From Ceratodon purpureus (Eukaryota > Streptophyta > Bryopsida > Pseudoditrichales > Ditrichaceae), in contig CM026421.1 in NCBI GenBank assembly GCA_014871385.1, positions 18,883,981 through 18,947,980 on the forward strand: a stretch of DNA of 64,000 bases. Direction: 5' to 3'. Position 1 is the first letter of the stretch. Each line of letters begins with the position of its first letter. Under the pieces are notes generated by a model that was not told where the DNA came from, searched no databases, and worked only from the letters and a program-made list of their open reading frames with translations. The position numbers and the translations under genes are program-made. Positions 1 to 64,000 of this stretch are shown one piece after another.

Positions 1-227
1 TATGCAATGATGAGCTGAAAATCCATGACGTCGACATGCAACTGAATCTCTGCGGTAAGCTCCTTTCACTTTTTATTCCTCCGGCTTAGGCAAAAAGAAG
101 AGTTTAACTTAATGGTGTGGTTTGAAAAAACAGTGTGATTATTCCACTCAAAGCGTGACTGGTTTTCTGGTTGGCAGGGTTTGGCCGCAGATATTACCTG
201 CTAGCTGTGCGTTTGGGTACATGTTGA
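1..227 (+). CDS. 3' end of an unidentified gene (last two exons)
   Basis: Two exons can be joined. Exon A runs from the left edge to 54 and is read from base 3; the donor is GCG|GTAAGC. Exon B runs 178-227 after the acceptor TTGGCAG and ends in TGA at 225-227. The junction restores one glycine codon. The joined C-terminus of about 33 residues reads CNDELKIHDVDMQ... and ends RRYYLLAVRLGTC. The good donor, the acceptor and the preserved frame are the only support. I do not recognise the protein, and its N-terminal part lies outside the window. Bases from 228 onward are probably its 3' UTR. Confidence 0.45.
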
Positions 228-3200
228 CGTGTGACATGTGGACGGTTGTTCCTGAATGTTTGTTTCGTTCCAATTTCCCTGAATATTGTTTTTTGGAGGT
301 TTGAACCTAAAGGACTCTGAAGAACCAGGTACGAGTGGACTCCATGACTACCATTAAAGATTGCTGGTCTTATTAACGCATAGTAGGATCACAGTAGGAT
401 GTATTCCTATTCTGTTCACGATCTTCTGAAGACTTGAAGCAGGAGTTAAAAAGCAAAATAGTGCATCTGAATCCCATTTCTAAGCCCTTTCTCGGCGTCT
501 AAGAAAGTTTACCGGCTTGTGTTGCTCCTATTGAATGAACAATTTTCTTAGCAGTAGTGCCTTAGGATATACTTAAACCCGATTAGGATTGTGGCTCTTA
601 AAACGGCAGCTTCTGTTGGTTTAGAGGAAGATTTGTTCCAGGTTGTACCAGCACTAACTTGCAAAGCATCTGTAGGCATCTCGTGGTCCCAGATGCTGTA
701 CATTCGTCCTACTAAGTGAACGCGCTCAGTCCCTCCACGAAGGCCTCCATAAGAAGAGAGACGTTGGTTTTATGGGTTGTGGGGAATCAGAAAGTGACCT
801 CCACCTAATCCTTTGACACTTCAGTCACGTTTCCAAGGAAAGATATGAAGGATTTTGGATGCAACAACAGGGCAAGTCACAATGAAAGTACTGTGGTGGG
901 TGTGGTGTTTTCACACATTTAATAAGAATTAAAGTTCAGTTCTTGTCGAATATCGGTGTATCTGTGTCATGTACGGTGTAATATTATCTGACTCCGAAGT
1001 ACAGTTACTGTATGCCACCGCCAAAGGGTATTGCCCTTTTAAGCATTGTGTGCAGTATGAATTATGGGAGACACATCATGCCTGACAAACAAGTCAAAAG
1101 GAAAGATGTATGTGGACTTTATAGCAACATCGGTTGAAATGCAGACACTTTGCTTGTAGCTTTTGCCCTCCAGAGCTGCTGGTATATTTGATGTCATTCA
1201 ACACAAAATCTGGCGTTCTTGATGCTGTTGGGAGAAGCTAAGCTGAGAAAGACATGTCTAAAGACATTGCTATTTGTGAGTTACTTTCTTGAGTATCAAC
1301 CAGTTTGACATGCACAAATTATTTACACAACTTCTGGCCCAGATGATCACAATCAATGCTGCTCATGAATTGTGTGGATGTGCCTAAGTGAGCTGCAACA
1401 ATCTGGAAAGGGCAGAAACAGTTCTTTTATGATCTTAATTGATGAGAGAGTCTACAATCTCAGACTCTATGAAACTGCATAGCTCTCAATTCTAGTTGCA
1501 CCAGACACCTTGACAGACGAGGAATACAAATTCAACAAACTTTGTCTTTCTTTTGCATGCCTTGGTCAGTGTGATGTGTATTAATGACAGCATTACCCTT
1601 GGAGGACATGTGTTATGCCTGACTGTTGATAGAATTTACATGTGTCCATGACTCTAATCTCTAAACTCAACTTTACCATGACTCTAAACTCTACTTTAAG
1701 GTGACTCTGAACTCTAAACTCACCTTTACCAACTGTAGTCAATCTCTTTTGACAAAGAAGCAAAAGATATCCATATCATGAATATCTTCAACTGTATGAC
1801 ATGCTCGTCTGATATTGTGCTGACAAACATGGATGGACATAACATTCTTGAAATGTGCAGGCGGGTCTTTTAATAAGTTGGGTACTTCAAAATCCTATTA
1901 AGAAAGAATTCTAGATAAGAGTTTTAAAATGAAAGGGTCATAGAATGTTATGAAGCTCTAAGAAATTATGCATTTTATTTTAAGTTACATGTTTAAATGT
2001 AGTAGGTTGAACCAGCCACATGCTCAGGTATAACCAGGTACTCAGAATGTACATCAAAAGAACAAATGAAACATGTGAGCAACAATTCACTTGGAATTAT
2101 TTCTGCTTGTTGATCAACTTTTTTGCATCATCAAGCATACTTTTCAATTGATGGACTCATGTATTCGTACGTTCTAGAGTGATTGCAAAAGGGTCGGTGT
2201 GCCATGATACAGATTCAGCCTCCCTAGCTGTGTAAGAAATGAATGTCAGCCTGATGGTGGCATTGCAAAAAGTTGTGCTTGAAGAAACAACAAGCCATCA
2301 TCTAAATTCTTCCATCACAGCCAGGTATGACCTCATGACTTGCTGGAGAAGGTCCCAGAACCAATTCGAACCCCAGTGGTGATGACATCATAGAAAGCCA
2401 TCCACTGGGTTCATGTTTTTGCAACGGTACTTCAACAAAACAGGTGAGAGGAAGGTAGAAAGTGAAAAAATTATTAATGGTGGGCTACCAGACATATCCA
2501 CTGAAGCAAGCAAACACTAGTAAACATATCCAAAGAGTAAACCATCAAAATTCCACACAATCACAAACTCCCCTTCCCAAAGCCTGAAATCAAGGAAATC
2601 CAAAATACTGTCACTTATTTTTGGTGTTCCTAACTTACAGCTCAGGCAGCATAGACTACATTAGCATTATAAATAACATAGAACACACAACCTTGAAACA
2701 TGGTAAAAAAAACCTCTGTATCACATTCAAAACCATTCATCATAGATCACATCACCTCCCACATCTCTGATTAACATGAGCTTCTAGAACAACTAACCAA
2801 CAACCTCTACTAATCTGCCGGAAATTTGTCTCACTTCACCGTAACTCCAGCACCCGGAAAGATATCCCAGACAAACTAAATCCATTTCCTAAGTCCCAAC
2901 CTCCAAAGCACAACACACGAGAAAAACAGTCTACCTCGGTGAAACAGGTATTGATTCCGAGGAATTAAGTTAGTTAAGTAACTTTGTTTCGGAGTCCACC
3001 AGGGAGCTTGACCGAAGGAGCACCAACCAAGTATTATAAAAACACGGCAGGCTCTCCGTCCTCGATGGACTCCCACGATCGATGCATCTAAAGCGCCGTC
3101 TCCTTGTCGTGACTGTTCCCTGTGCTTTTCTCAGGCTGCTAGAAAATCAGTCAATTCTTTAGTAAAGGAAGTTGTTTGACGCATCCATCAAGTGGAGGTT

Positions 3201-3649
3201 TTCATGGACACTGGGTTGTGACGTTGGACCAGCTGCATGCGTAGCAGCTAGCTTCACGAGCTGACTGCTGTGTGTTCATCAAGAGTGGTCGCTTGTCAAA
3301 TGCAGGGACATTTATTCAGGAGGGTGGTTGTGCACCTGAGACGTTTGTGACCAGGATTATAAACTCGTTTTTTTGTCTTGGTTTCTGGTGCATATGGAAA
3401 TTGGGAGCGGGAGTTGTTGACTTGAATGTGGAGTGATCTGCCATATCCTGGGCCATGTGCACGACTTTGGGTCGGTTTTGAGTGACTCATCTAAGGTGGT
3501 GAGTTTGATTTGTTAGCGATTTTGTATGAAGAAGCAGGAGAAGGAGTGGAGGGCGAGTTGAAGATCAGCTTTGGTGGGCCAAGTAGGGGAGTCACTGGTT
3601 TGGAGAGCGATCGAGTGGGATTTTAGGTGCAAGTGGTGGATTGGGGAGG
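228..3649. other. Intergenic region with no supported gene
   Basis: The first few hundred bases are probably the 3' UTR of the partial gene to the left. A short run of variants of CTCTAAACTC occurs at about 1648-1728. No open frame has coding character, and I see no RNA gene. The last part is the presumed promoter and leader of the small gene at 3650. Confidence 0.5.
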
Positions 3650-3961
3650 ATGGATTTGTTCGAAAGGCTGTCGAGGGTGTTCATGCGGAGGAAGTACTCG
3701 CGAGTGGATCAGGAGCAGCGAGACCGTGCAGAGCGCTTGACTAAAAGCAAGTCCGTAAAGATTCCTCGAGAGAGTAGGTCGGAGCGGAGATTTGCGGCCA
3801 AGCAGGTGGCTAGCTCATCAGCGTCACAAAACCCTGAGCCAGTGGTAGCGCTGCCCAAGAAATTCACTCTCCGCTCGTCGTCCAACGATGTCATCGATGG
3901 CGCTTGGTTCAATAGCGCACTTCGCCGCTCCGTTGCCGAAGGACGAGTCACTTTGAGCTAA
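3650..3961 (+). CDS. Small basic protein, copy 1 of a three-member local family
   Basis: This is an intronless frame of 103 residues starting at the ATG at 3650; the frame stays open a few codons upstream but has no other ATG. The N-terminus MDLFERLSRVFMRRKY is amphipathic and basic. It is followed by a variable Arg/Ser/Lys-rich middle. The C-terminus carries NDVIDGAWFNSALRRS and then AEGRV. Both ends recur in the frames at 10738 and 14857 while the middle differs, which is the pattern expected of real coding paralogues under selection at their ends. No signal peptide or membrane segment is visible. I do not recognise the family. A homologous non-coding-looking segment follows this copy (4846-4880) and copy 2 (11296-11328), so the duplicated unit is longer than the coding frame. 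Function unknown. Confidence 0.7.
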   Translation: MDLFERLSRVFMRRKYSRVDQEQRDRAERLTKSKSVKIPRESRSERRFAAKQVASSSASQNPEPVVALPKKFTLRSSSNDVIDGAWFNSALRRSVAEGRVTLS

Positions 3962-5309
3962 ATTCCATGCCACGTTCCATTCTAGCACTCGTTTTGTATA
4001 TTCTAAGCCGGCACAAACAAGATCACCGAGCTGCTGTTTCATCGCTCCATGGATTCATAGCACATGAATTACCGAAATGATCTGCTAAGTAGGTTATTGA
4101 GACCAACCGATCTGGCCGAATCTTGAATCTGCATCAGGTGCCAGAATAATTTCCAGACGCAAGTCCCGAGTATCAGACTTGTTACTAGTGATTAGAACCT
4201 TCCAATGTGCAGGTCACTTCCATAGCAGAATAGCTTAATATCTAGAACCGGTGAGGAATTAGTACCAATTTTGCACAGAGTGTTTCTGAATTGGAATAAT
4301 TAGCGCCATTCCTGAAGCTTCATTAAGAACTCACCTTATGTGAATACTTGAATATGTAAAGTGAATGTCCTGCGGGCACAGACATGATGGCACATGATCG
4401 TTCTACTCATCACTTGATGGCTTTAATCTAGTTTTGCTGCAAATTAACCTGGACTTGCAAGTAATCTTTCCCTTTCTCAGCTGCAGGGACTGATGCAACT
4501 TTCTTCACCAGTGGTGAATACTGTGGATTGATTGTTCTAGTTTGATTGTTCTCCTTGTTTGATTAGTAATCCTTGTTCGGAGTCTTAGAGTAAGGATGAT
4601 ATTTGAGGAGTTTGTTGCAGACGTGAAGCTTGTGTGTGCGAGCCGTGACACGAGGCCGGCTTCTAGAGGCTTCCACGGAGAGTGTCATGATCTCGTCACA
4701 ACATGTGTTGTTTGTGAATGAGGCTGCAGAGATCACCGAGGGCCCAACAATAATGGTGCAGAGAAGGGCCTGCCACCGGATTCCTGGAGCATATATTTAT
4801 ATTGTCGACCAACAGGGCAGCAGGCTTTGCAGGGGTTGGAGGCACGGGCGAAGAGGAGCTGGCCCATGTCTGAGAATCTGCACAGGTCAAGCTGGCAGAA
4901 TGAAATCTGCGTGCAGGCGCTCAATACAAGAGATTCATCTGATGATATGCAGGACGATCATTGTAGGTCGTGGCCATGGCCAGAGTGGACCCAGCTTTGT
5001 GCACAATCGACTCCGGTTAGAACAAGTAATCATCTGAGGAGGAATGCTCTGTGAAAATTATATCTGTCACGAGATCTGTGAAAAAGGACAATCTACAATC
5101 ATCTTCTTAGGCTCAGCATTGCAATGTACATGTACAGAATCATGTTTGTCACCAACTCTCATGTACAGGACTGTACAACAACAGAAAAAATCCAAATGAC
5201 GGAGGAACTGGACAACGTGATGCAAAGTACTCCGTGCAATTGCAAGTTCTGATTCCTTAGCTTATTTGTGTTTGGTGAGTATGTAACTTTGAGCACAGTG
5301 CTTACTTAA
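3962..5309. other. Downstream region of small-protein copy 1
   Basis: No intact gene is supported. Short frames between 4630 and 5054 lack recognisable content. The segment 4846-4880 is clearly similar to 11296-11328 downstream of copy 2 (shared GAGGAG, then CCCA, then TGAGAAT). It could be a 3' UTR element, a shorter exon or simply part of the duplicated block. Confidence 0.4.
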
Positions 5310-5547
5310 CCCTTAAACGTCATATGCTTTCCTGATACCACTCCCAAAATCTCTTTTAAACTCCATTTTAAGCATTATTCTATTTTTAATTTGCTTGAGC
5401 TCTATTCTAAGAAAGTATAGATCACTTTAAGGTGCTCAGTTTGACATTCTAGAAATCCAATTTGGTATAATGGAGTGTAAGTTATGAGGAAGATTCTCTC
5501 AAAAAAAAACCCAGCCCTTCGGGCTGGGTCTGACGTTTAAGGGTTAA
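5306..5547. mobile_element. Short non-autonomous TTAA-flanked element with hairpin end (piggyBac-like MITE)
   Basis: The element proper is 5310-5543 (234 bp). It starts CCCTTAAACGTC and ends GACGTTTAAGGG, a perfect 12-bp terminal inverted repeat. It is flanked on both sides by TTAA (5306-5309 and 5544-5547). Just inside the right end lies a perfect 8-bp-stem hairpin, CCCAGCCC/GGGCTGGG with loop TTC (5510-5528), preceded by a run of nine A. There is no coding frame inside. TTAA duplications with CCC-starting ends are the hallmark of the piggyBac superfamily; the assignment is inference because no transposase is present in the window. A related element lies at 41763-42304. Confidence 0.75.
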
Positions 5548-6651
5548 CCTATCACTTGACTTATCAGTAAAGGTGGCATTTCGAAGAATGATTCAACATG
5601 TTCCAGAAGCTTGATCGGTTTTGGTGAGTAGGGGTTGACTTTAACTCATCATAAAATTCATTTAAAAAAATTCATGCACAGCACACCTTCATCTGACTTT
5701 CAACAACTTATACGACACCAGTTGCCTGCCTTGATGAACCGACTCAGGTTTTCATGTCATGCGCTAAAATTGTGATCTTCGACAGCACCTTTTTGGACCA
5801 TTGCGAAGCTTAAAATATTCAAGATGAGAAACAATAGTCATTCTTTTAGCTTTGCGTAAGAATCAGCCTACAACATCCAGTGACGTGGACTAAAGAGCGA
5901 GCAGGACATCGTTCACAGGAACAGCAAGGCAGGACCAACGAAGGGAACAAGGAGAATGACATCGTTCAAGAGGACACATTAAACTGCATTTTACCACCTT
6001 CGTCTATGCATGCACCTACGCTCTGCAATCTTGTGAAATCAAACGAGACCTTCAACCTCACCTTATTCCACAACCATAAACATACAGACTACGTTCAGGG
6101 TTTTGGACAGGTGTTCTACAGGTACGAACGTCAGACTCAGGTGTTACTTGAACCAAGCTGCTTATCGACGATATTCACTGCCAAACCATTGATCCAAGCC
6201 CAAACCCATTTCCATACCATCGTACAACGAAGTACTCCTGAGCAAGTAACAGCAGCAACAAAGGGTCAATGTAATTCTCAGCAGGTCAATTCAAGTGATT
6301 GATACAAACTGAGGCAGAGTGCAAGAGACAAGCCTTCGTGCTTAGAGTCTTTCATTCGCAGTTCAGAAAGCAACTAAAGAAAACTCTTCACAAGAATCAA
6401 AATGCAAAGGCAATGTTACAACTACTCTAAGGATCTCATGGAGTTCTACAATGTACATTCAACTTGTAATATTACGCCCAATTGTCCCTCCATTAAATTA
6501 GGATCATCCAGCATGACTCATTATTGTTGTCAACGCTCAAACCTACAGATCGGATGTGCATTTACGTATAAAGACGTTTCATAACCATAACCAGATGTGC
6601 ACCTTGTCGTGATTGCAAAAATTGTCCAGCGTTAAGTGATAAACAATCTCA
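5548..6651. other. Intergenic region, no supported gene
   Basis: An open stretch at 5880-6302 has no ATG start and no protein character I can defend. The sequence at 6124-6154 is a dispersed repeat copy: it matches 11857-11887 at 27 of 31 positions. Nothing else stands out. Confidence 0.4.
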
Positions 6652-7454
6652 TCACTGTTTGTCGAAAGAAGCAAGGGCAGATTTGATGGTCTGAATATCC
6701 TCCTTGATTGCTTTCTTCTTCATGTCAATGAGTTTGTCTCGTTTTTGCTTCCGAAGTAATTCAAGCTCTGACTTCAAGGACTCCATCCTCTGGACCAGCT
6801 CATCGCGTGCAGAAACTGCTGGAGGAGCAAACGGGGAAGGTGGTTGAGCGGCAGGGACAGGGGCAGGGACCGCTGGGGGCAAATTCTGCACAGTTGCCGG
6901 AGGAAGAGGTCTAGGTTGGGGCTGGAGTGTCATTGCGTAATACGATCCACCTACAATCGCAACTCCACCCAAAACAGCGACTAAACCAACTGCTCCTCCT
7001 CGCCCTGTCTTCTGAACACCTGCATCCTGAGCCTGTGACAACAATATAGGTATAAAGGATCTGGGGGATGACCTCAGTAATTTCCTATCCTTAATACTGG
7101 AAATTATCATCACAGCAATAGTAAAGAATACATAAAAATACCCTCAAAAAAAGCACATGCCAATAGTATCGATGACTGACTCTAACTACAAGCTCTAAGC
7201 GCAAATGCAACAATAACTCAAGAAGTTGACTGACACAGCAGTAAGTCAAGTTGCTTTTCAAGGCATTCTCACTAAGCACGATACGGTCTCTCAGAATAAT
7301 AGCTGCCATCAAGACCAGCAACGATGATGACACCACATGCAGTTGAACTTCTGGATATGCTTACCACTGTAGAAACAGAACGAGGTAAAACATCAACGCG
7401 TGGTCGGAGAAGTTTGCGGCCAGCTCCAAGCTCACGAACAAGAACCCTCGACAT
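6652..7454 (-). CDS. Probable organelle-targeted single-pass membrane protein with C-terminal coiled coil
   Basis: Two minus-strand exons: 7454-7365 (ATG at 7454, donor GTG|GTAAGC) and 7032-6652 (acceptor TTGTCACAG, stop at 6654-6652), joined in frame to give 156 residues. Residues 1-30 are Arg-rich, Ser/Val-containing and lack acidic residues apart from one E and one D, like a mitochondrial presequence. Residues about 42-60 form a glycine/valine/alanine-rich hydrophobic segment (GLVAVLGGVAIVGGSYYA), a likely single membrane span. A proline/alanine-rich linker follows to about residue 103. The last 50 residues are Glu/Lys-rich with heptad character (MESLKSELELLRKQKRDKL), a predicted coiled coil. 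The layout resembles small inner-membrane organising or assembly proteins, but I do not recognise the gene. Its upstream region contains the 172-bp tandem duplication at 8.05-8.39 kb. Confidence 0.7.
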
Positions 7455-8048
7455 GGTTCCCCAGAGCAGCTTGACAGCTGCAGATTGCCACAAACCACTT
7501 TGAGTTCGTAACTCAATTATTGCAACAGTAAAAACAAGGCACAATTCTTGCCTACAAGACAGTGACACCACATACAAGTAGTAGAACAAGGAACAAGAAA
7601 TCCATTCGATCGAAAAACAAGTCAAGACCCATATGGGTCGGCTTGCATTACAATTGCAACACCTCAGCATTCATCTCCAACCTACAGAAAGAGACACCGA
7701 ATTCGTCACTAAACCAACGAGACCACTTGGACACCACGCCATCTAACCATGACAGACCCTGAAAGAAAATCACTGCAGCATCGGCCATTCACGAGCTAAA
7801 AACAAGCTTAGCAATGCAGTCTCTCTAACCAAAGCAACTAACTGAAACTCCATCGCATAAACCTTTCCAGCAACAACCAATTGCGATAAATTCTGAACCA
7901 AAAAGACGTAAACCCACCACAGCAAATACCAGAACAAGAAATTCAAAAATTCACACCTCACGGTAAGAAAAACCCCCAAAAACGACAAACCCAAAAAAGA
8001 TTAAAATATCATATTTGAAAACCTAAAAATATCACAACTAAAGACACC
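7455..8048. other. Upstream region of the coiled-coil protein gene
   Basis: No gene is supported here. The stretch is rich in A on the + strand, and the presumed leader and promoter of the minus-strand gene lie in it and further right. Overlapping short frames on both strands have no protein character. Confidence 0.35.
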
Positions 8049-8392
8049 GAAACCAGAGAAGCTCAATAACTTAGAGTGCCCTCAGAATCATTTCAAGAAC
8101 AAATGAAAACTCAGAAGCTAAAACCCTACACCATCCCACATGACTAAATGCGCTCACCAAGGTTTAAGGACAGAAACAAGAAGAATCCTGCCAACGAAGC
8201 TGAATGGCATGAATTGCAGAAGCCGAAAACCAGAGGAGACCAGCGGAACAACCTCAGAACCAATTCAAGCACAAACGAAGACTCAGAAGCTAAAACCCTA
8301 TGGCATCCCACGACACCAAACGCTCTCAACAAGGATTAGCGACAGAGACGAGGAGAATCCTACCAACGAAGCTGAATGGCTACCAAGAAGAA
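8049..8392. repeat. 172-bp direct tandem duplication, two copies
   Basis: Landmarks recur exactly 172 bp apart: CTCAGAA at 8081 and 8253, TCAGAAGCTAAAACCCTA at 8111 and 8283, and GAATCCT at 8183 and 8355, the last followed by CCAACGAAGCTGAATGGC in both copies. The two copies differ at scattered sites, so the duplication is not fresh. It lies upstream of the minus-strand gene ending at 7454 and may form part of its promoter or leader. The two similar short + frames here are by-products of the duplication. Confidence 0.85.
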
Positions 8393-10737
8393 AACCAACC
8401 ACCGATCGCCGCAACAGTGAGCAACAATGCAGGAAGAAAGCAAGCAAGGGGAGGGATCGCACAGGCAGGGGAGAAGCGATTTACCGGAGCAGTAGGGCAC
8501 CAAATGCGACGCGGAGGGGCTCGATGAGACGAGCACAAGGAGGCGGAGCGGGGAAGCGAGGCCGCGAGGGAAGAGTCGTGCGAGAATGCGGAATGGCGGG
8601 TGCGGAGGACGTCGTGATGGGCAACAAGTGCGCAACGCAACGCATCCTCCTCTTGCTTACAAACATCGACGCACACGCCCTCGCCATTTCTGCAGCACTC
8701 TACCCTGGAGGGTATTCCAGGGTATAGGCGTAGTATTACCTGGGTTTGTGGCGGAGTATTGGGCTAGTGTTGCGCTGGTATCGGACTAATATCGACAGAG
8801 TATCATGTGGTTATAAATCGAAATAGTGGAGTGGCAGGGTTGCACCGTATGAGACTGGTTCTTCCATCTGGGGGAGAATCGAGACCCGCTCTGAAGGGTT
8901 GCTTTACACTACAGTGGAGGAGTCCACGTGTCATGGATTCCAGGGAAACGGAACCATTATATTGGTCAGAAATGAGACTCTTGTTTGGTTGGGGTTTCTA
9001 CTTTGTGATTTTCAATTTAATTGATTGTAAAACATATTAAAGTAGTTTGTGAAGGCATTTAAATTGTGAATATGATATCCATTTATAATTTTGAACAATT
9101 ATGACTTTCACTAGAAATATTGAAGTCATTTATAATTATCATTGTAGGATGTGATGTGAATTATAAATATACAAATTATGGTTAATTTTCATTCTATTAG
9201 GTTTTATTCAATAAATGCTTCTATTGCATGATTAATTATAGCAGATTATTTAAGAAAGAAATTGGATTTCTTTCGGTCAACAAAGTTGTAATTGGTAGAA
9301 TCATAAATCAGTCTTTTTCTTTCATCCAAATTTCATTCAATGATAAAAAAAATGTATGATGAAAAAATCATTTGAACTTCAATTGCATACAGTGTAGTAG
9401 GCCTTTTATACTACAATTATATCCAAATTTCATTTTACGATTCCATGTTTATTTTCAACTACTGTATAGCAATCTATCACATTTGCAAAAAGCATTGATG
9501 GCTACTGTAAATTACCAGTACGCATTCAAACCTTGGCCTTCATCATCACTTTTTTGTAGCAAAGTATGCAGCTTCAGCTTTCCAAGAGGAAATCCACTGA
9601 AACACTACATTCATCTCAAGTTTTTTATTAAAAGTTTGGAGCTAAAGCAGAGGCTCAGATATCCAGTACTGTGGTCTAAAGAACAACCTCAAAGCACTCT
9701 TCAAAAGAAGGGCAAAAGAAGGGCAAAAGAAGCGCATCATCTCATTCAAAAGAATCCACTCAAAACTATAACTTTTTTAAGGCTACCTATAGCTATCCAA
9801 ATACTAAATAACTAACAGCCATCTTCACCAGCACATTGTGCAACAAATCAAGCATACCTCTCCCAACATTTAGTTCATGGTTTTGAGCTAAGTTAATTCT
9901 ACTCATATCCAGACCACAAAACACAGAAACCTCAAAGACATGGTCACATAATTTAATGATAATCAGGCCACATTGACATAACCTTAATCAAGCACCACAA
10001 CTTACACAACAACCCCTGAAACGCATGCACGCCCACCAGAGCTTAATTAATCAACATCACCACACTTACAGATCATGAACTTACACACCATACCGACCAC
10101 CCCAATAACACGAGCACCTGAGAAAGAACTTGTCAAAGATCCACCAGCACAAATCACCACAACGTGTGCACGAGTCAAGAAAGATGACCCTTCACTACTT
10201 TTAGAAACTCAGTAACATCATACCCCTTTGAAGCTCCCATCCTCCGTTGAAATAAATACCATATAATATCATTCCAAAACAATAGAATATCATTCCAAGC
10301 CTTCATGAACAGAACTTTCAAGTCCTGACTAGATGGGTCACTCTGATAAGTGAGACGAAATGAACACAAAATGAAGACAAAATGAAGACCAAACAGTCTG
10401 CAACGCTGTGTGGAGTTGAAACTGGGATGATGATGATGATGAATTAGTATTCTAGTAATGGAAGCAGGCCGCCCCATGCATGGACTGAAGAATATGGTTG
10501 CGTTTTTCATATAAGAATCTGTTTCGAAGGCTGCTGATCGATCGTGTAGATTATTGTCAATGATCTGTCAGGTACGTTCTGACGGTTCTTCTGGAGGTTT
10601 GTGGACATTTGTTGCAGCAGGTTAAGTTAGTAGCTGATCAGGTGCAACCGGGATTGAGTAGTATCGGTGTATACGGTGTACTGCAACAGTTGTACAGTTG
10701 CAAGCGCTAGTGGGGTTGTGGTGACGATCGGGAGGAG
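8393..10737. other. Intergenic region between the coiled-coil gene and small-protein copy 2
   Basis: 8.4-8.7 kb is GC-rich and purine-biased on the + strand, possibly a promoter region for the minus-strand gene. 9.0-9.9 kb is AT-rich. The 147-codon frame at 9372-9815 has low-complexity, AT-driven content and no recognisable feature, so I do not call it a gene. 10.2-10.7 kb is presumably upstream sequence of the next small gene. Confidence 0.4.
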
Positions 10738-11064
10738 ATGGATAATATGTATGAGAAGTTGTCGCGGGCGTTGATGCGGAGGAAGTACGAGAAGGTGGAC
10801 AGGAGTAGGTCGGTTGGGAACCACCGTGACGGGTTTGTGGTGAAGAGGAAGACTGTGACTGTGAAGATTCCCAAAGCGGAGAAAGGAAAGGAGAAGGTTG
10901 ATGATCATGGGAAGGATCATGTGTTGGAGACGTTGCCGGTGGTGAATCCCAAGCGTTTTACGATCTTGTCATCGGGTAACGATGTTGTTGATGAAGCGTG
11001 GCTCGCAGAAGCGCTTCGCCGTACCCTCGACGAAGGGCGGCTCGAAGTGCTTACGAAAGGTTAA
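10738..11064 (+). CDS. Small basic protein, copy 2 of the local family
   Basis: This is an intronless frame of 108 residues. The start at 10738 (MDNMYEKLSRALMRRKY) aligns with the starts of copies 1 and 3; an ATG at 10747 is an alternative. After the RRKYEKVD block comes GFVVKRKTVTVKI, which copy 3 shares (GFVVKRKRVKV) and copy 1 lacks. A Lys/Glu-rich stretch follows. The C-terminus has NDVVDEAWLAEALRRT and then DEGRL, as in the other copies. It is therefore a mosaic of the same conserved ends with a variable middle. No targeting or membrane signal is visible, and the function is unknown. High basic content and small size would fit a nucleic-acid- or partner-binding adaptor, but that is speculation. 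Confidence 0.75.
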   Translation: MDNMYEKLSRALMRRKYEKVDRSRSVGNHRDGFVVKRKTVTVKIPKAEKGKEKVDDHGKDHVLETLPVVNPKRFTILSSGNDVVDEAWLAEALRRTLDEGRLEVLTKG

Positions 11065-11853
11065 GTTTGGCGCGGTGAACGAGGTACTACTCTTCAGAGT
11101 TGTGATGGTTATCACACTCCTTGAAATTGGACTATTTTTTTGGAAGGTGTAGAGAGATGGTCGAGGCAGGATCAATGACTTCCACTCAGAGCTGCGCGAT
11201 GTTCATTGAAAGGCTCCCCTCTTGATCAGTTGAGGTCGGCGATTTGGAACAAAGGATCCTACCTGCGGCCCTTCCGGCCGGATTCCCAAAGGAGAGGGCA
11301 AGAGGAGGTGCCCAAGCATGAGAATTTGCCGAGTGGCAGCGAATCTAGCACCGGCGATGATCTGCTCTCACCACCATGCTCCAATTGAGCATTGGGAAAA
11401 TCACGCAGATAATTGCAAACAATTTTCAATCATCAGAGGAGAACATATATTAGGTTTGGCCGATCATTACTCTTAACATGAGGCTTCACAAGTCAAAAGA
11501 TCAATCGCCGCACACACGATGTACATTGGAGTGCACAATACACAAATTTAATTGTGCCATTTGCCCTCAATTTATAAAGTTTGTATATTACATACCTCAG
11601 TTTCTCCATCATTCACTTCTTCATTTGAAATTAGGGCTGATTTCTCTAATCAGAATGGATCATAAGTGGGCATCTTGCATAGTTCGTGGTGTATAGTCTA
11701 AAATCTTGCATATTTTATAATTATGTTCTTGATGTGATTACTTTTGACTACTGCAAATACATGTGAGGCGCTAGGTCTTGTCTGTGGTAAAACGTCGCTA
11801 AATTTTTGTATCGAAGTGTGCATTCAATTCCAAAGTGAGGACAGATATGTTAC

Positions 11854-11906
11854 AACACGAACATCAGACTCAGGTTTTATTTGAGCCTGAGTCTGATATT
11901 CGTATT
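11854..11906. repeat. 21-bp inverted repeat (hairpin), also present as a dispersed single arm
   Basis: The left arm (11854-11874) and right arm (11886-11906) match at 19 of 21 positions around an 11-nt loop. On a minus-strand transcript both differences become G-U wobble pairs, so the stem would be uninterrupted over 21 bp. On the + strand they are C-A mismatches. The left arm plus loop (11857-11887) matches 6124-6154 at 27 of 31 bases. It could be a small-RNA precursor, a remnant of a fold-back element, or chance; I favour a repeat remnant. Confidence 0.6.
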
Positions 11907-13074
11907 TGACCAGTCTTTCTCGAACTGAGCTCAATAAACAGGGAATGCCTCATAATTTGATCCCGTTTTCAAACCATGCAACCGTACAAAATTCCTTTGT
12001 AGAAGTTCCTGCACAGTCTCCGATTCTCGCAGATACTACCTCCGCTGAACAGGAGATTGATTGAGACACAGGTTTCATTTGATGGTTAGAAAATCTTTCA
12101 TTTTACAGCCACTTCAGAACCGGATTTTCACCTTCCCCTTCCACTCCTAAGTAAACTCATGTGCCATTTCTGCCGTTCTCTGTTTTCCGATTGTGGGTCT
12201 AAACCTTCTGTTTTAGTCCAAGAGGGTGGCCTATAGAAAGTATGTGATATGGGTCTCTTTGCTTGGTCGGAAAGGAACCTTATCATAGATTTTTCTATAT
12301 TTTTTTAACATATTATCCAGCCGATGATCCCCGAGATGATCGATGGTCAAGTTGACTGTCAAACCAATGTTGCTCCAACTCGAAGGGTCATATCCACATT
12401 GTCGTACAATGAAGTACTTCTCACCATTTTGTAATAGCACAAGCAACGCAAGGTGCACACCTGTTGATTCAATCCTTCTTGACAAACTGAAACTGAGCAG
12501 TGCAAGGCTCGACAAGACTTAGAGCAAAAATCTTTCATGCCCGTTTCAAAGAGCAACGACGGACTCTCCCACTTTCTGGACAGACGCCAGATTACCGAAG
12601 ATGACGTCTGCTTTCAAACGCAAGCAGCCGGAAAACAATCCAACTCTCTTTTGCTGGTGAGAAGAATGTGTCGCCCAACTTGACTTTCAACGCCTAGATA
12701 ATACGCCAAAGAGTCCTATGGTGTATATGGCCAGGCGTCCATTTTTACTTTGGCAGTGTGTCGTGATTTGTTGAAGGATTCTTACATTGACTTTGGAGCT
12801 ATCTATCTGACTTCTTCGGCAATGAGTGTGCTCAGTTGAAAAACAAAGCTATGCACAATTATGAACTTGCAAAGTATCCTGAATACATGTGTGATTCTGA
12901 GGCAGAGGAAGAGTAGGTATATATTCTCATGTGTAGACAAGAAGAATTAAATCTCTTTGTAGTACAAGATGGTGAGTGACAGGCTTTCGTGATCCTAGGT
13001 ATGGTTGGCAGAGATGGAGCTTTTTTCGAACTGCTTTGGCATATGAGATGAAATTTTCATTGGAATCGAAAAAA

Positions 13075-13144
13075 CAGCTTTTGAAGCACTGTTACATAGC
13101 CGAACATTCTATTATTCTAAGTCTAATCAATCGAGAAAAAAAAA

Positions 13145-13184
<40 letters not shown>

Positions 13185-13243
13185 AGCTTTTGAAGCACTG
13201 TTTTACAGCCAAATATTCTATTATTCTAAATCTAATAAGAATT
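13075..13243. repeat. Direct duplication of about 60 bp separated by a 48-nt A-tract
   Basis: CAGCTTTTGAAGCACTGTT begins at both 13075 and 13184 (offset 109). Both copies continue with similar sequence through ATTCTATTATTCTAA. Between them is an A-tract at about 13136-13183 with one C at 13145. The arrangement looks like a tandem repeat of a unit ending in poly(A), or a tandem duplication around a slippage-prone A-tract. The lysine-rich frame over it (12976-13245) is an artefact of the A-tract. Confidence 0.8.
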
Positions 13244-14856
13244 AGAAGAAAAGGACACACGATTGTATCGTGGCAGGTTAGTCAAGCATATTTTTCAACA
13301 CTTGGGAAATTGCGGCTTGCTCTTCACCCTTGAAACCATTGCGATTCGACAAAGACGCATATGCTCTTGACCTCCTTTGACTATATGAGCCAGCACATTT
13401 GGAGGTAACTTTTCACCAGGGTCTGTGATATGTGAACAGAGACTCTTACTAAACTCTCCAGGTTCTGTGGACTTAGTTCAATAACACTCCTGAAAAGCAG
13501 AATCAGAGTATGACATTATGCACCATTAAGCCCCTAGTCAATTGTCACATGAATTACAAGGTATCAGACCCACAATAGACTTGTCAACACCTGATTGTGA
13601 TAACAGCACCAATGAAGGTAAACAATGACAGGCGTAAGCAAATTGGGTCTCTCTTGTGGAAAGGTCATCTCTGAAACCAAGAGTATTGTTGTCCTGTGTC
13701 CCCACAGTGATGTGGTAACTCTTCACTATTGCCAAATGCCATGCATTAATGATGCAAGCAAGGCATCCATGTCGGAAATCTGCTCCAGTTCGTGCAACAC
13801 CCAATGACTCTCAGCTGTAGCGACTAATCACGGAAGATCACCTGAATCTTTGTACACTAGATCACATTCCACTAATACTCTAGTACTCCAGGCATCCACA
13901 GCACTGGTAGGGATTATTTTGTAACTGACAATGTCATTGGATCTCGTGTGTGCAATGTGCATCGTCCTGCCAGCCAACTTGAACTGCCCTTCAAAGTTCA
14001 CACATTCTCCGTAACGCCTTCATTCTTTAGCCGAAGGGTTAAAACAGTACACACCAACAAGGTTAATCATCCAGGCTCCAGCCATAGCAACTTAACATTA
14101 TCCAAGCTCAAGAATACCCGGGCCGCAACATCTGGAATTCAAGTTCCACTTGTCAATCTCGTGGACAACACCTTGCACTAAAATACTAAAAATAAAATTA
14201 TCAATAATCAAAAGCATTACTCAAAAGAATCCTCCGTTGAAAGTTTCTCAGTTTCTTTCTTTTGAAGTCACCCCAACAGGACACAGATATCCACATCATC
14301 TTCACCACATCTTGAGCTCCATCTTCCAAGTGTGCAGAAAAGCAGTTGTATCAAGTACTGCCTCTCCAGGAGAAAAATTTAATAAGAGTCGTCTCAAGTT
14401 GGGTCAAACAGTAAGTTAACAAGTTGTGCGTAAATCATGGACTGGTAAGAATTCTAGCATACATACAAGTGGAAAAAAATAGAAGTTTCCTAACTGAAGC
14501 TCCAACTGCACTTGTGTCCTTCACTCGAAGTCCCTCCAGAGAGAAAATGTCCCACTCTGCAGGCTCTCTTCACTTAGTTCTGGGGATGTTGCAGCCCTGC
14601 AGAGAATCCTGAGCGGGGCAGAGCAGGGCAGTGCTTGTTGGATTAAATCCCAACACACTCAGTCTGGAGGAGGCTGCCATGTCTGCCCACTTCATCGCAA
14701 ACCATACCTCATCATTCTAGCTGCCAGCCTGTGGCCTGCTCTGGCACCGCAGTTGTCTATCAATCTTCTGCACAGCTCTGAGGTTTGCAGCATATGAGTG
14801 AGCTTGTAGCAGTACATGGTCGCTGTATGATTGCTTGAATCGGCGCCATCGTTGGA

Positions 14857-15273
14857 ATGGAGATGTATGAATCGTTTTCCAGGGCGCTGCTGCGGCGGAA
14901 GTACAGGCGGATCGAGGCCGGCGGGGGCGGGTTCGTGGTGAAGCGGAAGCGGGTCAAGGTCGCGCACTTGCAGCAGGACGTCGACGTTGCCCAGCGTCGA
15001 CGCAGCACCGCGCACAGGCTGAAACTGCGGTGCTTCCACCTGCGGTTCCTGGTGCCGGAGAGGCTCGTGGCAAGCTTGAAGGCGACGTGCGGGAAGCTGA
15101 TGCAGCAGGTGGCTAATTCGAAAGGGAAGCCTGCAATTGAGCACACCCCGAACCCAGTGCTAATGCTGCCCAAGAACATGCCGCTGCGGTCGTCCAACAA
15201 CGATGTCATCAACGAAGTGTGGTTCCAGCAGGCCCTCCGCCGCTCCATCGCCGAAGGGCGGTTGACAATCTGA
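14857..15273 (+). CDS. Small basic protein, copy 3 of the local family (long middle)
   Basis: This is an intronless frame of 138 residues starting MEMYESFSRALLRRKY, followed by GGGGFVVKRKRVKV as in copy 2. The middle (about residues 36-105) is longer than in the other copies and rich in Arg/Leu/Gln. The C-terminus restores the family pattern: LPKNMPLRSSNNDVINEVWF, then QALRRS and AEGRL. The LPK...LRSS lead-in is shared with copy 1. The coding sequence is markedly GC-richer than its surroundings. The long middle could include a retained or newly exonised segment. The function is unknown, and no signal peptide or membrane span is seen. Confidence 0.72.
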   Translation: MEMYESFSRALLRRKYRRIEAGGGGFVVKRKRVKVAHLQQDVDVAQRRRSTAHRLKLRCFHLRFLVPERLVASLKATCGKLMQQVANSKGKPAIEHTPNPVLMLPKNMPLRSSNNDVINEVWFQQALRRSIAEGRLTI

Positions 15274-16818
15274 AGGCACTGGGCGCTCTAGACGTGAAGA
15301 CGACCATCTCTGAAGCTGAGTTGGCTTTTCCTATACCACGACCCATCCGAAGGCCTTGTCGATACTGCTTCTAGCTCCTCTTGCGCTTCCAAAGTGGGAA
15401 CTAGGAATGGGTTATGGTAGAATTAATTTAGTCGACCGCCACCGCCAGAAGTCGTCATTCTCGGAAGGCAATCGGTCACATAGAAACCAGTTGGTAGCAC
15501 TCACCAGATTGCGTTCGTAGTGGTGTACTTCTTCTTCCATAGCTCCAGAGCACCTAAAATCAATCAGCATTTGCGCAATTAAGTTTGGGGCAGATGGAGG
15601 AACCACCTGGTGTGGAAAGTTGCAAGGCGTCGGGAAAGTGTAAAGATCTAGTCCAGAGAAGAGACTGAAATTATGCAGTGATGAGCGTGTGAATTGGTGT
15701 TCATGATCCATTAACACAGAATTTGCACACAAGTGTCACTGTGAGGTTCAATGTGTGAGATTATGTCTCTTTCTAAACATGTTTGAAAGCCTTCAAGAAG
15801 CTGATCATGCTTGCTTTGTTTCGAAAAGGATGAAAGTGTGTCTCCTGCGATTAACATTCTGTTTCTCATATTCTCGTAAGACGAGGTTGTTGTGTGTCAA
15901 TATGGTGTTGGAGAGGTGTGGAATGAGCAGCTCCAGACTTGCAGACAAGTTTTCCTGTCGGTACACACTTCATTTCTGGAGCGATTTGTGCGATTCGAAA
16001 GGGATGAACCGGATGTGTCATCGTTAATGACACAATTGATGACTTGATGTTCACACTTCCAATACTACTTGCTTACTAGTCAAACTACAGAGTGTCGTCA
16101 GACTTACACATTGTCAGAAGTTTTAAATCGCTCTAATTCTCTTGTCTACTGTAGTGATGCGCATCAACTTCAAAGATATGAAGCGACCTATAGGTAATTC
16201 AAGTGAAAAGACATGGCCATGGCTTGTCAAGGCAAAAAGCATGCTGTACGTCTCTAGCATTTCTTGCTGTGAGTCTTCGATCAGGCTACCGGTATGTATT
16301 GATATATACCTTGATTACATGTAGATTTCTTAAAAGTAATCCACCATTGATGGTTGGGAATTCCTCGGTTCTGGAAGACGAAATGAGCACCTCGATCCCA
16401 AGCGGCAAAAAATGCGACCCGTATGACTCCTGGTTCTCTGCTATCTACACTTCAGAAGCGATATTCAATGATTTGCTTAAGCAGTAAGCTATTCCAGATT
16501 ACATGTTTCCTGCTTCAAACCAGGAGAACCCTCAAATGTCAACCTAAATCCCTTTTAAAGTCAACCATAACCCCTCGAAATGTGAACTAACGAATTCCAG
16601 TCATGTTTAGCTGACTGACGCTTGAATGCTTTCAATAAGATCAAAATCAGGCGCAAGAATTTATCCTGCTATGCTGTCAACGAGTATTCTCAATTAGGGT
16701 CATCAATCTATTCAGTATATACTGTGCAGTGTATGAGGACTCATCATCCGTAAAACCAACTATTTGAGCTTTAAAATCCTAGTGCCTACAACAGAAGGAA
16801 AAAAAAATTACTCAAGAC
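15274..16818. other. Intergenic region between small-protein copy 3 and EngB
   Basis: No supported gene or repeat. Short frames at 15412-15732 (minus), 15755-16027 (+) and 16203-16487 (+) have no recognisable content. The right end is the 3' flank of EngB. Confidence 0.4.
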
Positions 16819-18720
16819 CTAACTTGCCCATAAAATGCGCAACTGCGCAATATGGCGCAACAATTCTTCCCTGCCTTGGTTAGTTTCAGAACTTGTCATT
16901 ATCCATGGAGGTGTATCGGCGAACATAGGTTTCAGTCTGTCTAGAAAGTCCTTAATGTTTTCTTCTGGTTTCCGGCCTCCGTTCTTTTTCTTTTTCTTCC
17001 TGTCGCACTTTGTAAACACGACAGTGATAGGTATCTGTGGACCAAAAAATGACAATCATCACATTTAGTTTCAGATCACCGAAGTTCAGGTTGTTTCCCA
17101 CAGATGGATACCGAAGAAGGATCAATCTCATCAGAAAAAAAGTACAACAAGAGACTGAGATCGAAAGAACTTGAAGGACGAGGTCGCTCTCAGAAACGAG
17201 TTAAACATGGAACGACCCTCAAGAGGGCATCCCATCGAAAATAAAAGCGAGGTACCCATGTTGTCAATCGTTACCTTTTTACGCCCAAGCCAGTCAATGC
17301 AATCCAGATCGATTTGTTGAGGTTCAATGCTAGAGTCAACAAGAAGGAACACGCAAACAAGGGTTTCCCGCTTCAAAAAATAATCCTTCGTAAACTCATT
17401 CCAATCAGTGCGTATTGCTGTTGGAGCCTTTGCAAATCTGGCACAACCACAATCAAGTGCATCAATTGCCAACTTCCAAGAACAAAATACAACATTTCAG
17501 AAAATACAGCCTACTGATTTACAAGCAATCGTGTAACTTGGACCAAAAACAGTGTAAGTGATGGATAAATTTAAGAGTGAAGAGTGCCTACCCATAACCA
17601 GGAAGATCGACCAGGTACCACTTGTTGTTGATAAGAAAATGGTTAATGAGCTGAGTTTTACCTGCAGAGTTCAAAATTTTGCTTATTATCGTAATTCAAC
17701 ATGCTCAACCTTGAGAGTTACAATTTATAATCCTGCAACCCAACTTAAGAGCAATTAAAAGCATCAAAGAGGTATATTAAAAAAGAGGCTAACTCAAGAC
17801 CAAGGTCTCACTTCCATTATGCACAAAGCCAAACACATTCAAAACCACTAACAACTAGAGATGTCTTCCTTACAGCCCATTCTTGTCACGATGCACAACA
17901 TCATTACCAAAGGATCAGGAAATTCATAAACTCTAATCAAGGTGTAATGAGAAACCTACTGTAGTTTGCCTCACAGCACTGAGCCAAAAATGAACTCGAT
18001 AGTGAGCCTAAACCCTAAACCTCTACATCCATCGACAAGGAAGTACTCCTTCTTACAGTGCCCCCAAAGAATTATGCAAAGATTCCAGCTCAAGATCATC
18101 GTTCATAGCAGAATCCCCATGAGCAGCACCACATTAAATTCAGAGCCACAAACAGGAATCCACTAACCAGGCTTCTTGGACGTCTGCGCAAGCTCCTTGC
18201 GACGAACCAGCGAGTTAATCAACGACGACTTGCCCACATTCGACCGCCCAACGAGCGCAAACTCAGGAAACCCCGCAGCAGGGCACTCCGACTCTTTACT
18301 ACTACTCTTGATAAACTCAGCCGACTTCACAATCGCCAGGCGCCCCACATCCGCCCCCGCAGTAAGCACAATATTCGACCCCGGCATCGACTTCAACCCT
18401 TTATCCGCCCCATCCCCCGGTTGCGCACTCTGATCCGTCAGGTCCACATCCGCCTCCTCCGTGTACCCGACCTCCGCCAGCACCGCCCGGCTCCTCTCCA
18501 CGCGCGCGAACCGCCTGCTCGCAAACCCCCGCTGCAGAAACTCCTCAAACCCTAACCCTCGAGAACACAAACTCGAAACCCTAAACCTGGAATTCAACCT
18601 CGCGCTTGCCACCATACTCAACACCGGAGCCGAGCTCGTAGCGTGCGCGTGGGACAGCGTCCGCGACAGCGCCATGGAGCACTGCGGCAGCAGCAGCAGA
18701 CGGTGATGGAGAAGCGCCAT
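16819..18720 (-). CDS. engB: Organellar EngB/YihA-type ribosome-assembly GTPase
   Basis: Four minus-strand exons: 18720-18168, 17661-17592, 17437-17275 and 17034-16819 (stop 16821-16819). All junctions are GT-AG and in frame, giving 333 residues. Family members are circularly ordinary TRAFAC GTPases that assist large ribosomal subunit assembly. Visible motifs: G1 GRSNVGKSS near residue 163, then [13 protein letters not shown] (G2), VDLPGYG (G3) and TKCD (G4, standing for TKxD). The N-terminal 130-140 residues are not conserved; they are Ser/Arg/Ala-rich and begin [13 protein letters not shown], consistent with a plastid or mitochondrial transit peptide. Bacterial EngB is about 200 residues, so the excess is N-terminal. 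The stretch between G4 and the end contains a basic run ([11 protein letters not shown]). The first ATG is used; a second lies 15 codons in. Confidence 0.92.
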
Positions 18721-19001
18721 TGCAACAAAATCACTTCTCCCACTCTAAGTCTCAATTGATGGTTGAATGCAATCAGTCCTCCATTTTTGTTGCCGTTTGA
18801 GAGTCCGGCAGTTGCAATGCATGAGTTGAATTGCGCAAGCGAGTGTGGAAATTAGTTGAGGTTCGGTGGAGTATTGGATCACTGAGTCGGTGTATGATTC
18901 GTGATGGGGTTGGGGAATGTGAGAATGTGCGAGAGAATGGTAGCGAGGATAACAGAGTGTTGGGGTTTTACAGTGGGAGCGTTTGGATAAGGGTGAGCGT
19001 T

Positions 19002-19010
19002 AAACCCTAG
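19002..19010. promoter_or_regulatory. Telo-box-like motif upstream of EngB
   Basis: AAACCCTAG lies about 280 bp upstream of the EngB start codon. Telo-boxes (AAACCCTA) are known promoter elements of plant genes for translation and ribosome production, which suits a ribosome-assembly GTPase. A single short motif is weak evidence. Confidence 0.3.
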
Positions 19011-19034
19011 TCTCTGTTGCAGAGATGAAGAGGT

Positions 19035-19083
19035 GGATGGATGGATGGATGGGCGTGTAGGTGGATGGATGGATGGATGGATT
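19035..19083. repeat. GGAT tetranucleotide microsatellite
   Basis: Two runs of GGAT repeats are separated by a short GGGCGTGTAGGT-like interruption, in the upstream region of EngB. A related GGAC run follows at about 19096-19107. Confidence 0.85.
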
Positions 19084-19329
19084 TGTTGTGGTTGGACGGA
19101 CGGACGGATGTTGTTTGGAAATATAAGCTCATTAAACCGGGTGTCCGGGTATTCGGTATAAGGCGGGGACAGACTCTCACCATTTGGAACCCTTTTCTTG
19201 TGAGGCATCTCCACCTCTCTCAAAGCTCTCAAGCAATCAGAGCAGTAGTTCAAGATAATTTCACTCCGAATTTAGAAAGGTGGAGGTAACCTCGGGAGTG
19301 AGTGGGGGAGTACCGGTTTAAATAAGTAT

Positions 19330-20946
19330 ACTATGTCTCCAATTGAAAAAATAAAAATAAAAATTTGATTTTCTAAGTAATTTGGAGTAGATAAGATTAG
19401 AAATAAAAATAAAAATTTGATTTTCTAAGTTGGATGCTCAACCACTAAGTTAATGCGTACAAGGCATATGTTAATGGTATATAATAGATAATAAATATTA
19501 TTATCTTTATTGAATCTAAGTTTCTTATGGTTGTTCATTTGGTTTGATAAGTGCTTGATTATTTCAAATATTCTTTGTTAGAAATAATGGACATGGCATA
19601 TTGAATGGAAATGGTATTGATGATTTTGAAGGTGTTTTTGACAAAGGTTTTGAAGGATTTCAATTTTTTTTCTTTAAGTAATTTTATCAAAGATACATTT
19701 GTAGTTGTTCTTGCTCCATTTGTAATAATTTTTCATTGATGAGCCGTTTCCTCTTCAAATTTGCGCAAACAAAAAGTTTTTTATTTTAAAGATGTTTTTT
19801 GAATTTTTTTTTAACTGTAATGATTCTTATTCAAATTCCTACTCAAATTATCAAATTGTCCAAATTAGAGTATATATTAAGTTTTATAAAAGTAGGCTTC
19901 AAAGTTTGAGAAAAGAAAAGCTTCATTTTTATTGAAAAATAATTTTAGCCCACTTTAATCTTTATGATCTTACAAATGAAGAAAAATCAATAGTTCAATT
20001 TTGGTTTATGAATAATATACCTGGTTAATTTAAAATTATACGGCTAAATCTTCCAAAATAATGCTCACATTGAGATGTAATAAATGTGAAGTTAAAAAAG
20101 TTATTTTTGGCAATTTTGCTCCAGAAACAGAAGGAACTATAGCGGTTAACTTGCTTTCTCATTACCATATATATTATGGTGTACTCTTACTTTGTATAGG
20201 GATGTAAATTTAGTATTTTATATAAATTCATTTTAATTTAAACAATTGCTTCAAATGTGGCAATCACATGGAAAAAAACCATTGAATAATTTTATTTTTT
20301 AAATATAAATGATAGTATTTTATGTTTTAAAAATATATTAATAAAAAAAATTAAATATAATTAAACCAAATTACAATATTTAAAGTTAAAAAAATAAAAG
20401 TGATTAAAGACATTACATTGAAATACCATAAATTTCATCAAATCAATTCTTTTTTTAAGTGGTTTTAATTTTTGAAAAAAATATTTAAAGCTGATTTAAA
20501 TCATCATAAAAAGAAAGAAATGAGAAATTCATTATTGTAAGTAGTTTTTATATATTTTTTAGTTGACGTCAAAATTATTATTTAATATTTTAATAAAGAA
20601 TTGTTTTAACAATTTTAAAATTATTCTTATTTGACATTTTTGAGTATATATTCAAAGGCCCATTTTGTCACCTTTATTATCTTGTATTATTGAATTGTGA
20701 CAATACTTGATTACAAATAAATATATACATCTTACTTATAAAAGCCATATTTTATATTTTGATGAAAAGGTGGTACAATTAATAGAATTAGCATCAAAGC
20801 CGCATGCACTAATTGCATATGACTTCAAATACACATTTGTCAAAAAGGAACTATCGATTGTAAGCCGTAGTCGGTTGAACGATGGAGAAGAAAATTGGAT
20901 GAAGGACAAGTTGTTATCTCATGGAAAAAATTAATGCTTGTGTTGG
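19330..20946. other. AT-rich gene-poor block
   Basis: Strongly AT-rich sequence without supported genes. A near-repeat of AAAATAAAAATTTGATTTTCTAAG occurs at about 19349 and 19404, shortened here in description to its AAAATTTGATTTTCTAAG core. The 75-codon frame at 20707-20934 is not recognisable. Confidence 0.4.
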
Positions 20947-21010
20947 AAAACATTAAGCATCTATTTAGAAAACATTAAGTGTCTATTTAGAAAACATTAA
21001 GTTCATTTTG
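20947..21010. repeat. 22-bp direct tandem repeat, about three copies
   Basis: Units start AAAACATTAAG at 20947, 20969 and 20991; the first two end in CTATTTAG and the third is truncated. They are followed by TATAAAAGG-like sequence (about 21026) that could be a TATA box in an old long terminal repeat, but no matching second repeat or coding domain was found. Confidence 0.85.
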
Positions 21011-21314
21011 AATAGCTACTAGATATAAAAGGGCTTGTTGGTGTTTTTGTATTTTGTGTAGAAGAGTGAGGTGTTTTTTTAACTTTACATTGAATTGATT
21101 TTGCCTCCAATTTCTTCTTTACAACTCAATCATCTCTATTGCGCTCATGAGTCTAATACTCCCCTAGAGCAACGTTGCTTTGTATTGTTTTACACATTGT
21201 AAGAAACATTTACTTTCTTCCAACATGTATTTATTTTTCTTGTTGTTTTGAGGTTCAGTGTGTGTGGGTTGGAAGGAGGGGATAGGGAGGTGTGGAGGTT
21301 GCTTACGATCCTGG

Positions 21315-21392
21315 GATGCTATATGTAATTTTAATGCTGAGATGTTACTTGTAATTGTAATGCTATGATGTAACTTGTAATTGTAATGCTAA
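21315..21392. repeat. 26-bp direct tandem repeat, three copies
   Basis: Units begin GATG at 21315, 21341 and 21367, each with the pattern TGTAATT...TAATGCT. A fourth start (GATGCTCCATGCAG) leads directly into the possible exon at 21407. Confidence 0.85.
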
Positions 21393-21406
21393 GATGCTCC
21401 ATGCAG

Positions 21407-21560
21407 GTTGCTCCTTTCTATAATGGCAGAGGATGACAATAACCAGGCTTTGGTATTAATTAAAATGATCGTAGCTGAATACCTCCTGGACAAACCGTGT
21501 GATTCTTGTGAGTTGAAGGAAGGATATTGCTTCAACTACTTTTGTGTGCCATGCAGATAG
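21407..21560 (+). pseudogene. Possible gene fragment encoding a short Cys-rich segment
   Basis: An ATG at 21423 opens a 45-residue frame ending at 21560, of which the last part reads CDSCELKEGYCFNYFCVPC (Cys spacing C-x2-C-x6-C-x4-C-x2-C, which could hold a metal ion). The segment is bounded by an acceptor-like CATGCAG (ending 21406) and a strong donor, ATAG|GTGAGT, starting at 21561. The stop codon coincides with the exon edge. It could be one exon of a decayed or captured gene inside repeat DNA. I find no partner exons, so this is a weak call. Confidence 0.25.
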
Positions 21561-23693
21561 GTGAGTTTTGCTCTACACAATTCTAGTTCAAGGCTAGCCT
21601 TCATTTCAACCACGAAAAAATCCAAGTGTTTTAGACAAGTTATCAGTATGTGTTGTGAGAAGCCGATATGAAGCAGCACTGGGATTAGAGATATTGTAAG
21701 GAGTGGAGGATTTGTGCAATATTTGAAAGCTAGATATTTATTATCATTGGGTTACCATATCTAAGACTATATTGAGAATATACAGGGTAAAAAAATGTGA
21801 TATAGCATTGTGTTTTCTATACCATATTCATCATTTAATAATAAATTTTAAAGCAAAAATTTCATTAAAGTGATTACAAACACATGTATCAGAATAAAAC
21901 AAAAAACTTTAAAACCTCAAGAGCTGTAAGAGTGTTGGATGTACAAATTGTTATTGACCTTTAAACATCAACCATTTAAGTTTAGCTGATTACTTTTTAA
22001 GTTTTTAATTTTTTTAATTTTTTTAATTTTTTATTTTTTATTTTTTATTTTTTATTTTTATTTAAAAAAAATTAATTATAATAATTTAAATACAAAACAA
22101 AAATCAAAAGATTTGGTATATACAATTATACAAATAATGTCAAATATTTAAATAGTGTCAAAATTTTTATTAGCTTTTCAATTTTAGTAATATAAGTACA
22201 CATTCAAATTTCTTTGTTAGTAAGCTTTTAATAATATGAAATTCATGTTTTTTATCACTTGCATCTATTTTATGCATACATAATTATCATATTAAATTTT
22301 TCTATATTATCTATATTACAATACATGACTTATATGTATGTAAAATTTGAGTCTAAAATTATTAATTAATTCAAAATAAAATTGACATTTATTTCTATAT
22401 TCATATGTAAATTTTCACAAAATTTTCATTTTAACATGCATTAATGTTTTTTTTAATTACAAAATATTATTATTTTAATAAAATATAATAAAATATTAAA
22501 ATTTTATCATAATATATTGCTATGTTGTTTTACAATGGATGATAGAATTTAATTTGCATTGGCGCCTAAGCTTCAATGACTTCTAATAGCCTACAAAGCC
22601 ACCACATAATCTAGTTTTAAAGATTATTTTAATTATAAATATAATAAAATATACATCAATATTTTTACATGTCATATAATAAAATGGATACTTACAAAAT
22701 TACACACAAAATACAAAAAAGATAAATAGATATTTTTGTTAATTGTGTTTCAAACTTTAGCCTAAGATGAGATCTTCTTTCAATACAAATGCTTGTTTGG
22801 CAAGTGTTGAACTTGCAATAGCACTAAATTATTTTGTTTTTCAATGTCCGCTGATAATTCAGAATGTGTGACTATTATGTCAACTTTAAAATTACAATTC
22901 ATCCTTTTGTGCACTTTTAAGTTTCAAAATTATTACAAAACTCAATAAAAAAATTGAAAATTAATTAATACAATATTAGAGTGTTATGAATTTAAGAAGT
23001 GATGTCTATGATAAAATTGGAAAGAAACTGCTTTTCATAGTTGCTTTATTTGCAAATTCAATGAATACAATAATTTTTTAAGTTAATCATGATTTTGATT
23101 TTTTTGGTGTTTTATTTAACAAAATCATAATGATGTTCCTAAAAATCGAGTCATTAAATCATTTCCTATTATTATGCTTGTTTTTACTTGAAAAGAGGGA
23201 AATAGATCTTTACTTTCATACCTTTGACATGTGGACTTTAGATTGGGAGTAAATTTAACAAACAGTTAATTCACGTTGATCTTTTCCGGAGACCGAAGTT
23301 TTTCTCTCCGCGCGTTTTTATTCAATAAATAAATAAAAATAAGCAATGGTGAGGATAGCTCAATCAAATGTTTTCTAAATGATATTTGTAATTATAACTT
23401 ATTAATCATAATTTTCACAAAAAAATCACTTCTTTTTCATATTAATGATGAATACATTTCCTTGAAAACACATCCAAATACTTTCCGGAATCACATGCTG
23501 GAATTTCATGAATTTTGTAGTTCCATTGAATAACATGTTAATGAATGGTATTGGTTCTCAGTTTGATTCCAAAATACTTACCATATTTTCTCGGGCATCC
23601 ACAAATAATTTTGAAAGAGTTTATGAATGCATCAATTGTAGACACTTCCGAAGAGTTTATGAGAAGCAGGAACGTACCAAACAAGTAGCCACT
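21561..23693. other. AT-rich block, no supported gene
   Basis: Includes a low-complexity T-rich tract with ATTTTTT-type units at about 22004-22065. No intact mobile-element domain is visible. Confidence 0.4.
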
Positions 23694-23801
23694 CCATGTG
23701 CATGGCCACTCCAGCTGCGTGTGCGTTCGTTGACTAATGTAGGAATACCATGTGCACGGCCACTCCAGCTGCGTGTGCTTTCCTTGATTAATGTAGGAAT
23801 A
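23694..23801. repeat. 54-bp direct tandem repeat, two copies
   Basis: Units begin CCATGTGCA at 23694 and 23748 and match at about 50 of 54 positions. The unit length is a multiple of three and the frame at 23508-23825 runs through both, giving a repeated segment (CAWPLQLRVRSL / CARPLQLRVLSL). The encoded frame is otherwise unrecognised. Confidence 0.85.
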
Positions 23802-24164
23802 CTAGAAACGGTGAAAGTAAGGTGATTCGACCAGAAGGAATGGAGTTAGAAATTATGTGAAATTTTTTTGAGATGAAGAAGAAGAAATGATGAAGAATGC
23901 AATTTGTTTTGTATTTTTATTCCACTTAAATAATTCTCTAGAATTTCTCAAAGTAGGAAGTTCATCAAACCCCCTTCTTGTATACTAGACTCTTCTTGAA
24001 CCAAACGTGATGGTTTATTGTTTCATCGTTGCCAATTCCTTTTTGGAATTTAACTGAATTAATAAAGTTTTTGGAATTTTGATTTTTAATGGATTTTCTT
24101 GTTATTGAGTTCATTATGAAAATTTATGTAAACGACGAGAAATGTAATAGTTGAGGTTAACAAC

Positions 24165-25335
24165 TTAGAGCATTCCTAGTCAACCCCTAAGCCCTTAACC
24201 CCTAAACGCCCAAACAACCAAAAACTGGTCGATCTCATTTTTCTAAGTTCCATAACTGTCATCCAAATGACAATTTTTCATCCATTTTTTTTTCATGTTG
24301 TAAAGTCGTGGAAGATCTATCTAACATCATTAATGAATTCTCAAAATGATGATTTCATGAATTTTGGTGCCTCCTTAAAGTCAAAAAGATCAATATCGTG
24401 TGTGTATTCAAAAATTCATTGAAACAAACAGCTGAAACACAATTTTGACTATCGGGATGATCTTTTTTGCATTTTGAGGTAGCGTGATGAAATGTAGCTT
24501 TACAAATCTAATTTCCAGTCCAATTTGAAATTTTGAAAAAATACCTAAAATTGAGTGATTTATAGCTGGTATAAGATAAAGGGGTGTAACCGGGGCTATT
24601 TCTTGATTTTCTACGGTTTTAGGTTTTTTCATCATATTTTTGGATTAAAACATAATTTTTGAGCACGGTAAGTAGTATAAGGTTTTCGGTTGTCAATTAC
24701 ATCTATGGTAAATGTTTCGTAATTGTTTGGTATAATTCATATTTGATATGAATTTACATTGTTTTTTTTCATTGAAAATTTATATTAATTACATAATGAA
24801 ACCATTAATTTTGAAAAAATTATTGCTTGTAGATTACATGTGTATCTATCTAAGAAAAATTAAAAATTCATATTTCACTTTATTTATAGGGAAAAATAGC
24901 GCATCCCAAGTCAAAGTCTATTTCCGTGGTCATAGGCTTAGGCATTTGGGGGTTAAACCTCCATCCAGCTTCATCCGGGTTAGAGGCTTAAGGGTCCTCT
25001 AAGCTCCCATTGGTGACCTCTAAACATGTTTCTCATCCAAGACGAGACCTCTAAAGGGCCGTCAACCTCTAAATTTCAGCCCATTCAAGGTCACCCTTAA
25101 ATCGCCGGAAGTAGAAAATTTCAAGTTCTCATCTTTCTATCTTCTTTCCACTACACTTGGGTTTGGATTTTTTTCACAACTTGTTAAAGAGTTTCACAAC
25201 AACCAAGTAAAGAAACCGTTTAGATGTCACATTCAAGGGAGGACCAAAATTCCACTCAACCTATAATAGTGCTCTAACTGTTCATCAGTAGACTTTTAGG
25301 GGATTACAGGTACACCACCATTGGGGATGCTCTTA
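24165..25335. mobile_element. Non-autonomous PIF/Harbinger-like element
   Basis: The element proper is 24168-25332 (1165 bp). The ends are GAGCATTCCTAGT on the left and, inverted, GAGCATCCCCAAT on the right, matching at 10 of 13 bases. Both are flanked by TTA (24165-24167 and 25333-25335). A 3-bp TWA duplication with ends starting in G is typical of PIF/Harbinger. No transposase is encoded. Inside, a second imperfect inverted pair occurs, TTAACCCCTAAACGCC (about 24194) against the complement of GGCATTTGGGGGTTAA (about 24939), possibly an element nested in it. The classification is inference from ends and target duplication only. Confidence 0.55.
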
Positions 25336-26640
25336 ACCAATCCATGTTACAGTTCCTTCAAATCTTCTTCTCCTCAAACTTTTCACCATTAAAGATTTTG
25401 AATAAATAGTTCATGAATTATTGTTCTTTCCAATGTTAGGATTTGGTATTGCTAGAATATAGTTCTTAGTGTAATTATAAATTTTGAAGTATATAAAAAT
25501 CTGACTGATCCAAATTTGAGTTGATTTTAGTTTTCAAATGGTCTAAAAAAGTTGAGGTCACAGATTTAAGTAACAAAAAAATTTCAAAAAATATATTATA
25601 AAGAATATTGCATTTAGAACCAACGCAACAAGTAAAATTAAAAGATGTTGGTATTTATCTTTTCATAATCCAATTTAAAAGGAGCTTTTAGTATGTACCT
25701 TTGGATATCACAATAAAATATCAATACTATCATCATTGAATATAAATGTACAGATGGAATCTAAAATTCAAAATCTTCAATTTTGTTTATATTTTATCTC
25801 GAAAACACTCTTCATTACAATACTTTACAATGATTTTTGAACTTTTCTAATTTAGAGACCACTTAAGCAAACAACATCCTTCAATTTTTGATAAATTTAA
25901 CTTAACTTTAATTACAACCAAATTAAATATTTCTTACACTCCATCCGGAAAAAAAACAAAACAATGATAGAATCTAATTTCCCATCCAACAATTATCCAA
26001 CTCCCAACCACATTCCAGAATTTTATTTTCAAAAATAAAATAAAATAATTAAAACAACAAACGACACCTTGAAGAAACTACAGTAAACCACGACAAGCCA
26101 ACATTATCCCAAATCACAAATACTTTTCTCCACAAAAAAGCTTCCGAGTTCCAACTCAAGCACCCAAATATTCACATCACACGTGGCAACCCCCAAGTCG
26201 CCAAGAATCGCACGTCACCCCAAAAACTAAAAAGCAAAAGCGACATATTAAAGTACTGCGCTGCGTTCCCACCCATTTCCCCGAAAGTACGAACCAGAGC
26301 CCCGAGCCCCAGCCAACACGTAACCACCACGTCAGGTAAAAAGTTACAGTACTTGAGAACGATACGGGAACGCGGGCGGCAAGCACCGGCTGCAGGCGGT
26401 CACCTTCCGGTAACATGAAGTTTAGGGTTAGAGTTAACGTGAGAGAGACAAGCCTTGCTTGCGAGAGAGCAAGACTTCGAGAGTTTGAGGAAACAGTGGA
26501 GTGGCATCGCTCTCATGCGGGTGAGCTTCATGCGCATCGTCTCCAGGTCCGCATCATCCTCGTAACCACCATGGTTGATTCGTTGATTGCATGGTGGGAA
26601 GCTTCTCATGGCGGAATTTGGTTCATGGTGGAAGACTGGA
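25336..26640. other. AT-rich block grading into moderate GC, no supported gene
   Basis: 25.3-26.1 kb is AT-rich. 26.15-26.6 kb has moderate GC and short frames on both strands without recognisable content. Confidence 0.4.
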
Positions 26641-27660
26641 GGGTGATTTGAGTGGGGGGCACGTTTGGGGTTGGATTGGGGGAGTGGTTTGGGATTTGGG
26701 GGAGGGTTAGGGTGGATGAGAGTGGGAAGGTGAGGTTTACTCTGGTTTTAGAGACGAGCGTGAATCGGGAGTTTGTGGTAGTGACTAGGGTCATGTAAAG
26801 ATGGTGGGAGGTTTTTGAGTTTTGGTTTTGGGTGTGGGAGAATTGGGTGGATTAGGGGTTGATTTGAGAGGTGGGTGTGTTTGGGTTGGGGTTTTTGAGG
26901 GGGTGGTGTTGTCGGATTAAAGATTCGGGTGGAATTGAGTGCTTTTTGGGTGGTCAAGAAGGGGAGTGACTTTGGGCTGAAAAGGAGCGTGAATCGGGAG
27001 TCTATTTGTAGGTAGGGCTTTTGAGTAGGCCATCGAAGGGTAGGTCATCGACGGGGTTCAGAGGGGAGGGTGTTCTTGGAGTGAGGGTTGTGGTGGAATT
27101 GAGCGCATTCTTTTAGGTGGGGGAGGAGAAGAGTTGGAGGTTTTTTTTTTCTTCTGAATGGCAACATGAATCGAGTGTTTGTTGGAGATGAATTAGCTAG
27201 AGGGGGTTAGAGAGTGCATGCTCCTTCTGAAACTTGCATAGCTTGTGGTACCTTGAATGGGTTCTCTTACAGGTATCCTTTGGTGGTGAATTTGGACGTG
27301 TAAAGTCTCAGTGTTGGGGTTTTGGATGGATTTTTTCAGTTTTCTCTGCTGTGTGTGGTGGAGAATCTGGAGAAGAGCCTCATCTTGGGTGGGATGCTAG
27401 TTTAGTAAATTTTGAGCAAGTTGAGATGGGAATTGGGAGAGATGGTTTTGAGGAGGACAAGTGATCTGGCAGTGATCTGCATGGTCGTGTTTTTCGGAGG
27501 TTGGTGGAAGAGTGATCGTTAGGTTTTTTGAGAAGGAACTTGTTGTGGACGAGAATATCGAGGGATTAGTTAGTGAGATGGTTTTTGATGTTGTGCTGAT
27601 AAGATGTGGTTGTTTGGTATTTGCAGATGTGGTTAGCATTTCAATTGGGATAGTGTAGGC
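26641..27660. repeat. G-rich, strand-asymmetric tract with degenerate repeats
   Basis: For about 1 kb the + strand is dominated by G and T, with many GGG runs and little C. The motif GTGAATCGGGAGT recurs at about 26759 and 26988, with a decayed copy near 27170. GGTGGAATTGAG recurs at about 26929 and 27089. This suggests an expanded imperfect repeat about 180-230 bp long. It lies just upstream of the TMEM184/LAZ1-like gene and may be its promoter or leader. Multiple GGG runs could form G-quadruplexes or R-loops. Confidence 0.6.
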
Positions 27661-28068
27661 ACCTGAACGGGGCCTGGAAGGGTGAAGATGCCAGAGAATG
27701 ATAACTCAGAAAGAGCACAGTTGTTTCAAGGAGTGGTTTCAAAGAGTGGGGTGCTGGAACTGGAAGCGGAAGCAGGGTGTGTGGTTGAATGATAGGGCAG
27801 GAAACGGGGGCTGAAGTAGCACGTGGTCGACCGGACTGGCTACTCAAGGGCAGCTGCTAGTTCGACACTTCCTTTTTTCTGATGTGTATATATATTGGCC
27901 GGTTAATTTTTGTACATAATACTGCAAGTTCGTGGATGCGAGCATTGTCAGTAAAAGCAGCGTGATGCTCACGGTTTCGGAAATCTGGGCGAAAGGTTAC
28001 AGAATTCTGGCTAGTCATCTATTGCAACTGTTGGGGTTTGAGTTTAGGAGGAAGACATCTTTGGAATC

Positions 28069-30966
28069 ATGAAGTTACTGCACGAGGTTGCGACTGCTGC
28101 CGTTGCCGTAGGTTCTGAAAACTCTGTGCACACATGGGCTGTGGCGGTGGCTGGAGTCTTCGTCCTCTTTTCCCTCTCGTTATCGACGTTTCTTCTTTTT
28201 GATCATCTCTCGACCTACAACGATCCAGAGGTTCGATTCTCTTTTATTAGACTCTTATTGTGTTTCAGTGTTCTTGATTTTACGATGCTTTACAAGGTGT
28301 GTGCGCCAACTGTATTGTTGCCCAGCTGTTTAGGGTTCAGGGCAGCCTTGCTAAATTGGACTTCAGAGTCTGGTTATGTTGATGAAAATTCATGCAAGTT
28401 ATTGTGGATTACTTCTCGTTTCTATCAATTTTTTGTGCTATCGGTTGCTGGGGTTCTGACCTACATCGGTCTTGCAGGAGCAAAAATGGATTATTGGCAT
28501 TATCTTCATGGTCCCAGTCTATGGAGTAACTTCAGTAAGTGCGTTGTGCCTTTTATTTGTTGTGAGTTGAGATGTTTTTGGAACTGATGATTGGCACTCT
28601 TAAGGCTTTGTTCCCATGAAGTATTTGTCGGGGGAGTCGTTGACAGTCCATCACAACTAATTGAGACTTCTTCTATGGTTTACAGTTTATTTCACTATGG
28701 AAACCGAGCCTTTCGCTGAAGTGCAGTATACTGGGCAATTGTTATGAGGCCTATGCACTGTACTCATTTGGATGCTATTTGATAGCATGCTTAGGTACCT
28801 GGATTTCTATCTCGAACCTTATGTGTTGTTCTCTTGTTGCTGTTCAAGTTTTCTTTCATTATTCTTACTTGTGGGAGAGAAGTGGGCATGGGCTGACATA
28901 ATTTTGTTACTCGCGCCACGAATGTTGCCGTAAGTACCTCATACCGTGGAATCTACATTTGAGAGGTCGCGTTTTCCTGGTGTTACCTCTTGAAACTGAT
29001 GAGTTGTGATTTTTATTGGTTCAGGTGGGGAAGACACAGTGATACAGAAGTTAGATAGGCAAGGGTTGATGGGGCCACGCACACCGTTGTTAGAACACAG
29101 TGCAGGAATCAGGGCATTGGTTCAACATCCCGCACCGCTGAAGTGGTGTATGGATCCGTGGGAATTGGGGCGCCCTTTTTATAATGCTGTGAAGTTTGGC
29201 ATCGTACAGTATGTAAGTCGCTCAATATCGATTGTCTACTTATGTTCTTTAAAGTTAGTATTATTTTATTTTTTTGAGTTTACGTAGGTGTATCAATCGA
29301 CATGGATGGTCATTGACATACATAATAGATTTTTTGATTTTTGATTTTTTAAGGGGTCCTTTCTGGGTCCAGTTCTTCGGGGTTTTTGGTTCTTGAGTTA
29401 GTGCTGCCACCTTTCGTGGAGACTTGTAAAGGGATTTTTCGCTTAATGCAAGCTTCGATTGTGCTTACACACGTTGCCGAACATTGTGCAGATGATATTG
29501 AAAACAGCTTGTGCCTTGGTTGCTCTCTTGTTAGAGCTTTTTGGGGAGTATGGGGATGGGGAATTCACATGGTACAATGGGTAAGTGGACATCTGTTTTA
29601 GTATTTACATTTGAATACGTCGCTCTGTGTTAGTGCTTCCACTCTGTCTGCATTAAAAGTTGAACTCCACCCTTCAAACCTGCAGTAAAAGTTTACCTGG
29701 TAATGGTAATGATGTCACCGTTTTTTTAATTTGCAGGTATCCCTATATAACGGTGGTTTTGAATTTCAGCCAAACATGGGCTCTTTATTGTTTGGTGCAA
29801 TTCTATTATATTACTCATGAAGATCTACGGGACATTAAACCTTTGTCCAAATTTGTGTGTTTCAAATCTATCGTATTTGCCACCTGGTGGCAAGGGGTTT
29901 TCTTAGCCTGCTTCTTCTCATCACCTTTGGCAAAAGCGATGTTTCCTCATGATGCTACTACTGGGGGAAATCTTCAGACCAGTCTTCAGGATTTTTTGAT
30001 TTGTATTGAGGTATGTTTCTCTAGTAGATTCATGTACGGGGATGAGACTATGTAGTTGTGTTCTACAGGAATTTTGGAAGAAAGATGCGCTATGATTCTT
30101 TTCGTTGATGTTTTGTTTGAAAGTATAGTAGATTCTGAATGTAATTAGTAATGTGTTTATCTTACCAATTTGTTGTGGTTCTCTTTCTTGATGTCTTTTC
30201 ACAGATGGCAGTTGCAAGTGTTGCACATTTATACATATTTCCTGCTACACCATATCACGAGTTGGAAGGTGGGAAAGATCGCAGTGTGAAAGTACTTGCT
30301 GACTATGCAGCGTTTGACTCTCCTCTTGATCCAGAGGAGATCAGAGAGAGCGAGAGACCATCTATGGTGAAGTTCTTTGGTGTAGATGTAGAGAAGGGAG
30401 CCACCAGCGTCAAAGAGAGTGTCCATGATGTGCTTGTAGTAGGTGGAAATCATGTAAGTTCATTCCTAAATTTGACTCACTCACCTATTTTCTTATCATT
30501 TTTTGTAAATCTGTAGGGTTTTATTACCTTCCTTGTTTGCATTTAACTCTGGTCTCCTTTACCTCTGGTTGATGACCATCTGATGATGGGTTCTATGTCT
30601 GTCACTCATTAGGTGGTACATGATATGAAGTTGACCATGTCTCAAGCGGTGGAGCCCGTAGAGAAGGGCTTCACAAGGATAAATGAGACTATCCAATTTT
30701 GGGGAGGGAAGCAAAAGGAAAAGAAGAGGCAAGTGAGTAAGGACGATTCCTGGGTAGCCTCTCAATCAACATCTCGTTCTCGTTTTGAGGATGTGAGGGG
30801 TTACGATGATCCCCTGCTAACGGGAAGTATTAGTGACAGTGGGTTTTGGCGAGCCAGGAGGTCGACCCATTCATATGGTAGTGGCGAGAGTAGTGGGGGA
30901 GAAAACAGTGACCCAGGATTTGGAGGTTTCAAAACATCTGGGAAGCGATGGACTATTAAGAGGTGA
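28069..30966 (+). CDS. TMEM184/LAZ1-like (DUF300, OST-alpha family) multi-pass membrane protein
   Basis: Eight + exons: 28069-28230, 28478-28534, 28686-28794, 29025-29212, 29492-29580, 29737-30010, 30205-30453 and 30613-30966. Every junction is GT-AG and the frame closes at 493 residues. The family (organic solute transporter alpha / TMEM184) has seven membrane spans; plant LAZ1-type members act at the tonoplast and plasma membrane and influence brassinosteroid signalling and cell death. Recognised landmarks: EQKWIIGIIFMVPVYGVTS (exon 2), NCYEAYALYSFGCYLIACLG (exon 3), FGEYGDGEFTWYNGYPYI (exons 5-6), NFSQTWALYCLVQFY, and WWQGVFLACFF (exon 6). The last 180 residues are a hydrophilic Ser/Gly/Glu-rich cytosolic tail including a run of charged residues (KQKEKKRQ). 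The length is normal for the plant family. Confidence 0.93.
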
Positions 30967-31870
30967 CACTTGAATGTAATTAGTTATACCTCGATAAACT
31001 TGCTGCTGCTACTGCTGATCAAGGTACTAGAGCTCGAATTCGAGCAAGAGATTGGCCTCCTTAGCGATTATCCTGTGAGTAAAATTGAGGCTGATGGGCT
31101 GTAACTCGCCCCCCTCGTGTACACTATCAATAACGTCTGGGTGTGGCTTTCAACTTGCCATTTCAGAACGATCTTTGGTATTTGACTTGGCAGTCTTTAC
31201 CCATTTTTCTTCACATGTTAAATAGACTTTTTTTCCCATCCATATTTCGTGGATATGTTGTTGCTTTCAGCCTTGTAACGTATCACACTTTTCCTGTTTT
31301 TCCATTATTGATTTCCTGACTTCAATCCAGTAGTTGAAGCCATTAGTGGGCTTGTGTTGTATACAGAATGTTCCATTTCAATTTGTATTACTTAGCAATG
31401 TCGTTGGTGGTCATTTTCCTATCAAGAAGGTATCTTGGAACCAACTCAGGACGAAGTTCACCAGGTAATGATGCTGCTGTTGCACTGAGGATTGGAAGGA
31501 ACATCCTATCCGTTGGCTTTCATGCGGTAAATTATCTTGAAGTCAACAATTCATCATTGCCAGGATTCTTGGCAGAAATATATTGTTCCTTTCTTTTTCA
31601 AGATTGTAAATAATTGGGCTGGCTCATCGTCTGTCCTCAAAAACCCCGAATGAAACAGTTACTCTTGAGTGACTGCAGCCGCTGGTGCACAAGACTGACC
31701 ATTAGGAAAGGGAGAAACGTCAGACGAAGGATCCATCAAGTTGACATAAAGTTACGGATGTCCAGAACTTCCAGAACCTCTAGTTCTGATATGCACTAAG
31801 GTAGAAATACTCAACCTCTTGAAAAGCTATCTCATGCTTTTAAGATTTTATCTTCAATACAAATAAGATC
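30967..31870. other. 3' flank of the TMEM184/LAZ1-like gene
   Basis: Probably 3' UTR then intergenic. Frames at 31368-31613 and 31614-31799 (+) are hydrophobic or basic but unrecognised. Confidence 0.4.
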
Positions 31871-31871
31871 T

Positions 31872-32330
31872 TCATATTAAAATTGTTTCTAATGAGTTAT
31901 CAGCATCACAGAAGAACGTAATTAGTGGAGTAAATTCATTCATTTGCTGCAAGCTATTGCGGAGCTTCCCCATGCGGATGAATGTCTGGGGCGAGAGTGA
32001 CGAGTCTGAGAAGCTGGGAGAGTGCAAGAGCAGTGATCCATAGACAGGGAGAGTGGGAAGGGTCCGTTGTCGACCCTCTCTGATCTCCAGAATGCGTCTC
32101 TTCACTCGCCTACCACCACATTCCCTCACCCTCGCAACCTCTTCGCCGTGCACAGCATTAATCTTCTCACATGATAATCCTAAGTCCACCATGTTTTCCA
32201 TATTCCCTTCACTCAACTTCAGACCAATCGGCATAATCTTCACTGACTTTGAACTCCACAACTCCCAACTTGCTTCCCAAGGGAATGAAAATTCTACATC
32301 CTTGACATAACAAGCATGGTGAGTTTGATG
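31872..32330 (-). other. Possible unidentified coding remnant on the minus strand
   Basis: A minus-strand open frame runs from about 32330 to a stop at 31872 without a well-placed ATG. Its first part reads CYVKDVEFSFPWEASWELWS and continues with KSVKIMPIGLK. The protein-like composition, with many Trp/Lys/Glu residues in a non-biased sequence, suggests an exon or gene remnant rather than noise. No family is recognised and no convincing splice partners were found. An upstream in-frame stop occurs near 32350. Confidence 0.25.
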
Positions 32331-32812
32331 CAGCTCAATTAAAAGTCTTCAAGCTGTTGATAGTCACAAAAGTGAGCTTGAATGCATCTCCCTTCGTTGT
32401 GATTTCTGAGGCTTTAGAGTCTGATGATTTGCAACCGCAGTTTGACTAGACAGAGGAACGTTAAGTATACTAATTCACAGCAAGAATTTGCTTCACTGAT
32501 CGATCAGAAAGTAATGAGCTGCAGTGATGACTATTTGCACAAATGTCATGCGCCTGGTGTTATCAAATTGCCATGTGATGAAAAATCCACGTTTTATGGC
32601 AGCTTCAACGTTGATTGCAAACTCTTGAAACTAGGATTCTCTACGTACCAGGATTGGCTTGAATGATGTTCACGTTACGAAAGAGGCGTCTGAAGAAGGT
32701 GAGATTGAAAGGGAAGGAGAATTGCCGCCGGCGCTGCCACCGTCGTGGTCGTCGTTGTCGTGTTTGGAAGGACCAACAGGTTCGAGTGAGGAGAAGAAGT
32801 GGGGCCGGAGCC
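32331..32812. other. Upstream region of the F-box gene
   Basis: Contains a short + frame (32424-32666) with no recognised content. An ATG at 32663 is in frame with the F-box protein and would add 50 mostly Arg/Lys residues; I take the next ATG as the start because the F-box begins right after it. Confidence 0.4.
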
Positions 32813-34027
32813 ATGTCGGAGTTGGGATTGCCAAGCGAGGTGATGGAGCTGATCTTTGAGCGGCTGCCCACTTTGAGCCTGCTGCGATTCACGACAGTGT
32901 CCAAGCGATGGCGGGACTCCATCGCTGCGCGGGTGGCGGCTCCGAGGGATGGGATTGCAGTGACAGAGGACTGGTTGCTCATGATCACTGATGGACTTCA
33001 TCTGGGGAAGCTCTCGGCGTACAACCCTGCGCGCGAGCAATGGCATTCCATAAGGCTCCCGGTCGACAGCAACAACAGGTTCCCGTTTGCCGTCGCAGCA
33101 GACGGCAACCTCGTGTGCATGAGCGACCGCTGCTACCGCAAGTTTGGAACGTATGGTCGGGTTGCGGTGTGTGACCCCCTGCTCAAGCAATGGCACGAGC
33201 TTCCGCCCCTTCGCAGCTGGGGCGTCATCCAGGGCATGGCCGTCGACCCGACGACGCGCGCCGTGAAGATCCTCGCTACAAACTTCCTGGACAGCGACGA
33301 CGGCGCGTACAAGCTCACCTGTGCTGAGCTCTACGACACGTCCGCTCCCATGCAAGCGCTAGCTCCATCCGCGCGGTGGAAGATGGTGCTGCCCCCGACT
33401 TCCCTCCTCGCTGCGGATTGCTCCTCTGTCTTCTGCAGCGCCCGGTTCGTCTTCCTCGCCCCAGACTACAGCCTCTTCGCCTTCGATGTCAGCAACGAGA
33501 GCTGGATCCGCGTGCCGACTGGCAATCTACCTGAACCGCGGCGGTCGCTTCAAGCGCATAAGAAACTCGTTGTCTGCAACAACTCCATCTTCTTATTCAC
33601 CATCGAGGTTAACAGCGACGACGCCGCGAGCCGCAACCTTGTGGTCTGGGGCTTGACCGCCGCGATGGAGTGGGTGGAAGTCGCCAAGGCACCCCCACTG
33701 GTGACGAGCCGATTTTTTCACCACGCAGACACAGATCAGGATGGTCCTCCTCTTGTTGAAGACTGTGCATCAGCAGAACATCCAGGAGTCCCCCAATCGA
33801 ATGGATACTCGTCTTCGCATCACTGGACGGCCTCCGGGGAACCGCACAGCGACGTGTTCCGCGTGTGGGCCGTGACGGTGGGGAAGTCCGCCATCTTCCT
33901 CAAGAACACCATGCTGCCGCAGCTCCTGCAGGTGGACTTGTCCAAGGCTGGCGATGCCCGGTGGCGATGGGTCCTCTGCCCACACCATGTCCCCCTCTCC
34001 GCCCGCCCCTTCCGATTCGCCTTGTGA
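32813..34027 (+). CDS. F-box protein with C-terminal kelch/propeller-like region
   Basis: This is an intronless frame of 404 residues from the ATG at 32813. Residues 4-45 are a typical F-box: LPSEVMELIFERLPTLSLL, then FTTVSKRWRDSI. The F-box binds SKP1 in SCF-type E3 ubiquitin ligases. The following 350 residues carry propeller-like repeats with W-H/R patterns (YNPAREQWHSIRLP, VCDPLLKQWHELPPL, FDVSNESWIRVPTG) as in plant F-box/kelch or F-box-associated proteins, which recruit the substrate. An in-frame ATG at 32663 would give a 454-residue form with an Arg-rich extension of doubtful reality. The coding region is GC-rich relative to its flanks. The long minus-strand frame overlapping it (32675-33355) is a by-product of the GC-rich coding. 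The substrate is unknown. Confidence 0.9.
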   Translation: MSELGLPSEVMELIFERLPTLSLLRFTTVSKRWRDSIAARVAAPRDGIAVTEDWLLMITDGLHLGKLSAYNPAREQWHSIRLPVDSNNRFPFAVAADGNLVCMSDRCYRKFGTYGRVAVCDPLLKQWHELPPLRSWGVIQGMAVDPTTRAVKILATNFLDSDDGAYKLTCAELYDTSAPMQALAPSARWKMVLPPTSLLAADCSSVFCSARFVFLAPDYSLFAFDVSNESWIRVPTGNLPEPRRSLQAHKKLVVCNNSIFLFTIEVNSDDAASRNLVVWGLTAAMEWVEVAKAPPLVTSRFFHHADTDQDGPPLVEDCASAEHPGVPQSNGYSSSHHWTASGEPHSDVFRVWAVTVGKSAIFLKNTMLPQLLQVDLSKAGDARWRWVLCPHHVPLSARPFRFAL

Positions 34028-35223
34028 AGCCGCCGAACTGCCTCATTTCTCGAGACTGTTCATCACTGCAACATTAGAGATGGTCGACATCATTTCCAAT
34101 TTTCGGATCCAGATCCATGACGAGAAACTAGTGTATGTGTACAACTCAATTCGTTCTGAGTTACTTCGCAAAGTTGATTCATTGAGGTTTAATCCAACAA
34201 TGACACATGTATGATGCGAGTCATTTCTCAAGTCGACTTAGCATCCGACTTCAAGCTAAGCATACTGTGCATTAAACCGATCGCAGATGGAGATCTTCTG
34301 AAGTGGAAGAGTAGCTCGATCTGCCTGGCTATGGCGGCAGTTGTGCTCATCACCTGCTCATCTGCGACCTCTGTGCAACGGATTCGCGCCTTGTAGAGAT
34401 GAGAGAAGCTAGCTCAGGTGTCACATGGTGTACACAGAAGGCAGCAAAACACAAATGTTCAACTCGATTGTCAAGTCAAGTGAAGTTTATGACCAGGCTG
34501 CAACTCTCAGTCCTGTAGTGCGACAACTTTGAAAACGAAAATGTTCTAGCTAAACATACATGTGAACAACCTTGCCGCTCTTGAAGTGTGTATGACGACA
34601 CTACCGTGTAATACACTGATAATCTAATATGGTAACAGAGCCAATGGCTTCTGCACACAACTTCATGTCGTTTAATTTCAGGTGATCATATTCACATAAT
34701 GAGCATAAATACAAGAAATGATATTATGTACCTTGGAGAATGAGATCATTAACCTGGAGATGTCATTGGCTAATGTTAAGAATAGAAGGTAGTGAATGAG
34801 AATGTACAACTACGTAGAAAATATCATACAAAAACTGCCTGACAATTCGATTGACAATCTAGACATCCTGACCATGGCCGAAGGTTTAGATGTATCTACA
34901 GAGGAGAGAAGAGAACTATGGACATATGTACAGTATACTTTATTGTAAATGGCACCAAAAAAATCAGATGTTCTCAAAATTATACACCTTCCAAAATCGG
35001 ACTTGCCATTGCCACCAGATGCTGAAGTCCGGCTTCAGCTAAGTTTTGGGAAGAACATATGCGTAAGTGCGTTTCAAAAAGCCATGCTTACTTCAATTAC
35101 TGGACAGGTGTCGCCTTCACACTGCCAACAACGACCAGCCTTCGAAGAGAAATGCAGCTGCGGCTACCATACATTATACCCACTTGTGGATGCGAAATCC
35201 AGGCAGTTTGCATATTAACATGG
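34028..35223. other. Intergenic region between convergent F-box and OPT genes
   Basis: 3' flanks of two convergent genes. A short + frame at 34949-35218 lies in what is probably OPT 3' UTR sequence and is not supported. Confidence 0.45.
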
Positions 35224-38200
35224 TTAGAACACGGGGCACCCCTTTTTCACAATCCCGGGATGCGTAGGGCAGGTTGCTAGGGGGCAATTATCAAGGTTCT
35301 CACCCCACCAGGACATGTTCTTCTCTTCTAGTTGAAGAACGAAGTAGAGGAGGACTCCCATAAATGCCAGTCCCGCATCAAGAGCTGCAGAGAGTACATA
35401 ATTGTAGCGCTGCCACCATACCTTTCGGTATTTAAACACTACATAGTTGAAGATGAAACCAACCATGAACCAGGAGGTGTAATTTACAGCCGTGGCAGGG
35501 GGCATCATTCCCGTTGCCCCGATAAGAATTGGGGTGTAAACGTATGTGGGCCATTTCTTCTTTGGAAAGATCTTGTGCAAAATCCAGAATGGAACTGGTG
35601 CAACAGCTCCAGCCAAGAAAAACCAGTTGACAGCGTTGTAGTTTCCAAGTTTTCCAAACATTCGCTTCGGTCCTATGAGACCCCATATGACTGATGCGTC
35701 AAAGAAAACCTGATCGGAGGGGCATGTCCATGGGCTATTAGCAGGAAGAATCTCTGCTTCACAGATATTCGGGATAGACGTCAACAACCACCATGCCGTG
35801 CCCAGATTCATGATCGCAGCAATCACTGTTCCAAGTATCTGCATGAAAATGAAAAGTTCATTGTCAATATTGGTCCAATTCAAAGTCTGACATAAGCCCG
35901 CACATAAGAAATTACAACACTCAAACTAATCATTGCGCTTTTAACATTGAGTTACGAGTATCGAAAACGACCCTGAACAAGTGAAACATTCGTTCCTTTA
36001 TCAATATGTCAGTAACGAAATGAAACTTATCTATCTGTACCGTAATCCTACTTCGATTTTCATAAACAAACATGGTTGAGGTTGATTTCACAGAAGGTTG
36101 AAAGAATCCTTCTTACCTGAACGTTGAACATGGCTCGTGGAGGAATTTTCATGTAGTGACCCAGCTTAAAATCAGAAAGGAAATAGACAGCTTGAGTCAT
36201 ACTGATGTATCCATATGTCTTGAAGCAAACATTCGCCACCGGTCTACCGGGGGATATTATACCCATCAAATACTCAGTGATGATGTTGAGTCCAGGTGTC
36301 TGTGATACCATCATGAATTATCAATATTAATCACATAGCTCTTAACAGAAATTGTCCGATTGCAGAAATCACATAAGCTACTACAGAGCAAATTCACGTC
36401 ACGAGGAGAAAGGCGTATGGTACAACAGAGTACACACCAGTAATGTCTTAGCCATGTACTATGAACCTTAGTTAGCAAAACAGATGTGAACGATTAGACA
36501 CTCCAGAAGGTAATTTCTAACGACAAAGAAAAGTTATGTACCTGATTAGTAATAGCAGTGATCACCCCGATTGGGAGAGTGAAGAAAAGAGCCAGCGCAC
36601 ATGCAAGGAGCACTCCCCACCATCGCAATTGCAGCTGCTCATTATACACCTCACATGCCGCAATAGAAATTATGATCATACTGGCCAGAATTCCGAGGAA
36701 CCAAACTTGAGGTACTTCTTTATATTTTCCCATCAACCGAGTGTGTACGTCAGGCTTTTCATTTAAGCTCGACTTGCTCCGCTGCCATATTTCCCTGAAA
36801 ATTCAACACAAGCCACCAAATTTGTCAAACAAATACAAGTTAATCTTCTAAAGTATTTGGAATCCTCAAATCTATAATTTCACATTGACACGATAATCTC
36901 TCCAACTTCGATTACAAGATTCAACGACTAATGGAACTGTTGGCCCGAAGAAAATATTAGTGGTACCAACATGTGCAGGGAGGTCTTGCTAACATATATG
37001 TATGTATTAGTATTTTTACTACTCACATCACTAAGTAATATCAAGCAGAAATGACAAGGGAGTTTGAGATGTATCATACCAGCCATGGAATAGCATAACG
37101 TGGGTTAAGGTGGATGTAAGAGCAGCGAATCCGACTCCGTAGGTGATAGCGAAAAATGTGCTTAGATGAAGTTGTCCATATTCTTCATAGGCGGCCTCAT
37201 CTAGGTGAAAGTTTGAGTTGATCACCTTATTGATGTCATAAGGCTGACCATTGCTTCTGAAAAACCGACTTGAAAAGAGAGGGAATGTTCTAGCGTGGTA
37301 TAGATCTGTGTAGTAAGAAATTGGAGTGATCACATACATAACTATAAGGAAACCCAAAAATATGTTGGCTATGGCAAAGAATGGTGTGGCCAGTGGGCTC
37401 CCAAGATAGGAAGAAACTGATGCCCAATCTAAGGCGAAAGCACCAACGCCGAGGCCTTTCATTCCTGATCCAACTTGTTGAGCTGTAACAGAACGCGGCC
37501 ATGCCCAGCAGACCCATGAAAGTGATGATAGTATGGCGAACATGTAGCCCGGAAGAGCATAGTAACAGAAACTGCAGGTTAACGCTATGAGGAAGAATTG
37601 GATGCGGGTCAGCCCTCCCTTCAGTCGAACATCTTTCTCATGGAGAGTCCTGAATACCACAAATATAAACAGTGATCGTGTTAAGCCATTGATACAACGC
37701 ATAAAAATTAAGCCCTCTCTCAAGGTCCTGTTTCAAGATAGAGCCTACAGATGGCTTACCTAAATAGGGATACTTGAACCAGATTTGCGGGCCACCACAT
37801 TTGCGCAGGTTTCACCAGATACTCTCGAAATATGCCCGCCCACCCGTACCCCATCATCTGCAGAGGCACGTTTCAAACGAATTCATGTCAAAGTATAATA
37901 GATTTCATTACGCTTCCACATTCATAAATGTGTATTTCTACACAACCATTAACATGATTTACCTAGGGAAAAAGCAGGTAAAGATTGAGCTAAGAACGAC
38001 ATTTGAGCTCCCACAACTGATATATGCCATCCAATTATGTACCAAATAGAGCAGACAAGGGAACACGACGATATATTCGATAGGAATGGTCATACCTGGG
38101 TGGTTATGGTGATCAGCAGTCCCACAAAGAATGTAATCTTCTTTTTGTAGTAAGCCTTCACTATTGTTACGATACCAATAGCATACGCCCCACCAGCGCC

Positions 38201-39083
38201 CGAGTTTGCGAAAATAGTTATAAGCACATGTTCCTTCACATTAAAAGGCCCAGGATTCATGGTCCATTTCCAATTGGTAAAAGGAACTCTGTACACTGTA
38301 GTTGGTAAAGTTGCCGCCATCAGGCGTCCCAGAGGCAAAGCTGCGATTTGAGCAGAGACTGCCCCGATTCCCAGAGGCTCAGACCGGTATGAGAAAAACT
38401 GGTTGAGGAACGCAAGTATTGCACATGAAAGAATACCCAATGTCCACATCCGAAATGTGTACACCGGAGTCGATGGGTCGTCAACAGTAGACACTGTGAG
38501 GGCCACCTCCTCAATAGGTGATTGATCCGGAACAGCTTCTTCTCCATCTAGACCCTTCAACTTCTGCTCATTACTGACGTAATTGGAGTTGTCTGCACCA
38601 CCAGCCCCAAATCTTTTCAATCGAATGAAATAAAAAACAAGAAAACGACTGGCCGCATTACATAAATACAGGCGCCCAAGCTTGACCGCACAAACCTTCA
38701 ACAGAAAAAAAGACACAACACAGAACTTGGTTTTCATACTAACGAAGAGAGTTAACACTACTAGAGCCAGAGGACGAAACAAGATTTCCACAAGGTTGAC
38801 ATTAGAGACAATAATGTATGCTCCTACAGTTACACGAAGTCAAGCAAGATTCAGATGAAAAGGAAGGAGAGCATTTCAGCAGTTAGCGTTAGGAGAGTTT
38901 GTTGAAGATGTGCCCATGGAGAGAAGGATTTGAGAGAACACCTGTAGGTTTCACCGGAGACTCTTGGTGGTTGTGACTGCTGTTGTCATGGTGCTCCATA
39001 TTATGCTCATGGTTGTTCTTCTCAGGAACTTCTTCCGCAGAGGAATCCACGACCGGAGCGGTGTCTTCTGTCTGTGGAGCCAT
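35224..39083 (-). CDS. OPT-family oligopeptide transporter
   Basis: Seven minus-strand exons: 39083-38942, 38592-38096, 37857-37760, 37649-37080, 36794-36542, 36299-36117 and 35838-35224. All junctions are GT-AG and in frame, giving 785 residues. OPT proteins move small peptides or metal-chelator complexes with protons across the plasma membrane. Family landmarks: [105 protein letters not shown], and the C-terminal GGAV-like [17 protein letters not shown]. About fourteen to sixteen hydrophobic segments are spread over the chain. The hydrophilic N-terminus (residues about 21-40) is His-rich ([17 protein letters not shown]). The first intron donor, ACAG|GTGTTC, is weak. The length is slightly above the usual 700-760, due to the N-terminus. 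Confidence 0.95.
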
Positions 39084-41762
39084 GGCCTTCGCTCTTTCTC
39101 TGCCGCTTGGACAACAAATCAGTGTCTTCGTCGCTAAAACAGTCTCACTACTAAATAACTGTCAACTCCGAGCCACCCACCTCACACCAGCCACGTCCTC
39201 CCCTCCTCAACACTTCTCCCTTCTGTGGCCCTTTCCGAGGACCTTGGTGTCCTCTACGGGAGAGCAACCGCCGGATTAAGTACCCCCCCGCTCCAAATAA
39301 TCACTGCAACATCTCCCCATTGCCACATATCCGACCCCTTAGTGCTCATCACCTATCTATCGCCAACTTCAAACACCCCTTCAGGTTGGCTCCCGAGCTG
39401 CAGTGATTGTACCCCCAAACTTACTTGACGAGTATCTATTCCAAGAGATTAAAGCAGTCCTTTTTTAAAATACAGATTCTCAGGTGGCTATTATGACGTG
39501 CAGGATTCAAGGAAGATTTCCCAAACACAATGCCCAAGGTGACGAAATCATTCTCAACAGCATGAACGAAGCAAATGAAAATAACTGAAGCAACATGGGG
39601 CTGGAAAATGAAAGCGAGCTCCCCACCCGTAAGCTTATTCACTCATATCCCGAAGCATACAGCACAGACGAGTTCATTGAAAAAAAAAAAAAGGCTTTGC
39701 ACACAAACCGAAGAAGACTCACCCCCGCTGAATGCTAAAGCTTATAATGACTATCACAAAGGGATATCAGCATTGTCAAAGGCGGGTGAGAAAATTCAGA
39801 TACAACCGAGACTACATCCACAGTAGCCGGTACTACACTAATTGGCCTCACCGACCGACAAGCTGCTCACAACCGTACCCTCCGCCCCATTCTTCCTCTC
39901 TCCCCCGCTTCCCTCCGCACCCAACCCCTCCCTTACCAAAGTCACCACCTCAATCATTCCGCCGGACCAAAAAGTCCGCATGCAGATGCAGGCTCAGATT
40001 CCGCAGTCATCCCTGTTGTACAATAATCAGCCCCTACCGTGATACCATATCATTACAATGAATGCACCAAGACGCAAAGACGTACATGGCGTTGCAATGA
40101 TCCAGTACCCCCAACCCCAACCCCAACCCAACCCACATCGATCTCACCAAGAAACTACAACCTCACCCCCATTCCATTCCATGGCTTCCGGAAAAAAAAA
40201 ACAACCACCCTCATCATTCAATTACCAAAAAAAAAAAAACCACAACAACCGAAACTGATTAATTCAACAGAAGCAGACGCATGCAAGTTGCAAGTTGCAG
40301 GTTCATACACATTATAATTCCCAAGACAGCACCTGCAGGCTGCAACTTACAACATGCAGTAAGTCATGATCAGTACTCACCGCTGACACGCACATTGAAT
40401 GAATGAACATGATGACTCGATTGACATGAAACAGTACGAAGACCAACAGTGGGACTGTGGAGGTGGAGGGCAAATGTGGGAACTTGGGACGGGGCGGAAG
40501 AATTAGTAGGAGAAAAAGGGAGGGAGGCTGGAGCAACCACCGAGACGGGGATAATTAGGGTTGGCAGGGATCGTGGACAAGAAGTACACTGCACCTTGAA
40601 GGGGATCAGGACTGCCGAGGCCAGGAGTTAAGTCGGAGTTTTGGGCCAATGCAAGCTCCACTCACACAGACACACTAACAGACAGCCCAACTGACGGTGC
40701 CATCAATGCAGACATCGCTCCCACATGCCCGGACTCCGGCTATACCCTCCTCGCAGGGTGATATGCCCAATGTGGTTGTCTTTCGATTCACGTCTGGTTA
40801 AGTCTGAGTTCGGATGGCATAACCGACGCTAGTAAAAGCGCCGGACCTGTCGATGGAATCCATGATGCTGGCCTTGCATCGGTACCCCGGATCCTAGCCT
40901 AGGCAATTGTACCAGGGGACATACACCTAGCAACAAATGTGAAATGCAAATGAGGAGATTATGTGTTCCACGATGTAATCTCCATTTCAGATAGACCCTG
41001 ACAACCAACTTCGGTAAAGAAAAGTTTTGGACTATGAGTTCAGGTTGAATCACAACTGTAAATATTCCACCTTCATGTGCACTGGAAAATCTATGTTGCT
41101 GACCACTGATTGCACTGGTGCACGTATTTTGGGCTACTGATCATCATGTGCTCGTGGTGAACGGGCCCTCCCGAAACTGGGCTCCCTACCTTGTTACCAG
41201 TAAACAGGGAGTTTTGTTGGAGTTTAATTTGTTTGAGTTTTGTTGGAGTTTAATTTGTTTGAGTTTTGTTCAATGAGTTTTGTTTTGAGTTTTGTTTGAG
41301 GTGTTTTGTTTTGAGTTTTTGGCGAGTCAAGGCGTCCAGACGTGCAGAGAGCGAGAGCCCAACTGATGGAGGTACCAATCATGAATGGCATGATCAGTTT
41401 CATACCTCAGTGGAATGGCATATCCGGTGAGGGTGTGTCCAGGGGCGATGTTTGGACTGACAATCTGGGATTCTGGTGGGATGGTGTGACATTCCACCCA
41501 CCTGCATTATTCGGGGGCATTTGGTGATCAGTTTGTCAGCATCCAAAACCACGATCTCTGCATAAGTTATCTGATGTTGAAACTCGGTGATGGTGATCAT
41601 GTTGAGTGAGGAAGGCGGTGGAGTGGTTTTTACTTCTTCCGGTCGAGGGAGTAGTCTACTCTTCCTTCATACATGAGCCGTTGATACACAGACTGCATGC
41701 CGTATATTACGTACTAGTCTCTTCTTGGGGCTGATTAAGGGAGAACATTAATTGGAGTTTAA
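39084..41762. other. Upstream region of OPT and intergenic DNA
   Basis: 39.1-39.4 kb is the presumed OPT promoter and leader. 39.8-40.3 kb is C-rich on the + strand. A perfect 26-bp tandem pair lies at 41211-41262 (listed separately). No gene is supported. Confidence 0.4.
41211..41262. repeat. Perfect 26-bp tandem repeat, two copies
   Basis: Two identical units beginning GTTTTGTTGGAG at 41211 and 41237, followed to about 41320 by degenerate GAGTTTTGTT variants. Confidence 0.9.
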
Positions 41763-42308
41763 CCCTTTAACGTCCCGATTCATCACTGTTTTCAAAGATT
41801 TGTTATAAAATGGTTGATGAAAATGAAAAATGGATTTGATGCACAAAACAAAGTTGTAGATGTCAATGTGAAGTTAACATCCGTACGGTTAGATTCATCA
41901 TATTTATTAATAATATTTTTAAAGTAATTTTGCAAGGTTTTCCTTTGTAATTCAATTTAAAATCCAAAATTAACACTAATTTTTTTTAAAATATTGTAAT
42001 GAGATTGGAATAACATGCATTACAAGATGGTATAGTTTCCATTATTTGATTCTACTTATTATGAAAAATCATGTTTAAGGTCTCTCTTTCTGAACTAAGA
42101 TTGAAACTTGATATAAATCACTTTTGTAATTTTTCAAAAATTCACATTATCTTATTCTCAAAATCCAAACCGTACAAATAGTATAAAACTAGCACAAGAA
42201 TTGGAAAAAAAAAAAAAAATGGATGAAAAACATCCTGCAGGACAGAAAACGAGGTGCTGAAATTCATCCGGCGTCCAAATTCTGGACGCCGGCGCGTTAA
42301 AGGGTTAA
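41759..42308. mobile_element. Short non-autonomous TTAA-flanked element with hairpin end (second member)
   Basis: The element proper is 41763-42304 (542 bp), starting CCCTTTAACG and ending CGTTAAAGGG, a perfect 10-bp terminal inverted repeat. Flanks are TTAA on both sides (41759-41762 and 42305-42308). Immediately inside the right end is a perfect 9-bp-stem hairpin, CCGGCGTCC/GGACGCCGG with a 7-nt loop (42268-42292). The ends resemble those of the element at 5310-5543 (CCCTTAAACGTC), and the hairpin sits in the same place with a different sequence. The internal AT-rich body has no coding frame. The piggyBac assignment is inference. Confidence 0.75.
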
Positions 42309-43044
42309 CATGTCACTTCTTCCTTGCTTCTCCCGCAAGGTGATATAATTGGTTTAGCTCAAACTCACTATTAGGTTTAGAGCATGTTTTCCCTCGGCGA
42401 TAAACCTTGATGACACCCATTGGTTGGGACAGAAAGCTCCCTACTCATATTTTATTGATGCAAAAAAATCAATGAATTAATTTAAGATTTTAAAAATATG
42501 TTAAAATTATCTAAAAGTAATGAAGTGGGTTCCAAAGACTTATTCAAGGTCTTGATTCCATTAAAAAAAAATCAAAATTACTAAAGGAAAACCATAGATT
42601 CTTTAAAATCAAAAGTAACGAGAAGACGATGAAAGGGACGGTCTGCCTTATCATTAAGACAAGGGCGAGTTTTATTGCAAGGGCATATTTTCATGTGAAA
42701 CTTTAGTATTATTTTTGTGGAGGATGTGTGATTTGAAGAAATGAAAGAATGGCATGCCCACCATTGCAATGGGCTTTGTTAAATTTTTTGTTTGAGAGAA
42801 GAAAAAGGCATAGTAATGGAAAGTCTTACATCAATGATTACGATAGTACCAAAGCAAGTTAGTCCAAAAATAATTTTATAGATAGAAAATTAAAAAAATC
42901 AAAAAATTATGAAGATGGATAGATAAAAACAGAATAAAATATTTTTTAATATTTTATTATTTCAAGTTATTTGAGAATTTTGGTGCTTTTTTGCTAAAAA
43001 TGACAAAAGAATTCAATATTTTTGAAGGTGAATCTTATTTTTCA

Positions 43045-43047
<3 letters not shown>
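42309..43047. other. AT-rich block, no supported gene
   Basis: No coding or structural feature stands out. Confidence 0.4.

Positions 43048-43093
<46 letters not shown>
43048..43093. repeat. AT dinucleotide microsatellite, about 23 units
   Basis: An uninterrupted (AT)n run. Long AT runs are common in AT-rich plant intergenic DNA and can extrude cruciforms. Confidence 0.95.
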
Positions 43094-43096
<3 letters not shown>

Positions 43097-43806
43097 TGCA
43101 ACTGGAAGAAAACTTGCTATAGTGCTATGGTAATCAGTCAATCATGCTACCAAAAAAATTGTCGAAAATATTGTGAACAAATTGGACTAGATTAAGGTTT
43201 TACAAGAAACTATAAACAACATGTATTCAACTTTGATTTAAGTTTAAGTATTAGAGTTACGATGCAAAAGTTATGGATTTTAGAAGTATCTGCTCTTAAT
43301 ATGGACATTTAGTGACAAATCAAAATCTCCCATTTTCTTCCAAGTTGCTCGTCACTCATAGGGGCAAAAGGTGACAAGATTAAATTTCAAAGAATGGACA
43401 CTTTTGTAAAATAATGGGCACAATATTTTTTCATTCCTATACATTGATGACAGTTTTCAACTAATAGACAGTTTTCATTTAATTTATTGTTTCTATCTAA
43501 AGGGATTGTCTTCATTCCTATTTTTTTTCAATCAAATGATACATATCATCCAAAACTTAATTTGCATCCAAAATATTTTTTTTCATTTACAAAAAATCTT
43601 ACATAAAATCTTCATTTTTCATCAAAACTTGATATATATAATATCTCATCCAATATCTATGATGTGGCAGAGGTCCATTTCTACAACCCACTATTTTCAA
43701 AAGTGCCCTTCGAAGTTACATAGAAATATACCATGTCAGCTTCAAAAAATTATGGAAATTCAAGTTTTACTTCAATTGCATTGAAATTTTTTGTAGTTCT
43801 TTATCT

Positions 43807-44571
43807 CATTAACCTTTAAATGCCTATGATGAATTCATATCAAAAATTGTCTTTCAACACTCTTCATTAAAGTTGAAATCTCGTCTTCAATGAATTTTCA
43901 AAAATTACGCTTTACAAATTTGAAATAGGCAACTTCATATTCTCTTTCAAAAATGACTTGAAAATGTACAGATAATTATTCAAAAGAAAAAACCTAGATT
44001 TGCATCTTCAAAAGTTATGTAAATTAGAATATAATGTAGAAAAAGAGGAAAACTAAATTGTTGATTACATCCACATAAAAGTGAATAATGTTGATTCCAA
44101 CCGTAAAAATGATGTGATACATAACCAAAAGTTGTTTCCTTTTCTATTTTTTAAAGTTATTAAAATTGAATTTAAAATGAGTTATTAAAGTTATTTTTCA
44201 CAAAGGTTTGATTAAAGTACTAGCATAACATGACTTGTCATATCTCTTACCTTACTTATTGGAATGGACACAATCAAAGCATCTTATGCAAATATAAATC
44301 TCTACAAAATAATGGTATTTTTATTTATTTTAAAAATATACATTTGAAATTTTTTGTAGATGTCCGCGTTGAGATTTCAAACCTTCAACCATTTTTAACT
44401 TTTGCATTGCAAATCCAAATCTTATGAAACAAAGCTTGATATGTACATAATGATCCATATACAAAATTTTAGAACTTGATAATTATTTTTGACACTGAGA
44501 TCCTGCCCCAAATAGCGGACAACCACATTTTGGTTGCATTGGAGTTTAGGGATTAAAATGAATATGTTTAC
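43807..44571. mobile_element. Possible decayed third TTAA-type element
   Basis: The left side reads TTAACCTTTAAATGCC (from about 43809). On the right, GGAGTTTAGGGATTAA (ending about 44565) is preceded by a 6-bp-stem hairpin CAACCA/TGGTTG (about 44521-44537). Only about 7 of 12 end positions match, so the call rests mainly on the same end-plus-hairpin layout as the two better elements. Confidence 0.25.
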
Positions 44572-46980
44572 CATATGGATTTCCAATTGGACATGTTTAG
44601 ATTATCCTTTTGCTAATTTTGAATTTGAAGAATGTAAGGCATTTTTAGTACACCGCCTTTTTCAAAATTAAGGATTTCTCTTACTTCATAAGCCCATATG
44701 GGGCTCAAACTTTGTCAGCATAGTGTCCAAAAAAACTTTAAAAGTGACTTTAAAACTTAAGATTTCTCAATTTGTTCAATAAATTGTGCTCAAATTTGGT
44801 ATGCATTTTTTTGGATAAGGTAGGTATAAGATATTACGTTTACATATTCCATTTTAAGTCTAGGTTTAGAAATTAATGGGTTGCAATCAGTAAGAACATG
44901 TTTTTTGCAGTTTAGCTTCAAAAATACTAAGAATTTTTATGGATTAAAGTATTACTTGTCTACAATAAACATATGGCAAACAAAATTTGAAATATAGATT
45001 TTGTATAAGATTTTATCTCAACCATCATATATGGTATCCTTAGTCACAAAATTAATTCAATAAGTTTTAAATGAATTAAATTTATTGCCAAATTTACTTT
45101 CAAAATGTGTTTATTGAAATACAATCAAATTTTCATTAATCATTTTATTTTCCTTGTTGATTAAAATTTACTAAACTTTTTAACTTTAATTTAATCTGTT
45201 CTACCATTTGAATCTAGATAATGAAGACAATAAAAATACTCTTGTTGAAGACTTTTCAATAACAAGATGTCATCAAACCTATATATATAAATTTGAGGTC
45301 TATTTTACAAATGTTCAATCAATTATAGCATCCCTATGTTCAATATGTACTGAGAAAATGTTGCTCCAATTGATGTTTTTTCATTCAAAAATGATACATG
45401 TTTAATTGATTTTACATCATATTCTTGTGTAATTTTCTAAAATCGATGATCGGTGTTATCAACCCTAAATATTTATTCAAGGCTATCATTATTTGTACAC
45501 AAAATGAATATTCTTACCACAAGCAAAGATACCAATAACATTCATGTAGAGAATCTCCAAAATTACAAAGGTTAAAAATAACCATCAAAATCACACAGTT
45601 CTAATATTTTGAAGTCTATCGATGTGGGCGACACTAACTAGAGTAGTTGTACCGCGTAACGAGTCATATTACTGTAACGTTGCAAGTCAAATGGTCCGTT
45701 TGAGATGGGCAATGCATAAAAGGTGTAGGAAGCAGTGCTGGAGTTCATGGCTGACCTAACCTCTGAACAACCATCTCCATTTCCAAAACCTACTCGTGCA
45801 TGGTACAACAAAATGAAATCTGAACAACAAGCACAGTGAAATCTAACTGAATAGCATGAATGCTGGTATATTCTTGGTGTGCAACATCATCTCGAGTAGG
45901 TGAAGGGATCTTGGAATGGATCATTGGACTTCTTTTTTATGTAGAAAGACTCTGCACTTTGGTGTAGTAGAAGCAGACTCACACTCAGGTGTACCCTCGT
46001 AATCGCGCATTGCTGCGTGATCCTGTGACTTAGAATTTCTCCACAAAAATAACAATATAAACCGAGTCTGTGCTCTCCATACCTGTTCTCTCTATTTTCA
46101 CAACATACAGATCTTATCACATGTTTTATTATACCTTTTTGTGTTGTGTTTTAGCAGTGTTAAATGCTGTAGACCCTCTATTTCATGGTAAGGGTGAAGT
46201 TGCTCTTCATACCTCCTCTGTGTACCGTATGTTAATAGCAGGTTTATTCATGAATAATTTGTATCTATAATAGAATCCATTTAGGTGAATTTTCGTTGAA
46301 TTTTAGATGAATTTGGGCCAATGAAAGAGCTCAAAGCCTCCTTTGAGAGCCAAAAAGCCAATATATTTTAAAATACATTGGAATTAACAAAATTCATTGG
46401 AATTAACGTATTTAGATGGTAAAGAGATAAGTGTACTCCAAATATAGGAATATAGAATAAAAAATCTATAAATTACATTTATTTTTGGAACAAAAAACAA
46501 AAAGACTAGAGGTAAACACCTTTTTTTCTAATGTGTCCTAAAGACACGGGTCCTATATATTAGTTTTAAAATAAGAAAATAAGAGAACTAAGAATTAAAC
46601 AAAAATACAAAAAATCTAAATATTTGTCTATTTTTAGTCATATGTGGATATTTTTAGTATTTTTTTCAAAACAAAACACAAATAATCAAGTTTTTGATGG
46701 ACAAATCTTATCTTTTGATAAAAATTACTTTTTCTATGGGATTAAACTTGCTATCGACATATGGTATCATAGACACAAGTGCCAAAAACTTGTGACAATT
46801 CTTTAGGAGCCAAGATTCTTTTACTATTATTTTACCATATTACATTGGTGAACAAAACCATGCTACAATTTTGAAGCTCTAATAAACTCTATATAGTTTC
46901 CAATCATCAATAAATAAAATAATTTATTTCAACTATTATTTTATTACTAGGTATAGAGCACTTCCTATTTATTAATGGAA
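44572..46980. other. AT-rich gene-poor block
   Basis: No gene is supported. 45.6-46.2 kb has more balanced composition, but its short frames (45887-46120 minus, 46070-46270 +) are unrecognised. The frame at 46624-46806 (+) just upstream of the decayed coding unit is of unknown status. Confidence 0.35.
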
Positions 46981-47093
46981 ATTTAGAATAGGTTAAAAAA
47001 AGGTTGTATTTGTTTCAAATGTATGTTCTTTGTTTATCTATAGTTGTCTTGCAACTAAGATACTACTACAAATTTGAAATGTTTGTGTCACAG

Positions 47094-47876
47094 GTATGGA
47101 TTATAAGTATGGGTTACAAGAATTGTTCATCCATTTGTGCATGTGTGTGGAGTGGCTGTCACTTGACTTACAAAGAAAGTGCAAAAGAATTCTTTGATGA
47201 AAAAGTGGTATTCGAAATTTAAATCTTAATTATAATAGTAGATGAAGGTTGGTTGACTGTAATCACGTCATCAATGTCAAGTCATGTCACTCTATGTAGA
47301 AAGAAAAGTACATAAGGTCTTACTTAAAGGGCTCTTTGAAAAAAATTGATGTAGCAAAGTTAAGAAAAGACATGGAGACATGCAATATATCCAATCATTT
47401 CCACATCATGCATGTTAAAATAGATTGATATTGTATGTCTAAGGTTCTTTATATCTTGTTGAGAGACAACAAAGAGATTTTTAAATACATTGTGATTTTT
47501 ACGTGGCAAGTGTCCAAGATTTTGCGAATTTTTAAGATGTTAAAGTGAATATTGAATTTTTGAAAAATAAAGGTTTTGTACTAGAAAATAATATTGATGA
47601 AGATATGGTTTTGTGTGATGATGTAAGAGATGTCAAAAAAGTAGAACTTATAGATCAGGTTTTTTAAGTGATGATGTAAGAGATCTCAATGAAGAAGAAC
47701 TTATCGAATCATATGTTTCAAGTAATGATATAAGAGACGTCAACAAAGGAGAGCTTACAAAATCAAATGTTTCACGTGACGATGTAAAAAATGTCAAGCA
47801 ATGACCATTGCTACGTGACGATGTAAAACATTTCAACCAAAAATCAATACTTTGTCGATCAAGCCACCTCGTACCC
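47094..47876 (+). pseudogene. Decayed methyltransferase-like unit with acidic repeat tail, copy A
   Basis: After an acceptor-like CACAG, an exon-like frame (47094-47222) includes SSICACVWSGCHL, then KEFFDEKVV. This aligns with ASIRACKSINRHV, then YKEVLVPLL in copy B at 51.6 kb, and the DNA at this point also matches (CATCCATT-G-GC-TG). About 350 bp further right, a frame reads NIDEDMVLCDDVRDV, the same MVLCDD motif that opens the tail of copy B, followed by degenerate repeats of a 54-bp unit (47632-47835). Stops interrupt the tail. The order, a motif-I-like segment then an MVLCDD tail, is the same in both copies, so I read both as remnants of one gene family. No intact methyltransferase motif survives here. 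Confidence 0.5.
47632..47835 (+). repeat. Degenerate 54-bp coding tandem repeat
   Basis: The core GATGTAAGAGATGTC and variants recur about every 54 bp (roughly 47618, 47671, 47725), with shorter, more decayed units near 47778 and 47818. The translation repeats an 18-residue unit of the type DDVRDVNKxEL...S. Because the unit length is a multiple of three and the units keep one frame apart from a few stops, it was probably expanded as protein-coding sequence. Confidence 0.75.
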
Positions 47877-49380
47877 AGGATTAAAATTAACTACAATGAA
47901 AATATTTAAATATGTTGAATTTCATATCATTAGGATGAATATCAAATTTATCATGAATCAATTAGAATGGATCAATAAAGGTGTATGTACCCATTGTGTA
48001 GAATGTTAAAAACTTGAGCAAAGAAATAAAAACCTTAGATCCAAGATTTTTAAAAAAAGCAAAGATAAGATTTGTTCCAGCCAAGATCTTTTTAAATAAA
48101 TAAAAAAATCATGTCATAACTAAGTATTGTTAATCATTCTCTTATACTCTGGCAATGACATGCATGACCTGACATGCAATGGCATAACATCAATGATATG
48201 TCTTACAAATTGTCCTTCTAAGCATGTCACTTAGATGCTAATACACAATTCTAAGTGAAACCATAGCATTTAAATCAACATTAAACCAATTTATGATTTA
48301 TTAAAAAATCATATAATATGTAACAATAAATGATGTCATCCAAATGGATTCTCATATCATTTAAATGATGTTTTGATAATATTTGTTTGAAAAAACAGTG
48401 TATCATACTCAATAACAACAATTTAAAGGTGAAAATCATTATAGATGTGAACATCAAATGCACAAGTGGACTTTCTTCAACTACATTTTATTTAAAAACT
48501 CAAAAATAATATTAATTTTTTTATGCAACTCTATCTAAATCGGTCATGTAGAACCCAAGAGTAGCCCTTGCATCGCAAATATTAAATTTGTCAGGCTTTA
48601 TTGCACCTAATCATACGTCCAAATAGTAATTGCATCTTCATATATGATATTTATGACTTCTATAACTAAAGACTAGTCTAAGATTAGTGTTGAGTGGCGG
48701 TGTGACTTATTTTCACATTGTCACAAGATGCCTTATTATCTTCGATAGGACTTTGGTTATAGATTTTAGGCAATTGAGAAAGTGTATACTTTTTGCTGAG
48801 TTGTGCTATGACAATACTCATAGTACAACAAGATGCTCTAAAGTATTGTATTTCTTTATTGTTGGGTAGCATTCAAAACATATTTTATTATAATTTATTT
48901 TTTTAATTTACAAATAATGTTAAATAGTGATCCCTGACTTCTTATTTATAGGAGAGTAAAAGGCACATGTCAAAAGATAGAAAAATGAGCTGGTTAGCAA
49001 AGAAAGCTCTCAGAAATTGAAGATCCATTCAAACACAAGTTTTTTTTTTTATGATTACTTGGTACCTAATTCTAAAAGCACCCTAGGGGTTCATTATTCG
49101 GGAAAAATTCATTCACAATTAGAGAAGTTGTACTTGTATACCCCGTTCTTTAAAAATCATTGCCTTTTTTGAGATCTTAGTACGAAAAAATTCATTTGCC
49201 ATGGGTGTAGGAAGACAGAAATTTCAGCAGATGTAAAAAAGTTAAAATCACATTTACTGAATGTACATTTTGTGAGTTCAGAGAAAAAATATCCTGACAC
49301 TTTGAACTCTTTAGGAGCATAGTTCAGGTATGGAAGAGCTTGTTACTCTTTCTAGAGTTTACAAGGTTAGGCCAAAGGTG
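47877..49380. other. AT-rich block, no supported gene
   Basis: Mostly non-coding. Its right end may contain further decayed exons of the unit at 49.4 kb, but I could not join them. Confidence 0.35.
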
Positions 49381-50384
49381 TATTAGGCAGAAAAGTTTAA
49401 TTTGGAGGATGAGTGTGGAAATTTCTAAGAAGTTGCAGCTCCCCACTCTGCATTGAATCAAATGCATATGGGTTCCAATTTTTACTTGTCAATGGCAGGT
49501 TTAGTTCGAGTGCCCTCACAACTATGATGGAGCTTGGTATTTTTTGAAAACCAAAGGATGTCCCTCAAAACGTGGTGAAATTAAAATGGCAGATTATGAT
49601 GCAAAAATTGTGACTTTTGAACATCGCTATGCTGATGAAGAAATTGGAAGGTAAATATCAAAAGCCTTGAGATTTTGAATGTAGATTCATTTAGATAAAT
49701 GTCATTTTTATGAATATTTTTATCATTACAATTTGAATGATATGAGCTAATGTTTATGTATGGTTTTTATAGGTTTCGACATAATGTTCAAGGTTGCTAC
49801 TATCGTGCTGATCAGTTAGCAAGTATGCTCTGTGATCATTTGAAGATCTAGTTTCCAAATATTTTTGAACATTTGGAGAATGTATTAAAAGAAGAAGACA
49901 CCGATGATGATGTAATATCTGCCTAGGTAATACATCTTTCACAACAATGTGTATTACCAAAAATTATCATTGTAATATCCATACAAATATAGATGATGTA
50001 TCATATGGCTTTTTCATTTGGTTCGGCCAATATGGTAAGTATGTAATTCATCATTTCTTATTTTTTTAAATGTAATCTGCTAGGTGCCTTTAATTATTGT
50101 ATTTTTTATTTTTATTAAATGGATTGTATTTTTTTATAGAGACTAAAGATCATAATGGTAACGAGGTGAAGTTTTAGTTGGCTAGAGTGAAACTATTTAC
50201 TATTCCACTTGTTGATGATGTCATGCTGTACAAATAAAAAGAATTGTGGCATTGTATGAGGACAATAGATGACAGGGGGCAGTTTGGTGTTGCCTTGTAT
50301 CATAAATCATCTTTTTTTAGATGGTATTCTATACTAGAAGGTCAAATCCTGAACAATATTGTAGACAAGCTTGTGGTTTCATAA
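49380..50384 (+). pseudogene. Broken multi-exon gene of repeat type, family unknown
   Basis: Several exon-like frames follow each other. 49506-49651 reads FECPHNYDGAWYFLKTKG and on to RYADEEIGR, ending in a stop at an intron-like GTAAAT. After TTTATAG, 49774-49925 reads FRHNVQGCYYRADQLASMLC and then, after a stop, FPNIFEHLENVLKEEDTDDD. An exon ending FFIWFGQYG precedes a donor near 50035. After an acceptor near 50141, ETKDHNGNEVKF continues through two in-frame stops to RTIDDRGQFGVALYHKSSFF. Introns, Cys/His-containing blocks and an acidic end mark it as formerly coding, and at least three premature stops mark it as dead. The last block loosely recalls DUF4216-like tails of plant transposon proteins, but I would not assign a family. 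Confidence 0.5.
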
Positions 50385-51085
50385 CTTGATTGTTGTGACA
50401 TTGAATACTAAAAGTATTGTTTGTAACCTGATTTTTTCACAACTTATGAACATATAAGTTGTAGGAATAAACCATTTTTTATATTACCATGTTTATCATA
50501 TTCATTGATATTTTGACATTGTTTACTAATTTGTTGGATATTTAGGCTCAAATTCTGTTCTAATCTTCACTTTAATCTTAATCGTTCAAGTCAATCTTAT
50601 CTGAAGTTGAAACAAATGAACCTAGAGGTTGTACTTCCATTATAAATCTCTATGTAGGTTTGAAATTATCTATGAATTACACTTGAGTGGTTGTTTCAAT
50701 TCTGAGTTGGTATATAACACCTCACATAACAAACTACATAAAAAACAAACTACATCAAATAGTAAAGTATTAAAAGTTTTTATACATTATTTTTTAAAAT
50801 TCATCATAGCCATTCTAAGTAACAAATTAAGGACATACTCATGATGAGTTTATAGATAGTTGTGGGAACAAACCATTTTTTATACTACTCTTTGTTCAAA
50901 CAGCTCTGCCCGAGGATGCTGCCTTGGCAGCGGAGGGAGGCACGTGAATTACCATACATTTTTTTCCCTCCCTCGGTCCTTTCGGATCCGAAGGGACGGT
51001 GGGTTGCCCTCAACAGTGCTTACTCTAGAGCTTCCCCGAGGATGCATCCACCTCGGTTGAGGGGAGGCTTTTGTTTATTTCATAA
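50385..51085. other. AT-rich stretch with a small GC-rich island
   Basis: 50.9-51.07 kb is a GC-richer insert with two GAGGATGC motifs and a palindromic CTTTCGGATCCGAAGG-type hairpin near 50978. Its origin is unknown. Confidence 0.35.
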
Positions 51086-51871
51086 ATTTCCCACCCCTTC
51101 AATATTATTTCGAATGAGCTTTTGTCTTGGGCAAATTGGGCAGGATTTCAAGAGGAAAGGAGGTGGTTTGCAATCAATGGGCTTCCATTGACTATACCAA
51201 ATAAACCTTCCTTGACTCACAAATGCTTTATGGTGAAATGCTTTGTCTGGAAAGAGAACATTTGTGAAGGAAGAGCAGCATCTGGTTTTGTTTTCTATGA
51301 CAGGTCAGAACAAGCTGCTCAGGGCATCATGTCAACTGATGGTCATGTCATGAACTGCATCAGTGTCGATTCCCTAACACTTGAATCAAAAATCGCAAGC
51401 CGTTTAGAGGAGCTCGTGAGAAGTCTCTCAATTTTCTTGAGGCTCTTGTGGACCTTTGCACCATGGAGAATAATATTGTCATGGACCTCACCACATCCAC
51501 ATGTAGATTAAATATCCTTTTACATAAATTTAGTACGTTATATTTGTTTCTAATGTTTTTACTCTTATTAATCCTTTATTCAATCTTCAGGTGCATCCAT
51601 TCGAGCTTGCAAAAGCATCAACCGACATGTCATTGCTTTTGCATATGAAAATGTCTTGTACAAGGAGGTACTAGTCCCTCTGCTCCCATAGCTTGGTGAA
51701 ATCCAGTCTGAGCAAGCGCCTTTACCTTCTCCAAAGAGGAAGCGTCCCTTGGAAAATGACTATGAGCATGAGAAAAAGATAGCCCTTAAGCGCTCTTGTA
51801 AGAAAGTCTTTACTATTAGCTTTTGATGTTTGTAGCGATTTCTTCTTAGGAAAATACGGTTTTGGCAATAT

Positions 51872-51915
<44 letters not shown>

Positions 51916-52248
51916 TCAAACGGGGGTCGAAAGCGTTGAAGACTCAAGGAATTGTCTCAAGGTATCTCAGCAAGATAAGAAGCCTTATTTGACCTTTTCG
52001 TGTTCCTTTAGTACGTAGAGAACTTTGCACAGGCAATGACGGCTGCTCCTTCACCACTTTCTTTCACAAAGCATCGTAGTCCAAATCGTGATGCCGAGCA
52101 GTATTTTGAGCTATTTGTAGAAGTAGATAATATGGTATTATGTGATGACAGTGATTCCAAGCATACGAACATTGAGGAAACTAATAATGACAGTGACTCT
52201 AAGCATGGGTACATTGAGATATCTAATGATGACAGTTCCTCTGGTTGA
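51086..52248 (+). pseudogene. Decayed permuted DNA methyltransferase-like gene, copy B
   Basis: An open frame from 51086 (after TAA) to about 51420 contains NELLSWANWAGFQEERRW, KCFVWKENICEGRAASGF and STDGHVMNCISVDSL. At 51418-51422 the reading frame shifts by one base and continues KSLNFLEALVDLC, then NNIVMDLTTST. An intron (51503-51590, GTAGAT...TTCAG) then joins to CASIRACKSINRHVIAF and YKEVLVPLL, followed by a stop at 51689-51691. KSLNFLEALV followed by VMDLTTSTCAS and RHVIAFAYE resembles motif X (KP..LL..L) followed by motif I (DPFxGSGTT) and the next strand in permuted N4C/N6A DNA methyltransferases. Both motif-I glycines are replaced (S and C). Further on, frames read PSPKRKRPLEND and, at 52036-52248, VDNMVLCDDSDSKH with a repeated DSDSKH and an acidic end. 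Frameshift and stop show it is not functional. Confidence 0.5.
51874..51912. repeat. Poly(T) tract of about 39 nt
   Basis: An uninterrupted T run inside the decayed copy B, between its basic segment and its acidic tail. On the minus strand it is a poly(A) tail-like run. Confidence 0.95.
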
Positions 52249-54391
52249 TTTATCATATTATTCAGAGGTGTGTGGCTTTATGATATATTAATCTTTTTTT
52301 TTTCTTATATTGGAATATTATTTAATTATGTATGTAATTTAATGTTGCAATGGATTACTTCTATCTTTACGACTTTGCCCTCTTTTTAAAATTGTAGAAT
52401 CTGTTGTAAACGAGTGCAAACCCAAACCCGGAGTATTCTCTAGACAACATTTAAGTTACTTGACTCTAGTGTCCCTAATGAAGATATGATATGTTCATGT
52501 ATTCTAACGCAATTTAGTGATACAAAAAATTACTAAAATAATATTGAAAAAAATATCCATGGTTATAGAATCTTCTTCTTCATTCTAACAATATTTTTAA
52601 GAAAAAAGTTTCAAGTTTTGAAAACTACTGCTCGCAGCTCACCGCTCACTATTCACCGCTCACAAGATAGCATTCCTGAGTTTAGAATTTTATTTCACTT
52701 TACTGTTTTGGATTAAAAAGTTTTTTCTAATAATTTTTTAATTTTTGATTTTGCATTCTTCTTTATATCCCTCTAAATTCTTCAATTCAATTAAGATATC
52801 TATTAGCTATGGAACTACTAAGATATATACTAGTATATGAAAAAATGAATTGAATCAATTTGGCATTGGATGAGCCAAATACAATACATCAAAAATCTTG
52901 AAGATCTCTATGATCATAAGCTGAGAATATATATTAATTGGAAATCAATTGAGGAGAATTATTTATCCATATTGTGTTTACAAATTGCAAAATTCATGTT
53001 TCACGTTTTTAATAAACAACTATACAAAAAACTTACCAATTAGATTCTATATGGAACAACCTAACTTCAAAATTAAATTTAAACTTCCTTCAACTCCAAA
53101 GTAAAAAATGAATTTAATTCTAAATCCCAAATTCAACCACCACCTGGACCATGCAAGTATGACCCAAGCCTTCAATGTTAACTATACGCATGCAAATGGT
53201 GAATTGAGTCTAAAGCATGGATCATATGCTTGTAGATTGAAAATTGAATGGCATTCTTAACACATTCCTTACATTGAACATGGTAGAAAATGAACATCCA
53301 AAAATTGGAACGCAGCAAAATGACAATATTTTGTTCATTGGATTGATAATTCTCTGAGACTTTATTTAACGGTGAGGGGTGGAATAATTAGTGTTGAATA
53401 TTTTTCTCTCCAATCCAACTAAATATCTTTTTGCAGCCTATAGCTAAAATCTATTTCAAACTATGAAGCCCCTCAAAATTCATAAATTTTTTCAATATTT
53501 TAAAATTATATTTCAAATATAAGAATTAGTTTTTAAAAAATTCTCTAATAACATTCTTATAATTTTTGATATTTGGTATCGTATATAATCCTATATCACT
53601 TCTAAATGGTTTTGGATAATTCAATGAAGTTGTTTTGGTTCCTAAAACATAATCATAGTTTATCTTCAACGAATAAATGGTACCCCATTTCAGGTCTAAT
53701 AAGTTTTTAAGATTACTACAAATATAACATCTTGTACCAAAAAACTGATCTTTATTCTCTATGTTCCCATCCTTAAGAACCAAGGAACTCATAGTTTAAA
53801 ATTCGAGCATCTCTAGATTGGGGTCACAAAAAACTTTATTTCAAAAACATGTCTAAGACATAAAAAAGATTTTTAACTCTATGAAAGTTTCAAGTTTGAC
53901 CTAAGTATTATTTTAATAAAGCCTTGCACAATATTTTGGTATTATGAGAATAATGTCGCATAAAAATACAACGACTTTATTCCAAAACAATTTTGTTCTA
54001 ATTAAATATTTTATATTATCCAATTAATTGAAAATAAGTTCTTTGAATTCACTTAAAACTCTTTAATTTTTAGACTACTTATGAAATTTTTATAACATTA
54101 ATCAATTGATTCTTTGTCCCCCACTCCCCCTCCCCCCTTTTTAAAATTAAAATAACATTTTTTTGAGAATTTATTGGGGACTAAGTGTACTATGGTACCA
54201 AGGTATTTGAGAAATTGAGAAATTATTTTATTTTGATTTTCACCTTAAATGGCTTTTAGACTTTTTTTAAAAAAAAAAAAAAATTTAAAAAAAAAATTAT
54301 TCGCAAAAGAAAAAAACATTTTTTTTTCCTTTACAAACTATCTGCAATGGGCTATTTAATGAAAACAATTCAAATAGATGAAAATGAATTC
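52249..54391. other. AT-rich gene-poor block
   Basis: No gene is supported. The minus frame at 53526-53792 is low-information AT-rich sequence. Homopolymer A/T runs occur at 54.26-54.33 kb. Confidence 0.4.
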
Positions 54392-54459
54392 ACTTGTAAA
54401 TGAAAAGAATACACATGTAAATGAAAAGAATAAACATGTAAATGAAAAGAATAAACATG
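54392..54459. repeat. 21-bp tandem repeat, about three copies, upstream of RPT4
   Basis: Units ACWTGTAAATGAAAAGAATA start at 54392, 54413 and 54434, followed by a broken fourth (ACATGA). It lies about 400 bp upstream of the RPT4 start codon, at the edge between AT-rich DNA and the gene island. Confidence 0.9.
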
Positions 54460-54670
54460 AAAAAACTTGGATTTTTTTTCCCCTCCCCACTCCAACAACT
54501 AAAATAAAAACAAATAATTTCTCACAAATCCCGCCCTCCCACAAAAATGGCTGGAATAAGAGCAAACTCACAGAAAATGCAAGAGTAGTCGTGTACACTT
54601 CGCAAGGCCAAGGCCGAGGCTGGCAAACACGACGTCAGCGAACAAACTCCTCGTTCTGAGCTCAAATCGC

Positions 54671-54679
54671 AACCCTAAT
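54671..54679. promoter_or_regulatory. Telo-box-like AACCCTAAT upstream of RPT4
   Basis: AACCCTAAT lies 155 bp before the RPT4 start codon in a short, GC-richer promoter or leader. Telo-box motifs are frequent near plant housekeeping gene starts. Weak single-motif evidence. Confidence 0.3.
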
Positions 54680-54833
54680 TGTGTCGCAGGAGGGCCCTCG
54701 CATCGACATCGTCATCGTCTTCCTCCCCATCGCCATTGTCGGTGCCCTCTCCCCCTCCCCTCCCTCCTCCTCTTCTTCCATCAATTGCCTCCCCTCTACT
54801 TGAGAGTTGGATCGGTTGTCGTCGCATCTGGCC

Positions 54834-58028
<3,195 letters not shown>

Positions 58029-59631
58029 GATGTGCAATTCCTTTTATGTCACAATTTGCCATCAGAGACTACTCTAGACATTTTTTCCAGAGCCTGAATC
58101 CTCATGAGAACAGTTTCAGGCACACTATGTGTATTCTACTGCTCATGTTCTGCTACTTCTGGAAAATAAATTGTCCTGTTTGTATGTACAAACGTTTATA
58201 TTTTCAATTCTGGCAATCTGCTTATGAGATCATCAAACTCCACTCTTTTGCAACCGTTTCATATTATTGCGATGATGTCTTGCGTCATTGCAGAAAGTAA
58301 CGAGACCTGAAGTCTTAAGGTTATCCAGCCAACTATTAGTGTTCACTAATACTAATATAGGGAATTTGTTTGAATACTATAGTTCATTTTATAGGGATCT
58401 GGAGCTCCTTGACACAAGGAGCGAGGATTATAGTTTTTCTACTGTGAAGGCAACCTTTCTTATGCTGGAGCATCCAGTCGATCTTGGGAGGCAAGAATGA
58501 GCTCGCCACTTTTCTTTTTCCTTATCTACTTTCAGAATTGTGGGTTGGGAATTCTCCAAGTGATTCCGATTATCATTGAGGTTGCTTGACCCGGTTTTCC
58601 GCTTCAGAATTTCTCGAAGATCTCTATAAAAAATAAAAGGTTAGGATTTGAAACAAGTTATCACGAACTTAATGTGTCACTGCTGGTCCACTCTGGTGAC
58701 TTCTTTAATCACGTCTCACCTGAGCGATGCAATGACCTAGACGCTGAATAGAAGCGTTCATTGTCTTTCTGCACAACTAACACAAAATCTCATGTCATTG
58801 ATGTAGCACACGATATAGTGTAATTCATCTCAGTTTACAAACACATAGTCGAATTAAAGGCTTGACTCTCCAATGGTGTTCGTTTTCTACAGAATCATGG
58901 ACAGTTGCTAACAGAGGTCGGAAAATCAACGGCTCGAGCCTGCACGCAAGAAAGACAGACGCTGCAGATTAATATGCGGCTACACTCCGGAAAAGGGAAG
59001 TTGTTTGCCCAATCAAGTCCTGTCTTGATTACGAAAGAGCTCGTCTTTGATCAAAGCATTGTCCGATGAGATAAGAGGAGTGGGATGGCATGCTGTGTTT
59101 GGTCCAGGTGTTTGAAAATGCACAGCCCGTGCAGTGCAGCAACACACGACGGCATGGTGGTTGGATTGAGAATCAGGGCTTTTCCGTGTCGACGTTTTGT
59201 TTGGGGTTTGCTTCACTCCACCGATGTGACCGATTTTTTCAAGTTTAGAAGAAGATGTACATGTCTGTTCTGGAGAATATGCGCTGGTAATCTCAGTCAT
59301 CAGTCTATCTTGTAAGCTTCTCCCAATTGCTGTCACATGCACTGGGTACATGTTTTTTTCGTCTCCTTTGGAGATGAACGTGAGCAGTTCTAACCACTGG
59401 TGTAAGCTTGTGTATGATGACCTGAAGAATGCAATACTAATATCAGTAGGACGGGATTTATTATTTGTGTACGTCACGTGGGTCACGTGGGGTTTAATCT
59501 CTTCCAGGAAGTAATGTTGACTGAGATGTTTGATACTCAAGGCAACACTAAGTTTTTTGTGGAATTGGAATGTCTACGATCGCGAGCTGCAGCCAAATTG
59601 AGGACGACAGGACCCGCAGTTTTGCCTTGCA
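58029..59631. other. 3' flank of RPT4 and upstream region of the long-chain-base kinase
   Basis: The first few hundred bases are probably the RPT4 3' UTR. Frames at 58288-58500 (+) and 59013-59540 (minus) have no recognisable content. 59.5-59.63 kb is the presumed promoter and leader of the next gene. Confidence 0.45.
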
Positions 59632-62600
59632 ATGTCGACCGACGCGGATTCTAGAAGGCAGCGCGACTACGTGTTTGTGGTGAACCCCAATGGTATGCAA
59701 TTGCGTTACTGTATGTGCAAGTTCCCTCCCATGGCAGTCAGTTGGAGAGAAGGCAGTTGTTACAGAGCGTTGAGTTTCGTTTTGTTTCTGTAGGTGCAAA
59801 TGGGCGCACAGGCCAGCAGTGGAAGAAAATGCTACCGGACCTAAAGTCCCGGCTCGGTAAAGATTGTAATGTACGCACCGCCGTATCTGATTCAGTGCAT
59901 TGACCAAAGTGCTGTATTGATGTTTTACTGTAACACTTATTTCTCTATACGCAGCCTTAAACCCTGTACCCATCTGCTGTGGAGGTTGCAGAGAGTCTTA
60001 ACACAATACTGTGAAAGTTTAGGGTTTCCATTTGATTGCAGAAGTATCATTTTTTTGTTCTGACATTGTAATATTTGTTTTATCTGTAATCTTATTCTTA
60101 TGACAGATCCGTGAGGCACTTACATCGGCCCCTTTACATGGAGTTGAAATTGCAAGAAAGGTGCGTATTCTGGTTGATGATGAGAGGGATGCCTAATAGA
60201 GACTTTCACTTGCAAAACCCTCGTGTCTCTACTAAGAATTCTCTGTTTTTTTTTTCCTTCTTTTTTCCTTGGAGTAAAAAAATTCAGGTAGATAACCTGC
60301 TGTGATATTTCGGGTTTATTGCATTATCTCAAACAGGCGGTACAAGATGGAGCTGCAGCCGTGATTGCTGTGGGCGGGGACGGAACATTGCACGAGGTCT
60401 TGCTGAATATACCAATTTCCTCTTAGTAGCTACTTTTATACATCCACGTTGTCTTGTTACGCCTTGGTGCATGTTGAGGGTTTGCAATGGAGCATTTTTC
60501 AATAGTAAAATCAGCTTCGTGTTTGGGTATTAGCTGACTGAAGGTGTTTTTTTGAGCAGGTGCTTAGTGGGTTCTTTACGGATGGGAAGTTGGTTCAACC
60601 TCGTGAGGCTCGTCCTGGACCACGGACGGCCCTTGGGGTATTACTGATTCTACCTATTTGTTTCTGCTCCATATTCTGAAGTTCTTAGTATTATTCTTCA
60701 TATTTATAATTGCATTCCTTATTTGTGTGAATATTTGGTGAGTATCTAGTTACTTACTGTGTACTTTTTGTGAATGGACTGAACAAAATTCTTGATCTTG
60801 AATCATATTTTTGCAAAGGTTCTCAATGCCGTTTCTTATTCTATGGCAGCTTATTCCTATGGGTACGGGCTCCGACCTTGCACGCCATTTCGGCTGGTGA
60901 GTGTCTCAACTTTAACATATCGTTGACTTGAAGTTCTGTGCAGTGTAAACTGCATGATCGTCCATGGTTCTACAGATTTTCAGAACTAATTTGTTGCACA
61001 ATCTGTAGGTTAGGAAGGGAAAACACATTTTGTCCTACAATGTTGGCTCTTTATTTAATAGGAAGTGTGACTCAAATATCTGTTTTGACAGGAAATCGAA
61101 TGACAGCCATGAAGCTATTGATCGCCTTGTTAAAGGTTTGTTTTCACCATCCATAGCATGACAAGATGAGCAAAGTTTTGGCCACATACATATCACGTAT
61201 GTTTTAAGTCCGACTATATCCTTGTGAATGAACAACTCCTTCGATCAGTTGGTATCAATTTTTCAGGTCTTGATTCATTATTATCTACTCTACTTACATA
61301 TTCGGTTGAAGCAGATCAAAGGCGGAAGATAGACGTAGGTCGAGTGCAATTGCCTGATGACAAAATTGATCGATACTTCCTCAGTGTGGCCAGTTTCCAT
61401 TTGTAAGTCTGAGGTGACACGATATTTTGATGCTCTTTTTGAGTTTGCTTATGTTTATTACTTCCTATCGTCTCAAGGTTTTATGCACGAAGCCAGCAGC
61501 TATATATTTTGATGAGACTAATTGTCTGAAATATTATGATCCTGCTAAGAACCGGCAGCATATTTATGAGGTTTTTCTGGGAATTCAAGGTTTACTTCTA
61601 GTTTGTGTCAGTGGATCACTCTTACATTCTATTAGCTTTCCTCTGCTTTAGCTCGGAAAATGAAAGTTGGGTTGCGTCTGAAAGTGATGTGCTTGTCTTC
61701 AGGAGTGCGAAGGCAGGTCACATTGCATCTATGTACAAAAAGTTTGGCAATCTCTGTTACGTTATTGGAGCAATCCAAGCCTTCATGACACATGAAAATA
61801 AGGACTTGAGAATGCGGGTGAGGATACGTGGATATCCTTTATCTGTACTAATGTTGCCTTTCTTCCCCCTCGAACTTTTCAATTTAAATTTATCGTTTGT
61901 CTCGGAGTAGCCAAAGCTGATAGATCCTACTGTTTGCCTTCTGCGTTCAAAATGTTTTAGCTGGACCAACTGATGTAGGATGTGGCGTTAGCAATTGTGG
62001 TCATGTGGTCTTAATCAAATCTGCATTGATCGGCAATTATGTCCCGTCTGTGGTGTGTTTGTTTCTTTCAGAAAGATGGGAGTCAGTGGACTGTAATCCC
62101 ACAAGTCACAGCTGCGTGTATTGGGAATTCTAAGTATTTTGGCGGAGGAATGAAGATTACACCGACTGCTGACCCCTTTAACGGCAGATTGGAGGTAAGA
62201 AAGTATTTTCAACGAGCTTAGAGTTATATCATTTATTGGATTTTGAAAAATTCTTTAGACACACGCATTGTCGTCTGTGCTTGAAAAACAGAAAGATCAT
62301 GGTTGTGCAATGTATGCTCACAGATACAGTATGAATAACTGTTCCCCTGAGAATATAATTGGAATGCTTTGCATGCAGTAGCAATTTACTGTTATTAATT
62401 GTGGTGGTTGCAGATGGTTACATTGACGGATTTCAAATGGTATGACTTCATTTTGAAGTTGCACACTTTATACCAAGGGACTCACGTGCATCTAGACAAG
62501 GTCACCACAACTAGGTACTCCACTCCTAAAGGTCCCATGGGGATAGTAGATGCGCTGCAGTATATTTGGCATTTGCTACCAACAGGAAGCTATGATGGCT

Positions 62601-63017
62601 CATCAGAACCACATTAGAACCACTTTAATGTAAATTCCTACTAAAATTTTGACCTCAATCCCATTAAAGTTGGTTCATTCCAGTTTCAAACAAAATATAT
62701 CGTATTCTACTTGCTACAGAGGCACTCTATTATGTTTAGGAGTTAAGGTCTGTAAGAGCAATGTTGGATTGCTATGTCTTACTATGGAGAGAAATACCTA
62801 GTTTTAAGTGTTGTAAAAGTATTCTGAACGCTCGGAAGGGAGACTTAATTTCTTTGTGATTTCTCTGAAATGTGGCAGTGTTCAAACCTTGGAGGTGGAG
62901 GATGCAGAGAACAAGTCAAAAGGGAGGGATGTCTATGTGCAAGCCGACGGTGAACAACTAGGTTTCCTTCCAGCAAAATTCTCGGTCTTACCCCAGGAAT
63001 TAGACTTCATACTTTAA
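59632..63017 (+). CDS. LCBK2: Sphingoid long-chain-base kinase (LCBK2-like, DAGK catalytic fold)
   Basis: Twelve + exons: 59632-59692, 59794-59870, 60107-60160, 60337-60396, 60560-60637, 60850-60896, 61092-61135, 61315-61402, 61703-61817, 62072-62194, 62414-62514 and 62879-63017. All are GT-AG and in frame, giving 328 residues. Plant LCBK2-type enzymes phosphorylate sphingoid bases (or act as related lipid kinases) using ATP. Motifs: nucleotide loop VVNPNGANGRTG near residue 16, the DAGK signature [10 protein letters not shown] near residue 76, and [14 protein letters not shown]. Later landmarks are [40 protein letters not shown] and [12 protein letters not shown], and the C-terminus [16 protein letters not shown]. 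The N-terminus is short, without a clear transit peptide, whereas some angiosperm homologues are annotated as mitochondrial. Exon 8 has an alternative acceptor upstream (61266) that would break the match to the family. Confidence 0.93.
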
Positions 63018-64000
63018 ATCCAGTCTTCATACTTTACTTTGAAAGTAAATTATGAAATGTAATTTCGTTTTGCTTGCTGGTGTGGTAAGTGTAAAACTAG
63101 AAAGGTTATGGCTCATTTTGATATGAAAACTTCTTTTATTTCCACTTCCTTCACACATGTTTAGTATGACTTTCAACTATTTTGGCCTTGTCCAATCCTA
63201 CGGAAAGTCTGCTTTTGCATTGGAATCATTCAAGCTACAGTGTTGTAGACACCCGCCCTTTTCAAATTATTGTGCCTCAGCTATAAGATCTGTGCAAATA
63301 CTTTGACACAGTATTAGCGATAAACCTTGTTATCACTGCAACGAGAAAAACAACAGTTAAGCTAGAAGACTTGCTGAACAGATAATGAAGAATACCTTTC
63401 ATTGCATAGAAATCCACATTTATCTCAGGATATTCAAAACTTTGAAGAAACCTGTTTGATATGAGAGTCTTTTCCTGTTCACTGTAAATTCTTTGCGTGG
63501 TATTTTGATCCCGCAGTAATTATGCATAACTTTATGCACATGTTATTGTCAAATTTCCCCATGTAATTCCTGCAGTACCATCATACCCAGAAGTGAAATG
63601 TCAACCATGGGGAACTTCAGTTCATAATATTATACAGCAAGAGATGGTCAAACTTAAAGGGATTGTGTTGACCCAGACTGTTGCACGATGTGAAGTTGAA
63701 AAACAAATTTTAGACTTTGGAATGCCATAAGGTAGTGGGTCGTATTCTCGAGGAGGTCATATTGTTGACCCCTACTGATGGGGTCGGCTGCCCAAACAAG
63801 CAGCGTTTTTTTTAAGGGCAAATTTTTGCCAAAATCTTACCTCATTTCTTGTGTGGCTACTCATACACTAGAAAATATCAACAAAAAAGTGGATGAAATC
63901 GCCAAAGTCTTCTCAAAATTTTACTCAAATCGCCACTTTTGGATGAAAATAACTTATAATAGATAATTTATAAATGAACATTTGTAAATGGATGATTACG
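63018..64000. other. 3' flank of the long-chain-base kinase gene
   Basis: Probably 3' UTR then intergenic. No gene is supported; the short frame at 63778-63966 is unrecognised. Confidence 0.45.

What the first reader, a model, noticed from the sequence alone, without database searches (positions are those of the whole stretch)
47094..52248. Two decayed copies of a repeat-type plant gene joining a methyltransferase-like core to an acidic MVLCDD tail
Copy B (51.1-52.25 kb) carries KSLNFLEALV and then VMDLTTSTCAS...RHVIAF, matching the motif X-motif I order of permuted N4C/N6A DNA methyltransferases. Copy A (47.1-47.9 kb) carries the same SI-AC...H...EV segment. Both then enter a tail that starts with MVLCDD and contains tandem acidic repeats (18-residue units in A, DSDSKH units in B). 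Repeated, intron-containing, dead copies in AT-rich DNA suggest a mobile or expanded family carrying a DNA-methylase-like domain, which would be unusual for a plant. What I see is the shared order and motifs; the enzyme class is inference, and both motif-I glycines are lost here.
Basis: partly seen in the sequence, partly recalled or inferred. Interest (0 to 1): 0.72.

Follow-up and report, generated by a model that had tools for sequence, protein, structure and literature searches.

The report
Dead DNA-methyltransferase fragment, probably plant
In a eukaryotic, probably plant, chromosome lies the broken remnant of a gene whose preserved piece matches the cofactor-binding part of bacterial-type DNA amino-methyltransferases, an enzyme type seldom reported in eukaryotes; the second copy claimed beside it could not be told from chance.

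Summary
Copy B is real. Read with a frame switch near 51416-51421 and an 88-nt GT-AG intron (51503-51590), it gives KSLNFLEALVDLCTMENNIVMDLTTSTCASIRACKSINRHVIAFAYENVLYKEVLVPLL, homologous to the motif X - motif I part of permuted N6A/N4C DNA amino-methyltransferases. All 9 PADLOC families hit are type II methyltransferases (best E 9.5e-5); 9 shuffles hit none. A profile of 13 phage/viral enzymes scores it 27.6 bits, against at most 6.7 for 10,000 shuffles, and ranks its two unjoined exons first and second of 2,149 window ORFs. Relatives found are bacterial, phage and viral-contig enzymes at 20-39% identity. It is dead or very degenerate: frame switch, stop at 51689, motif-I glycines changed, no motif IV found. 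'Copy A' is not supported: no profile score, and its paired resemblance to B is equalled in 57 of 100 simulated windows and 34 of 300 simulated islands. No repeat family, mobility or intact relative could be shown; the own-genome search did not complete. Most likely a decayed, intron-bearing gene of bacterial or phage ancestry, in kind like liverwort DN4MT1 and rotifer N4CMT.

The parts
51098..51415 (+). Upstream part of copy B: open frame FNIISNELLSWANWAGFQ...RLEELV (106 aa); no significant profile match of its own
   Evidence: reading; -0.3 and 0.2 bits with the two methyltransferase profiles; no PADLOC hit. GC of 51098-51760 is 0.404 against 0.281 and 0.270 in the flanks
51416..51421 (+). 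Frame switch (lesion) between ...LEELV and KSLNF...
   Evidence: frames read
51421..51502 (+). Motif X and start of motif I: KSLNFLEALVDLCTMENNIVMDLTTST
   Evidence: unjoined ORF 51385-51645 ranks 2nd of 2,149 window ORFs (7.4 bits); alone it has no PADLOC hit
51503..51590 (+). Putative 88-nt intron (GT...AG) inside motif I
   Evidence: inferred from splice consensus and from the restored reading, no transcript
51591..51688 (+). Rest of motif I and the following strand and helix: (C)ASIRACKSINRHVIAFAYENVLYKEVLVPLLP
   Evidence: unjoined ORF 51572-51688 ranks 1st of 2,149 (11.2 bits); alone it has no PADLOC hit
51689..51691 (+). In-frame stop TAG (lesion, or true end)
51692..51826 (+). Basic stretch LGEIQSEQAPLPSPKRKRPLENDYEHEKKIALKRS...; PKRKRP resembles a nuclear localisation signal (consensus recalled)
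   Evidence: reading; function inferred
52012..52248 (+). Possible acidic tail of copy B, with MVLCDD and DSDSKH repeats; link to the core not shown
   Evidence: ORF; tandem repeat 52145-52236
47094..47222 (+). 'Copy A' motif-like segment GYKNCSSICACVWSGCHLTYKESAKEFFDEKVV: not supported as a methyltransferase
   Evidence: 0.3 bits, no PADLOC or PHROGs hit; chance-level pair
47605..47804 (+). 'Copy A' acidic tail with 54-bp (18-residue) tandem repeat and a 1-base slip between units 1 and 2
48981..49920 (+). Separate decayed coding-like stretch upstream of B (C..C...H....H finger-like piece 49173-49319; two pieces across a GT-AG gap 49651-49772); possibly an earlier part of the same gene, not shown
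   Evidence: reading; weak Pfam zf-C2HE E 0.026, below cut-off; STAR_dimer E 3.4e-6, 26.9 bits against cut-off 26.3 on the 99-aa reading, but 0.00014 (42 aa) and 0.0059 (24 aa), below cut-off, on shorter pieces; no methyltransferase score

Best explanation
Copy B is the decayed remnant of an intron-bearing nuclear gene whose protein carried the S-adenosylmethionine-binding half (motif X, then motif I) of a permuted (beta-class) bacterial/phage-type DNA amino-methyltransferase, followed by a basic stretch and perhaps an acidic tail. In working relatives this half binds S-adenosylmethionine and a motif IV (D/S/N-P-P-Y type) upstream carries out methyl transfer to the amino group of adenine or cytosine (established knowledge of the family). 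Here the copy should do nothing: the frame is broken, a stop interrupts it, the glycine-rich loop that holds the cofactor is changed, and no motif IV was found upstream. Shown: the homology, the register within the enzyme, the lesions. Inferred: the intron as a spliced intron, origin by transfer from bacteria or phage, nuclear action of the ancestor on DNA, and the tail belonging to the same gene. Copy A is most likely an unrelated acidic-repeat pseudogene fragment, or too decayed to tell.
For: PADLOC: 9 of 9 families hit by the 62-aa joined segment are type II methyltransferases, best E 9.5e-5; 6 of the 9 matches end within 28 residues of the model's end, the other 3 with 58, 72 and 141 residues left; the 164-aa reading hits 5 of 5 such families, best 3.2e-4. 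Of 9 shuffles none hits a methyltransferase; one hits two other families at 0.014 and 0.025 (10 shuffles were made, 9 were sent). PHROGs: 3 of 5 hits are named methyltransferase, best 0.0045, the other 2 of unknown function. PDB: the only 2 hits at E<=10 are DpnA-type adenine methyltransferases, E 0.13 and 0.14, over motif X and I. Profile of 13 phage/viral methyltransferases: joined 27.6 bits, E 2.8e-7; best of 10,000 shuffles 6.7 bits; the two unjoined exons rank 1 and 2 of 2,149 window ORFs. Larger profile (13 + 39 sequences): 30.1 bits; hhalign probability 94.5 over 54 columns. GT-AG gap. Coding-like island GC 0.404 against 0.27-0.28.
Against: Pfam and NCBIfam give no methyltransferase hit, only PF16805 at 0.049 and NF006362 at 0.19, both far below cut-off. 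The unjoined exons alone give no PADLOC hit, so the strong scores rest on the join that I made. The profiles were seeded from hits of the same query, so only PADLOC, PHROGs and the PDB are independent of it. No motif IV found; the stretch 51098-51415 does not score and its GC by codon position shows no bias. No intact relative from any plant or other eukaryote was found.
Confidence: 0.8

Rival explanations
1. Two decayed copies of one expanded or mobile gene family, each with a methyltransferase-like core and an MVLCDD acidic tail.
For: A holds SI-AC and MVLCDD in the same order and at comparable spacing as B, and is the best-scoring ordered pair in the window outside B. Both tails carry tandem repeats whose unit is a multiple of three.
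Against: Score 67 is reached in 57 of 100 Markov windows and 34 of 300 Markov islands. A has no profile score. DNA comparison is at chance for the core, 95 of 300, and weak for the tail, 24 of 300. The inverted and direct repeats found in 45-54 kb do not frame the region, and no repeats of 120 nt or more lie there. The translated search of 1,918 window ORFs against the window lists no A-B match at E<=0.01 among 31.
Confidence: 0.15
2. The fragment comes from a giant virus or other DNA virus once inserted in the chromosome, not from a bacterial gene made into a host gene.
For: Endogenous giant-virus DNA in the moss Physcomitrium is mentioned in a passage of PMC12344493, and chloroviruses are said to be rich in DNA methyltransferases (start of the abstract of PMC7248222 in the listing).
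Against: The motif is split by an apparent intron; elsewhere in the window lie cellular genes such as an OPT transporter and an F-box protein.
Confidence: 0.1
3. Chance resemblance: an AT-rich, non-coding or unrelated coding stretch that happens to look like motif X and motif I.
For: Only 54-62 residues match; the join and frame switch were chosen by reading; the unjoined exons have no PADLOC hit.
Against: Shuffles, independent libraries and the ranking of unjoined ORFs.
Confidence: 0.05

Closest known systems
DpnA-like permuted (beta-class) DNA adenine methyltransferases of Streptococcus phages and Bacilli (e.g. phage 7201 NP_038314.1; PDB 5hfj, 5hek)
   Same: Motif X followed directly by motif I and the next strand; 30% identity over 54 columns in the profile comparison, 20-28% to each of 9 enzymes in the alignment
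   Different: They are open frames in prokaryotic or phage DNA; 37 of 39 fetched genomic ORFs carry D[IPL]PY near the N-terminus (one of the other two is a 119-aa ORF on a short contig) and those aligned have G-S in motif I. B has neither, has an apparent intron, and a basic stretch after the core
Bdelloid rotifer N4CMT
   Same: A permuted amino-methyltransferase of bacterial origin in a eukaryote, clustering with phage enzymes (passages of PMC8885841)
   Different: N4CMT is active, has SPPY and a chromodomain; no motif IV and no chromodomain hit in the pieces of the region scanned
Marchantia polymorpha MpDN4MT1a/b
   Same: A 4mC methyltransferase of bacterial origin in a land plant (passages of PMC8566409; PMC8885841; PMC12344493)

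Membership tests
Permuted (beta-class) N6A/N4C DNA amino-methyltransferases | Motif X followed by motif I | tested here: met
   (on the joined reading)
Permuted (beta-class) N6A/N4C DNA amino-methyltransferases | Motif I near the C-terminal end, after the rest of the enzyme | tested here: inconclusive
   6 of 9 PADLOC matches end within 28 residues of the model's end, and basic/acidic sequence follows in B; but the upstream 106 aa do not align significantly
Permuted (beta-class) N6A/N4C DNA amino-methyltransferases | Catalytic motif IV, [D/N/S]-P-P-[Y/F/W] or D-I-P-Y, upstream | tested here: not met
   Loose patterns on the + strand gave 2 hits in 45-53 kb and 6 in 46-51.4 kb; none reads x-P-P-[YFW] or D-[ILV]-P-Y. 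So B is called a fragment homologous to the cofactor-binding half, not filed as a full member
Permuted (beta-class) N6A/N4C DNA amino-methyltransferases | Glycine-rich motif I (D-x-x-x-G-S-G) | tested here: not met
   B reads DLTTSTCAS
Bdelloid N4CMT | Chromodomain fused to the methyltransferase | tested here: not met
   No chromodomain among Pfam hits at E<=10 of 8 pieces of the region; parts outside those pieces were not scanned
Marchantia DN4MT1 | Sequence kinship with MpDN4MT1 | not testable with these tools
   No plant sequence collection; the passages read give no sequence; 'DN4MT1' at the start of a word gives 0 papers
Transposable element family | Terminal repeats or several alignable copies | tested here: not met
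   Repeats of 25+ nt in 45-54 kb (5 direct families, 2 inverted pairs) do not frame the region; no second alignable copy in the window. Copies elsewhere in the genome could not be sought

The most novel reading that the evidence does not exclude
A plant lineage once held, and may still hold elsewhere in its genome, a nuclear, intron-bearing DNA amino-methyltransferase of phage or Bacilli-like ancestry with its own added N-terminal part, nuclear-localisation stretch and acidic tail, distinct from liverwort DN4MT1: a separate capture of bacterial-type DNA methylation by plants, later lost at this locus.
Probability: 0.25. Interest if true: 0.75.

Novelty: new member of a known kind. Interest (0 to 1): 0.42.

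Why it matters
DNA amino-methylation (4mC, 6mA) in eukaryotes is disputed (passages of PMC11065753); two clear cases in the passages read are 4mC enzymes captured from bacteria in rotifers and in Marchantia. A relic with an intron inside motif I would show that such a gene lived long enough in a (probably plant) nucleus to gain an intron and then decayed. It gives a concrete query for finding intact members.

Tried and rejected
Copy A as a second methyltransferase copy: rejected as unproven. A first version of the ordered-pair test masked B on one strand only; its best pair (score 71, reached in 5 of 60 simulated windows and 6 of 200 islands) used the antisense of B's own tail, so it was replaced. 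Mid region 48981-50384 as the missing N-terminal half with motif IV: no methyltransferase score, no motif, no relatives in viral contigs; in phages 12 records matched at E<=10, and the 6 listed have E 1 to 6. Pfam STAR_dimer on the mid region: 3.4e-6 on the 99-aa reading, which holds an X at a stop, falling to 1.4e-4 and 0.006 on shorter pieces; not pursued. Rfam at gathering scores and tRNA scan with the bacterial code: nothing. Substitutions between the A repeat units by codon position: [7,2,4], [4,3,4], [5,1,3], too few to conclude. Literature: searches listed no paper that, by title and start of abstract, describes such a fragment; passages only were read of PMC8885841, PMC8566409, PMC12344493 and PMC11065753.
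Full report
What is there. The 46-53 kb region lies in an AT-rich island (GC 0.29-0.35 in 2-kb steps from 42 to 54 kb). Of 10 ORFs elsewhere in the window scanned with Pfam, 5 had hits: two pieces of an OPT oligopeptide transporter, an F-box protein (kelch matches below cut-off), a GTPase, and an Ost-alpha-like transporter just below cut-off. An F-box gene and a transporter gene in pieces speak for a eukaryotic nuclear chromosome. 'Plant' fits but was not tested: no plant collection is on hand.

Copy B. On the + strand, frame reading gives a 106-aa open stretch (51098-51415), then a frame switch, then KSLNFLEALVDLCTMENNIVMDLTTST (51421-51502), a canonical GT-AG gap of 88 nt (51503-51590), and CASIRACKSINRHVIAFAYENVLYKEVLVPLLP up to a TAG at 51689. 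After the stop the frame runs on with a basic stretch (PSPKRKRP). GC of 51098-51760 is 0.404 against 0.27-0.28 on either side, as expected for a former coding stretch in AT-rich DNA; GC by codon position shows no bias (0.42, 0.42, 0.41).

Is it a methyltransferase? The joined 62-aa segment hits 9 PADLOC families, all 9 type II methyltransferases, best E 9.5e-5. In PHROGs 3 of 5 hits are named methyltransferase, the other two have no known function. In the PDB the only 2 hits at E<=10 are DpnA-type adenine methyltransferases, at 0.13 and 0.14, over motif X and motif I. In phages 96 records match at E<=10; among the 20 listed the best E is 5e-3 and 15 are annotated as methylases, several being the same phage under two accessions. 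Controls: of 9 shuffles run against PADLOC none hit a methyltransferase and one hit two other families weakly. A profile from 13 non-redundant phage/viral enzymes (82 proteins from 84 loci before reduction) scores the joined segment 27.6 bits, the best of 10,000 shuffles 6.7. Among 2,149 unjoined six-frame ORFs of 20 aa or more from the whole window, the two B exons come first (11.2 bits, E 0.028) and second (7.4 bits, E 0.4). With 39 further bacterial ORFs the 164-aa reading scores 30.1 bits, and hhalign gives probability 94.5.

Against: Pfam and NCBIfam find no methyltransferase; the unjoined exons alone give no PADLOC hit; the home-made profiles were seeded by hits of the same query. The upstream 106 aa do not score.

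What is missing. Motif IV was not found upstream on the + strand: the 2 and 6 loose matches include no x-P-P-[YFW] and no D-[ILV]-P-Y, while 37 of 39 bacterial relatives have D[IPL]PY near the N-terminus. Motif I reads STCAS where 8 of the 9 aligned enzymes have G-S-G-[ST]-T and one G-S-A-V-T. So B is a fragment homologous to the cofactor-binding half, not an enzyme. Whether the ancestor was N6A or N4C specific cannot be said.

Copy A. The 54-bp tandem repeat at 47618-47797 is real, but kinship with B is not shown. The motif segment scores 0.3 bits and hits nothing in PADLOC or PHROGs. Shuffles equal its match to B in 62 of 2000 trials for the core and in 34 or 355 of 2000 for the tail, depending on how much of the A tail is used. 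As an ordered pair it is the best in the window outside B, yet 57 of 100 simulated windows and 34 of 300 simulated islands do as well. It may be kin; the data do not say so.

Relatives. With the B reading itself viral contigs gave none and plasmids nothing significant. The own-genome search failed 14 of 14 times, so the claim of an expanded or mobile family stays untested outside the window. Inside it, the repeats found do not frame the region and no second translated copy appears.

Comparison. Passages read describe two eukaryotic captures of bacterial amino-methyltransferases: N4CMT of bdelloid rotifers, permuted, SPPY, with a chromodomain (PMC8885841), and MpDN4MT1a/b of Marchantia sperm (PMC8566409; PMC8885841; PMC12344493). 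B resembles these in kind as far as its preserved half goes; membership in either is untested or unmet. Searches listed no paper on such a fragment, judged by titles and abstract starts.

Verdict. The pair, the tail and the family were over-read. I rate it a new member of a known kind with moderate interest, held down by lack of intact relatives and of the species name.

Noticed in passing
3587-3958, 10711-11061 and 14839-15270, + strand: Three paralogues of a short protein (start MDLFERLSRVFMRRKYSRV / MYEKLSRALMRRKYEKV / MEMYESFSRALLRRKYRRI, end R-S-S-x-N-D-V-I...ALRR...EGR-like), 29-40% identical, E down to 1.6e-17; no Pfam hit at E<=0.01 for the two scanned.
   Followed up: partly
50457-50487 and 50858-50888: A 31-nt direct repeat, 90% identical, 401 nt apart, just before a GC-richer block (50.88-51.08 kb) with repeated CCCGAGGATGC motifs next to copy B (read): possibly an insertion edge.
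   Followed up: no
48981-49920: A decayed coding-like stretch with a C..C...H....H finger-like piece and a GT-AG gap (49651-49772), same strand as copy B; Pfam STAR_dimer weakly matches its end.
   Followed up: partly
51874-51912: Run of 39 T between the core and the acidic tail of copy B; could mark the end of a retroposed insert on the - strand.
   Followed up: no
8080-8380: Two 129-nt direct repeats, 83% identical, starts 172 nt apart, overlapping an open frame at 8122-8727.
   Followed up: no
23694-23802: 54-bp tandem repeat, 2 copies at 92% match, with a GC-rich unit inside an AT-rich island.
   Followed up: no
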